Source of the DNA: Eucommia ulmoides
Lineage: Eukaryota; Streptophyta; Magnoliopsida; Garryales; Eucommiaceae
Direction of reading: 5' to 3'
DNA: 64,000 bases
Assembly (NCBI GenBank): GCA_016647705.1
Contig: CM028326.1
Coordinates: forward strand, 28,531,401 to 28,595,400
The notes beneath the pieces were generated by a model that worked only from the letters and a program-made list of their open reading frames with translations, was not told where the DNA came from and did no database searches. Numbering within the stretch: the stretch's first letter is position 1; every line of letters starts with the position of its first letter. Of the stretch, positions 1-64,000 are shown one piece after another. The translations under genes were made by a program, and so were the position numbers.

Positions 1-57
1 TAAAGAAAACTTTATGAATCTCTCTTAGAAATCAAATTTCTTCTTCAAATACTTTAC

Positions 58-165
58 CGAACACACCCTAAACAAATGAGGCCTAACATGTTTGGACTTT
101 GGTTAGCTTCCATTGTAGTCCCTTCCTCACTTCCAACTCCAATTGAAAAAGTACGCAAAAGATTT
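58..165 (-). pseudogene. PP2A B55 exon 12 (3' limit uncertain)
   Basis: After TTTAG it completes a glycine codon and reads NLLRTF, then GSEEGTTMEANQSPNM, like the family's NLFRVF...TLEASKNPM. Similarity fades after this. A possible GTAAAG donor follows position 58. The remaining C-terminus lies left of the window. Confidence 0.65.
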
Positions 166-252
166 CTAAACAAAATAAAAGGGAAAATCACAAGACATTC
201 GAGCTGTGAAATGCAAGTGATTTGAAGTGGTTCACTCAAAGGTAAAACAAAC

Positions 253-344
253 CCATAAGAACCGGTTGCAAAATGGAGGCCATCGCCACTCAAGCAACAG
301 TCAAATTTATCGAATATGGTGTCGTTATTATACAATTCATATAG
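253..344 (-). pseudogene. PP2A B55 exon 11
   Basis: 92 nt after GCACAG. Reads LYELYNNDTIFDKFDCCLSG then DGLHFATGSY, matching the family's CDLYENDSIFDKFECCLSGDG. Ends before GTTTGT. Its position 25 kb from exon 10, in the right order, strand and phase, shows that the intervening transposons sit in an intron. Confidence 0.87.
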
Positions 345-463
345 CTGTGCAACATAGACAAATGTCAGCCAAGTGGAAAGGTTTAGAAGATAACAACATC
401 ATCAATTATTTAATTCACTTGATTTGAAGTAACATATTTAACATGGACATGGAAAATGTGAAA

Positions 464-860
464 AGTTAAAAGTCATTTGATCTTCCACCGATGCAGCATT
501 TGTTGAAGAGATGGCTACATTCTCCTCCTATAAATGGAAGGAGATGTTGCAGAGTTTTTCATCCCATACTAGAGAGACAAACATCTGATAAATCCTCCCT
601 TGTAGTCATCTTATATTTTCTTCTATCTCACGAGATATTTGTATTCTCCTATTTCAATAGAGAGGTGTCTTTGTTTTCTTCTTGTTTACAAAGAGTTGTA
701 AAATCCTTGTTAGTATGAAAATCCTTCTCTTCTTACCTGTGGATATTTTCCTTAAATTAATTGAGGATTTTACTATGTAAATAATTTGTGTAAATTCCCA
801 TTTTTTTGAAATTCTAATTCTTAGCCGCATTATATTGTTTCGACCTAATATTCCGTAATA
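464..860 (+). mobile_element. Ty1-copia LTR (5' LTR of element 1), left edge approximate
   Basis: About 370 bp resembles 24520-24900 base for base over long stretches (TTGAAGAGATGG, AAATCCTCCCTTGTAG, ATTAATTGAGG). It ends one base before a primer-binding site, so it is a 5' LTR. The left boundary is not resolved because the two copies diverge there. Confidence 0.7.
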
Positions 861-861
861 G

Positions 862-874
862 TGGTATAAGAGCT
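862..874 (+). other. Primer-binding site of copia element 1
   Basis: TGGTATAAGAGCT is one base off TGGTATCAGAGC, the initiator-Met-tRNA site of most plant Ty1-copia elements, and directly follows the LTR. Confidence 0.75.
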
Positions 875-1091
875 ATGGGTTGTGAGTTACTCTTCACAGA
901 TGTTATTCACACGTGTGCTATATAATTTGACAATATCATTCAAGTATATGGAACTATTCACGTATACGATACTGATACAATATTATTAATGTATACGGTA
1001 CTATTTATACAGAATTGTTCACATATACTGTATTGTTCACGTTGAAAAAATGGGAGTCGGATCAATTGAGAAACAGATTGTCATCAACACC

Positions 1092-2905
1092 ATGTCAACA
1101 AAATTTGAGATTGAGAAGTTCTAGGTGTAAATTCACCTTGTGGAAATTGAAGATGAAGGCAATATTGAGAAAGGATAATTGCCTAGCTGCAATTGGCAAT
1201 AAACAAACAGAGATGATTAATGATAAGTAGAGAGCGATTAATGATAATGCTATCACCAATTTGCACCTAGGATTACCAGATTGAGTATGATCAAGCATTG
1301 CAGAGAAGAAGCCAACGAAGGAAATCTGGGAACCGCTAACGACATTGTACGAGGTCAAGTTACTTCACAACATGATTTTCTTAAAAAGGAGATACTATAC
1401 TTTTCAAATCAGTAAGTACACATCAATGACGAATTACATCAACACCCTAAATATGCTATTTTCCAAACTTACAGTTTTGGACCATAAAATAGCAGAAGCT
1501 GAACGTGCTGAGCTTCTACTCCAAAGTCTACCTGATCCATATGATAAACACATCATCAATTACACCAATAATAGTCTTCAATGATGTTGTATCCACTATT
1601 CCAGATGAGGAAACTAGGCGCAAACAAGGAAGACAGATTGAGAAGTTCACAACAAACAAAGGCATTATCAATGGTAAGAGAGACAGATCAATAGATTGCG
1701 ACTTGAGTGAGAGTCACAATCATGGTAGATCAAAATCAAGAAGCAAGAAAATTTTAAATGCTACAACTATGACAAGAAAGGGCACATGATAAAAGATTGT
1801 TGGCATAGAAAGAAGAGTGTAGAGAAAACTCCTGAGGCAACAAATTCTCCATTCCAATGCTCCATTTCGCCATGCATTACAAGTACCTCTAATAAAGGAG
1901 AAATTCAATATAGCGAAGCAACAACTATTTCTAAAGGCAGAAAGTAACTCAATAATGTTTGAATAATGGATTCAGGAGCAACTGAGCATATGACCTCTCA
2001 ACAAGACTGGTTTCACACATATAAACCCGTCTTGAAGGATTTGTGTTCATGGGTAATGATTATGCCTTAGAAATCACTGGTAATGGTGTCATCAAGTTGA
2101 CGATGGATGGTGGTATAATTCCTACTATTCAAGGAGGACGACAAGTGAAGACTTGAAGAAAAACCTATTGTCTCTTTGGAAAATTGGATGATCTCAGTTG
2201 CAAGATCCATATAGAAAATGGGATTGCAAAGATCATCATAGGCACGCTTGTAGTAATGAAGGCAAAAAAGATCGCAACAAATCTATACATGTTTTGGGAA
2301 GATAAGTTGCGGAAGACAGATGCACTAGTTGTATTAGCCAACCAAGAAGGATCAATTATATTGTGGCATCAAAACTAGGCCACATGTTAGAACGTGGTTT
2401 GACGATTCTCTCGGAACATAATCTCATTCTTGGGCTCAAATTGGTATCTTTACCATTTTGTGAGCAATGTATTACAAGTAAGCATCATATATTAAAGTTT
2501 GGTAGATCTACTGCAAGAAGCAACCACATTCTTGACTTGATACCTTCGAATACGAGGGAATCAGTAGTTAATGAGGAATGCATTATTTCGTATAATTTAT
2601 TAATGATTACCCTGTAAGGGTATGAGTGTATCCAATTAAGAAGAAGTCAGACGTGTTTCTAATATTCAAAGCATTCAAAGTGCGGGTGAAACTTGAATCC
2701 GAATGGAAGATTAAGTGTTTGAGGACGGGCAATACAGGAGAATATATTGATGCATACTTTTTTATGTTTTGCAAGCAAGAAGGTATCTTAGGCAATTTAC
2801 CGTTGTTGGTACACCTCAACAAAATGGTATGGTGGAGTGGATGAACAAAACTCTACTAAAGAAAACAAAGACAACTCTCTCCATTTTGGTGATCCTTCAA
2901 TCCTT
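1092..2905 (+). mobile_element. Copia element 1, forward half: gag, protease, N-terminal integrase (decayed)
   Basis: From ATG at 1092 (MSTKFEIEKF) broken frames give a copia Gag (FTLWKLKMKAILRKD; LLLQSLPDPYDKHI), then a zinc knuckle near 1755-1800 whose second cysteine is tyrosine (C-Y-N-Y, H, C). A protease MDSGATEHMT lies near 1966, a gag-pre-integrase LGHMLERGL near 2375 and integrase parts (KKKSDVF near 2638; TPQQNGMVEWMNKTLL near 2813). Many stops and frameshifts. The sense sequence stops abruptly near 2905. Confidence 0.8.
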
Positions 2906-5030
2906 TTTGAACTTTCCAGTTTCATGACGCTCACATTTTAATAGGCCGTAAGATCTACACCATATATACTTATCAACCTCAATTGACTTTGTCATAAGAT
3001 CTGCTAGGTTGTCTTTGGTATGAATTTTTTGCGTATCTACATTTTCTTCTTCCATTACTTCTCGAACGAAGTAATAGTGAACACCTATATGCTTTGTTTC
3101 AAAATAAAGGTTGGTTTTCTAGTGATGTGCAAGGCACTTCAACTATCACAAAACAATCAGAGCTTTTCATGCTTGTGTTCGAGTTCTTCCATTAACCTTT
3201 GAATCCAAATTACTTTCTTGCAAGTTTGTATAACTGTCATGTATTCAGATTTTGTTGTAGATAAAGCCACAAGTGTCTGTAACTTGAATACCCAGCTCAC
3301 TGCTCCTGCAAGTGTAAACACATAGCCTTTAGTGGTTTTTCTTTTACCAAGATCACCTAGAAAATCTGAATCAACGTAGCCTTTGACAATGAATTCTAAT
3401 CCTCTATAACATAATGCAACATCTGAGGTTCCTTTGATGTATTTTAGAATCCTCTTAACAACATTCAAATGCTCTCTACCAAGATTCTCCATAAATCGAC
3501 TAAGCATGCCAAATACTTGAGCAATATCTGGTCTCGTACATATCATAGCAAACATAAGTCTTCCCATATTTGATGCATACGGTACTCAAGACATTTCCAT
3601 CATCTTTGCTTCATTGTTAGGACATATACTTGAGGATAATTTGTAATTGGCAAGAAGTGGGGGTAGAAATTGGCTTACAATCTTACATGTTGAAGCGTCG
3701 CAAAGATTTTCTTGAAAGAGTTCTTCTAAGAAAGCCAAATATTCTTGTCTTTTCTGTATCGGTGAATTTGCATTCGTAATGTCTTGATTGTTGGTCTCAA
3801 ATCCTTCATATCGCACTCCCTAGCTAACTGTACTTTCAACTCTTGAACATGATCTTTGTTGGGGTCCTACTACCAACATGTCGTCCACATATAACAACAA
3901 AATAATAAAATCTTTTTTCTCCAAATCTCTTGTAATACGTACAATGGTCTAAACTTAGTATGTTATAACTAAGGCTAATTATGAAGGAATCAATTCTCTA
4001 AGGCTAATTATGAAGGAATCAATTCTTTTTTACCAACATCTTGGCGCCTACTTTAGAACGAAACAATATTTCATTAGCCTGCAAACAAAGTTTCTTTTCC
4101 TTTTTCTTTAAATCCTTGTGGTTGGAGCATGTAAATATCTTCTTCAAGTTCTCTATGAAGAAAAACAGTGTCCACATCTAATTGTTCTAGATACAAATCA
4201 AACACAGTACACATTGTAAGGACTACTTTAATAGTTGTAAGTCTAACAGTTAGAGAAAATATCTCACTAAAATCAATAATCTCTTTTTGAGCATATATCA
4301 TTTCACTACCAGTCTTGCATGATGCCGCTATACTTGGTCATTACCATCTTGTTTGATCTTATAGAACCACTTGTTACCAATGGATTTAATACCTCGTGGA
4401 AATGGAACAAGTTCTGATGTCTTGTTTTTATGTAAGGCTTCAATTTCTTCTTACATTATTGTCATCCACAAAGAAACATCAGGACCACTTATAGCCTCAT
4501 GGAAAGTTGATGGTTCTATCTTTTGTTAGAAGACAATATGAAGCATTACCTGTCGTAACACAATCTGAATGTCGTCTTGCTTGATGTGTTGATCATCGAA
4601 CTTCTGTATCATTGGCCTCATCTAGTTCTCGTTCATCTAGCTCTGGTGTTGCTTCAGAAAAATCTTCTTATTATGACTTAACTTCTATCTAAACTTTCAT
4701 AGTTTCCTTTGATTTGTTATCAATTTCTTTATTTTGCAATTTACCTTCCGCAAATATCACATCTCTACTAATTATGACCTTGCGGCAGTGGGATCTCACA
4801 GATGATGCCCCTTAACCTCATCAACATATCCCAAGAATATGCATTTCCTAGATTGTTTTCTTTCTTGGGAACCCTACCTCACGTATGTCAGACATCCAAA
4901 ATACGTGGAGTGATGAATAATCTGTTGGCTTGCCGTTCCACATTTCCATTTGTGTTTTCAAACCAATTGCAGTTGATGGTGACCGGTTTATCACATAACA
5001 GGATTGAAGGATCACCAAAATGGCTTTGAG
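2906..5030 (-). mobile_element. Copia element 1, inverted half: C-terminal integrase, RT and RNase H (decayed)
   Basis: Reading leftwards from 5030: integrase end CYVINRSPSTAIGLKT, the KCIFLGYVDEVKGH block near 4840, RT (LEQLDVDTVF and YMLQPQGFKEK near 4100-4200; catalytic LLYVDDMLVV near 3870-3898), then RNase H (3157-3567: TRPDIA, LKYIKGTSD, STTKSEYM) and a tail DNLADLMTK near 3000. It picks up where the forward half stops, on the other strand. Several stops. Confidence 0.8.
3969..4026. repeat. 29-bp tandem duplication
   Basis: A 29-bp unit starting CTAAGGCTAATTATG is present twice, head to tail and identical, inside the decayed RT. It is a simple local duplication. Confidence 0.9.
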
Positions 5031-6587
5031 TGAGAGAATATGAAAATGTTGATCCTAAGATTCTGATGAATAATTGAGTATTGATATTTTGGTAGAACTA
5101 ATGTTTAATTGAGTGTTTCAGAGATTTAAAGTTTCAGTGATGAAGACGTCAAATTGAATGGATGCTAAATGAAAATATCAAGATGATGAAGAGGAATTAA
5201 GAATTTGAAGAAATTAGGAAAAACAACTCAGGTAAATTTTAACTCTTAATATCCCATTTAGGAACACATACATAGCACAAAATGAATTTTACCTTTTATG
5301 TGTGTTTTGGTTAAGTGTAATTATTTGCTCCTATGTGAATTGAAAAAAAATAATTTTGAATGATTAAAATGAAATATAAGAATACTAGTGGAGCTTATTT
5401 AAGAGATAAAATGGATAAAAGGGCAAAATCGTAAAAGAAAGTGAGTAAAAACGAGATCAGAGAAAAGATTCAGAAGGGAGCAGTCGACTGAGGAGTCGAC
5501 CAGCCAATGGTGGTTGAACTTTCTGAATCGAAGAGTCGACCGAATGGTCGACCAGTGAACACAACTGAACTCTTTGAATCAAAGAGTATACCAACAGGTC
5601 GACCGGTGAAAGCATGACAAACTCTCTGAATCAAAGAGTCGACCAAGCGGTCGACTCTTCGAACTGCATAGGCTACTTCCAGTATCTTTCAGTCGATTGG
5701 GGCAGTCGATTGAACGCGTAGTTTCAGGATATTGTTTGATCCGAGTTTAAATCCAAAAGTAATCGTTTTTTGTTAGGATTTGAGAGAGATTTCGGGGATA
5801 TTCTCTATATTTAAGATATGGTTCATATACTAATTAAATCCTTTCAATATGGTTCATTAAATATTAATATTTCTCAATTTGATATTTAAAATGGATTCTA
5901 TACTTATTTATTTTGATTGAAAAATATTTTGAGGTTTAATTGAATGTTTTGAAAGTTGTTATTAAGTGAAATTGAACCTAAATGAAGTTCTTATGTTATA
6001 AGGGGTCTATAAGAATTTTTTATTGTCATGACACTTGTAAACTAGCCGTTAAAAGGCCGATTACATGTTTCTTTAAATAGACCTACGAATTTTATTAGAA
6101 AAAAAAAAAATCATTCTAAGAGAGTTAATCATTCTATATCATTTTGAGAGAGTTTTTATAAGAGTTAGTATACTACGTTATTGTGAGCTATTTTAAGAGT
6201 GATTCTGATAATCAATTGCGATTTATTCTTGCTGATATCGGATTTGAAGCTATACTGTTTTAATAATAATTTTTGTGGATTCCGGGTGAGATCTTTTCAT
6301 ATTGTTTATTGTTTATTATTTTATATTTTGGAAATTGATCTTACAAATTATTTTTGATTTTTGAAAAAAATATTATTTCAAACAATTTCTTGAATATAAT
6401 TACGTGCTCCAATTTGCTACCTATATTCTTGTTAAAATCAGATTTCTGTATCTCACATATTTCTATCATTAGTTAGGATATTAATTGAGTTTTTATTTAT
6501 CTGGGGTGGTAGAAGCTCCGAGTTAGATTTACTATTTATCAATTTTTGTATTGGTGAGTTGTGACGGGTTAAATATCATTGGGGATA
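5031..6587. other. LTR-like non-coding DNA, no gene
   Basis: AT-rich, no convincing ORF. Style is that of an LTR or leader: a GTCGAC-rich patch, then AT-rich DNA with short ATAAGGGG and GAGAGAGTT stretches. It appears to continue at 23411-23775, the other side of the Pack-MULE insertion, but I could not find its ends. Confidence 0.4.
5484..5712. repeat. GTCGAC palindrome cluster
   Basis: About nine GTCGAC or GTCGAT sites in 230 bp, within imperfect units like GAATCAAAGAGTCGACC. Elsewhere in this AT-rich flank the hexamer is not seen. Confidence 0.75.
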
Positions 6588-6597
6588 TTTAATTAAG

Positions 6598-6760
6598 GGA
6601 TTTATACCACTTACCTCCCATCTCTTTTTGTCCTAAACCAAATATCTCCCCTGTCATTTTACAAAAACCAGTTAACCCCCTCTAGTTTTGCATTTAAGCA
6701 GTCAACTACTCTTGTCAATATAGAATTGCTAACACAATATTTTTAATGACGAAAATACCC
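6598..6760 (+). repeat. Left TIR of outer element
   Basis: Inverted counterpart of 23255-23400. Moderate identity with small indels. The inner boundary is approximate. Confidence 0.65.
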
Positions 6761-6829
6761 TCAAATTAATTTGGTCTCAATTAAATGACACGAATGCCAT
6801 TTTTTAATTTAATGTATTGGATAATTATA

Positions 6830-8095
6830 CTCCTTTTGTACAATTTAATATGTCATTTTTTTCCTTAATTTCTTGATTTTTTATTATTTCCTTTCATTTT
6901 TTAATTTTTTCTCCTGCTGGTTCGTTTTTATGTTGTAATTTTTTTTTTCTTGTTTTCTACACTGGTTATTCAGCTTTTATTCAATGTTTGTTTTATTTTT
7001 TTTTCTGCAGATTCGTTTTACATTGTTGTGGTCTTTTTTTTTTTTTGTTAATTTTTAATTTTTACTCCTTAATTTTAGCTCATCATAAACACAAAAATAA
7101 TTAGTCGAAAATTAACCTATACATTTTGCAAAAACCAGTCTAAAACTTACAAAACAAACTACAAATCAATCAAGATTAATAACATATAACCGTTGCAAAA
7201 AAATATATTATTTCTCAAAAAATTACAATTTGATCAACAAATTATAGTTTGTTAAAATCATTGTTTCTTCCGCAATCTAGAGACTCCAATTTCTCTTTCC
7301 TGACAAGCGAAGCAGGGCCTCAGAAGGCATCTGACTCTGCGACCACCGTATGTTTAGCTCTGATTGGCGAGAAACCCCTTCGAAGGAAATCTCTACAGCG
7401 ACGATCACCTACTTCAAGAACCATTGTTGCTATCTTCACTTCATGATTTGATTCCACAAGAAATACAAAAGCTCCCCAGAACTCAGATAAATTGCCATTA
7501 CACTGCTCACAACTCACAATTTCCGCCATATTCTAACACTACCCTCTATTGGCTGTAGAGAATCGAATAGGTTACCTGTAGCTTTGGGATTTGAAATAGC
7601 CTCTGTTCTAGTATGTCTGCACGCCGTTTGAACCCTAACTCCGATTTGATAACCAAATCTCCTTCTTCTACAACGTTCAGGGCTCAGACTCCCCTTTCTT
7701 GGCTACGAATCTGCTGCTTAATCTCTTCCCACTCAACGATTGCAGATCAAACGACGTTGATCGCTAGCCGCCATCTATGCTACTTCCCTTGTTGCAGAGA
7801 CGCTTTTTGTTGCCGGACGGACGCTAGATCGGACACAAACCCCACCAGCCGCTAGATCTGAACCCTTCCGTAGATCCACCTCTTGACCCAAACGATGAAG
7901 GTCGCCAGAACACTGGCTCCGATGGGTTTGAAACGGGCTCCGATGATTTTGAATTGTAAGTGCGACTCCCAAGAGAGAGTCTCTCTCTCTAAAATTTCGC
8001 TAAATTCAATTAATAAGGCATATAATTATTTACAGTGTACAATCACCTTCATGATAATTCAAGTGCTGATCCATCCATTATCCACATCAAGAAAA
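6830..8095. other. Internal DNA of the Pack-MULE, no recognised gene
   Basis: 6830-7240 is T-rich and empty. 7240-7970 is more GC-rich with short open frames on both strands (7249-7446, 7613-7855, 7883-8200), none recognisable. This could be captured gene or UTR sequence; its composition differs from its surroundings. Confidence 0.4.
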
Positions 8096-8385
8096 TTAAG
8101 GATTTCTAAGAGCTGCCAACCTCTTCTCCAGATCGTTCATTTCCAAACTGCTAACATCTTCTGTCTTCTTCCCAGCAATTTTACCTTTGCGAGCTGCTGA
8201 CAACTGTGAAGCAACATCGACACCAATTTCATCTAGAACCTGGTTTGTGAGCTCTTCAGTTTCCTCTTCAGCCTCGTTATTATCCAAAGCATCATCTATA
8301 GTATCAGACATCATTTCAGTAGTCATATCCATTTGTGCCGACTGCTTCGGGAATTCGAGCATCACCTTAGAACTTACCTGTGTTT
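8096..8385 (-). pseudogene. Captured ESCRT-III VPS2/CHMP2 C-terminal fragment
   Basis: Reads VMLEFPKQSAQMDMTTEMMSD, TIDDALDNNEAEEETEELT, NQVLDEIGVDVASQLSAA and the family's last residues LEKRLAALRNP before TAA. VPS2/CHMP2 are ESCRT-III filament subunits; this is only about the C-terminal 90 residues, with the acidic helix and MIM-type tail. No intron interrupts it. Upstream a possible relic splice site (CAGGTAAG) is followed by unrelated GC-rich DNA, so the N-terminus is missing. It lies inside the Pack-MULE and is likely captured, not functional. Confidence 0.85.
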
Positions 8386-8436
8386 TATTTCGACGATTTC
8401 GAAGAGATTTCCACGACGACGAGCCTTTCAAGCCTT

Positions 8437-8612
8437 CGACGACGACCAGCCGCAGCCTTCAACGAAATGGACGAGCTTCAGACGACGATTAGCTTACTAA
8501 TGTAAGAGCCTTCGACGACGAGCTTCCGACGACGAACGAACGAGCCTTTGACGACGACGACCAGCCGCTGCCTTCAACGAAATGGGCGAGCTTCAGACGA
8601 CGATGAGTGGAA
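8437..8612. repeat. GC-rich ACGACG duplication
   Basis: A block with CAGCCGC.GCCTTCAACG and GAGCTTCAGACGACGAT occurs twice, near 8447-8490 and 8565-8605, amid ACGACG runs. It is a local tandem duplication inside the Pack-MULE. Confidence 0.75.
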
Positions 8613-8704
8613 ATGAAACAAAATACTTTTTCATCTTGAAAAAAGTGAAAATATCTTATCTACTGTGGAAAGACAAAAGGGTAATATGGTTATTTTAATT
8701 AACT

Positions 8705-8716
8705 TTTTTTTTTTAT
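8705..8716. repeat. Left target-site duplication of giant MULE
   Basis: T10-A-T, identical to 23243-23254. MULE duplications are usually 8-11 bp; the homopolymer makes the exact length uncertain. Confidence 0.65.
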
Positions 8717-8794
8717 GAGTTGTTTACCTATTAAATATTAAAAAAAAAAATTACTGAAAAAAAATAATTTTTAACTTATTTACCTTAGTAATGC

Positions 8795-9082
8795 ATTTCG
8801 CCCTTGTGAAGGGCGAAATCGATTTTTTTTTTTTTTTTTATCCCGTGCTTGTGAACAGCGGGATAAAAAAAAATTAATTTAATTTGATCCCGCCCTTGTG
8901 AAGGGCGGGATCAAAAAAAAAAAATTATTGATCCCGCCCTTCGCAAGGGCGGAATCAAATGAATTTTTTTTTTTTTTAAAAATATGATCCCGCCCTTGTG
9001 AAGGGCGGGATCAACAAACGGCGACCAGCCATTACCACGGCTGGTCACCGTTTGCTTTGGCCGGTCAAACGACTGGCCAAAG
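8795..9082. repeat. Ladder of seven hairpins in left TIR
   Basis: Palindromes at 8795-8819, 8839-8865, 8886-8912, 8930-8956, 8986-9012, 9015-9054 and 9055-9082. The type unit has arms GATCCCGCCC/GGGCGGGATC around TTGTGAA; the last two have arms like CAAACGG.GACCAGCC and CTTTGGCC. The first five are separated by A/T-rich spacers, several of them long A or T runs; the last two are nearly adjacent. Confidence 0.9.
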
Positions 9083-9171
9083 CTACAAAGAAGGCAGCTT
9101 TCTTTCCCCCCTCCCTTTTGAATTTGAATTTTTGAATTTTTGAAATCTCGGTATATGTGCACAACTTCGCC

Positions 9172-9179
9172 TATAAATA
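9172..9179 (+). promoter_or_regulatory. TATA box in left TIR, inward-facing
   Basis: TATAAATA, preceded by GC-richer DNA and followed within 130 bp by a pyrimidine-rich leader and CAG/GTTAGT at 9303-9311. TIR promoters are known in MuDR. It would transcribe toward the mobile domain gene. Confidence 0.55.
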
Positions 9180-9305
9180 TCACTTGCCGGATTTCATTAA
9201 AATTCACATTTCTTCATTTCCTCCTTCTCTCATTTGTTCTTCATTTTGATATTTTTTGTTCTAGTTACACTTCTTCTATTCAGACTTCTACTCCTCTATT
9301 AACAG

Positions 9306-11998
9306 GTTAGTATATTTTTAACGTTTTTTTAATTTATTTGTTAATTTAATTAGTATATTTTTTACCTTTATTTGTTAGTTAGTTGGTTAATTTAATTTTT
9401 TAATTTAATTGTTGAAGTAAAAATTATACTTTGACCATTTTCACATGTTTAAGAAAATATAAAATAATATATTATTTAAAAAAAAATGTTAGTTAGTTAG
9501 TTTAATTTTTTACTCTAGCTATTTAATTAAAAAAAAAAAATACATTAAAAAAAAAAATACACTTTGACCCCTAAAAGTTTAACAACTAGAAAAATATAAA
9601 TTTTTAATATATTATTTTAAAATAAATTATTAGTTAGTTTGTTTGTTTTGTTAATTTAATTTGTTGGTTTAGTTGTTTAATTAGTTGGTTAGTTTAATTT
9701 GTTAATTTAGCTGTTAAATTAAAAATTACACTTTGTCTCCTTTCACATGTGTAGAAAAATATACACTTTGGCTCCTGAAATTTTTTCAATTACAAAAATA
9801 TAAAATTTTCAACCTATTGTTTTAAAATAAATTGTTAGTTAGTTTCATTTTTGAATTTTGTTATTTAATTTAAAATGTATTTATTTAATTTGTTAATTTA
9901 GTTGTTAAATTAAACATTACACTTTCGCCCCATGTGTACGAAAATATAAATCAACATATTACATTTTTAGTTAGTTTAATTTTCTAATTTAGCTATTTAA
10001 TTAAAAATACACTTTGGCCCCTGAAATTTTGATAATTAGAAAAATATAAAATTAAAATACCTATTATTTTGTTTAATTTGTTAATTTAGTTGTTAAATTA
10101 AAAATTACACTTTCGCTCCGTTCACATGTGTAGGAAAATATAAATCAACATACTACATTTTTAGTTAGTTTAATTTTGTAATTTAGCTATTTAATTAAAA
10201 ATATACACTTTGGCCCCTTAAATTTTGATAATTAGAAAAATATAAAATTAAAATACCTATTATTTGTTTAATTTAGTTGTTAAATTAAAAATTACACTTT
10301 CGCCCCTTTCACATGTGTAGGAAAATATACACTTTGGCCCTTGAAATTTTTTCAATTAGAAAAATATTAAATATTCAACCTATTGTTTTAAAATAAATTG
10401 TTAGTTAGTTTCATTTTTTAATTTCGTTATTTAATTTAAAATGTATTTATTTAATTTGTTAATTTAGTTGTTAAATTAAAAATTACACTTTCGTCCCTTT
10501 CACATGTGTAGGAAAATATAAATCAACATATTATATTTTTAGTTAGTTTAATTTTTTAATTTAGCTATTTAATTAAAAATATACACTTTGGCCCCTTAAA
10601 TTTTGATAATTAGAAAAATATAAAATTAAAATACCTATTATTTGTTTAATTTAGTTGTTAAATTAAAAATTACACTTTCGCCCCGTTCACATGTGTAGGA
10701 AAATATACACTTTGGCCCTTGAAATTTTTTCAATTAGAAAAATATTAAATATTCAACCTATTGTTTTAAAATAAATTATTAGTTAGTTTCATTTTTTAAT
10801 TTCGTTATTTAACTTAAAATGTATTTATTTAATTTGTTAATTTAGTTGTTAAATTAAAAATTACACTTTCACCCCTTTCACATGTGTAGGAAAATATAAA
10901 TCAACATATTACATTTTTAGTTAGTTTAATTTTTTAATTTAGCTATTTAATTAAAAATATACACTTTCGCCCCTTAAATTTTGATAATTAGAAAAATATA
11001 AAATTAAAATACCTATTATTTGTTTAATTTAGTTGTTAAATTAAAAATTACACTTTCGCCCCGTTCACATGTGTAGGTAGGAAAATATAAATCAACATAT
11101 TATATTTTTAGTTAGTTTAATTTTTTAATTTAGCTATTTAATTAAAAATATACACTTTGGCCCCTTAAATTTTGATAATTAGAAAAATATAAAATTAAAA
11201 TACCTATTATTTGTTTAATTTAGTTGTTAAATTAAAAATTACACTTTCGCCCCTTTCACATGTGTAGGAAAATATACACTTTGGCCCTTGAAATTTTTTC
11301 AATTAGAAAAATATTAAATATTCAACCTATTGTTTTAAAATAAATTGTTAGTTAGTTTCATTTTTTAATTTCGTTATTTAATTTAAAATGTATTTATTTA
11401 ATTTGTTAATTTAGTTGTTAAATTAAAAATTACACTTTCGCCCCTTTCACATGTGTACGAAAATATACACTTTGGCCCTTGAAATTTTTTCAATTAGAAA
11501 AATATTAAATATCAACCTATTGTTTTAAAATAAATTGTTAGTTAATTTCATTTTTTAATTTCGTTATTTAATTTAAAATGTATTTATTTAATTTGTTAAT
11601 TTAGTTGTTAAATTAAAAATTACATTTTCGCCCCTTTCACATGTGTAGGAAAATATAAATCAACATATTATATTTTTAGTTAGTTTAATTTTTTAATTTA
11701 GCTATTTAATTAAAAATATACACTTTGACCCCTTAAATTTTGATAATTAGAAAAATATAAATTTAAAATACCTATTATTTGTTTAATTTAGTTGTTAAAT
11801 TAAAAATTACACTTTCGCCCCGTTCACATGTGTAGGAAAATATAAATCAACATATTACATTTTTATTTAGTTTAATTTTCTAATTTAGCTATTTAATTAA
11901 AAATATACACTTTGGCCCCTGAAAATTTGACAAGTAGAAAAATATAAAATTAAAATACCTATTATTTGTTTAATTTGTTAATTTACTTATTAAATTTT
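9306..11998 (+). repeat. Left subterminal array, about 190-bp units
   Basis: About 13 tandem units with period close to 190 bp, each marked by ACACTTTCGCCCC then TTCACATGTGTAGG. Two unit types are mixed: one continues AAATCAACATATTA and CCTTAAATTTTGATAAT, the other ACACTTTGGCCCTTG then CAACCTATTGTTTTAAAA. No ORF. Subterminal repeats often bind the transposase in MULEs; here that is inference. Confidence 0.88.
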
Positions 11999-12199
11999 GA
12001 TAGGCGAAAATGTCCATCCCAACCCTGCCTTGCACCCAATTGATCTTGTCGGTTTATTGTAATGAATGTTTATACTACTTTATTTTTTTGTTATGTCAAC
12101 TTTTATGTATTATAAATTTTATGCACTTGTCGCGCACATTTCTTTATAATGAATCTTATATTTTGTTTATAAATATGATTAAATTTTAATTTCGTACTA
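11999..12199 (+). promoter_or_regulatory. Copied leader cassette upstream of the mobile domain gene
   Basis: Inverted duplicate of 16330-16532. It starts with the last transposase codons (GATAGGCGAAAATGTCC..., then CCCAATTGA) and ends at TTCGTACTA, 40 bp before the gene's ATG. It contains TATAAATA at 12168-12175. The same sequence, same orientation, precedes small gene A. It probably serves as a shared promoter or leader. Confidence 0.75.
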
Positions 12200-12238
12200 A
12201 CAAATTTACCACGAGTGTTGTGGGAAAAAATTTCAGCT

Positions 12239-14641
12239 ATGCATCCTGGGCCTGAATATACTTCAGTTCTACACCAACAGGGACAGCACAGGTCCGAACT
12301 AGTTTGGTTAGCGCAGGTAAACATTTAGGTTATTGCATTTGTTTTTTTTTTTTTTATTTAAGTTTTTTAATTTTTTAATGTTATTTATTATGTCTTATTA
12401 AATGTTTCAGGATATCAATACTTTTGACTGTGTTGGACACGATGTAGGGGAATGGAGAGAAAATGTCCCCCCTAGAGTTATACAGTTAATAGAATCAGTC
12501 GGTTTGTACGGCCCATTTAGGTTGTGGCCGAAGCGGTTAGATAGGGCCCTCATAACCGCGTTGGTAGAGAGATGGCGTCCGGAGACGCACACTTTCCATC
12601 TACCTGTCGGGGAGATGACTGTCACATTGCAGGACGTGACCGTCTTATTGGGGTTACCCGTGCATGGGTTGCCAGTTATCCAGAATGATGACTCGCATGA
12701 GGATATCGTCTGGCAGAGACTCTGCGGTGAGCTACTCGGAGTGCAACCACCAGTGGATAAGATTAGGAATGGGTCTTTGACGTTGAAGTGGTTACGAGAT
12801 ACCTTTGCTATAGTTCCTGACGAGGCCGACGAGGAGGTTATGCATTGCTACGCACGTGCATATTGCTTGCTTATGCTTGGTGAGATGTTGTTTTCTGATA
12901 AATCACACAACAGAGTTAAGTTAGCCTACCTCCTACTGCTGCGTGACTTGACACCTTTCGTCAAGTATAGCTGGGGCAGTGCGACCCTAGCGATCCTCTA
13001 CCGCGAGCTTTGTAAGGCCACGAAGCCCAACACGAAACACATTGCCGGGTGCCTATTTTTGTTGGAGTGTTGGGCTTGGGAGCGATTTCCAAGGCTTCGG
13101 CCTGAAGTAGTCCCTCTCCCCGACTATAATATATTATTCGGAGAGCTCGACTATGGCGGCGACTTGAAGTTCCCAGCTGTTCCGAGGGGTTCTTGGTAAG
13201 TAATTAGTATTTTATTTTTAATTTCATTTATCATGTAATAGATATTTATTTATGGATATTAAACTTATGATTTATATTTTTGGTGTACAGGTGGACTCTT
13301 CAATTTAATTTGGATAATTTGCCGATGCATATTTTGGTGGTGTATCGCGATCAGTTAGATCGCTTGAAGAATGACGAGGTTATTTATTTACTTATATCGA
13401 AATTTTAATTTTTTTATTTGTTTGTTTATATTTTATTTTACAGGTCATTTGGATGCCCTATACCTTGCCGACTTTGCCTCCATATACTAAAGATGGAGAA
13501 GATATTTGGATGGCAAAGTTGCCCCTAATATGCTATGAGATTGTCGAGTACACGTATCCCCTCCGCGTGCTACGGCAGTTTGGTTATCGCCAAGGGGTTC
13601 CTGAACCGGTAATGTGGGATAGGAACTTGCACAAAATTACTCGGCGAGGATACTTCCGTGCAAACTGGGCTGACCATCACCATGCACATATAGTTGCGTG
13701 GAATAATCGGCAAGCACCAGATGTCAGCAATTTTGAGCAAGGGATAGGGGTTGACCAAGAATACATAGATTGGTATTGGCGAATCACACGAAGATTTTTG
13801 GTCAACCCGGCGTACCAACCTCAGTTTGGGTATCTACCAATAGGAGGACGACTGGGATTAGATGTATGATCACATTGACTGTACCATCTGTTTAGTTATA
13901 TGAGTTAGATTGTGTTGTTATTATTCATGTATTAATTAAACCAATTTATGTGTTTCGTAGGATACGGAGGTATCAAACTTGATACGCTTGAGTGATCTAA
14001 CCCTGCGGTCTGGTACTGCAGAATCGGGTATCGAGCTGGCTCATGCCATCAATGATGGCACCATTGGGAGGATGTATCGAGGAGTACCACGCCATGTGGC
14101 AGCTGACGTTCCTTCATCTCCTCAGGCTGCTCCTTAGCCTTCTCCTCAGCCATGGACTTCTGATGCCTATCGTCCAGGTAGTGTGGGCGATGCCGAACCT
14201 TCTACATCGTACGGTATGGGCGCTTATGCCGGATCATCTAGTACGCACGGCATGGGCGCTCATGCCGAATCATCTAGTTCGTACGGCATGGGTGACGATG
14301 CTGGGCCATCCAACATGTACCAGATGCATGACCCTTATTCACATTACGCATCGCAGCTAGGTACACACCCATCATCGTCATTCGTCACTCCGGAGATGGA
14401 TGAATTTATTTCAACTTCAGGCGTCATTCCTCCGGTGGCATTTGCCGAACCCACAAGATTGCAAAGACAAGTGTCGCCGGTGCCGTGGTTCGAGGACAAC
14501 GTCGATGCTATCCCGGGGAGTATGCATCAGGCGTTCACGAACTTCGGACAAGTTACACAAGTTCATGAGGAGGCTGAGGAACCTCCTGTTGCACAACGAC
14601 GAGGGCGGAGGAATGTCCGTCGGAGGCCTTGCGGTACATAA
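12239..14641 (+). CDS. Plant mobile domain (PMD) protein of the MULE, one in-frame TAG
   Basis: Five exons: 12239-12316, 12411-13195, 13291-13378, 13444-13863, 13961-14641, all GT-AG and in phase. Exon 1 is MHPGPEYTSVL...HRSELVW. Exons 2-4 give the PMD (aminotransferase-like) domain: VGLYGPFRLW, LDRALITALVERWRPETHTF, GEMTVTLQDVTVLLGLPVHG, WLRDTF, LLECWAWERFPRLRP. Residues 1-457 are open; TAG at 14135-14137 (codon 516, from CAG or similar) cuts off a low-complexity tail with three YGMG/HGMG repeats and a basic C-terminus RRGRRNVRRRP. PMD proteins occur in hosts (MAIN family, silencing and genome stability) and in plant transposons; a role here is unknown. Confidence 0.87.
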
Positions 14642-15079
14642 TTAGTTATGTAGTTGATAGTTTAGTTATAGAAATGTAAATACATTTTTTTTGTAAATAT
14701 ATAGTTATATAGTAATTTATGTAGTTAGTAAATACATTTTTTTGTAACGTCTGGAGATTTAGAAAGTTGTTGATGTACCGTATATATTGCTTCGCAAATA
14801 GATACAGAATTTGAATGAGAGATCGAGCAATGTGTCTAACATTCCGGAAAGATTCTTAAAAAGGCAAAACAACTTGTAACAGTATAATATTAAAGGCGAT
14901 TAAAGTTAAAATAATCATAAATATTATATTAAAAAAATATTACATAGACGGAAACAAATTTAACGATATTTGTTACAAAACTCATAACAAAGACAGTATA
15001 TAAGAAATACAGTACATAATATCATAAAAATAGTGACAATAAAAACACTCCAAAATAAAATACCAGAGCAAAAAATTAA
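14642..15079. other. Convergent intergenic spacer
   Basis: AT-rich 440 bp between the 3' end of the mobile domain gene and that of small gene B. It should hold both terminators. No ORF seen. Confidence 0.6.
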
Positions 15080-15586
15080 TTATTCTTCATTCGACATGTA
15101 CCCCTCAGACAAATATTCATTGTTATTTATCACGTTATGGTATTCGTTTGGAGAGAGTGCTCTGTTGCTTGCGGCAGCCATTTCATTGGCTAGTTGTAGT
15201 AGATAATATCTATTTCTGCGCAACAACATTCGATTATTCTCCAGGCGAATTCGTGTAATAGCATCTTCAATCTCGATTGTGTCATCAATTATACATCGTC
15301 GAGGCATCTGAAGACTTCGACGATGCGGAACTGGTGCATTAAGATTTCTCAAACAAAATACAAGGTTGTTAGACTCATTCACCCTGTATTCCCATTCTTG
15401 GCGTAGACCGACGCGATACTCTATCGGGTTGGTCTCTTGATCACTCCAGTAATCATCATAATATGGTTTTAAAACCCAACATCTTTGGTGATCCCACGGT
15501 CTATGCCAACCCCAAACACCATATGAGTTCTCCTCACTTGAAAAACCATATGAACTTTCTTCACTTGAATTAATATGTGAAGACAT
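15080..15586 (-). CDS. Small MULE gene B, 168 aa, unknown family
   Basis: The first ATG (15586) gives MSSHINSSEESSYGFSSEEN, then an aromatic stretch (VWGWHRPWDHQRCWVL), a middle block EYRVNES, a helical LENNRMLLRRNRYYLLQLANE and an acidic end. It has no transmembrane segment or zinc motif. It is a paralogue of gene A: shared W.L, YRVN(E/Q)S, N.P..H and ENNRM in the same order. The frame is open upstream to 15634 without ATG. It lies downstream of the transposase on the same strand, where MuDR and VANDAL elements keep accessory genes. No function is assigned. Confidence 0.72.
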   Translation of the reverse strand: MSSHINSSEESSYGFSSEENSYGVWGWHRPWDHQRCWVLKPYYDDYWSDQETNPIEYRVGLRQEWEYRVNESNNLVFCLRNLNAPVPHRRSLQMPRRCIIDDTIEIEDAITRIRLENNRMLLRRNRYYLLQLANEMAAASNRALSPNEYHNVINNNEYLSEGYMSNEE

Positions 15587-15876
15587 TACGAAAATTATAG
15601 GCTGAACAGTTTCTTTACAAATATTATACTGCAAATTAAGAGTTCACAAAAAAATTAGTTTTTTAAAAAGATAATTAATGAAAAATTATGTTTTATAACT
15701 TATGTACACGAGCCTTAAATTAAAAAAAAAAAAACTAACCCAACATCACCTATCAATTGAAAGAGAAAAAGTCAGTTGTTTGGTAGAAGTAACGTTATTA
15801 TAATTTAACGTAGAAATGATACATTAGATTTCAAAGGAAATACATAATTAAACTACAATTCACCAACGTTACTTCA

Positions 15877-16311
15877 TTAAACATTACTCTCATCATCAGA
15901 CATTTCAATATCTGACTGATATTGAGGATTCTTTGCATGTCTCATGTAAGTACGCGATTCGGCGAACAAACCTTGTTCAAGACGCTCACGTGCCGTCGTT
16001 TTAAGCTCATGTTGAAAAATTCGAATTTGCATTCGGTTATTTTCTTCACGGTAGCGATGCAACGCCATTTGAAGATTATGCGGCGTGTCTGTTGGCATTG
16101 TTCTGGCCAATTGATGCACTATTGGAATATTATATTGCCTGCATCCGTCCACCATAACCTCTGATTGGTTGACACGATAAGTGTATTCCTCCCGCATCCT
16201 TGCAACCGACCGTGAAGAGTAACGAACTCTTGGATCTAAAGAGTATGAGAATTCGTCTTCCAAAAGCCAGTTACGTCCCATTGAACGATACAAATCTCTC
16301 ACCGTGTACAT
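15877..16311 (-). CDS. Small MULE gene A, 144 aa, paralogue of gene B
   Basis: ATG at 16311 (MYTVRDLYRSMGRNWLLEDE), stop at 15877. It shares with gene B: W(L/V)L, YRVN(Q/E)S, a NIPIVH/NAPVPH step, then R.REENNRM/RIRLENNRM leading a predicted helix, and an acidic end (SDIEMSDDESNV). It is open without breaks, unlike the two large genes. Its upstream 200 bp is copied in front of the mobile domain gene. I recognise no known domain; it may be a DNA- or protein-binding accessory. Confidence 0.74.
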   Translation of the reverse strand: MYTVRDLYRSMGRNWLLEDEFSYSLDPRVRYSSRSVARMREEYTYRVNQSEVMVDGCRQYNIPIVHQLARTMPTDTPHNLQMALHRYREENNRMQIRIFQHELKTTARERLEQGLFAESRTYMRHAKNPQYQSDIEMSDDESNV

Positions 16312-16329
16312 TTTCAATCCTTTTAATTT

Positions 16330-16532
16330 TAGTACGAAATTAAAATTTAATCATATTTATAAACAAAATATAAGATTCATTATAAAGGCAATATGCGCAA
16401 CAAGTGCATAGAATTTATAATACATAACAGTTGACATAACAAAAAAAAAAAAATAGCATAAACATTCATTACAATAAACCGATAAGATCAATTGGGTGCA
16501 TGGCGGGGTCGGGATGGACATTTTCGCCTATC
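16330..16532 (-). promoter_or_regulatory. Leader cassette upstream of small gene A, overlapping the transposase 3' end
   Basis: Counterpart of 11999-12199. On the minus strand it holds the transposase C-terminal codons and stop, then an AT-rich region with TATAAATA near 16354-16361, and ends 19 bp before the ATG of gene A (16311). Confidence 0.72.
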
Positions 16533-19288
16533 ATGTCCAGTTTGGGAACATAAACCGCAATGATTTGTCATTGTTCTGCGCGACTGATCCATCTCGTTTT
16601 GAATGCGAGTGGAATTGGGTCGACCACGATGCACAACTCGAAGTCTATCATGGTCTGGAATGAGGTTCGGAAAATTGGTCTCTAGCCAGTAGTCCTCATG
16701 AAGAATCGGCCGAAACGAAGACTCCCATGCCATCAATTGGTTTGTCATTGTATACTCAGCAACAATATAGCGGAATGCATTAACTTCACTATACTCCGTG
16801 GCCACAAGCATATGGGAGCACGGATATCGCCAAATTTTAAACTTCCCACATGTGCAATCAGGGTTATCTCCTAGTGTGACTTCATGAGGAATCAAGCCCC
16901 CAGTAAGAGTCTTCCTAGTTTTCACATGGAAGATCATATTCTCTCTAGAAAAAAAAATATTTAGTTGTTAAATTATGTCGTAACAATTATATGTAACGTG
17001 AAAAAATAATAATGAATACTAAATTACCGATTGAATATTTGAATCTCGTATGTTTTAGACTTGGCTTAAGATTTCTGTATTTTATCAAGGACGTGTTTAG
17101 CATATACGTAACCGTCAGCTGAGTCCTTTAAAGCTTGTTGTCGACCAATATCAAAGTATTTAACCATCCTGTAGAACGTAATCTTGACGGCTGCAGTTAT
17201 TGGAACATTTCTTGCACCCTTTAAACAGTTGTTAAATACCTCTGCATAATTGGTCGTCATGACTCCCCAACGCTTACCATTGTCGTGTGCCCTGATCCAT
17301 TTGTAAGGTGCATGATTGCTCAACCATGCATGCGTCTGAACATCAATCTTTTTTATCTCTTCCATGATAGCATCGTATTTTCGAATTTGTGTTGCAGCAC
17401 CTGCATTCCAAGCAAGATCTTTGAGATGCTGATTTTTAGCAATCTTATTGAAATTGCTACAAAGGTTCCGCAAACAAAATCGATGATATCGGAGGGGCTC
17501 GTTATGTTGATTAAGCCAAATATTGTCAACTGCACTAATAATGTCGGCGTGTCTATCAGATATCAATGTAACCTCAGGACGATCACCGACAATATGACAC
17601 TTAAGCATGTAGATGAACCAGCGCCAACATCGGTAATCCTCCGTCGGTACGACTGCAAAAGCCAATGGGTAGCACTTGTTGGACGACGTCATTCCTATGG
17701 CGATTAAAATCTTTCCATCATATTTACCATACAAATGGGTCCCGTCAATGGTGATTACAGGGCGACAATAACGCCATCCGTCGACTGAAGCTTTGAATGC
17801 CCAAAATACCATGTCGAACATCCTATAGTCAGGCATATCAGTCGACACAGTGCTCCACTCGACAATCGTACCTGCATTGTAGTGCTGCAACGCGACCATA
17901 AACTTCGGTAACTTTCAGTATGATTCATCCCAATCTCCGAACAAGGTCTCAATGGCTTTAGATCTAGCCAACCAAGCTTTTCTATAGGAGATAGTGTATC
18001 CATGAGCCTCTTTCACGTAAGCCACAATGACGTCAATCTTCAATTCTGGATCCTGTTCTACTTGTCCAAGTATTAGGTTCGAAATGAGTGCAGAATCCAA
18101 ATTTTTATGATCTACAGCAGTATGATTATAGAAACATGTGTGTTGCCCCTCATACTGTGTAATCTCAAGCATACCGTGACTTTTTTTCCTCCTCGCCCGC
18201 AACCTCCAATCGCATCCATGCGAACAATTAATCGACCAGAGCTTCTTGTTCGTTTGCGAGACATAAAACTCTTTGTTCTTTTTCAAGTGGTAAAATTTGA
18301 CGGCCTGCTGGAGATGTTCCTTGTCCTTAAAGACCATACCAGTACGGAATTCGTCCATCTCCGGTGTCCAAAAATTCTTCCGCAACTTCGGCTCGTATTT
18401 CGCCAAGTCATCGTCGTCACCCCATTCCAAGTTATTGAAAAATGAAATTACATTGTCTAACTCCAATTGCTGATTTTCACCCCCTTGCCCGCTAGGCCCA
18501 GCATCTAGATCTTCGTCTGGCTGAAACGCAAAATCCGCATCGAACTCTTCTTCTGACACATCGTCGCGACTATCAATTGTATCAAAGTCACCACCATAAT
18601 TACTTATGTTATCTTGCGGCGGACTACTCGGTGAATAATGGGGATGTGGAAGAGCAGAGCTGGTGCCATGACCACGGTCAATCATACTATGAGAATGATC
18701 TTGCTCTGGAATATAGGGGAGTGGGACGGTGTAATTAGACTCAAGTAATTGGGGGTGCAGCATAGGAGTATTGTGGGAATGATATTGTTCTAGACTGTAA
18801 GGGGGTGGGATGGTGTAATTAGATTGGACTGCTTGGGGAACGGTGCCGAAAAATTGTCCGTCAGATTGGATACTGTACGGATTTAAACTCTGGGTCATTA
18901 AGTTGGTAAAATGACCACTTGGGGGAAAAAAATTTGGACCATCATCAAATGCCCGTTCTATCTCTACATATACTTCAACAGCAAGAAGGGAGGGTATATA
19001 CAGAGGTAACTCAAGCACTTGGTTTAATGCTGAGTCATCCTCGATAGAAAACAAGGTATATTTATAGTTCGACCCGAAAAGAGCCATCGGCATCCTACAC
19101 TTTAGTTTCAAAATTCCAGTAACCCCATCTTCAAGAACACATGGTTTTAGCGTCTCAATTAATTTATTTAAGCTTGTTCCCCTACGGACAACCAAAGATT
19201 TTACAACTGATGTACTATAACAAACCCCGAACTCCGTACCTTCCAATATTCTACCACCCCAATACAATAACAATCGAACGTGATCCAT
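16488..19288 (-). CDS. MURA-type MULE transposase, two in-frame stops
   Basis: Two exons, 19288-17028 and 16944-16488, with GT/AG at an 83-bp intron; 906 codons. The order is typical: N-terminal MDHVRLLLYWGG, MuDR DNA-binding region near codons 340-455 (FKDKEHLQQAVKFYHLKKN; CSHGCDWRLRARRK), DDE core with D515 (ITIDGTHL), D578 (LISDRHADI), E683 (NYAEVFNN), then SWIM zinc finger C-T-C...C-S-H and a C-terminal CCHC knuckle CGLCSQTGHDRRKC. Stops are TGA (17915-17917, codon 458, just before the core) and TAA (17066-17068, codon 741). Otherwise the frame is open, so inactivation looks recent. Stop readthrough is not excluded. Confidence 0.9.
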
Positions 19289-19639
19289 TTCAAGCGACTA
19301 TCATTTGACAAGGCAAAACAAAACAAGAAAATAATATCGTTAACTAAAACTCAATCACAAAAGTATGTTGGTTTATAGTGTTCATTTTTTATGGGTTAGA
19401 CTAATTTATTTTCAATCCTTAATATTTTACTTATTTTGAATTTATTCAATAATTATTTTAACTTTAACTCTAAATCGAATATAAATTCCACGTCAAGCTA
19501 ATATCAACTAAATAGATTCAATTAATTTGAGGAATGAAAGTGCACAATTTGTACATCATATTCCAATGTTTGTAGTGTAAATTTTTTATGGATTTCAGTA
19601 ATTTATTTTCAATCTTAACATTTTACTTACCAATATAAC
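19289..19639. other. 5' flank of transposase, non-coding
   Basis: AT-rich, no ORF. A T-rich tract followed by GATAG, nine bases before the transposase ATG, could be an acceptor for an intron that starts in the TIR. Confidence 0.45.
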
Positions 19640-22573
19640 AAGTTTAATAAACTAACCAAAAATTCTTTTATATAAGTTTAAACAAATACATTTTAAATTA
19701 AATAACGAAATTCAAAAAATAAAATAAATTAACAAATTAAACAAATAATAGGTATTTTAATTTTATATTTTTCTAATTATCAACTTTTCAGGGCCAAAAT
19801 GTATATTTTTAATTAAATAGCTAAATTAGAAAATTAAACTAACTAAAAATGTAATATGTTGATTTATATTTTCCTACACATGTGAAAGGGGCGAAAGTAT
19901 AATTTTTAATTTAACGAAAAATAAAACAAATAATAGGTATTTTAATTTTATATTTTTCTAATTGTCAAATTTTCAGGGCCCAAAGTGTATATTTTTAATT
20001 AAATAGCTAAATTAGAAAATTAAACTAATTAAAAATGTAATATGTTGATTTATATTTTCGTACACATGTGAAAGAGGCGAAAGTGTAATTTTTAATTTAA
20101 CAACTAAATTAACAAATTAAATAAATACATTTTAAATTAAATAACGAAATTAAAAATAAAATTAACTAACAATTTATTTTAAAACAATAGGTTGAATATT
20201 TAATATTTTTCTAATTGAAAAAATTTCAAGGGCCAAAGTGTATATTTTCCTACACATATGAACGGGGCGAAAGTGTAATTTTTAATTTAACAACTAAATT
20301 AAACAAATAATAGGTATTTTAATTTTATATTTTTCTAATTATCAAAATTTAAGGGGCCAAAGTGTATATTTTTAATTAAATAGCTAAATTAAAAAATTAA
20401 ACTAACTAAAAATATAATATGTTGATTTATATTTTCCTACACATGTGAACGGGGCGAAAGTGTAATTTTTAATTTAACAACTAAATTAACAAATTAAACA
20501 AAATAATAGATATTTTAATTTTATATTTTTCTAATTATCAAAATTTCAGGCGCCAAAGTGTATTTTAATTAAATAGCTAAATTAGAAAATTAAACTAACT
20601 AAAAATGTAATATTTTGATTTATATTTTCGTACACATGTGAAAGGGGAGAAAGTGTAATTTTTAATTTAACAACTAAATTAACAAATTAAATAAATACAT
20701 TTTAAATTAAATAACGAAATTAAAAAATGAAACTAACTAACAATTTATTTTAAAACAATAGGTTGAATATTTAATATTTTTCTAATTGAAAAAATTTCAA
20801 GGGCCAAAGTGTATATTTTCCTACACATGTGAAAGGGGCGAAAGTGTAATTTTTAAATTAACAACTAAATTAAACAAATAATAGGTATTTTAATTTTATA
20901 TTTTTCTAATTATCAAAATTTAAGGGGCCAAAGTGTATATTTTTAATTAAATAGCTAAATTACAAAATTAAACTAACTAAAAATGTAATATGTTGATTTA
21001 TATTTTCCTACACATGTGAAAGGGGCGAAAGTGTAATTTTTAATTTAACAACTAAATTAAACAAATAATAGGTATTTTAATTTTATATTTTTCTAATTAT
21101 CAAAATTTAAGGGGCCAAAGTGTATATTTTTAATTAAATAGCTAAATTACAAAATTAAACTAACTAAAAATGTAATATGTTGATTTATATTTTCGTACAC
21201 ATGTGAAAGGGGCGAAAGTGTAATTTTTAATTTAACAACTAAATTAACAAATTAAATAAATACATTTTAAATTAAATAACAAAATTAAAAAATGAAACTA
21301 ACTAACAATTTATTTTAAAACAATAGGTTGAATATTTAATATTTTTTTAATTGAAAAAATTTCAAGGGCCAAAGTGTATATTTTCGTACACATGTGAAAG
21401 GGGCGAAAGTGTAATTTTTAATTTAACAACTAAATTAACAAATTAAATAAATATATTTTAAATTAAATAACGAAATTAAAAAATGAAACTAACTAACAAT
21501 TTATTTTAAAACAATAGGTTGAATATTTAATATTTTTCTAATTGAAAAAATTTCAAGGGCCAAAGTGTATATTTTTCTACACATGTGAAAGGGGCGAAAG
21601 TGTAATTTTTAATTTAACAACTAAATTAAACGAATAATAGGTATTTTAATTTTATATTTTTCTAATTATCAAAATTTAAGGGGCCAAAGTGTATATTTTT
21701 AATTAAATAGCTAAATTACAAAATTAAACTAACTAAAAATGTAATATGTTGATTTATATTTTCCTACACATGTGAACGGGGCGAAAGTGTAATTTTTAAT
21801 GTAACAACTAAATTAACAAATTAAATAAAATAATAGGTATTTTAATTTTATATTTTTCGAATTATCAAAATTTTAGGGGCCAAAGTGTATTTTTAATTAA
21901 ATAGCTAAATTAGAAAATTAAACTAACTAAAAATGTAATATGTTGATTTATATTTTCATACACATGGGGCGAAAGTGTAATTTTTAATTTAACAAATAAA
22001 TTAACAAATTAAATAAATACATTTTAAATTAAATAACAAAATTCAAAAATGAAACTAACTAACAATTTATTTTAAAACAATAGGTTGAAAATTTTATATT
22101 TTTGTAATTGAAAAAATTTCAGGGGCCAAAGTGTATATTTTTCTACACATGTGAAAGGAGACAAAGTGTAATTTTTAATTTAACAACTAAATTAACAAAT
22201 TAAACTAACCAACTAATTAAACAACTAAACCAACAAATTAAATTAACAAAACAAACAAACTAACTAATAATTTATTTTAAAATAATATATTAAAAATTTA
22301 TATTTTTCTAGTTGTTATACTTTTAGGGGTCAAAGTGCATATTTTTTTAATTAAATAGCTAGAGTAAAAAATTAAACTAACTAACTAACATTTTTTTTGA
22401 AATAATATATTATTTTATATTTTCTTAAACATGTGAAAATGACCAAAGTATAATTTTTAATTCAACAATTAAATTAACAAATTAAACTAACCAACTAACT
22501 AACAAATAAAAGTAAAAAATATACTAATTAAATTAAAAAAATAAATAAAAAAAAACGTTAAAAATATACTAAC
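19640..22573 (-). repeat. Right subterminal array, about 190-bp units
   Basis: Same two unit types as the left array, in inverted orientation (CCTACACATGTGAA then GGGGCGAAAGTGT), about 13 units. The inner edge near 19640 is approximate. Confidence 0.87.
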
Positions 22574-22700
22574 CTGTGCATAGAGGAGTAGAAGTCTGAA
22601 TAGAAGAAGTGTAACTAGAACAAAAAAATATCAAAATGAAGAACAAATGAGAGAAGGAGTAAATGAAGAAGTATGAATTTTAATGAAATCCGGTAAGTAA

Positions 22701-22708
22701 TATTTATA
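22701..22708 (-). promoter_or_regulatory. TATA box in right TIR, inward-facing
   Basis: Mirror copy of 9172-9179, facing the transposase gene. The leader ends at a donor-like CAG/GTTAGT with GT at 22572-22573. Confidence 0.55.
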
Positions 22709-22860
22709 GGCGAAATTGTGCACATATATCGAGATTTTAAAATTTCAAATTAAAGTTAAACCTATACCTATACCTATATAAAAAAAAAAATAGCCTGCCT
22801 TCTTTGTAGAAAAAAAAAAAAGGGGAGAAGGCAGCCTAAAAAAGGCTGCCTTCTCTGCAG

Positions 22861-23163
22861 CTTTGGCCGGTCGTTTGACCGGCCAAAGCAAACGGCGACC
22901 AGCCGTGTAAACGGCTGGTCGCCGTTTGGTGATCCCGCCCTTCACAAGGGCGGGATCACATTTTTAAAAGAAAAAAAATTCCATTTGATCCTGCCCTTGT
23001 GATGGGCAAGATCAAATAAAAAAAAAAAAAAAAAATTTATTGATCCCGCCCTTCGCAAGGGCGGGATCAAATTAAATTAATTTTTTTTGATCCCGCTGTT
23101 CACAAGCGCGGGATCAAAAAAAAAAAAAAAAAAATTCGATTTCGCCCTTCACAAGGGCGAAAT
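22861..23163. repeat. Ladder of seven hairpins in right TIR
   Basis: Same order mirrored: 22861-22888, 22889-22928, 22931-22957, 22987-23013, 23042-23068, 23089-23115 and 23138-23163. 22987-23013 shows paired changes (CTGCCC/GGGCAAG) that weaken its stem. Confidence 0.88.
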
Positions 23164-23242
23164 GCATTATTCACGTAAATAAGTTAAAAACTATTCTCAT
23201 TCAGTAATTTTTTTTTTTTAATATTTAATAGGTAAACAACTC

Positions 23243-23254
23243 TTTTTTTTTTAT
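23243..23254. repeat. Right target-site duplication of giant MULE
   Basis: T10-A-T directly after the element, matching 8705-8716. Confidence 0.65.
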
Positions 23255-23400
23255 TGTGCAAAATCACATCAAAATAAGGGGTATTAAGAGACTATTCACA
23301 CAAAAAAATCAGTCAAATGGAGTTGATTGTCATTGGTAAAATGACAAAAGAGATATCTAATTTATATAAAAAAGACAAGGGAAGTAAATGGTATAAACCT
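23255..23400 (-). repeat. Right TIR of outer element
   Basis: Inverted counterpart of 6598-6760. The inner MULE inserted at its inner edge, in a T-run at 23243-23254. Confidence 0.65.
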
Positions 23401-23410
23401 TTTAATCAAG

Positions 23411-23775
23411 AGTAACTGGATTTCAGTCTCTTCCTGTAAAGAAATTGAGGTATTAATTCTTCTTGAATAGAATTAGTGTGAGTGTTTTGTAAATGTTCCA
23501 TCCTTACCTGTGAAAATGATAGTTGGAGTGTTTTGTGAGATTTTGATTCTTATGCCTTAGTGTTAAAAAAAATTAGTTTATTCTTTAACCTATAAAAAGT
23601 AGAGGCTCGTCCTTAGCCTGAGAAAAAGAAATTGTAAATGTTGATTCTAAGCTTGTAAAATAATCGGTGTGCGAGTTTGGTTCCTACCTTTAAAGGGATC
23701 TTAGTTTTAGTGAGTGTGACCTCACATTATGTCCCTACATCATCTCCAATAAGCAATAACTCACTCGCAAACTAT
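23411..23775. other. Non-coding DNA right of Pack-MULE
   Basis: Probably the continuation of 5031-6587. Nothing coding seen. Confidence 0.4.
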
Positions 23776-24130
23776 TTACGCTTGGGATATGAACAAACAA
23801 TTTGCTAGGAGCTCTCTCGCTCTACGATCTTTAGAGAGAGAGAGTTTGCTTTTGATTTCAAAAGATATCTTGATGAAATTGTTCACGAGTCCCATGGCCT
23901 TGCCGGAGATTTCAACGTCCAAACAAACTTGCTTCAGGACCGTTGAGATTTCGACCTTCGATCTCTTCTTCTTTTTGTCTCTGGCAGCAGTGTTGCCTTT
24001 CATTGGAAGCTTCTTGTCGGCCTTTGGCTTCTTCAGGAGGAGCTTTCTCAGCCACAATGGTCTTTTTCAGGCCGTCAGCTTCTTCTCCTCTTCCGTCAGC
24101 TTCCAACAATTGTGATTCTTTTGTTGAAAA
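23776..24130 (-). pseudogene. Histone H2B pseudogene fragment
   Basis: Reads K-K-P-K-A-D-K-K-L-P, RDKKKKRSK, then VLKQVCLDVEISGKAMGLVN and NFI, matching plant H2B tail and first histone-fold helix. The segment between the basic tail and VLKQV is deleted, the N-terminal part (AEKAP) sits in another frame, and the fold breaks off after about 90 residues. No intron. It is a decayed, possibly retrocopied, fragment inside the PP2A intron. Confidence 0.8.
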
Positions 24131-24134
24131 ACCG

Positions 24135-24296
24135 GCCGGTTGAAAAAAAATCGCTCCAGTTCCTCGGTTCAACCAGCGGTTTGACGGTTTTTTCCGGTTT
24201 AACCCCTAAAACGGGTTTTGATGGTTAATCAAACTGGATTTTGGGCCGGTCGATGGTTCAACCGGCTGGTCCGGTCCGGTTTTTAAAACATTGTTA
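24135..24296. repeat. CCGGT/AACCGG-rich transposon end
   Basis: Repeated GGTTCAACC, CCGGTTT and GGTCCGGTTTTTAAAAC motifs in 160 bp. They resemble terminal sequences of small plant DNA elements, but no matching partner end was found. Confidence 0.4.
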
Positions 24297-24439
24297 GATT
24301 GATTATATTATTCCGCTGTATTATGAAAATAATAATTAATTTAAGCTTAAAATTAATTATTTGATTTATTCAAATTTTATTCTGGTTATTTTTTAATTAC
24401 CCAATTCACCCCCTCTTTGGTATTTTACTGGGCCAACAG

Positions 24440-24901
24440 AAAAGTTCAAGCCATTTGGCTTGTAAAGTCAAATAAGGTGGGCAACAAATTTCGGTGGAAG
24501 ATTTTCTCTTCCACCTATGCAGCGTTTGTTGAAGAGATGGTTGCACTCTTCTCCTATAAATAGGAAGAGATGTTGCAGTGCTTTTTATCCCAAATTAGAT
24601 AGAAAAACATTATTTATCCTGATAAATCCTCCCTTGTAGGCATCTCATATATTCTCTAATTTTGTATTAGGAGATTTGTATTCTCCTATTTCAAGAGAGA
24701 GTTGTCATTGTTCTCTTATTTTTTATAGAAAGAAATTGTACAATCCTTATCAACGGTGAAAATTCTTCTCTTTTTACCCGTGGATGTTTCCCTCAAATTA
24801 ATTGAGGGTTTTGCCACATAAATATTATGTGTGAATTCCTATTTTTTTTCAATTCTAATTCTTAGCTGTGTGATACTGTTTTGACCCACTATTCCCTAAC
24901 A
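24440..24901 (+). mobile_element. Copia LTR (solo, or displaced 3' LTR of element 1)
   Basis: Same family and strand as 464-860, ending CCCTAACA. No internal domain adjoins it. It could be the 3' LTR of element 1, split off by later insertions and the internal inversion, or an independent solo LTR. The left edge is unresolved. Confidence 0.65.
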
Positions 24902-25877
24902 TGAAATATATGTCAAGTCAGCATGCCATATGAGGTAGATGGAATATATATAGTTCATGAACGTAAAAAGATCATTTAACAAAAATGGTCGGCGTTTTCT
25001 CCTCAAAATCAGAGAGATTTGGAGATTTATATAATGAAATAACCTATATATGATTATAAATCTTCATTTTCTTCTATAAGATTGGGTAATAATTTGACTT
25101 GAACAAAAACACTTATTCTTTCTTTCCCTCTCCTCTTTGATGAGCTATCCAAACTCAACCTAGAGAAAGCTATTTTCTGTTCTCTGTCTCTTTTCTCCTC
25201 TTCAGTTCTTTTTTGTCTTAAGGGGAATTTCTTCTCATGTCTCTTTTTTTCTTAATCAAAACATAGTGTAATGCGCAAAGTATTCTATATAATACATAAA
25301 GCTGCAAGACAAACAAATGTGGGGGTGGGGGTTGCAGAAGTATAAAATTGGAGGACATAAACAAGATTTACTTCATTTAAAAAATCCACCAAGTGGAATT
25401 AATAGACTTTGAGAGGGAGGGTTGTCAGGGGCGCTTTGCACGTCCGTAACCCTCACTGTCTCTTCTAAAAGAGTGGAAATATCGAGAAAACAAGCTAAAT
25501 CACTTCTACATGGAGAGGTAAGGTAGAATCCCACATCGAAATTGTGATATTTCTTAAATAATCTATATACGAAAGGAGTTACTCTACTTAATACCATATG
25601 GTTTTAGGTTAGAACTTTCTAACACTATTTACTTCAAGAGGTAAAAATGAGTCAACACCTACTATGATTTCTGTGCGTTTTAGTTCCTCGCGATCAATGT
25701 ACTTAAATCTGAACAAAGTTATCAACATTATGAAGCAAAACAAAAGAAAAATAAAATCATTAAGAAAAAGAAAAAAATCAATTTAAGCATATCCCTCATA
25801 CCATCAATCACAATCATCAACCACATGCTAATCATTAGAAATCTTAATCTGCTATCGGTCATAAAATCTCCTTTTAC
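24902..25877. other. Intron sequence after PP2A exon 10
   Basis: No gene. 25520-25625 includes GTAGAATCCCACATCG... ending GAACTTTCTAACA, a possible TRIM-like LTR relic. Confidence 0.4.
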
Positions 25878-25946
25878 CTTGGGGTGGAGGTTCTCGTGAA
25901 TCTTATATGTTGCCATGGGAAAGCTTTCCATATGCATGTCCCACAG
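25878..25946 (-). pseudogene. PP2A B55 exon 10
   Basis: 69 nt, 23 codons: LWDMHMESFPMATYK then IHENLHPK, matching LWDINMDSGPVA.(F/Y).VHE.LRPK. TTAG acceptor, GTAAAA donor. The next intron runs about 25.5 kb to exon 11. Confidence 0.85.
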
Positions 25947-26594
25947 CTAACAAATGAGAAATCATCAATTAGACGGTTACATTTTATAGAAATGATATTA
26001 ACAAGTGGATAGAGATCGAGTCAAAATCAATACAAAAGGAACAAAATTATAATTAATAATATAAGCATGTAGATGAAAACTGCACAAGAACTGCACAAGA
26101 TAGGCAGCCAAAATATATACATTTAGGTTCTACAAATCCCCTATTGTTTTACTTCTTGTAATATAGATATTTAAGTTCTACAAAGCAATTCTTCTTGTTG
26201 TTCACGTTACTTACATAATTAGTATGACTCCAGTATTGGTAAATACAATCACTGGGGCATATATATGAGACGCAATACTAAACTGTATTTTTAATTAAGA
26301 TTTAGACAATTGGATCATACATGGTACATGCACATTTACTCAGTCAGTGACAATGACCAATCTCCTAAGAACTACAAGAATTTAAGCTTGGTCTCTCTTC
26401 TTACAAGTCCATGTACTATAAAATCGAACTTCACTATCAATTGTCTACAAATTTTTGTTATTGTCCGTACCATTTCAATGGCAAATAAAATTTGTACATC
26501 ATCTCCAAAACCATATTTGTTATGGTTTGTCAAAAGCCCAAGGAAGCGTCAAACAAGTGTGTCATTATATTTATTTCAAAATCATTGGATAGTC
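25947..26594. other. PP2A intron 9, non-coding
   Basis: AT-rich, no convincing ORF. The short frame at 26310-26600 is unsupported. Confidence 0.5.
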
Positions 26595-27173
26595 TGTTAA
26601 ATCCCGCATCGATGTTGGGCTCATCCCCCGATATCCGTTCGTAGTGGTTTGTTAAGTTCACCCTGCGCATGAGGGGGTGTGTTGAATCCCACATCCCCGT
26701 GTTACCTGATCCTGAGCTACATATATAAAGTCTAGGACATCCTCATCTTACAAGGCGTCTTTTGAGAGTGGGTTAGGCTTATTGGGTTTTTTACATGGTC
26801 CAATATGTTTCGGGCACACAACATGTAGCTCATCACTATGACATGATCCACGAGTTGAAATGTTTATGGGAACTGAAACTACCAGGAGAATATTAAGATT
26901 GAGGGGTTAAAGATAGGGAAGAAAAAGATCTCTTGCCGGGAATGGTGAAGCTATAGACCTCCTAAAGATTACATTATTCCATCAAATTGTGTTGAATCCC
27001 ACATCAATGTTGGGCCCTTCCCCCGATATCCGTTCGCAGTGGTTTGTCCAAAAGTTCACCCTACGCGTGAAGGGGTATGTGTTACTTGATCTTGAGCTAC
27101 ATATAAAGTCTATGCCAATTCTCATCTTACAATGCGGCTTTTGAGAGTGAGTTAGGCCCATTGGATTTCTACA
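26595..27173. mobile_element. TRIM-like element, two direct repeats of about 200 bp
   Basis: 26595-26795 and 26990-27173 are direct repeats starting TGTT(A/G)AATCCC and ending TACA, sharing GATATCCGTTCG, GAGCTACATAT and TTTTGAGAGTG. About 194 bp lies between them with no coding. TG...CA ends and size fit a TRIM. No clear target duplication or primer site is visible, so the class is tentative. Confidence 0.6.
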
Positions 27174-27467
27174 AATTGAGTCTGATAGTTGCCCTATTAA
27201 AATCTTCATTGTTCGTTAACCGATAAGTCTAGATAAGAGGATGTATGAAATGTGCAACTTACGCATGAAAAAAAAAAATGGAAATAGTTCATCTTCCCTT
27301 ATTATGCATGAACAGAAAAAAACTCATCTTCCCTTTTCGAGAAAGAGAACAAAAACAAACAAGACCACTTTTGGAATAAAGCACCTCTAGGTTGACGATT
27401 TTGTGTCCAACTCATAGACAAAAGACTCTCCAAATCGACATACACGCACAGAGAGAGAGAGAGAGAC

Positions 27468-27591
27468 CTTCAGATTTAAGTAATCACGAGTTAAGATATG
27501 TCTGCCATCAGGTGACAACTTCATATCAGATATGGTAGCAATGATTTCTGTAAAAAATTATTTGAACCCCCGGGATTCTACATCTCGCAAT
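27468..27591 (-). pseudogene. PP2A B55 exon 9 (contains TAA)
   Basis: Starts after CCCCAG. Reads LRDVESRGFK, then TAA (27558-27560) where the family has serine, then [19 protein letters not shown] and [11 protein letters not shown] up to a GTCTCT donor. The TAA is one C-to-A change from a serine codon. Confidence 0.82.
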
Positions 27592-27867
27592 CTGGGGGAA
27601 GGAAGATGAAGAAATTAGGTAAAATATATCATTGAGATTCCATGCACTACAACATAATTACTAAAAAAATTACAAACTTTTTCTTCGGGTGATTAGGGGG
27701 GGAAAAAAGGAAAGAAAAGAAACTAGGCTTTTTTCAAAAGAAACAAATGCCACGGTGACAAACAAAAATGTGGTTGCTCTTCTCTTAGCAAGGTAGTCTG
27801 TGCTAATTAATGAGTTAGTTAGAAAACTTAGGAAATGAAATTGAAATGCAAGTGAAAGCTCACTCAC

Positions 27868-27984
27868 ATCCTTGCCCCATGATCACATAATGCGGACAAT
27901 CGCATGTCTACAAGACTCCCCTTGAACTGTTGTATCCAAGCAAATTACATTGATGCGGATAGAATTCAGCTGATGTTACCACCT
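27868..27984 (-). pseudogene. PP2A B55 exon 8 (frameshifted)
   Basis: Begins E-V-V-T-S-A-E-F after a CAG acceptor, only 19 bp from the copia 3' LTR. Reads well to GYNSSRG, then a small indel near 27915 shifts frame. The other frame continues LVDMRLSALCDHGAR to a GTGAGT donor. The shift creates a premature TAG. Confidence 0.82.
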
Positions 27985-28002
27985 CTGAATGAACATTAGA
28001 AA

Positions 28003-28157
28003 TGTTAAGATTAAAACGTGGGAGAATGAATTATGTATTGATATTATAAGAAAAGATACGTAGACTATAACGCTATACACAGGTATTTATAGGGGCAGTA
28101 GGGGTTAGGGTTTTGCCCTAATGGGCCACGTGGGCCAAGCCCATTATTACATTAACA
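28003..28157 (-). repeat. 3' LTR of copia element 3
   Basis: 155 bp, TG...CA, near-identical to 32582-32739. Preceded on the coding strand by a purine tract (GAGGGGAGA). Confidence 0.92.
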
Positions 28158-31100
28158 TCTCCCCTCAAACTCAAGGCGGTAAGTGGGAGGTGAACTTGAG
28201 TTTGAAAACCAAAGAGTGAAAGCGTCCAGGTTGATGAGTCTTAGTGAAAATGTCTGCAGTTTGATCGGCTGAATTGACGGATTGTAGGCAAACTATATTC
28301 TGGTGAATGTGATAGCGGATGAAGTGACAATCAGTCTCGATGTATTTTGTACGCTCATGGAAGAAAACTTCGAGGTCAAGAAAATAGATGAATACGCCAA
28401 GATCTTTTATCTCGAATTGGCCAGTGAGAAACTGTTTGAGTTCAGCAATGCCATGTAGATCATCTCTAGTAATAACTATATTATCCATGTACAATAAAAG
28501 AATGATAATACTGTTGGCAGTGTGGCGGATAAATAGAGCCGAATCATGATCACTAGATGTGAACCCAAACTAATGAATAATAGTGCTAAATTTGACGAAC
28601 CAGGCACGTGAAGTTTGTTTCAATCCATACAAAGCACGACAAATATGGCAAACTTTATTTCGAAGGGTAGCTAGGCTAGGAGGTGGATGCATATAGACTT
28701 CCTCAAGTAGGTCGCCATTGAGAAATGCATTTTTACATCTATTTGAAAAAGAGTCCACTTTCGAATGGCGACAAAATGGCAAAAGTGTACGAACAGATGT
28801 GAGTCTCGCCACTGGAACAAAGGTTTCTTCATAGTCAATGCCATATTCCTGAGCGAAGCCCTAGGCAACAAGTCAGGCTTTATATTGATCAATAAAGCCA
28901 TCAGAAAGCGTCTTGATCTTAAATACCCATTTGTAGCCAATAGGAGTTTTCCCATGAGGTAGATCCACGATATCCCAAATATAAGTTTTGACTAGGGCCT
29001 GAGGTTCTTCGTCCATTATTTTCTGCCAAAGAAGATTAGTACTAGTCTTCTTATAGGATTGAAGCTCATGCAGATGAAGTATAGTAGAAAAACAATGGAA
29101 ATCATGGAGATGAGAGGGGTGATGAGTTACCCTGGTAGATTTGCGGGGGTGATCTGGAGGATGGCCCTCAGAGGAAGTCGGTGCATACTCATCAGACTTA
29201 GGAATATCCTCAGGGATGACCGATTGAGTCAGAGGGGTGAGGTCAACTAGCAGTTTTGGAGCTGGAGCTGGATCTGGAGGGGTGAAATCAGCTGGTGGGT
29301 CAAAGGTGGACTCGACAGTACCTGATATTGGGTCTTTAGGAAATAATTCAATAGATGGATCAGTAAAAAATTTAGAGTTAGGGATGGTAGACATGTCAAA
29401 TGACCGTAAAGAAGAGAACATTTGATGTTCCCAAAAAACGACATGACGATAGATACGAACAGTTTTAGAAATGGGATCTCAACACTGATACGCCTTATGT
29501 TTAATACCATATCCAATGAAACAACATAGGTAAGACCTTGGTTCTAATTTGTTATGTTCATGTGGTTTAAGAAGAATGAAACAAACGCAACCAAAGACTT
29601 TGAGTTCAAAGTAATCAGGAGGCTTACCGAAAAGACGCTCAAATGGGGACTAATTTTGGATTGTGGCAGAAGGAACACGATTGATTGTGTACACTGCGGT
29701 TAAGGCAGCCTCACCCCGTAAGCGCTCAGGACATGAAGAAGAAATGAATAGAGCACGAACGATGTCAAGAATGTGTTTATGTTTGCGTTCGGCTCGTCCA
29801 TTTTGTTGGGAGGTTCTAGGACACGAGCAGTGGGGAAGAGTGCCATTTTTGTGAAGTAGGTTTAGAAAAGCACGGTCTTTATATTCCATTGCATTGTCTG
29901 AGGGAAAAACTTTGATATTCTGAGAGAATTGAGTTTGAACCATAGAAGAAAAATCAAAATATATTTGAAATAATTCAGATATGTTTTTCATAAGAAACAA
30001 TTATGTATATCGAGAATAGTCATCCACAAATATAACAAAATAGCGAGCACCACCCATTGTTGTATGAGGAGAAGACCCCCAAATATCAGACTGTACTAAA
30101 TCAAAAGGTGCAAGGGAAACAGATTGACTCTCATTAAAAGGTAAAGTTGATTGTTTTGCAAGTTGACAATGAATACAATGGAAAGACTCATGTTGAAATG
30201 AACTTAACTTACCACTAGAAATAAGATAACGAAGGCGATTGGATGAAGTGTGACCTAACCGAGAGTACCACAATTCTACGGGTGAGAGTCTTGGGATGGA
30301 TGCGGCTGATTGGTTTGGTGATGATGAAGATAGGACTTGGAGGTGAGTGAGCTCAAAAAGGCGTCCAACTTTACGGCCGGTCCCAAGGAGTTTTCCTGTC
30401 TAAGGGTCCTGCACACGACAACCAGTAGAAGAAAAATGCAAATCAAGTCCAAGATCACATAATTGTCCAACAGATATAAGGTTGAGCGTAAGCTTAGGGA
30501 CCAAATATGTATGAGGAAGAGATAAATGAGAACTGTCAATATGTCCAGTATGACTGACCAACATATTTGATCCATTAGCAGTGTGAATAGTAGCTGCATG
30601 CTCATCACGTGTTTTAGAAGAAAAGATAAAGGAATCAGATGTCATGTGATTGCAATAGGCAGAATCAAAATACCACCGAGATATACCTAGTGTAGTTGAC
30701 ATAACTACATTTTTACCAGTTTTATTTAGAGCCTCAGTAAGCGCAGTGCAGAAACCACTCTAATCAGGTGGAAAATTGGATAAAGTTGGTATAGCATTAG
30801 TGGATACAACAACAACATTCTTTGGTTTGAAATAGGAACGATTGCGAGAGCCTCGAGAGCGATATTGGTTCCTAATTGACTGATTGCCAAATGGAGGTTT
30901 ATGGCAATCTGCAAGATAGTAGCCCGGTTCTCTGCATACCTTACACAGGCAAGAATGACATTTGAGCAATTCATGCCCTTGTGAATAATAATACCTACAG
31001 TATAAGGGCTTCTGGGATGGGTTTGGCTTCCCTCCTGGTGTTGCAAGAGTAACTGGTGCTATAGGAGTAACTGGAGCTACTAGGGAAACATCTATATGTG

Positions 31101-32581
31101 AGTTTTGTAGTGTCGCAAGACGTGTTTCCTCATTGAGTAGATAAAAAAGGACATTGTTTAGAGAAGCTAGCCTGCCCTGATGGAGGATTGAAGTTCGTAC
31201 AGGCTCAAATTCTTCCCTCAAGCCCATCAGGAATTGCATAATGCATGTCTCTGTTCGGTATTTGGCATGAATAGTGGCAACTTTTGTGCATTCCCAAGTT
31301 GGCTCAGTGATAGCCAACTGATCCTACACAACAGTCATCTGGCATAGGAAACTATTGACGGTTTGCCTAGGTTCCTGACACATGCTATTGAGGGTGGAGA
31401 GAAGGCGATACCGATTCAAGATGTCTTCCTTGGTATAGCAGTCCTAGAGAAGATCCCAAGCTTCTTTAGCCATCTGGATTGTACCAAATTGAAGTTTGAT
31501 CTCTGGAATGATAGTAGCACGGAACCATGTAAGAATTTGGTGATTTTTGCTATCCCATTCCTCTAGATGGTCAATGTATTTGGCCTTATCTTCATTGTCC
31601 TTTTGCTTGGGTTCAGTAATATCTCCAGTCACAAAACACCACATCGTCGTCCACGAAAAAACTAGACATCTATTGAGCCCATACGGCATAATTAGTTTAA
31701 TTCAGAACAGTAGTGATAACCCGAGATGCATTAGATTTAGCCATAGGACCAAAATAGGAGGTGAACCGGTGTAGAAAACGCTCAAATAAAGAAGGAAGTG
31801 TATTATGTGATTATCAAATCAGAAAACGGAGGCCGGAAATAGATTCAGAACGTCAAAAACCCCAGGAATCGGTCCAAATTTGCAAAAAACCAGTCAACAA
31901 AAGCCTGAACTGGGACAAAGAAGGTACAAATGACGTGGCATGGGTTGAGGAGACAGCAGGGCATTGACGTGGATAGTCAACGCTGACGTGGCACTACTGG
32001 GTAATAACGTGGCGCTAAAGTGGCACAGGTTAATAATGATGTGGTAGTGGTCAACGATGACGTGGTGCTAACTAGGTGCTGAGATGGCGTTGACGTGGAT
32101 TGCTAACTGGGCTTTTAGGGCTGGCGTGACAGTTGGTGGGTAGAAGGCAAATGAAGGCTGCGTGTGGATCTCACGCGCTCCCTATTTTTAGCGCATGAGG
32201 GCGCGTGAACAGTAACCTGGTAATGAGCGTTACGTTTTTGGAATCGTCTCGTCAAGATGGTTCCAATAGTATATTGTGAGGTGAATTTGAAGCCCTAGTT
32301 GAGGTGGTAGAGTCCAAAATCTGAGATAACGAAGGGTGATGGTATTGTTGGCTGTTGGAGGCGCGTGAGTGCGCGTCTGGACTCTGGTGGTGGTGATTTA
32401 AGTGGCGTTATGTTCATCTATCCAAGACGAAGTCGGTGGTATGATATTTGTTGATACTGGAGAAGGGATGAAACTTGTAGTAACGACGAAAGTCTCAGGA
32501 GAATATGGGCGGCGGCAGAAGCGTTAGGGTAGCGAAAATTTTATTGAGAACAAGTTCAGGAAAGACTTGCTTTTGATACCA

Positions 32582-32739
32582 TGTTAAGATGATTGAAACG
32601 TGGGAGAATGAATCATATATTGATATTATGAGAAAAGATATGTAGACTACAGCACTATACACAATTATTTATAGGGGAAATAAGGGTTAAGGTTTTGTCC
32701 TAATGGGTCACGTGAGTCAATCCCATTATTACATTAACA
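32582..32739 (-). repeat. 5' LTR of copia element 3
   Basis: 158 bp, directly followed on the coding strand by the tRNA-Met-type primer site. Confidence 0.92.
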
Positions 32740-32937
32740 AGAAATATCCATTTTACAAGGATACACAATATTGAGTAAATTGTTAAACGAGAGGAGATGG
32801 GGAAAAAGGAAAAACTTAGTTATATATCTCTTAGTATCTCTAATATATACTTGAAATGAATCCCATTGTTGTGGCTAACCAAAACTCAAACATCTAAATG
32901 TTTGTGTAAAACTTGAGGAAGTTTTTCAGAATTACAC

Positions 32938-33056
32938 CTGTAAGATCCTCCATTTTTGATGGCTTCATGTCAATGATATTGAAACATCGATTCCTGACCT
33001 CAAGGTTCCAAAGGTTTACCCTAAGGTCGTCCGCAGGAAGAAACGTCTCACCATCA
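32938..33056 (-). pseudogene. PP2A B55 exon 7
   Basis: 119 nt. Reads [19 protein letters not shown] then [14 protein letters not shown], almost the family consensus. Ends before GTGTAA. The following intron carries the copia element 28003-32739 close to this exon. Confidence 0.9.
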
Positions 33057-33277
33057 CTATGCAAGGATAACGGAAAGGCATCGGCTGTTAGTAGCCATCC
33101 ACCCCTGATGCTTTAACAACTAAAAGTTCTCTTGGTAAGTACATATACAGTGTTGCGAATAGAACAGAGTGACTGTTTCGAGTTTCTAAAAGGAAGAAAG
33201 GAATTTAAAAGAATAAAGTGCAGCCAGTCATATCCCTTTAACTTCAAATTGACAATAGTACTGTTTACAAACTTTAC

Positions 33278-33369
33278 CTATTATTTGAGACACAGTTAAT
33301 ATTGAAATCATGGGCATGAGCATACATCTTTCGACATCTTGCTCGAGCTGCATCTCTAATATTTGCTAT
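33278..33369 (-). pseudogene. PP2A B55 exon 6
   Basis: 92 nt. Contains ARCRKMYAHAHDFNINCVSNN, the B55 'RR.YAHAHDYHINSISNN' block. Ends two bases into a codon completed by exon 7 to start S-D-G-E-T-F. GT-AG flanks. Confidence 0.87.
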
Positions 33370-33470
33370 CTGGTTCCATAAAACACTGGAATTATAATGA
33401 CAGATTTTCTTGATCAACCCATAGTGCATACAAATAATGAGAATAGAATTTTTCTCACAATTTTACTTAC

Positions 33471-33659
33471 CTTGGTGTGCCCATCGTGAGATGATAACAT
33501 GCCGTTAACTTTATCCTTCCATTCTAAGCAATAAAAATTACCAAACATTGGCGAATGTTGTCCGCTGTCAAAACCCTTTTCAGCCAAAACTGGATTTTCT
33601 GAGAACACAGTTGGATTGATTTGCATTTCTTTGACTTTCTTTATTTTATGTTCTTTAAC
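33471..33659 (-). pseudogene. PP2A B55 exon 5 (variable insert)
   Basis: 189 nt, 63 codons, from a CCAG acceptor to a GTAAGT donor. Starts VKEHKIKKVKEM, matching the family's V.EKK.KK..(D/E)M, then runs into the poorly conserved loop typical of this position. Open. Confidence 0.8.
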
Positions 33660-34138
33660 CTGGCGTCGGAAGCGACCAAGTAAGTCAAGCACAACAAAAG
33701 CGTGGAAAACCCGTAATGATAACCTCTGCATTATCTTCCAGTAAGGCACTGTTCATTTGATTCTTAAACGCCCCAGGTAAAATTTCCTCAAAATCAGTAT
33801 TTTCATCCTCCATTGTTTCTATTTTAAAAAATGAATATTAAACAGATCCAAACATAAAATCAGACTCAAAATAAAGACATAAGAAGTTGCGCATGTTTAA
33901 TTTTTTGTTAAGAATTTATGTTCCACGGCTCAGATATTTTTATACTAGTAAATCGTAACAAAATCATTTTGCTTGCCATTATATAATGCAAAACACGCAT
34001 TTTCCTTCAAAGAAAGTGAATCATTGTTCAAATTTAGTAAGTAATATTTGAATCATTGAGAATTAAAACATCCTAGTTAACCGTTTCAGTAAACATGTTA
34101 CAGCCTTTCACTTTTCATTTACTTCTCATCACAGAGAA

Positions 34139-34255
34139 GCGTAGGAATCCAATGGGCCTCTCTCTTAAAAGACGCTTTGTAAGAGGAGGATTACCTTTGG
34201 CTTTATATATAGCTCAAGATCAGGTAACACAAGCGATGTGGGATTCAACAAAAAG
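34139..34255. repeat. TRIM-like LTR copy in PP2A intron 4
   Basis: Inverted relative to 26595-27173: GTAGGAATCCAATGGGCCT ... AGCTCAAGATCAGGTAACAC ... GTGGGATTCAACA. A single unit with no partner. Confidence 0.65.
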
Positions 34256-34406
34256 AGTTTATAAAAGAAATACATTACAAATTCACTATTTTCACATTTT
34301 TATCATCTATCATTTGCTGATATTTAATTCCTTGATTTAATATGTTGGTTTTTTTCTAATGCCGACAACTTCAAATGAAAAAAAAAAAACCCTCAGAAAT
34401 TCGTAC

Positions 34407-34526
34407 CTTCCACAGTTTTATGGTCTTTCCATTCACTGATAAAATATGAAGTGATCCAGTGGGTGTTGGGCACCATCTCACTTCATCGATCTTCTCTTCA
34501 ATTTCCACACTCCTCAAATAATCAAA
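34407..34526 (-). pseudogene. PP2A B55 exon 4
   Basis: 120 nt, exactly 40 codons, from a TTTAG acceptor to a GTACGA donor. Reads [19 protein letters not shown], then a WD-repeat end with GKTIKLWK. Open. Confidence 0.87.
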
Positions 34527-34653
34527 CTAAAGATGTAACACCATCAGGTGCAACCCCAATAAAACCCCTGAATACATGCACTATTTAACAAAAATGGGGA
34601 GATAGGCAGATAGAAATGATTCTAGATGCCATGTAGTGAAAGATATATCGGAC

Positions 34654-34733
34654 CTCAGGCTCGTGACTCTGGAATTCAGTTTTGTATTGAAATTTTGTTC
34701 CCACTCTCTCCGTGAAGCAGACTACCTTATTTT
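34654..34733 (-). pseudogene. PP2A B55 exon 3
   Basis: 80 nt after a TAG acceptor. Contains FQYKTEFQSHEPE, one of the most conserved B55 stretches, directly before a GTCCGA donor. Open and in phase. Confidence 0.85.
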
Positions 34734-34873
34734 CTACAAGGCCAATTGTTAAGGTGAAATCTATAGCCTAATACAACAATAAGTAGCCTTCAATAACAAT
34801 CACAAATTAATTGTTGATTAGTATTATACATAAATGTAAGGAATCCATAAAATGCGTCTTACACGCACATTAC

Positions 34874-34969
34874 CCTCTTTCCTTTGAAATATTGTGATAC
34901 GTCCACCTTGATCTCCAACAGCTAGATAGTCCCCAGTCCTCTCAAATTCAAGTGTAGATATGATATCAA
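34874..34969 (-). pseudogene. PP2A B55 exon 2 (first WD repeat)
   Basis: Begins after a TAG acceptor and reads [19 protein letters not shown] then [13 protein letters not shown], matching the family's EFD..GDHLATGDRGGRVVLFER segment. Ends before GTAATG. 96 nt, both phases compatible with neighbours, no stop inside. Confidence 0.85.
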
Positions 34970-35660
34970 CTAGAAAAAGGCGAGAATTGAAAATTCAGGA
35001 TAACTCAAGAAAGTCAAAACATACTACTATTATCATCTATTGAACTTGTCAAGTTTTTTCAGTCTTTTTATTACTTGTCATTTTTGAGTAAGCAACTTCA
35101 AAAGTCCAGCTACTGAATCCTTATTGAAGGAATTACAAAAGAAATTCTTTCAACAAATATGCAAATTAGAAAGGATTGATTAACAAATATGAACCGGAGA
35201 CTGAACCTTGATATACCCCAAACCAATACATTTTTATTACCGCAAGATATATTGGCTAGTCACATTCATAGTAGGACATAATATCATCTTACAGCAAAGG
35301 AGAAAATGAGGTCGCGACTGGCAGACAACTATTTGTTAACCCTCCAAGAGACTCCAAATGGAATTAGAAATCACAAACTTTAACCCATTCTTTCCCTTTT
35401 GGCGATATGGAATTGAATGCTACAACAAATACAAGTTACAAGAGAAAGGACGAGACATAACGATAATCTCGTGGATTGAATGTGAACATAATCTCTTGGA
35501 ATACAACCGATTTTCAAGGTTGAGTTCTACTAAGAGAAACTAAATATGGAGCGAACGAACAACTACCGAGCCAAAAGAATTCAAAAAGTAATCACTAGTA
35601 GCATATAATATATATATAATAATCTTTTACGTATAGACACACACATTCTCACATACATAA

Positions 35661-35662
35661 TA

Positions 35663-35694
<32 letters not shown>
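35661..35694. repeat. (CA)n microsatellite in intron 1
   Basis: About 15 CA units followed by TA and GATA/GA runs. The counterpart is at 49553-49580. Confidence 0.95.
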
Positions 35695-35706
<12 letters not shown>

Positions 35707-35731
35707 GATAGATAGAGAGAGAGAGAGAGAC

Positions 35732-35828
35732 TGTCTTGAAGTTCTTATCCGGGACTTCGTTTGCCGAATGCCTGAGAGAATTTCCACTCGAGAGCTGAAG
35801 AAGGATTCAATACAGAGCTAAGAGTCAT
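35732..35828 (-). pseudogene. PP2A B55 exon 1 (start exon, contains TAA)
   Basis: ATG at 35826-35828 opens MTLSSVLNPSSALEWKFSQAF, the usual B55 N-terminus. Codon 28 is TAA where the paralogous exon at 49603-49699 has GAA. The exon ends in phase 1 before a GT donor at 35730-35731, and the split codon joins exon 2 to give Q-D-I-D-I-I-S. A CA microsatellite lies just inside intron 1. Confidence 0.8.
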
Positions 35829-35837
35829 GGTTGATGC

Positions 35838-37832
35838 TAGTACAAACGCAGACGTTCAGGCATCAGATCGCCATTACGACAATTCAAGCAGAGACCGAGA
35901 ACTCGAATTGCCACCAAGATTCTGATTCCCTAAGCCTCTTGATTATCTACTCGATTTTCGCAGAAAATATTCCACTGATGTTTTTATTTGGGGTTCTTAT
36001 TTTTTAGTTCTCTATAGAGATGGTATTGAGAATTCAGACCCAATAAATTTTTTAGAAAAAAATCCTTCATTTTGGTCCCCTTGTTAATGTTTATTTATGA
36101 TTTTTTCTATTTTGTCCTATGCAAGAAAACAAAAATATGCATATATGACGTTAACGTTAACTCGGTTCTCATTTTCAGCAATACACCCTCCCTCGTGTCT
36201 TTTTTTTTTTTTTGTGTGTGTGTGTGTGTGCGCACGCTAACTTATTTTTGAGTGCGTTAACATTAACTCATTTTGTGTGTGTTACTTATTTTTTGCGTCC
36301 GTTAACGTTAACGCATTTTCATATTTTGTTTTTGTGTATTTCAAGTTACTGCATATTTTTTAATCTGTTTCTGTGCATTTAATGTTAATGTATTTTTTAT
36401 TATCAGGGTGTGGGTTTTAATGTTAACGTATTTTTTTTAGGTGCTCTGTGTGTTAACGTATTTTACTTGAATATTTATCTTAACGTTCTATCACATACTT
36501 TTGTTTTGTGCGTGTTAACGTTAACTATCATGTGTGGTATTTTGTTCTTTGAGCTAAATGTGTGTTTGGATTGAGTTTGCGATAACGTTAATACATATTT
36601 TTTCTAGGGTCTCATGTGTTAACGTATTTATGTTGTCTAAAAACCTATATGTGATAAAATAAAAAACAAATACTTACGTTAACGTTAATGCATATTTTTT
36701 GGGTGGCTCTTTCTGCGTTAACGTTAAAGTATTCATGTTGTTTGGAAAGATCATATGTGAAAAATGAAAAATAAAACACTGACGTTAACGTTAAATACAT
36801 ATTTTTGGGGGTTTCGTTTGTGTTAACATTAACGCGTTAAACATTATCCAGAAAATCCATGTGTACAAAAATTAAAAATTGGCGTTCGTTAACGTTACCT
36901 TCCATATATGGTATTTTATTCTTTTGAGCTTAATGTGTGTTTGGGTTAAGTTTGCGTTAACGTTAATGTATATTTTGTTGTCTCTCTGTATGTTAACGTT
37001 AACGCATTTAATGTTATCCAGAAATATATGTGTGGAAAAAAAATATCACGTAAATACATCAACATTAACGTAAAATTAACACCCCTCCACCTTTACTACC
37101 ATTCATAGCCACAACAAAAATCGAATTTAGATCAGAAAAATTTCAATTCAAATCTGAAAATTCCCTAAAAAAAAATCAAGAACCAAACAGACTCTAAGAA
37201 AATTCCAATTCAGATTGATTTTTTGCTAGTCATTATTAACTAAGCATTGATGTAAGATGATTCTTTCATTAACTAGTCTTGTCATTTTTTACTAAGAAGC
37301 AAGACATTGATGTCAAAATAAAGAAAAAGAAAAAGACGAGACGACTATTATGAAGAACGTTGTTTGTTTAAATCTCTAGTGAACATTAATTAGATTGATT
37401 TTTTGCATGTTGTTTTTAATTTTATTAATGTTACAGATATAATATTATTTTAGAATGCAGAAACGCAATTTGGACAAGGATGCCATTTTTTGTAAATATG
37501 GTATGAAAATAATGGTGTTATCTTAAAAGTGTGTGGTGACATTTTGGTGAATAGAGTGCGCTGGAAACAAAAAAATAACTTGCATTGACCGAAGGTTAAT
37601 AGGCTAAAAAAATATTTTTGAGGGGTAAATAAGATTTTCTTTTAATTAATTAGACATTTTCCCATCCCTCTTGTTTGAACGTCACTTGCCCAACAAACCA
37701 CCAAGTTGGCTCAATGGGCAAGAAACACTTTTCTTTTTCTTTTTGTTTTTTCATTGTTTGAACCCTGAGGCACCCATGCTCTCCATTCCAAATTACTTCA
37801 ATACTCTTCCGTTGTAATCAAGCAACTGAGAT
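35838..37832. other. 5' flank of the PP2A gene, no gene
   Basis: Promoter and 5' UTR should lie in the first few hundred bases, but no clear TATA box was singled out. The rest is AT-rich with the GTTAAC cluster. Confidence 0.5.
36150..37075. repeat. GTTAACGTTAAC cluster
   Basis: About 17 copies of GTTAAC-type palindromes, many as the 12-mer GTTAACGTTAAC or near it, usually followed by GCAT(A/T)TTT, at 35-90 bp spacing. A shortened version lies at 49895-50300. Confidence 0.85.
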
Positions 37833-38432
37833 TGTAAGACCTAACTTTTGCACATACATATTTTTTGAGTCGCATTTTAAAATATTTAGAAAAATAAAAG
37901 GGTTCATTGTGTTATTTAAATTTTACTTTAAATTTTTTAAGGGATTATTATGATATTTAAAAATTTAATTTTAAAATTCAAGAGGGTTAATATGTTAATT
38001 TAATTTGACTATTAAAAATATGGGGGGATTAATTGTCATTTTAAAATGTTAATTACAACTTTTGTGCTTAAAGAATATTTAAAGATTCAAGTGAGGGGGG
38101 TGTATGTAAAATTTATTACATTAGTGGTCAAAAGCATGGATAAGGATTCAAGGAAATTTGACACATGGCTGCACTAGGCAAACACAAAAAGCGAGAGAGA
38201 GAGAGAGAATTGGCGGTGGAAATTGTTCAACACACATATATGTAGGTTGGTTGGTTGGTTGTTGTTTTTTTGTTTTTCCTTTCAAATTACACTATCTCTC
38301 TCTCTCTCTCTCTTCGCCATTTTTACTTCCTCTCTTTACACTTACCCAAGTTCCACATAAAAGGTAACTCAATCTTTTAACCTTTTTTTTTCATTGTTTT
38401 ATTTATTTATTTTGACAATTTATCACTATAGC

Positions 38433-38702
38433 TGTAAGACCCCGATCCTTATTTAAAACACAATTTCGCACGTTTAAGAAAATACGGGGGTAGCGTTTGC
38501 CATTTATTTTTTAATTTAAAAATTTGAGGAATTAAATCGTAAATTTTCAAAACATTAAAATTGAAGTGGAGTTTAATTAAAATCTTAACAAAACATAGAG
38601 AGGAGGATGGTGTAATTATAATATTCTATACATGTAGAGAGAGGCGGTGAAGAAAACTGTAGGGAGGAAAACCACTTGGCCGCTTCCTGTTTACACACAA
38701 AT

Positions 38703-38746
<44 letters not shown>

Positions 38747-41207
38747 ACGAAGATACGGGAGAAGGGGGAAGAAGAATCGAGAAGGGAGAAATCGAGAAAG
38801 GAAGAGAGGAAGGTTCATCGGCGGTGTCGGTATATGTGTGTGGTTGTCCGTTCGTCCGGTGAGTGTGTGCAGGTGTGTGTTCTGATTGTCGGAGTGTGTG
38901 TGTATATATGTGATCAATGTGTGTTGATCGCCGATGATGTGGTGTAGTCCGGTGGCGTGTGGTTGTCTCTGTTTCGTCGCTGGTGTGTTGCTGGGTATTT
39001 GTGTGTGTGGTAAGTTCGGTCAGTGATTGGTCCGACGGTAGTGTTTCCATGGTTGTATGGGTGCTTGCTGTGTATGTGTGTGTGTGTATGTGCGGTGAGT
39101 GTATTGCTGCTTATCGACGGCGGTGGTGAAAGTGGTGGAGTTAGCTGAAGTCAATGGTGTGTTTGTGGGTACGGTTGTGTGTTCTGTTTGTGTGTGTGGG
39201 TGTGTTCAATTGTTGCGGGGTGCATAGGGTGTGTTCTATGTGTGTGTTGTCCGTGTATGGAAGATTCAGATGGTGGTCGTTGGAGTTGGCGGAGAGAGAG
39301 GGAGAGAGTGATGGCAGGTTCACACCAGAAAACAAAGCAGAGTAAGAAGAAAGAGCAGCTGGTTCGTCGTGGTGGAGAGCCGTTTGCCAGAGCGGTGAAG
39401 GATTAGGGAAGCAGAAGTAGAAGCTGTTGTGTGTTCGCCTCGGCGGGGTTTTTTTTCGCCTAGGCGGTGAGAGAACAGTATGCAAAGAAGAAGAGAAATG
39501 AAGGATGTGCGCCTCAGCAATGGGTTCTTTCGCCTCGGCAGTGGATCTTTCGCCTCGGCGGTGGGTTTTGTGCCGAGACGGTGGGAGCACAAACATAAAT
39601 TAAGAAATTTTAAGGAGATCGACAACCTTTTCGGAACGGGTAATATTTCTCATTATATTTTATAAATGTTAACTTGAATTACTTGTATCGAAAATGTCGA
39701 AATGGTGATAATAAATATTGAGACTGTTCACATGAATAAATTCTATATGGTAAAACGTTAATGGAGAAATACTAGTTGAATAGAAATATAGAATGCGGGG
39801 AATAGGAAATGACGGAAATTGGGATTTGCATTGCATGATTTGGTTATTTATACATAAAATATTAATTTAGACCCTGTCACTATTAGGTTCGCAGGCACCG
39901 GAGTAACGGTAGAGAATAGGGGGTAAAAGTCTTTGGAGCAGATAATCATGTGAGTGTACTGTCTTCTTGCTAAATCTATTTTCATATATATATATGATGG
40001 AAAATGTGTTTATTTAAAATTGGACAAATTTATAACTTATATGGATCAAGCAAATTTGGGTGTTTTGAAAATGTGATTTTTGTTAGTTTTTAAAGAAAAA
40101 GGTGGAAAGAAATGATTTATTGAAATCAGTGGGTTTTTAAAAGAAAGTGAAAAATATGAAAGTGAAAAACATGATTTAAGTTGGATTAAATCAGTTTTGG
40201 AAATAGAGGTTGATGATATTGATTTGATGATACTATTGACTTTATCAGCTTCGGTAGAGTAGTGATTATCAGCTTCGGCAAAGCGGTGATTTTATATTGA
40301 TTTGTAGTTTGACGATGATGTTATTGATTTGACGATGTTATTGGTTGGACTATGCCATAGTTTATGTCCTGTCCGGAGGGTAGTCTGGCAGGTGGTGATT
40401 GATATTATGTCCTTCGGAGACGTCCGGTAGGTGATTATCTGCACAGTTAGTTCCGCTAGGAAGGCTTATCCTACGGATGGTACGATATCGTTGCAACTCC
40501 CGATCGTGAGGTTAAAACGATCACTATAGCTAGCTGGAGAGTGGTGTGATGTTTTGTCGTATATGGTGTTTGTCGTATATGGTGTTCTATTGTATATGGT
40601 GTTTTATCGTAGATGGTGATTGGGATGAGTATATTTATATATATTCTTTTATATATATTCTTTTATATTGGATTGGCGTATTTACTGGTGTTCGTATATC
40701 TATTATTTCAATTACGTTATACTATATGGTTGTTGTGACGTTCTAATTGATTTTTACTACTTAGTTGAGATGTTATAAACATATATATGTTGTTTTCCAT
40801 GGTGACAGGAAAAATGGGGTTTTCTTTGTGATATTCGATATTAATATGTTTTATACTTGATCCATCTAAAATATTTTTATTAAGAATGTCGTACACTCAC
40901 AGGTACAATAGTTAGGAGTCAATCCCCTACTGGCGCTAGGTAAAGTTATGCGATGGAGTTAGGTGGAAGTTTTTGAGTTGAGCTGTTTGAGGCAAACCTG
41001 TGAGAGGTTCATCGTTTTTCTAATTATATTGTTATTATTGTTGGGGACGGGTGAGTCCCCCATAAAAGATGATGCACATGGTATGTTTAAGAGATTGAAT
41101 ATGTATGTATGCATATGTCTGTTTTCCAGTTGATTGGATATCCAGGTGATATCGTGTCGACGTCATGTCGGCCCCAGGGTGACGGGTGTCCGGGGTGGGG
41201 TGTGACA
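38433..41207 (+). mobile_element. Younger 2.8-kb solo LTR nested in the old one
   Basis: TGTAAGACCCC ... GGGGTGGGGTGTGACA, flanked by ATAGC (38428-38432; 41208-41212). The other duplicate (51630-51645) shows the uninterrupted site. No PBS, polypurine tract or coding, so a solo LTR, probably gypsy. Contains a TA microsatellite (38704-38742), GT-rich DNA (38830-39260) and a GCCTCGGCGG/CGCCTAGGCG patch (39425-39580). Confidence 0.88.
38704..38742. repeat. (TA)n microsatellite
   Basis: About 19 TA units. Confidence 0.97.
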
Positions 41208-42680
41208 ATAGCTATATATGTGTGTGTGTGTGTATTGAATTTATAATTTTAATAAAAATATTTAAATTGTGAAATTTTAAATTAAAAAAAAAATCTTATA
41301 AATTTAATTAAAATGATATTTTCGGTATTTCATTACCTAGTAATACCATTAATAATTATTTAATATTTTTCTCTGCAGTTAAGTTATCAATTAATAAATT
41401 TCATAAATGTAACTATAATATTTTAGTTGTAAAATTTATATTGGATTGAGAAAATAAAACAATTAATTTTATTAAATTTAGCATAATTAAGAAAATTTAG
41501 GAATGAAAAAATTTGCATTTTAGTATCACGTATTTTACAGCATAATAGATTTATTTAGATAAATTCTTAATTTAGATCCAGTCGTTGACACGTTGTTAGG
41601 TTCATAGGCGAGGCAAACTCCGTCAATATTACGATAGTAGTGTGAAAAGTAACATAATTATCGAGGTGAGTGTATTATCTTCTATATAAATTGTCAAATT
41701 ATATTTTCGTATCAAAGTATGATTTTTTTTTTTATGAAAATGAACAGTTTCATAATTTTAAACGGATCAAGTAAAAAGTTGATTATGGAAAACAATTTTT
41801 ATTATTATACTATTATGCCATAGTGTCGTCCCGACAAGAGGGTATGTCTTGCGGGATGTTGTTGGTCTTAACAGGAGGACATGTTTTGTAGGATGTTATG
41901 TTGTGATCTGATAGGAAGGTAAGTTCTGCAGGTTGTTGTTGTTGTTGTTCTTGACGATGATGATTATCATCATGAATAAGTGATTTATACCACGTGTTGA
42001 TTTCTACCATTGGAGATATTAAATGACCCTAATATTAATGTTAATTTTAGATTGCATAGTTGTACATGTTATGGTACCGTTATAACTTCCGATTGTAAGG
42101 TGAAACAATCCTATGACTAGTAAAGAAATATGTGTATGGTATTTTATTATATATCAAAGTAATTGGTTAGTTGATTTAAATTCATTTGTCTTATTGCCAT
42201 GATAGCTGTGGTATGTTATTTCGGCTCAGTGTGCATGTATATTTATATTCTGTTCTGAAAAGTGGTGTTTGATAATGATGCTTGATTTATAAATTGTTTT
42301 TATATTATCAAGACAACATATCGATAAAATATTTTATCTCAGATACCTTAGTTAGAGACGGGTCCACTACTGACGCTAGGTAGAGTCAGAGGATGTAGTG
42401 GGTTTTATTTTGGAGGCTGTAAGGATAGCTGTTGGGAGTGAGTGGTTAAAACATTTTGTAGTTTTGTTATGAGATATTTGGGACATATATATCTCTAAAT
42501 TTTGAGTTGTTCAATACTTTGAAAAAACTATATCAATTGATAATAGTGTATATTTGAGGTTTGTTGAGCAACATTAAGTCGAGGTCATGTTTGGTCTTGG
42601 GCATTGGGGCCCGGGGTGGGATGTGAGAGAGATTTTCACACAACATATATGGTATGATTACGTTGTTTTGATAACATTAA

Positions 42681-42857
42681 AGTGACGTTTGGTACGCGGG
42701 ATTCAAGATGGGATTAGAATAACTATTGGAATGGTCATTCCATTTCTATGTAATCCCTTTCGTCACCAAACATAGGAATGACAATGACCATTTCATTCGA
42801 TTTCCATATTAATTTCAATCCTATTTTCATTCCATTCTAGCGTACCAAACGTAATGT
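42681..42857. mobile_element. MITE, ~177 bp, copy 1 only
   Basis: Terminal inverted ACGTTTGGTACGC ... GCGTACCAAACGT, with inner inverted ATTCCATTT-type repeats and no coding. Copy 2 (53125-53135) reads straight through as ACATTAAACGTTTAATG, so it inserted after the duplication. TSD probably TAA (Tourist/PIF type), not certain. Confidence 0.8.
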
Positions 42858-43755
42858 AAATGTTTAATGTATATTAAATATGGAATGCTTCTTATTTCAT
42901 AGTTCCTAGATTTACGTTATTTAAAAAATGGAATGTTTTTGTATAATTATTTACAAGGTGATTTGAATGTTTTATGTTTTGAATCCTTAGATTTATACTT
43001 TCTTTTCCAATTATAGAATGTCCCTTATTTTAATTTCCAACAATATTGAATGTTCACTGTAGCACATTAAACCTTTTGAACATATATTAGATACTGGAGA
43101 ATGTCCGTGCTTGAAGGTACAATTTCATGTAAAATTTTAGTCACTAAGAAATATTAAATCGGAATTGCATATCTAATCTATTAATTAAATTTATTTGGTA
43201 TTTATTTAAATTTGGTCCACTTCGATCGAAAAGGATTGTTATACTAATTAAAATTAAATTTTAAAAAATAATATGATGAAAGTGAAATATAAAGGTGCAA
43301 AATAAAATTAAATACACAATTAAATGATACAAAATGTAATTTAATTCCACCACTTAGTTAGTGGGATGAATAATATTTGGGCAAAAAATTTCCTTAAAAA
43401 ATTCCGCAAAACAATCTCATCTGTTCATTTGTGTCAAAATCGACCTTAACCATTAGTCGAAGATATTTTCAAATACCTTCCAAATTTATTGTATGGATGA
43501 ACATTTTTCTGTTTCAAAAATTTTGAGATTTACACTTTCTCAAATATGGAGTGATTTCATATAATGATTTACATTATGATGAATGTTCTATGTTGGGAAT
43601 TTCTAGATTTATGCTTCCTTTTCAATTGTGAAACGTCTCGTATTTTGACTTCCAACAACATTGAATGTTTATCGTAGCACATTAGACAATTGATCACATA
43701 TGGAAACTCGATCGATTTTGATATTTGATCACATATGGAAACTCGATGGATAATG
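42858..43755. other. Non-coding duplicated DNA
   Basis: AT-rich, no gene. Counterpart 53131-53990. Confidence 0.6.
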
Positions 43756-43760
43756 AATGA

Positions 43761-46258
43761 TGTTATGTAATAAGTACGAAATCACTATTCCCGTGTTAGT
43801 TACTTTCACGTAAATAGCAACTCGTACTACTCGGGATCTAAAATGGAGTTAAAATATGATTACGAGAAATAAAAAATAGTATGGCAAACACACGAAATGG
43901 AGACAAGAATTTAACGTGGTTTGTGTACGCCGAATGATTTCTACTATCCTTCGCGTATATGACCACTCGCAAGTGTGCGAGGTCAAAGTTTTAGTATAGT
44001 GTGATCGTTAAGATCGGGTTATCATATCCACAAGGATTGGTGTCATTACTATCGAATACAGCATTTGTCGTGACCTAATTTTATCTAGGCGAAAAACAAA
44101 TGTAATTAATTAATTAAACTAATACTAATATAACCTAAATTAGCTACACTAATATCCTAATATGTTTTAGGGTGAAGAATTGCCTAGGGATTAACGTGTT
44201 TACAAATATGTATTCAATTCCGATTTACTCACGTTTACGTTGTTCGACCTATTTGACAACATTGGTACGTAAACTCCACCGCCACCTCTCCCGAGTGTAA
44301 GACGGGAGAATACATGACTTTGAGTCAACGAAGAAATCCCCCTCAACGTCTTAACGACCCTAGGTCATGAGTTTCGCCCAGCGTCATTGATTGCACACAG
44401 TCCAACTCCCTCCCGGGTTATTGGATCGTCGCATTGTATTTACCCTATCAACAATCTCCGTTCTAAAACTCCCTTGCCACCTCTCCCGAGTGTAAGACAA
44501 GGGATATAACGTGACTTTGTGTCAACAAAGAAGTCATCTTCAACGTCTTAACGACCCTAGGTCGTGTAAGTCTTGCCCCAACACCATCGATTATCCACGA
44601 TTCAAACCCCGACCAGGTTATAGAATCGTGGTGTTTGTTTACCCAAATCCGAATCTGGGGTTTGTCAAAATCCTGTTTTCTCTATTTATCTAACTAAACA
44701 TGCTAAACAAACAATATGATAAATATAATCAAACTACGAAGAACAAACATAACCGCAACACCGAAATCATCCAAACAAACATATTTATAAATATACCGTT
44801 AATCCCTACTACAATCCATATTTAACTCATGGTCATAACCGTATAAACATATAAATCGAGCTAAACATGCTCACATGAACCTAAGATAGAGAAATAAGGA
44901 AAAAAAATCGAAGAACTTAGCCTCGTCCGAAGATAAACCGCTAAGAATGCTCAATGATCGATTCACCGTCTTCTTCACTTCAGGATGTGAGCTCCACCTC
45001 TAAAACACCTAAATAAACCCTTAGATATATTCTAAGGGGCTCCAAAAATCAAGAGGGGCCAGAGAAGGGAGAGGAAAGGGGTATTTATAGGCAAAAGATC
45101 TCAAAATATCTAATAAATATCAAAGCTGTGCAAAGGGTTTTCGCCTAGGCGAAGGAATTTCTGCCTAGACGAAGTTAGGTCGGTTAACTTTCTGCCGTTT
45201 TTCCGCCTAGGCGAAGTTACTACAGGTTTGCATTTTGTTTTGACTGTAACTTCTTCATCCAAACTCCGATTGAGGTGATTAAAAAACCTATGGAAATATA
45301 GGAACAATATCTACAACTTCCATGTTTTGAGTATTTCCAAAAATAGCCTTGAAGTTACAGCACCAGTACCAGCTTTGCAGGTTTGGTGACCGCCTAGGCG
45401 AAGAAGTAGGCGGTGGACTTGGAAATATTTTCGCTGGGGTTTCTGCCTAGGAGGAGGAATTTCCCACCTTGGCAGTAGGCTATCAATAGCCTTTTGTCAT
45501 TCTCAGCATCTTCACGGCCTAGGCGGTGGTTTGGACGCTTAGGCTGTAGGCCTGTTTCACAATTTTGCCTCCGAGCTTGTTTATCCATCGTACCTTCGTC
45601 TCGCCTTTGGTTCGATCTCATCGTTTTTGCTCCAGTTTTCTATCATTTTACCCCACATACTTGATTTATACAAAAAGTATGAAAACTAATTAAAACATAA
45701 TAAAATACGATAAAAACGCTCGAAATCCAACTTAATTCGGTTTGAAAATACGTAGGTAGAACACACCTATCAGTTTGGCAAGGTGCCTACTCCACGGGCA
45801 AAGGCAGATAAAGAGTATTCACTATAGAGAAATATGAAAACAAGTGGTAATAGCTCAACACTCAAAACCCAAATCCCAAATACACCCAATAATCCTCACG
45901 GATAAAATACAAAATTGAGTATAAAAATTCTCTAATGGGGTCTCTCAAAAAATGGTTCTTTTCCCTTTACCTCACACACACAAAAAATGAACAAACACTT
46001 CTCTAATTTATAGATGAGAGAAGTGGTTGAGTTTGGCGGTGGAATGAGCTTGAAAAAAGGGATTTGAGTTTTGCTTCTTTTTGTTAACAAAGTGGGCACC
46101 GAAAACAACTAAGCACAAAAAAGAAGAAAACCAATTTGATTTGTCCTTCAACAAGTGGGTGCTTGATCAAAACATGCAACTGGAATTGAATTGTCAAAGA
46201 AGAAGCTTAAAGAAGGAGCAACTTGAAATTATGGGTCCCACCTTGAAACCCACTTTAC
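43761..46258 (-). mobile_element. Copia LTR, copy 1 (interrupted)
   Basis: Same LTR as 61859-62502, TGTTATGTAATA...CTTTACA, at the same AATGA site as 53996, so the insertion predates the duplication. Split by the LTR at 43924-45772. Confidence 0.85.
43924..45772 (-). mobile_element. Solo LTR of the TGATAGGTGTG family
   Basis: Plus strand reads TGTACGCCG ... CACACCTATCA, flanked by GTTTG (43919-43923; 45773-45777). Same family as 54357-57401 and 63161-64000. Contains CGCCTAGGCG motifs (45130-45560) and tandem-like GACCCTAGGTCATG/GTGTAAGACGGGAG blocks (44280-44540). Non-coding. Confidence 0.87.
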
Positions 46259-46510
46259 AAATCTCCCCTTCCAGTAGATATGGGGACAAAGAGCTATAAG
46301 ACAATTTCCATTAAATGGAAAACCACATGACCTTGATCCAATCTTCTCCAAGAAACCCTAAAGAGTTTGCCACGTCTTCTGAACATGAACCAAGTTCAAG
46401 CAATGCTTGAACTTGTGAGTAGGGACAAGCTTTGTCATCATATCTGCTAGATTGTCTGTTGTACCAATCTTCTGGATGCTAATCAATCCTTCAGATATAA
46501 TATTTCGAAT
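46259..46510 (-). mobile_element. Copia RNase H end, copy 1 remnant
   Basis: Matches 57661-57915, the internal 3' end of copia element 4. It stops abruptly at 46510 against an unrelated plus-strand copia fragment. Confidence 0.75.
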
Positions 46511-47880
46511 GTAGATCCACTTGTGGGAATAATTCCTATTGGGTTCAAATCGATCTTCAAGAGGGAACTAAACGCAGATGGTAAAGCATACAAATTTAAG
46601 ATAAAACTGGTGATGAAAGAATATATGAAATGTCAAGGAGTTTACTATGATGATACTTTTTTGTCAGTTGACACGTTAAAGTTCATTAGGATTGTATTGG
46701 ATTTTAATACGTACCATGACAGTGAAATATAGAAGATGGATGCAAAGATGACTTTCCTTAATAAAAACATATAGGAAGAGATTTACATACATCAACCAGA
46801 GGGTTTCATAGTTGAAGGGGAAAGACACATGATATGGAAATTGCAAAAGTCCATATATAGACTTAAGTAAGCCTCTCGAAGTTGGAACATCCATTTTGAT
46901 GAGTTAGATAAATCGTTTGGTTACTTTTAAAATATGGATGATCCATGTACACACAAGAAATTGAATGGTAAAGCAGTAAGTTTCCTAATGTTGTATGATG
47001 ATGACATCATATTGATTGAAAATGATGTGGGGATGAAATTGAGGTATAGAGGTGTATAGAGATAGATCTAAAAAGATGCTTGGATTATCCAAATCTAGCT
47101 ACATAGTTAAGGTGCTAAAACGATTCAACTTGACTAATTCCAAGAAGGATTTTCTTGGTTCAATATGGAATTCATATCTCTTGGAGATTGAGTTTGAACC
47201 CTCCCGAGGAGAAGGATATGATGAGTAGGATTCCATATGTTGCTGGAAGTATCATGTATGTTATGTTATGTAGAAGGCTCGATATCAATTATGATGTGGA
47301 ATTAACCAACATATTCAGGCGAATCCAAGTTTGCAAAGGTAGAAGTCTGTCCTAAAGTACTTAAGAACAACTAATGAAAAGTTTCTATTTTATAGAGGAT
47401 GAGAACTAAGGGTTGAAAACTATATTGATTTAGATTTCCAATATGATGTGGATGACCAAAAGTTAGCTTCAGTTTATGTCTTTATCCTAAATAGTAGGTC
47501 CATTAGCTAGAGAAGTTGTAAGAAACTACAACTACTATTGAGTCTTAGTAACTTGATACGTCGGATACAGCTAAAGAGATTGTTTGGATTAAGAAGTTTA
47601 TCATTGAACTTTGTGCGGTTCCAACCATCGATCACTGACACATTTATATTGTGACAACAATGGGACTATTGTCCAACTAAAAGAACCTAGATCTTATAAA
47701 AAAAATCCAAACAGATAGAGCTACAGTTCTATTTGATTCAAGAGATTGTGGGAGGAAATGATATTGACATTAAGAGAGTAGACAGTGTGGAAAACATAGT
47801 GAAAGCACTCACTAAGACATTAACTTTATAGTAGTTACACCAACATATGGAAATGATGGGTATTAGATATTGTACTGATT
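46511..47880 (+). mobile_element. Copia RT-RNase H fragment, decayed
   Basis: Plus-strand broken frames: IPIGFKSIFKRELNADGKAY, K-M-D-A-K-M-T-F-L, IYIHQPEGFIVEGE, catalytic LMLYDDDIILIEND near 46987-47025, an RNase H relic and VENIVKALTKTLTL at 47790-47830. No gag or integrase. A different family from the neighbouring minus-strand element. Confidence 0.78.
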
Positions 47881-47922
47881 AGCTATAGTGGTGATGGCAG
47901 TATTGGATATAAACCGTTATAA

Positions 47923-48730
47923 TGTTGGATATAAGCTCTATAGCCAATCATGTTTTATATTATTTAGTGCCTTATCATGTAGACTTACAATCTCAAGTAA
48001 TATTTAATAAAAGGCTTCTTCGATATTATTTTTTATTACATCAAATTGTTGTAGAAACCTAGATATTAAGTTGAAAATGTCTTAGTTTTCAATGGTGATA
48101 AAAAGAAATTATATCATATACGTTTTGACAACTTATCCTAAATTCTCATAGTCGGGTTGAATTATTAAAATGAGTCTTTAACAATGTGGAATAGCTTGTT
48201 GGGTGTTTTCTCTTTAAGAATGATAGGTCTTATAATCATTAGTGTGATACATTAGAACAATCACAAGAGTACTTACTAGTTTGTAGTAAGATACTTGAAC
48301 ATGATCATCTAAGATATTCCACATGGTAGTTTTTCTCAATATTAAAATGGAATATCAGAGTTGTGATAGTGCTTGTGATCTTCAGATTTGAGGTACTATA
48401 TAATCACATATGTATGTTCCGATACTTTGAAAATACTAAGGATTGTCTTTTAGCCACGAAACTTCAAAGGTATTCACTAGGTGTAGCGAAACATTTATGT
48501 AACCATTCAAGTATACCAAAAAGTATTTATCTCTCTTAGTAATAAGGGATGTGTCCTATGTGATTAGGTCTAATGTACTACAATAAAGACCCTAACTGGG
48601 GAAACACGACAATTGGGATGCTATTCTAATTGGTGTCGCAAGAAAATTATATTATCAATCGATAAACATATGATTAAACTAGGATTTTTTACTTTAATTC
48701 ATATCCTATTGGTTCTTTTGAGAACACAAA
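47923..48730 (+). mobile_element. Probable 3' LTR of the 46511 fragment, right end not found
   Basis: TGTTGGATATAAGC follows the RNase H end by about 95 bp, as a copia 3' LTR would. Non-coding. The end position is a guess. Confidence 0.45.
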
Positions 48731-49499
48731 TTAAAAAGATTGTATATTGCAAAAATTAAAACGGAGGTTTTTTTTTTTTTGTGAAATTCTCATAAACTAG
48801 ATACAAATTTAATTTGTGGGTATAAGTGACTCCTAGTTAGTAAAAATATCTTAAAAGAATTGTTTCTTGGTAGGGGTATACCCCCAAACTTAGAATTTTG
48901 CTAGTCCTTGAGCAAAACACTCACACTAAAATAAAAAACATAACTAAATTAACTAACACAAAAACTAAACAACAAAAAAAAGAAAAAAAAAAACGCAAAC
49001 AACCTAAACATAACGATATGCGAGTTTTGAATTCGGCTAACGACCAAAACATTTTTTCCTCAATAACCCTCAATTATATCGAGTTCAGGAGTAAAACGCA
49101 CCAAGTGATGTTCTAGAATTTCAACATTCAATAATAGTAAACACCATTCTAGATCCTTTCAACGTGTGTGTGCGAAACTCAATAATATAACCAAAGAAAA
49201 AAAAAGAGGGAAAGGGAGAGAGAGGGAGGGAGAAGAGAGAGAGAGGGGAGAGAGAAGTCAAACCAAAGAAAAAAGAAAAAGAAAAAAAATATTAAAAATT
49301 GATTAAAAAAGGATTAAAAATAAAAAAATATATAAAATGACGATTTTACTCTCAAAATTCGGTTAGTTTTGACAGAATTTTTGACGGAAAGACCAAATAA
49401 AAACGTGTTGATACCTAGATGGTTTAAAATGAAATGCGTAAGCGGAGAAAGACCATATAGAAAAGTGTTAATATCTAGAGGGTTTAAAATGTAATTTTT
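48731..49499. other. Low-complexity DNA, no gene
   Basis: A-rich, with a GA-rich run at 49190-49290. Nothing coding. Confidence 0.6.
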
Positions 49500-49550
49500 C
49501 CTATATATAATAACCTTTTATGTATAGACACACACATTCTCACATACATA

Positions 49551-49588
<38 letters not shown>

Positions 49589-49602
49589 GGAGAGAGAGAG
49601 GC

Positions 49603-49699
49603 TGTCTTGAAGTTCCTCTTCGGGATTCCGTTCGCTGAATGCCTGAGAGAATTTCCATTCGAGAGCTGAAGAAGGATTCAATATAGAACTAAGAGTCAA
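49603..49699 (-). pseudogene. Second copy of PP2A B55 exon 1
   Basis: Same exon as 35732-35828: SALEWKFSQAFSERNPEEELQ. No stop here, but the start codon is TTG in place of ATG and the donor is GC. No exon 2 follows within the window's expected distance; the next sequence leftward is low-complexity and copia. Confidence 0.83.
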
Positions 49700-51043
49700 G
49701 GTTGATGCTGGTACAAACGCCGACGTTTAGGCATCAGTCATTTAGTCCCTCTATAGAGGCTATTGAGAATTCAGACCCATAAAATTTTTAGAAACAAAAT
49801 CATTTATTTTGGTCCCCCTATTAATACTTATTTACGATTTCTGTCATTTTGTCTTATGCAAGAAGACAAAAATATGCACACATGACAAAAAACAAACATT
49901 GACGTTAATATTAATGCATATTTTTTAGGTGACTCTTTCTGCGTTAACGTTAACGCATTTATGTTGTCTAGAAAGATTATATCTGAGAAATTAAAAATAA
50001 AACACTGACGTTAGCGTTAATTAAACATTTTTGGGGGTCTCATTTTTGTTAACGTTGACATGTCAAGTATTATCTAGAAAACACATGTGCACAAAAATTA
50101 AAAATTGGTGTGCATTAACGTTACCTGCCATATATGATATTTTATCTTTTTGAGTTGAATGTGTGTTTGTGTTGAGTTTACGTTAACGTTAATGCACATT
50201 TTGTTGTCTCTCTGTGTGTTAACATTAATGCATTTAATGTTGTCCCGAAAATATGTGTAAAAAAAAAATCACGTAAACACATCAACGTTAACGTAAAATT
50301 AACACCCCCTTCACTACCACCACCATTCATAGCCACAACAAAAATCCAATTCAGATCTATAAAATTTCAATTCAGATCTAAAAATTCCCTAAAAAAATAT
50401 CAAGAACCAAACATACCCTAAGAAAATTTACAATTTAGATTGGTTTTTTGCTAGTCGTTATTAACTAAGCATTGATGTAAGATGATTCTTTCATTAACTA
50501 GTCTTGTCATTTTTTACTAGGAAGCAAGACACGGATGTCAAAATAAAGAAAAAGATGAGACGACTATTATGAAGAACTTTGTTGGTTTAAATCTCTAGTG
50601 AACATTAATTAGATTGGTTTTTTGCATGTTGTTTTTACTTTTATTGATGTTGCAGATATAATATTATTTTAGAATGCAGAAACGCAATTTGGAAAGGGAT
50701 GCCATTTTTTGTACATATGGTATGAAAATAATGATGTTATCTTAAAAGTGTGTGGTGACATTTTGGTGAATAGCGCGTTGGAAACTAAAAAATAACTTGC
50801 ATAGGTTAATAGGCTAAAAAAATATTTTTGAGGGGTAAATAAAAATTTCTTTTAATTAATTAGACATTTCCCAGTCCCTCTTGTTTGAACGTCACTTGCC
50901 CAACAAACCCACCAAGTTGGCTCAATGGGCAAGAAACATTTTTCTTTTTCTTTTTATTTTTTCACTGTTTGAACCCTGAGGCACCCATGCTCTCCATTCC
51001 AAATTACTTCAATACTCTTCCGCTGTAATCAACCAACTGAGAT

Positions 51044-53077
51044 TGTAAGACCTAACTTTTGCACATACATATTTTTTAGTTGCATTTTAAAATATTTAGA
51101 AAAACAATAGGGTTCATTGTGTTATTTAAATTTTACTTTAAAATTTTTAATGGATTATTATGATATTTAAAAATTTAATTTTAAAATTCAAGAGGGTTAA
51201 TATGTTAATTTAATTTTACTTTTAAAAATATGGGGGGATTAATTGTCATTTTAAAATGTTAATTATAACTTTTGGGCTTAAAGAATATTTAAAGATTCAA
51301 GTAAGGGGTGTGTGTGTAAAATTTATTACATTAGTGATCAAAAGCACGGATAAGGAATCAAGGAAATTTGACACATGGCTACACTAGGAAAACACAAAAA
51401 GAGAGAGAGAGAGAGAAAATTGGCGGTGAAAATTGTTCAACACACATCTACGTAGGTTTGTTTGTTTGTTTTGTTTGTTTTTTTATTTTTTTATTTTACT
51501 AATCACTCTCTCTCTCTCTCTGCCATTTTTACTTCCTCTTTCTACATGCACCCAAGTTCCACATAAAAGGTAACTCAATCTTTTAACCTTTTTTTTTTCC
51601 ATTGTTTTTTTTATTTATTTTGACAATTTATCACAATAGCTATATATATCTGTGTGTGTGTGTGTGTGTGTGTATTGAATTTATAATTTTAATAAAAATA
51701 TTTAAATTGTAAAATTTTAAATTAAAAAAAAAAAAATCTTATAAATTTAATTAAAATGATATTTTCAGTATTTCATTGTCTAGTAATATCATTAATAGTT
51801 ATTTAATATTTTTCTCTGTAGTTAAATTATCAATAATAAATTTTATAAATATAACTATAATATTTTAGTTGTAAAATTTATATTGTATTGAGAAAATAAA
51901 ATTTTTAATTTTACTAAATTTCGTATAACTAAGAAAATTTAGGAATAGAAAAATTTGCATTTCAGTATCACGTATTTTACAGCATAATAGATTTATTTAG
52001 ATAAATTCTTAAATTAGATCCTGTCGTTGACACGTTGTTAGGTTCATAGGCGAGGCAAAACCCCGTCAATATTACGATAGTAGTGTGAAAAGTAACATAA
52101 TTATCGATGTGAGTGTACTGTCTTCTATATAAATTATTAAATTATATTTTCGTATTAAAGTATGAAAAAAAAATTATGAAAATGAACAATTTTATAATTT
52201 TAGACGGATCAAGTAAAAAGTTGATTGTGGAAAATAATTTTTATTATTATACTATTATGCCATAGTGTCGTCCCGACAAGAGGATATGTCTTGCGAGATG
52301 TTGTTGGTCCTAACAAGAGGGCATGTTCTGTAGGAAGTTATGTTGTGATCGGATAGGAGGTTAAGTCTTGTAGGTTGTTGTTGTTGTTATTGTTGTTCTT
52401 GACGATGATCATTATCTTCATGATATGGTGATTTATACCCCGTGTTGACTTCTACCATTGGAGATATTAAATGACACTGATACTGATGACAACCTTAGAT
52501 TGCACAGTTGTACAGATTATGGTACCCTTATAACTCCCGGTCGTAAGGTGAAACAATCCTATAACTAGTAGAGAAATATGTGTATGGTATTTTATTATAT
52601 ATCAAAGTAATTTGGTTAGATGATTTAAATGCATTTATCTTATTGTCATGATAGTTGTGGTATGTTATTTTAGTTCAGTGTGCAGTTATATTTATATTCT
52701 GTTCTAAAAAGTGGTGTTTGATAATTATACTTGATCTATAAATTGTTTTTATATAATGAAGACAGTATATCGATAAAATATTTTATCTCAGGTACCTTAG
52801 TTAGAAACAGGTCCACTACTGATGCTAGGTAGAGTCAGAGGATATAGTGAGTTTTATTTTGGAGCCTGTCAGGATAGTTGTTGGGAGTGAGTGGTACAAA
52901 CTTTTTGTAGTTTTGTTATGAGATATTTGGGACATGTGTATCTCTAAATTTTGAGTTATTCAATATTTTGAAAAAAATATATCAATTGATAGTAGTGTAT
53001 ATTTGTGGTTAGTTGAGCAATATCAAGTCGAGGTCACGTCTGGTCTCGGGCATTGGGGCCCGGGGTGGGATGTAAGA
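51044..53077 (+). mobile_element. Old solo LTR, copy 2 (uninterrupted)
   Basis: TGTAAGACC ... GGGATGTAAGA, flanked by GAGAT and GAAAT. Counterpart of 37833-42628 without the nested LTR; shows the empty site near 51638. Confidence 0.83.
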
Positions 53078-54356
53078 GAAATTCTCGCACAACATATATG
53101 GTATGATTATGTTGTTTTGATAACATTAAACGTTTAATGTATATTAAATATGGAATGCTTCTTATTTCATAATTCCTAGATTTACGTTATTTAAAAAATG
53201 GAGTGTTTTTGTATAATTATTTACAAGGTAATTTGAATGTTTTTTATTTTGAATCCTTAGATTTATACTTTCTTTTCCAATTATAGAATGTCTTTTATTT
53301 TAATTTTCAACAACATTGAATGTTTACTATAGCACATTAAACCTTTTGAACACATATGGGATACTGGAGAATGTCCATGCTTGAAGGTACAATTTCATGT
53401 AAAATTTTAGTCACTAAGAAATATTAAATTGGAATTGCATATTTAATCTATTAATTAAATTTATTTGGTATTTATTTAAATTTGGTCCACTTCGGTCGAA
53501 AATGATTGTTATACTAATTAAAATTAAATTTTAAAAAATAATATGATGAAAGTGAAATATAAAGGTGCAAAATACAATTAAATCTACAATTAAATGATAC
53601 AAAATGTAATTTAATTCCACCATGTAGTTAGTGGGATGAATATTATTTGGGCGAAAAATTTCCTTAAAAAATTCCGCAAAACAATCTCATCTATTCATTT
53701 GTGTCAAAATCCATCTTAACCATTAGTCGAAGATATTTTCAAATACCTTCCAAATTTATTGTATGGATGAACATTTTTCTATTTCAAATATTTCAAAATT
53801 TACAGTTTCTCAAATATGGAGTGATTTCGTATAATGGTTTACATCACAATGAATGTTCTATGTTTGGAATTTCTAGATTTATGCTTCCTTTTCAATTGTG
53901 GAACGTCCCGTGTTTTGACTTCCAACAACATTGAATGTTTATCATAGCACATTAGACAATTGATCACATATGGAAACTCGATGGATAATGAATGATGTTA
54001 TGTAATAGGTACAGAATTATTATTCCCGTGTCAGTTACTTTCACGTAAATAGCAGCTCGTACTACCCAAGATCTAAAATGGAGTTAAAATATGATTACGA
54101 GAAATAAAAAATAGTATGGCAAACACACAAAATAGAGACAAGAATTTAACGTGGTTTAGCAGGATGCCTACTTCACGGGCGAAGGCAGATCAAGAGTATT
54201 CACTATAGGGAAATATGAATACAAGTGGTAATAGATCAACACTCAAAACCCAAATCCCAAATACACCTAGTAATCCTCACGGTTAAAATACAAAATTGAG
54301 TATAAAAATTCTTTAATAGGATCTCTTTAAAAAAGGTGTTTTTCCCTTTGCCTCAC

Positions 54357-55893
54357 TGATAGGTGTGATCCACATATGTATTTTCAAACCGAATTAAGTT
54401 AGTTTTTGTGCGTTTATATAGTATTTTATTACGTTTTAATTAGTTTTTGTACTTTTTGTATAAATTAGGTGTGTGGGGCAAAAAGATAGGAAACTGGAGC
54501 GTAAACGATGAGATCGAACCAAAAACGGTCTAATAACAGTGGAATAATGAGCACAGAAGCAATATTGTAAAATAAGCCCACCGCCGCGACGTCCAGACCA
54601 CCACCGTGGCGATGAAAATGCTAAGAAAACCAATATCTTGCCAAACTTCCACCGCCGCGGCGCTGAATCTCACGGCCTCGGCGGTGGCCTTTGCGCAGCC
54701 TAGATATTTTTATTAGATATTTTGAGATATTTTGTCTATAAATACCTACTCCTATCCCCTCCTCTTGTACCCCCCGGCCATTTGGGCACCTTAGGCCATA
54801 TTTAGGCTAGGGTTTAGGAGTTTTAGAGGTGGATCTCACATCCCAAAGTGGAGAAGACGGCGAATCGATCGTTAAGCGTTCTTAGCAGTTTATCTTCGGA
54901 CGAGGCTAACTTCTTTGATTGTTTTTCCTTATTTCTTTAACTTAGGATCATGTGAGCATGTTTAGTTGGTTATTTCATTGTAAATGCATCTATGGCCTTA
55001 GCTAAATATGGATTGTAGTAGGGATTAACACTAAATTTATAAATACGTTGTTTGGATGATTTCGATTTTTCGTTTGTGATTGTTCTTCATAATTTGATTG
55101 TATTTATTGTATTATTTTTTTATCATGCTTAGTTAGATAAATGGAGAATACGGGGTTTCGACAAATCCCGAATTCGAATTAGGGTAAACAAACGCCACGT
55201 TCTATAACCCAGTCGGGGTTTGAATCGTAGACAATTGATGACGTTGGGGTAAGACTCACGTGACGTAGGGTCATTAAGACGTTTAGGGAGACTTCTTCGT
55301 TGATCCGAAGTCGCGTTATATCCCTCGTCTTACACTCAAGAGAGGTGGCGAGGGAGTTTTAGAACGGAGATTGTCGATGGGGTAAATACAATGCACGATC
55401 CAATGACCCGGTCGGGAGTTGAATTGTGTGCAATCAATAACGCTGGGCGAGACTCACGTGACCTAGGGTCATTAAGACATTGAGGGGGACTTCTTTGTTG
55501 ACTCAAACTCATTTATTCCCTCGTCTTACACTCGGGAGAGGTGGCGGTGGAGTTTACGTACCAAGGTTGTCAAATGGGTCGAACACCGTAAATGTGAGTA
55601 AATCGAGATCGAACACCTATTTGTAAACACGTTAATCCCTAGGAAATTCTTCACCCTAAAATATATTAGCTTATTAGTGTAGTTAATTTAGGTTATATTA
55701 GTATTACTTTAATTAATTAAATACATTTGTTTTTTCGCCTAGATAAAATTAGGTCACGACAAATGCGGTATTCGATAGTAACGACACCAATCCCTATGGA
55801 TACGATACCCTGATCTTAATGATCACACTATACTAAAACTTAGACCTCGTATACTTGCGAGTGTAAGTAGCGGCATATTCTACTCTCCTACCA
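54357..55893 (+). repeat. Left arm LTR of palindrome
   Basis: About 1.54 kb; pairs with 55918-57401. Contains CCGCCGCG/GCGGTGG motifs (54583-54700) and TATAAATA-like CTATAAATACC near 54735. Confidence 0.88.
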
Positions 55894-55900
55894 TATTTTT

Positions 55901-55916
55901 TGGCACCGTTGTCGGG
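55901..55916 (+). other. Primer-binding site (tRNA-Asp type) at palindrome centre
   Basis: TGGCACCGTTGTCGGG is close to TGGCGCCGTTGCCGGGG, the Asp-tRNA-type site of several plant gypsy elements, and follows the left LTR in the right orientation. Confidence 0.6.
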
Positions 55917-55917
55917 T

Positions 55918-57401
55918 TGACGCCATAGAATACGCCGCTACTTATACTCACAAGTATACGAGGTCTAAGTTTTAGTAAAGTGTGATCGTTAAGATTGGGT
56001 TATCGTATCCACAGGGATTAATGTCGTTACTATCGAATATCATGTTTGTTGTGACCTAACTTTATCTAGGCGAAAAAATAAATGTATTTAATTAATTAAA
56101 CTAATACTAATATAACCTAAATTAACTACACTAATATGCTAATATGTTTTAGGGTGAAGAATTGCCTAGGGATCAATGTGTTTACAAATACGTGTTCAAT
56201 CCCAATTTACTCACGTTTATGGTGTTCGACCCATTTGACAACTTCGATACATAAACTCCACTATCACCTCTCCTGAGTGTAAGACGGGAGAATACATGAC
56301 TTCGAGTTAACGAAGAAGTCCCCCTCAACGTATTAACAACCCTAGGTCTTGTAAGTCTCGCCCAGCGTCATTGATTGCACACAATCTAACTCCCGACCGG
56401 GTCATTGGATCGTGCATTGTATTTACCCTATCGACAATCTCCGTTCTAAAACTCCCTCGCCACCTCTCCTGAGTATAAGACGAGGGATATAATGTGATTT
56501 CGTGTGAACGAAGAAGTCCCCCTCAATGTCTTAATGACCCTAGGTCGCGTGAGTCTTGCCCCAACGTCATCGATTGTCCACGATTCAAACCTCGACTAGA
56601 TTATAAAATCGTAGTGTTTGTTTACCCAAATCCGAATGTAGGGTTTGTCGAAACCCCGTATTCTCTATTTATCTAACTAAGTATGATAAACAAACAATAT
56701 GATAAATACAATCAAACTACGAAGAACAATCACAAACGAAAAACCGAAATCATCCAAACAACGTATTTATAAATTTAATGTTAATCTCTACTACAATCCA
56801 TATTTAGCTTAGGCCATAGCCGCATTTACAATGAAATAACAAGATAAACATGCTCACATGATCCTAAGTTAAATAAATAAGGAAAAACAATCGAAGAACT
56901 TAGCCTCGTCCAAAGAAAAACTGCTAAGAACGCTCAATGATCGATTTGCTGTCTTCTCCACTTCGAGATGTAAGCTCTACCTCTAAAACTCCTAAACCCT
57001 AGCCTAAATATGGCCTAAGGTGACCAAATGGCCAGGGGGTACAAGAGGAGGGGAGAGGAGTGGGTATTTATAGACAAAATATCTCAAAATATCTAGGCTG
57101 TGCAGAGGCCACCGCCGAGGTCGTGAGATTCAGTGCCGCGGCGATGGAGTAGGTCGGTTAGTTGATCGCCGCGGCGGTGGGCTTATTTCACAATATTGCC
57201 TCTGTGCTAATTTTTCCACCGTTCTTTAGACCGTTTTGGTTTGATCTCATCGTTTTTGCTCTAGTTTCCTATCTTTTTGCCCCACACACCTGATTTATAC
57301 AAAAAGTACGAAAACTAATTAAAACGTAATAAAATACTATATAAACACCCGAAAACTAACTTAATTCGGTTTGAAAATACGTAGGTGGATCACACCTATC
57401 A
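55918..57401 (-). repeat. Right arm LTR of palindrome
   Basis: About 1.48 kb; inverted copy of the left arm. Confidence 0.88.
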
Positions 57402-57779
57402 GTCACATACACAAAAAATGAACAAGCACTTCTCTTATTTATAGATAAGAGAGGTGGTTGAGTTTGGCGGTGGAATGAGCTTGAAAAAGAAATTTGAATT
57501 TTGCTTCTTTTTGTCAACAAAAGGTAGAAAACCAATTTGATTTGTCCTTCAACAAGTGGGTGCTTGATCAAAACATGCAACTGGAATTGAATTGTCAAAT
57601 AAGCAGCTTAAAGAAGGAGCAACTTGAAATTATGGGTCCCACCTTGAAACCCACTTAACAAATCTCTCTCTACAGTAGATATGGGGACAAAGAGCTATAA
57701 GACAATTTCTATTAAATGGAAAACCATATGACCTTGATCTAATCTTCTCCAAGAAACCCTAAAGAGTTTGCTACTTCTT

Positions 57780-58550
57780 CTAAACATGAACCAAGTTCAA
57801 GCCATGTTGGAACTTATGAGTAAGGACAGGCTTTGTCATCGTATCTGCTGGATTGTCTATTATACCAATCTTCTGGATGTTGATCAATCCTTTAGATATA
57901 ATATTTCGAATGAAGTGATACCTGACATCAATATGTTTGGTTCTTTCGTGATACATCTGATTTTTAGTCAAATGTATAGCACTGTGACTATTACAGTAAA
58001 CAACAGTTAAATTTTGTTGTAAGCCGAAATCTGAAACCAAACCTCTAAGCCAAATAGCTTTTTTTACTGCCTCAGTCACTGCCATATATTCTGCTTCTGC
58101 TTCTGTAGTGGAAAGAGCAACTGTAGGTTCTAAAGTTGCTTTCCAACTAATTGGACATCCTGAGAAAGTGAATATAAAACCTTTCAAGGATCTTCTGTTG
58201 TCTAAGTCCCCTGCATGATCAGAATCCACATAGCCAACAATACTTCCGCAAGTGTCTCCGTTCTTCTCATAGACCAAACCAACATCTACAATACCTTTTA
58301 GATAACGAAGAATCTATTTCACTGTCTGCTAATGTTCTTTTCCTGGATTTTCCATATATCTACTAACAATACTAACAACATATGAAATATCAGGGTGAGT
58401 ACATACAATAGCATACATAATACTGCCAATGGAACTAGCATATGGAACACCTGACATGTGTTTTTTTTGTTCGTCTGTCTGTGGTGACATCTTTGTAGAT
58501 AGGCAAAAGTGAGAAGTAAGTGGTGTATAAAAGGATTTAGAATTTTGCAT
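57780..58550 (-). pseudogene. Copia element 4 RNase H
   Basis: THPDISYVVSIVSRYMENPG (58329-58550), then GYVDSDHAGDLDNRRSLKG, FTFSGCPISWK, LSTTEAEAEYMA, NPADTMTKPV. One stop/frameshift near 58317. Contains the RNase H aspartates. Confidence 0.88.
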
Positions 58551-58586
58551 GCCAAATCGTTTAAGTACCTTTTCGATATAACTTTT

Positions 58587-59141
58587 CTAAGACAAACAAA
58601 GTTTTCCAGTTTGACGATCTCTGCAAATTTCCATTCCCAAAATTCTCCGAGCTGTACCCAAATCTTTCATCTCAAACTCGATACTGAGTTGAGATTTCAA
58701 TTTCCTGATTTCTGACATACTTTTAGCAACAATGAGCATGTCATCAACATATAATAACAAATACACAAAAGAATTATCGGGGAGCTTTCTGAAATACACA
58801 CACCTATCATAATTACTTCTACAGTAGCCATAATTAATCATAAAATAATCAAATTGTTTATACCACTGTCTTGGAGATTGCTTTAAACCATATAATGATT
58901 TATTCAACAAACAAACATGATCTTCTTTTCCTTGAACAATGAATCCCTCGGGCTGATGCATATAGATGCGTTCTTTAAGTTCACCGTGAAGACAAACTGT
59001 TTTGATATCAAGCTGCTCAAGCTCTAAGTCAAGTATAGTAACTATAGCAAGTAACACATGAATCGAACTGTATTTTACCACTGGTGAGAAAACTTCGTTG
59101 AAGTCTATCCCTTCTCTCTGACTGTAGCCTTTAGCTACCAA
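58587..59141 (-). pseudogene. Copia element 4 reverse transcriptase
   Basis: VAKGYSQREGIDFNEVFSPV, LEQLDIKTVCLHGELKE, SLYGLKQSPRQWYKQFD, catalytic YLLLYVDDMLIVA. Open for 184 codons. Preceded at 59246-59563 by the linker (QPQQYNIATRRQRRQIKPPQ-like). Confidence 0.88.
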
Positions 59142-59799
59142 GCATGCTTTGTACCTTGCATCTTCGACCCCTAGAAGTCCTTCTTTCTTTTTGAATACCC
59201 ATTTGCAACCGACACTCTTTTGGCCTTAGGTGGTTGGACTAACTCTCATGTTTGATTCCTGTGAAAAGACTCAATCTCTTTTGTCATAGCAATAGTCCAT
59301 TTTGCATATTTATTGCTTGTGATGGCATCATGATAAGTGGAAGGTTCATCTTCTTCTTTAATAATATTTTCCATAGACAAAGCGTAAGCAATTACATCTG
59401 CATAAGTATACCTTTGAGGTGGCTTAATTTGTCTGCGTTGTCTCCTTGTGGCAATATTGTATTGTTGCGGTTCTTGTACAACATCTTGTTGTACCTCCTC
59501 ATCGTTGGCCTGTTCCATAGAAACTTCTTTCATCGGTTTTGAAGTTTCAAACTCTAATTCCACCTATTGTTTGTCACTTTGAGAATCACATGTGTCAACA
59601 TTATCTTTTCTAGAATAAAACATACTAGATTCATCAAAAGTTACATCTCTACTGGAAATAAATTTAGGAGATTTAGGATCAGGACACCACAACCTGTATC
59701 CTTTCACTCCTTATCCATACCCAAGGAAAATAGATTTCTTAGCTCTTGGCTCTAATTTTCCTTCATTGACATGAGCATAAGCTGGATATCCAAAAATTC

Positions 59800-60222
59800 T
59801 TAAAGAAGAATAATTAGCAGAAGAACCAGACAAACCTCTTTAGGTGTTTTACATTTAATAGCAATCGACGGAGACTTGTTCACCAAGTAGCATGCGGTGT
59901 TGACTGCTTCAGTCCAAAATTTCTTAGATAGACTTGCATTAAAGAGCATACAACGTGCTCTTTCCAAACGAGTTTTGTTCATGCGTTCTGCAACTCCATT
60001 TTGTTGTAGAGTACTCCTGATTGTACGATGTCTAACAATGCCTTCATTCTTACAGAACTTAGTAAATTCATCGGAACAAAATTCCAAACCATTATTAGTC
60101 TGGAAATGCTTTACTTTCTTACTAGTCTGATGTTCAATCATTGCCTTCCATTGTTTAAATTTAATGAACACGTCACTTTTATTTTTCAAGGTATAAATCC
60201 AGACTTTATGAGAAAAAATCAA
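59800..60222 (-). pseudogene. Copia element 4 integrase core part
   Basis: KNKSDVFIKFKQWK, NNGLEFCSDEF, STLQQNGVAERMNKT, FWTEAVNTACYLVNKSPS. DDE D and E positions lie partly in other frames. Frameshifts both sides. Confidence 0.83.
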
Positions 60223-60397
60223 TAATAAAAGTCAATAAATACAGAGAATCACCAAGAAAGGGAACTTGTGAAATTCCCCAAAGATCCAAATGGATGTAAT
60301 CTACCGTACCTTTGGTCCTATATACTGCAGTAGAAAACTGGACTCGTTTCGGTTTACCAAAAACACAATTTTCACAAAATCCAAGTTTACTATTTTT

Positions 60398-61132
60398 CTA
60401 ACCACAAAGCAAACCACATTTGCTTAATATTTCCATACCTCTCTCGCTCATATGCCCTAAGCGCATATACCACAAATTAGTATATGAATTTGAGTCAACC
60501 GATGAAGATACTGATGCAGAGCCAAGAACTATGTCACCTTGCAAAAAATGAAGACCATTGTTCTTTTTGTCTTTCATCAATATTAGAGCACCTTTTGAAA
60601 CTCTCAAAATTCCACCATCAGCGAAAAACTTACAACCGTTAGAATCGAGAGTACCCAGAGAAATTAAATGCTTCTTAACGTCTGGAACATGTCGAACATT
60701 CGTCAACGTTCTTATAATACCATCATACATTTTGAGTTGGAAGGTTCCTATTCCAACTGTTTTACATGCCATACTATTTCCCATTAAGACTGTACCACCA
60801 TTAATTGATTCATATGTTGAAAACCAATCTTTATTAGGATATATATGGTAGGAAGCGCCAGAATCAAGAATCCACTCATTTTCTGAGCTCAAATCACCAT
60901 TAGTGACAGAAAGAACATTTTCGTCATTTGACTTATTTTCCACGACTCCAACAATATTAGAAGAATTACTAGTGGACTTGTCATTCTTATTATTTTTCTT
61001 AAGTTTTTGACAATTCCACCTAGTGTGCCCCTTTTTGTGACAGTAGTAACACTCAATATTTTTGTTTGATCTAGACTTTGACCTAGATCGATCTTTATTT
61101 CTAGAACCCCTATTTTGAATTCTCCCCCTCAC
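60398..61132 (-). pseudogene. Copia element 4 zinc knuckle, protease, gag-pre-integrase
   Basis: Zinc knuckle CYYCHKKGHTRWNC, protease WILDSGASYH, then LWYMRLGHMSERGMEIL. Open for 244 codons, ending at a stop before the integrase core. Confidence 0.87.
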
Positions 61133-61138
61133 AACAAG

Positions 61139-61808
61139 TCATTCAACAATTTCATTTGAATTATTGCTAGACAATCGTTTTCTCAACTCTTGAGAACTTA
61201 GCGATGATTTAACATCTTCCATACTAATAGTATCTCTTCCATAGAGAAAAGTTGTAATAAAATGCTCGTATGAAGGGGGTAAGGAACATAATAAAATAAG
61301 GGCTTGATCTTCATCTTCAATTTTAATATCAATATTTCTCAGATCCATGATTACTTTATTAAACTCGTCAATATGTTCTTTAATAAGCGTACCTTCCTTC
61401 ATCCAAAGTGTATAGAGATTTTGCTTCAAATACAGCCTATTGGTGAGAGACTTTGTTATATAAAGTCTTTCGAGCTTTAACCACAATTTTGTCGCGGTGT
61501 CTTCTTCTACGACTTCACACAACACCTTGTCTGCTAAGTTGAGAATAATTGCACTACAAACTTTCTCGTCAATTTTTGCAAATTCAGCATTCGGACATGG
61601 TAGCAACTAGAACCTTGGTAACAGTTTCAGATCTAGTAAAATTTTCTACTCCGGTACCTGCGTCTGTGCTTTGATTAGCGTACATTTTTTCTATGCTCCA
61701 TAATGCCTTCTGCAAGCCCTGTGGGACTAGCAAAGCATGTATTTTAACACACCATAAATTAAAGCTGATTTTGCCATCAAATTTCTCGATCTCATATTTG
61801 GCCGTCAT
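61139..61808 (-). pseudogene. Copia element 4 gag
   Basis: MTAKYEIEKFDGKISFNLW, frameshift near 61590-61610, then [20 protein letters not shown] and [15 protein letters not shown]2-type capsid. Stop at 61139-61141 before the zinc knuckle. Confidence 0.85.
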
Positions 61809-62507
61809 TTTCTGGAAACTCCAAAAGTAACAAAGCTAAAATAGCTCTGATACCAGTTTGTTATGTAATAGGTAAGAAAGCACTATTCCCGTGTTAGTTA
61901 CTTTCACGTAAATAGCAACTCGTACTACCCAAGATCTAAAATGGAGCTAAAATATGATTATGCGAAATAAAAAATAGTATGAAAAACACACAAAATAGAG
62001 ACAAGAATTTAACGTGGTTTGGCAGGGTGCCTACTCCATGGGCAAAGACAAATCAAGAATATTCACTATAGAAAAATATGAATACAAGTGGTAACAACTC
62101 AACAATCAAAACCCAAATCCCAAATACATTCAATAATCCTTACGGATAAAACACAAAATTGAGTATAAAAATTCTCTAATGGGATCTCTCTAAAAAGGGT
62201 GCTTTTCCCTTTGCCTCACACACACACAAAAATTAACAAGCACTTCTCTTATTTAGAGATGATAGAGGCGGTTGAGTGGCGGTGGAATGAGCTTGAAAAA
62301 AGAGATTTGAATTTTGCTTCTTTTTGTCAACAAAGTGGGCATCGAAAACAACTAAGCAAAAAAGGGAAGAAAATCAATTTGATTTGTCCTTCAACATGTG
62401 GGTGCTTGATCAAAACATGCAGCTGGAATTGAACTGTCAAAGAAGAAGCTTGAAGAAGAAACAACTTGAAATTATGGGTCCCACCTTGAAACCCACTTAA
62501 CAAATGA

Positions 62508-62755
62508 TTAATGTTTTGAGATCCCTAATTACAATTCAAATATAGAACATTTAGTTTAGTTATTTGAAGTAAGAAATCAATTGCCCGAGATTTTAGAAAG
62601 GATAAAAAAAAGTCATATTATTGATTGTTTAATGATCTAGTACTGATGTGGGCTAGTTTGATTGATCATCGACCTCTAATCATAACGGAACATGTGGTAA
62701 GTTAACCCCTCCTTTCCATCTCATCTTTGAAAGACGAGGAAGGACCCTTCTAATT
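62508..62755. other. Non-coding DNA right of copia element 4
   Basis: No gene seen. Confidence 0.5.
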
Positions 62756-63160
62756 CAATCGACCTGTGCCAAGCTATCTCTACTTCGATCTTGTCATAGA
62801 GGGGATCCTTAGGGATTCATCCGACCTCCAATCTGTCAAGCTATCTATGATCGGATATTATTGTAGGGGGGACCCTTTGGATTGTATCTGAGCACCATCT
62901 TGCTGAGTTATCTCTACTCGAATCTCATCGTAGGGGGTACTCTTGGCGATTCTTTCAACCTCTGGCCTGCCGAGCTACCTCCGCTTAGAGTTTATCGTAA
63001 AGGGAATCTGAGCTCTGTCCTTCCAAACTATCTCTACTCAGATCTCGTTGTTGGGGGACCCTCGGGGATTAGTCCGACCTCTGGCTTACCGAGCTATCTC
63101 TACTCGGAGTTCATCGTAAGAGGGACCCTTTGGATTTTATCTAAACTCCTTTCTGCCGAG
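62756..63160. repeat. Tandem repeat, ~65-bp unit, about six copies
   Basis: Units contain GAGCTATCTCTACTCGGA, then ATC..CGTAGGGGG and ACCCTTTGG, spaced 55-70 bp. Degenerate. A 93-codon frame over it is a by-product. Confidence 0.8.
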
Positions 63161-64000
63161 TGATAGGTGTGAAAAACCTATTTATTTCCAATCCGAATTG
63201 GTTAGTTTTCGAATATGTTTATAGTTATTTTTATTATGTTTTAATTCATTTTCATACTTTTTGTATAACTCAGGTGTGTGGGTCAAAAAGATAGGAAACT
63301 AGAGCTAAAACGATGAGATCGAACCAAAGCGGTTCGAAGTTACGGTGGATAAACAAGCTCGGAGGATAAAAGCTGAAACAAGCCCATCGCTTAGGCGTCC
63401 AGACCACAACCTAAGCAGTGAAGATGCAGAGAAGAGAAAAATATTACTGACGGACGATCGCCTAAGCGTAAATTCTACCGCTTAGGCGGAAATCCAGCAG
63501 AGGACGAAGAAGGGCTACTGATAGCCGCTCGCCTAGGCGAAATTTCTACCGCCTAGGCGAAAATTCAACAGAATGTTCTCCAGTCCACCGCCTACTTCAC
63601 CGCCTATGCGATCAGACTTAACCGATCTAACTCCGCCTAGGCGCAATTTTCACCGCCTAGGCGGATTTGCCCTGCACAGCCTTTAAATATTTTTAGGATA
63701 TTTTTGCTATAAATATCCCTTCTCCTCCCCCTTGGCCAGGATCTCTCTTCTCTCTCTTGCATTTTTTAGCCTCTTAGGCTATAGTTAAGCCAAGGGTTAG
63801 GAATTTTAGTGGTGGAGCTCGCATCCCGAAGTGGAGAAGACGGCGAATCGATCGTGGAGCATCCTTAGCGGTTTATCTTCGGACGAGGCTAAGTTCTTCG
63901 ATCGTTTTTCCTTATTTCTTTATCTTAGGAGTATGTAAACATGTTTAGCTTGTTATTTTCTTGTATATGCGGCTATGGCCCCGAATTAAATATGGATTGT
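63161..64000 (+). mobile_element. LTR of the TGATAGGTGTG family, cut by window end
   Basis: Starts TGATAGGTGTG and follows the left arm of 54357-55893 (GGTGTGTGGGTCAAAAAGAT, GATGAGATCGAACC, GAAGTGGAGAAGACGGCGAA). Contains a CGCCTAGGCG cluster (63390-63670). The right end is outside. Confidence 0.85.

Follow-up and report, generated by a model that had tools for sequence, protein, structure and literature searches.

A 14,526-bp element of Eucommia ulmoides is almost certainly a decayed copy of a young MULE subfamily, class I, whose transposase was relocated from an order in which transposase and plant mobile domain (PMD) gene followed each other on one strand. It lies in a 64,000-nt window (assembly GCA_016647705.1, contig CM028326.1, 28,531,401-28,595,400, forward strand), the whole stretch of DNA analysed here, and carries a transposase, a PMD gene and two small genes, S1 and S2 (Table 1). 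The window copy itself is dead: codons 458 and 741 among the 905 of the spliced transposase are stops, as is codon 516 of 683 in PMD.

Table 1. Features of the class I element, in window positions.
Feature	Position	Strand	Remarks
Whole class I MULE, 14,526 bp	8717..23242	.	30/30 terminal match; equal unit in 5 further bounded copies
Left TIR	8717..9305	+	GC-rich palindromes; TATA box ~9172; splice donor 9305/9306
Left tandem array	9888..11976	+	Period 190/378 bp; motif ACACTTT[CG]GCCCC; predicted within PMD 5' intron
Relocation scar immediately before PMD: transposase 3'-end remnant with its spacer	11998..12200	+	93% to 16329-16533 minus
PMD gene, 683 codons	12239-12316, 12411-13195, 13291-13378, 13444-13863, 13961-14644 (exons)	+	PF10536
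S2, 168 aa from ATG	15080..15586	-	No Pfam match
S1, 144 aa from ATG	15877..16311	-	No Pfam match above cut-off
Transposase 3' end and ~200-bp spacer, joined before S1 start (second relocation junction)	16312..16533	-	
MULE transposase, 905 codons	16488..19288 (exons 19288-17028, 16944-16488)	-	
Right tandem array	19734..22009	-	Units as left but inverted; predicted within transposase 5' intron
Right TIR	22574..23242	-	Palindromes; TATA box ~22708; splice donor

The termini, GAGTTGTTTACC...GGTAAACAACTC, pair at 30/30 bases at exactly 8717 and 23242, where the initial annotation had placed the ends. The inverted-repeat arms with palindromes that it described are also present, although longer than it stated: the left TIR measures ~590 bp and the right one ~670 bp, the arrays add to them, and TIR plus array align from arm to arm over ~3.3 kb per arm. 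Its target duplication holds for the lineage, with exact 10-bp copies at four of seven bounded elements, and is weak for the window copy, whose flanks share a low-complexity 12-bp match (TTTTTTTTTTAT on both sides) that says little alone. The exact duplications belong to four of the six other bounded copies (three of five in class I, one in a sister class); of the remaining two, one shows a 9-bp match offset by a single base and the other no duplication. The element thus carries the marks of a MULE, namely long terminal inverted repeats, target site duplications of 8-11 bp (judged over the seven bounded elements, window copy included) and a transposase domain (PF10551, PF03108). Pack-MULEs, which have host gene fragments and no transposase, were considered and rejected: the transposase gene, open or decayed, is the element's own in 6/6 bounded class I copies. 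A search of both flanks of the window copy against the genome found no empty site. The left flank is repetitive, and the matches listed for the right flank include 39 other places, all starting only from flank base 159, so that none of these 39 spans the insertion point; the missing site is no evidence against insertion.

The gene content first read from the letters was confirmed. The transposase matches PF10551 (E=1e-15), SWIM (E=7.3e-6) and the MuDR N-terminal domain PF03108 (E=2.5e-7) in Pfam, and contains what we take to be a CCHC knuckle and DDE-like residues. Its splice model was followed in copies other than C12 and C13. PMD matches PF10536 (E=1e-59) in Pfam and is spliced from five exons, with GT..AG in 4/4 introns. 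Exon lengths and splice sites were compared across 11 copies, and the lengths are equal in six of the eight from classes I and II. Both small ORFs are present, and their similarity (33% over 108 aa, E=2e-10) marks S1 and S2 as paralogues.

Two junctions, read by comparison with a single class II copy (C14), record the relocation of the transposase. Positions 16329-16711 of the window match the transposase 3' region of C14 at 93.7% over 383 bp, C14 has array-like AT-rich DNA upstream of S1, and class II shows the undeleted order at the PMD upstream junction. PMD lies downstream of the transposase on the same strand in the class II copies read, and also in those of classes III, IV and V, so the convergent order of class I is derived. 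Almost certainly, the elements from which class I arose had PMD following the transposase on the same strand. A block of transposase and 3' spacer now adjoins S1 upstream, in the opposite arm, and of the first transposase only the last codons are left before PMD. Sense and antisense PMD are both listed among plant MULEs (PMC6446971), and that source as described gives no relation between them; the present genome holds the two forms together with the junctions, which shows how arrangements hitherto just listed can interconvert.

Among 144 PMD matches in the genome, 67 have the convergent arrangement of the window and 24 have transposase then PMD on one strand. At least 53 of the 67 hold all four genes, and 10 of these are stop-free in the matched pieces. 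The proposal that the lineage is uncommon is not supported: it is abundant in this genome, and MULEs with sense or antisense PMD are listed for several plant MULE groups (PMC6446971). The broader proposal, that PMD and the small genes sit within the TIR unit of a MULE lineage that is mobile, fared better: in the window copy and five class I copies chosen for two facing ends ~14 kb apart, transposase, spliced PMD, S1 and S2 all lie between the ends (6/6), and PMD is also inside the one bounded class II copy. In none of the six are PMD or the small ORFs flanking sequence. Autonomy, likewise claimed, can be granted to the lineage and not to the window copy, with its two transposase stops and one PMD stop. 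For class IV, the scan made found no target duplication; more inverted repeats lie beyond the ends of this element, which may thus be nested.

The arms hold tandem arrays with periods of ~190 and 378 bp. Their motif, ACACTTT[CG]GCCCC, occurs 28 times in the window element versus 0 times in ~49.5 kb of window flank. Arrays differ among class I/II, III, IV and V stretches. The strict motif is found only 3 times in class II copy C14 and is absent from 5/5 class III stretches, four of which have a looser form (missing in L019 despite a long array). It is also absent from class IV and V stretches, where other tandem repeats occur. All 12 class I arms contain TATAAATA, and 11 of the 12 also have a CAGGTWAGT donor, at a spacing of 131-133 bp. 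These signals point to a layout that we consider probable, in which each TIR would act as promoter and supply a non-coding exon 1, followed by a long 5' intron that encloses the array. Expression of PMD would then come from the left TIR, and that of the transposase, with S1/S2 behind it, from the right. In maize MuDR, the convergent genes mudrA and mudrB are driven from TIR promoters. Class I reaches the same layout, with convergent genes and predicted TIR promoters. Unlike MuDR, it has PMD as its second gene, and it has S1/S2 and multi-kilobase arrays. With the layout as predicted, the class I rearrangement would be a natural separation of PMD from transposase expression.

Between subfamilies, dN/dS is well below 1 for all four genes. 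Comparison of one class I copy with one class IV copy gave 0.15 for the transposase core (bootstrap range 0.09-0.22), 0.25 for PMD exon 2 (0.18-0.37), 0.32 for S1 (0.17-0.59) and 0.20 for S2 (0.10-0.39). PMD exon 2 changes more quickly than the transposase: between classes I and III its dN is 0.156, versus 0.047 for the transposase core and 0.096 for the N-terminal part. The trees of PMD and of the transposase both yield the order I/II, III, IV/V, and the linkage of the two genes has held over a transposase synonymous distance above 1 (I-V). The PMD tree, which is small and unrooted with weak backbone support (73-77) and an unstable host branch (L035), places two other PMDs of the genome, L036 and L037, beside class V.

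S1 and S2 apparently moved between subfamilies as a pair. In one class I versus one class IV copy, their dS is 0.22-0.27, compared with 0.54-0.76 in pieces of the transposase and 0.66-0.86 in exons 2 and 4 of PMD. Some dS ranges overlap (PMD tail, 0.34-0.69, versus S2, 0.18-0.39; in class II copy C17, S2 with the transposase N-terminal range), so that the main grounds for cassette exchange are S1, the core of the transposase and exons 2 and 4 of PMD. Both small genes are missing from four class III stretches holding transposase and PMD. As two class III copies have a mutual dS of only 0.008-0.044, class III has spread without S1/S2. These data suggest two small gene families passing among transposon subfamilies as a cassette, and their products may be accessory proteins.

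The explanation we favor overall, with some confidence, is a relocated class I MULE with TIR promoters, a PMD that counters silencing at the arrays, and accessory S1/S2. Its parts differ in strength. That PMD would oppose host silencing, such that the element stays expressed, is a tentative reading by analogy. An anti-silencing role of TE-borne PMD has been suggested before (PMC5418596, PMC8616336), and a functional test of such a PMD was absent from the parts consulted of the literature on PMD in MULEs. That PMD may act at its own family's tandem arrays, like VANC in VANDAL elements, is a more doubtful analogy. More doubtful still is a version in which PMD would read its own subfamily's array motif and co-diverge with it, the rearrangement would have given a TIR promoter and so a recent spread, and S1/S2 would be exchangeable partners. 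If a VANC-like system is true, the host MAIN/MAIL silencing proteins are relatives of a transposon counter-silencing protein. The known host PMD proteins themselves promote silencing, the opposite of the effect proposed here.

A TE-encoded PMD could instead act by mimicry, disturbing the MAIN/MAIL1/PP7L silencing complex of the host and leaving the element arrays unbound. The element PMD does resemble L036, which we take to be a probable host PMD exon, at 42.6% identity (versus 27.7% to L035), but mimicry leaves the subfamily-specific arrays without a role and its global effect would damage the host, and we think it unlikely. We give the same low weight to PMD, S1 and S2 acting in transposition rather than silencing, through end binding, excision or integration like maize mudrB. 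Although the low dN/dS of all four genes, the shared order of the PMD and transposase trees and the description of mudrB as apparently required for integration would fit, the class III stretches without S1/S2 speak against it for those two genes. Finally, host sequence is often captured by MULEs, and the dN/dS of S1 is close to 1 when class I is compared with decayed class II copies (few changes, and stops in the class II copies chosen), but functionless passengers captured as in Pack-MULEs are very improbable given the long PMD-transposase linkage and the equal PMD exon lengths, and we rejected them on the dN/dS upper bounds below 1 in the one class I versus class IV pair.

PMD is listed for the groups MULE-Solanaceae_1 (one unknown ORF and antisense PMD), VANDAL (PMD and/or DUF in half of the group), MuDR-9_OS, MULE-Monocots, MDR, MUDRAVI2 and MUDR (TSD 9-10 bp) (PMC6446971). 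The present element shares with these a SWIM-bearing MULE transposase and a PMD gene sense or antisense to it; unlike them, as described there, it has twin small genes and arrays in both arms. PMD-C of grasses and Amborella is also MULE-borne, but is described as fused to the transposase (PMC5418596), whereas PMD here is a separate five-exon gene. Like VANDAL21/Hiun with VANA, VANB and VANC (PMC5735166, PMC10398659), the element is a MULE that encodes more than its transposase. The same sources describe far stronger conservation of VANA than of VANC, and here too an accessory protein (PMD exon 2) changes faster than the transposase. The element differs from VANDALs, which are described with no or short degenerate TIRs and 9-bp TSDs, in its long TIRs (~590 and ~670 bp), ~3.3-kb arms and 10-bp TSDs. 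VANC is described as carrying DUF1985 and DUF287 (PMC5735166, PMC10398659), whereas PMD has only sub-threshold DUF1985 similarity. DUF1985 was matched at E<=10 in 11/11 PMD sequences scanned (best E 5.7e-5), with the window PMD at 17.7 bits (Pfam cut-off 35.1; E=0.0035) over the last third of the domain only; DUF287 was not among the families listed for these 11. PMD exon 2 had no solved-structure relatives at E<=1.

PMD-MULEs in sense and antisense and the anti-silencing idea are already published; the relocation scar, the twin-gene cassette and the PMD/array parallel with VANDAL VANC are new here. With recent open-frame copies and subfamilies with different arrays, the Eucommia ulmoides genome allows a direct test of the role of TE-borne PMD. 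A predicted structure of S2, with S1 as sole alignment partner, reached a mean pLDDT of 57 in the best model (37-40 in four others). This model has two long helices (54-81 and 103-140) with block means of 64-85, the rest being mostly low.

We searched the genome with the left TIR of the window element (40 of 784 candidates scored). Five other class I copies were selected by a facing end pair ~14 kb apart among the TIR matches listed: C5:42.6 Mb, C62, C6:6.4 Mb, C12:42.9 Mb and C13:16.4 Mb. In all seven bounded elements read, both ends start with GAGTTGTTTA. An exact 10-bp target duplication flanks C62, C12 and C13 as well as C14, a class II copy. In C5 the match is 9 bp and shifted by one base, at the two ends of C6 no target duplication was found, and the flanks of the window copy share a T-rich 12-bp match of little weight alone. 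The inverted arms of the window element (TIR plus array) align over ~3.3 kb. TIR palindromes, which differ in number among copies, are possible transposase-binding or hairpin sites.

Features of the window element (class I) and copies read from its sister subfamilies
Feature	Location	Description
Whole MULE	window 8717-23242	ends identical at 30/30 bases
TIRs	window 8790-9020 and 22930-23165 (palindromes inside the TIRs)	repeated GC-rich palindromes, GATCCCGCCCTTGTGAAGGGCGGGATC and variants
PMD	window 12239-14644 (+)	683 codons, five exons
Basic PMD C-terminal tail	window 14600-14641	RGRRNVRRRPCGT; closely similar across classes I, III, IV and V
S2	window 15080-15586 (-)	
S1	window 15877-16311 (-)	
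Transposase	window 16488-19288 (-)	905 codons, two exons
Class II	C14, C10, C4, C17	array, transposase and PMD share a strand; S2 and S1 follow on the opposite one
Class III	C1, C8, C9, C77	transposase, then PMD
Class IV	C2:40.63 Mb, one copy (stretches L043 and L033)	transposase, PMD, S2, S1
Class V	C9:5.39 Mb, one copy	transposase, then PMD

Domain searches of the window element identified the transposase (PF10551, PF03108, SWIM) and PMD (PF10536), and returned no family above cut-off for S1 and S2, which are paralogues. PMD exon lengths are equal in the window copy, C5, C62 and C13 and in class II copies C14 and C17; exon 3 is shortened in C6, and exon 4 of C12 has lost one base. Class III and IV copies retain nearly equal lengths for the first four exons, with the last acceptor missing in one class III copy and the last intron of class IV not alignable in position. 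The PMD stretch before the basic tail varies in length and repeats. Two stops interrupt the transposase of the window copy and one its PMD; C5 and C62 read openly through both genes, and their S1 and S2 pieces hold one stop (in S1) and none, respectively.

The convergent order of class I is derived, because transposase followed by PMD is common to the class II-V copies read. Its junctions indicate that class I arose by placement of a transposase block on the S1 arm and deletion of the original copy. Directly before PMD, window 11998-12200 repeats the 3' end of the element's transposase together with its spacer (93%), the counterpart of which stands after a full transposase in C14. From this point towards PMD, 303 bp match C14 at 95%, and the preceding 97 bp are array. 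At the other junction, window 16329-16711 aligns over 383 bp with the 3' region of the C14 transposase (93.7%), and the DNA upstream of S1 in C14 is instead array-like and AT-rich, placing the breakpoint at most ~20 bases from the S1 start. Relocation might have proceeded by gap repair or template switching between the inverted arrays.

C14 is 11.5 kb long and is the only class II copy read to both ends, each of which has an array and a TIR. S1 and S2 are absent from the 9.9-kb stretches of the four class III copies, of which C1 has a TIR-like end ~1 kb past PMD; of two further stretches, L018 lacks part of the transposase and L019 has no PMD match. The TIRs of the class IV copy are its own (85%), and its 321-bp array is unrelated. 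Between PMD and S2 it has another array (187-bp), and an additional inverted repeat lies outside its TIRs; this locus is possibly one of nested MULEs. The 10-kb stretch read for the class V copy contains neither S1 nor S2.

PMD and transposase trees give the same order (I/II, III, IV/V). Class-level nodes of the transposase tree have support of 96-100; backbone support in the PMD tree, where L036 and L037, two further PMDs, join class V, is just 73-77. Comparing a class I with a class IV copy (one of each) gives a dS of 0.22-0.27 for S1 and S2 versus 0.51-0.86 for the transposase and PMD pieces, the range of the PMD tail overlapping that of S2. Class III is nearer to class I than class IV is, yet lacks S1 and S2. 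The simplest reading of these sequences is that the S1-S2 pair was transferred between lineages after their separation. In the same comparison all four genes have dN/dS well below 1, with bootstrap upper bounds of at most 0.59 for the transposase core, PMD exon 2, S1 and S2 and a looser value for the PMD tail (0.58 [0.38-0.89]). By contrast, between classes I and II, with decayed class II copies, dN/dS is ~1 for S1 (14-23 changes) and 0.4-0.9 for S2 (7-21 changes).

Genome matches numbered at least 144 for PMD exon 2, 138 for the transposase core, 150 for S1 and 150 for S2 (144 of 1784, 138 of 4200, 150 of 1677 and 150 of 1483 candidates scored). Arrangements were obtained by coordinate pairing of the 144 listed PMD matches, using the first 96 S1 and 97 S2 rows. 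A convergent transposase accompanies 67 of the 144, at least 53 of these also with S1 and S2; at 24 the transposase is upstream on the same strand, and 53 have none in reach among the matches listed. Ten of the four-gene loci combine stop-free matched pieces with a 757-codon transposase frame. Each gene piece of C62 differs from its counterparts in three other class I copies by a dS of 0-0.044, and the family has therefore spread recently. At C6:6402897-6442677 a class I end and PMD both occur twice at a spacing of ~26 kb. The TIR and PMD scores of the two occurrences are identical, which suggests local duplication. The literature already describes sense and antisense PMD in MULEs (PMC6446971) and PMD-C capture (PMC5418596); the passages found in open-licence papers do not describe the S1/S2 family, relocation junctions or PMD-MULE arrays.

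All 12 arms of the six class I copies contain TATAAATA, and 11 have a CAGGTWAGT donor 131-133 bp beyond it. Directly before the PMD start, 9 of 11 copies have a TTTCAG acceptor (TTTCAA in C12 and C14). If donor and acceptor are used, the arrays would be 5' introns. The array motif ACACTTT[CG]GCCCC occurs 13 times forward and 15 times reverse in the window element and is absent from ~49.5 kb of window flank. The window has 20 occurrences of its 14-base form (final T), all inward-pointing (9 at 9888-11996, 11 at 19734-22270). A looser form is found in four of five class III stretches; neither form occurs in the class IV and V stretches, which hold other tandem repeats.

PMD may be a family-specific anti-silencing protein, by analogy with VANC of VANDAL elements, which is described as acting at fast-evolving tandem repeats in their non-coding DNA (PMC5735166, PMC10398659). 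Counter-silencing by PMD has been put forward before (PMC5418596, PMC8616336). Leads that back the proposal are the faster evolution of PMD than of transposase, the subfamily-specific arrays and a weak DUF1985 match (E<=10) in 11 of 11 PMDs scanned. Alternatively, PMD might interfere with the host MAIN/MAIL1/PP7L complex or play an accessory role in transposition.

Beside the element, window 8096-8458 (-), including 8250-8370, holds exon pieces of an ESCRT-like gene, presumably of VPS2/CHMP2 type. Two of these adjoin in the window but are separated by ~500 bp at C14:53594218-53594856 (97-98%), and the region therefore looks like a captured, intron-less fragment. From its base 159 on (window 23401-23700), the right flank is part of a repeat that has no fewer than 39 further copies at ~90%. 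A long ORF, perhaps captured, adjoins the class V element (L044/L039/L045, C9:5387500-5397500); its product has the appearance of a plant methyltransferase-type membrane protein. In a tandem cluster at C4:2507473-2604771 (L035 being one member), nine or more PMD matches include six full-length frames of ~784-909 aa that lie in a single exon each; the cluster probably represents host PMD genes of another clade.
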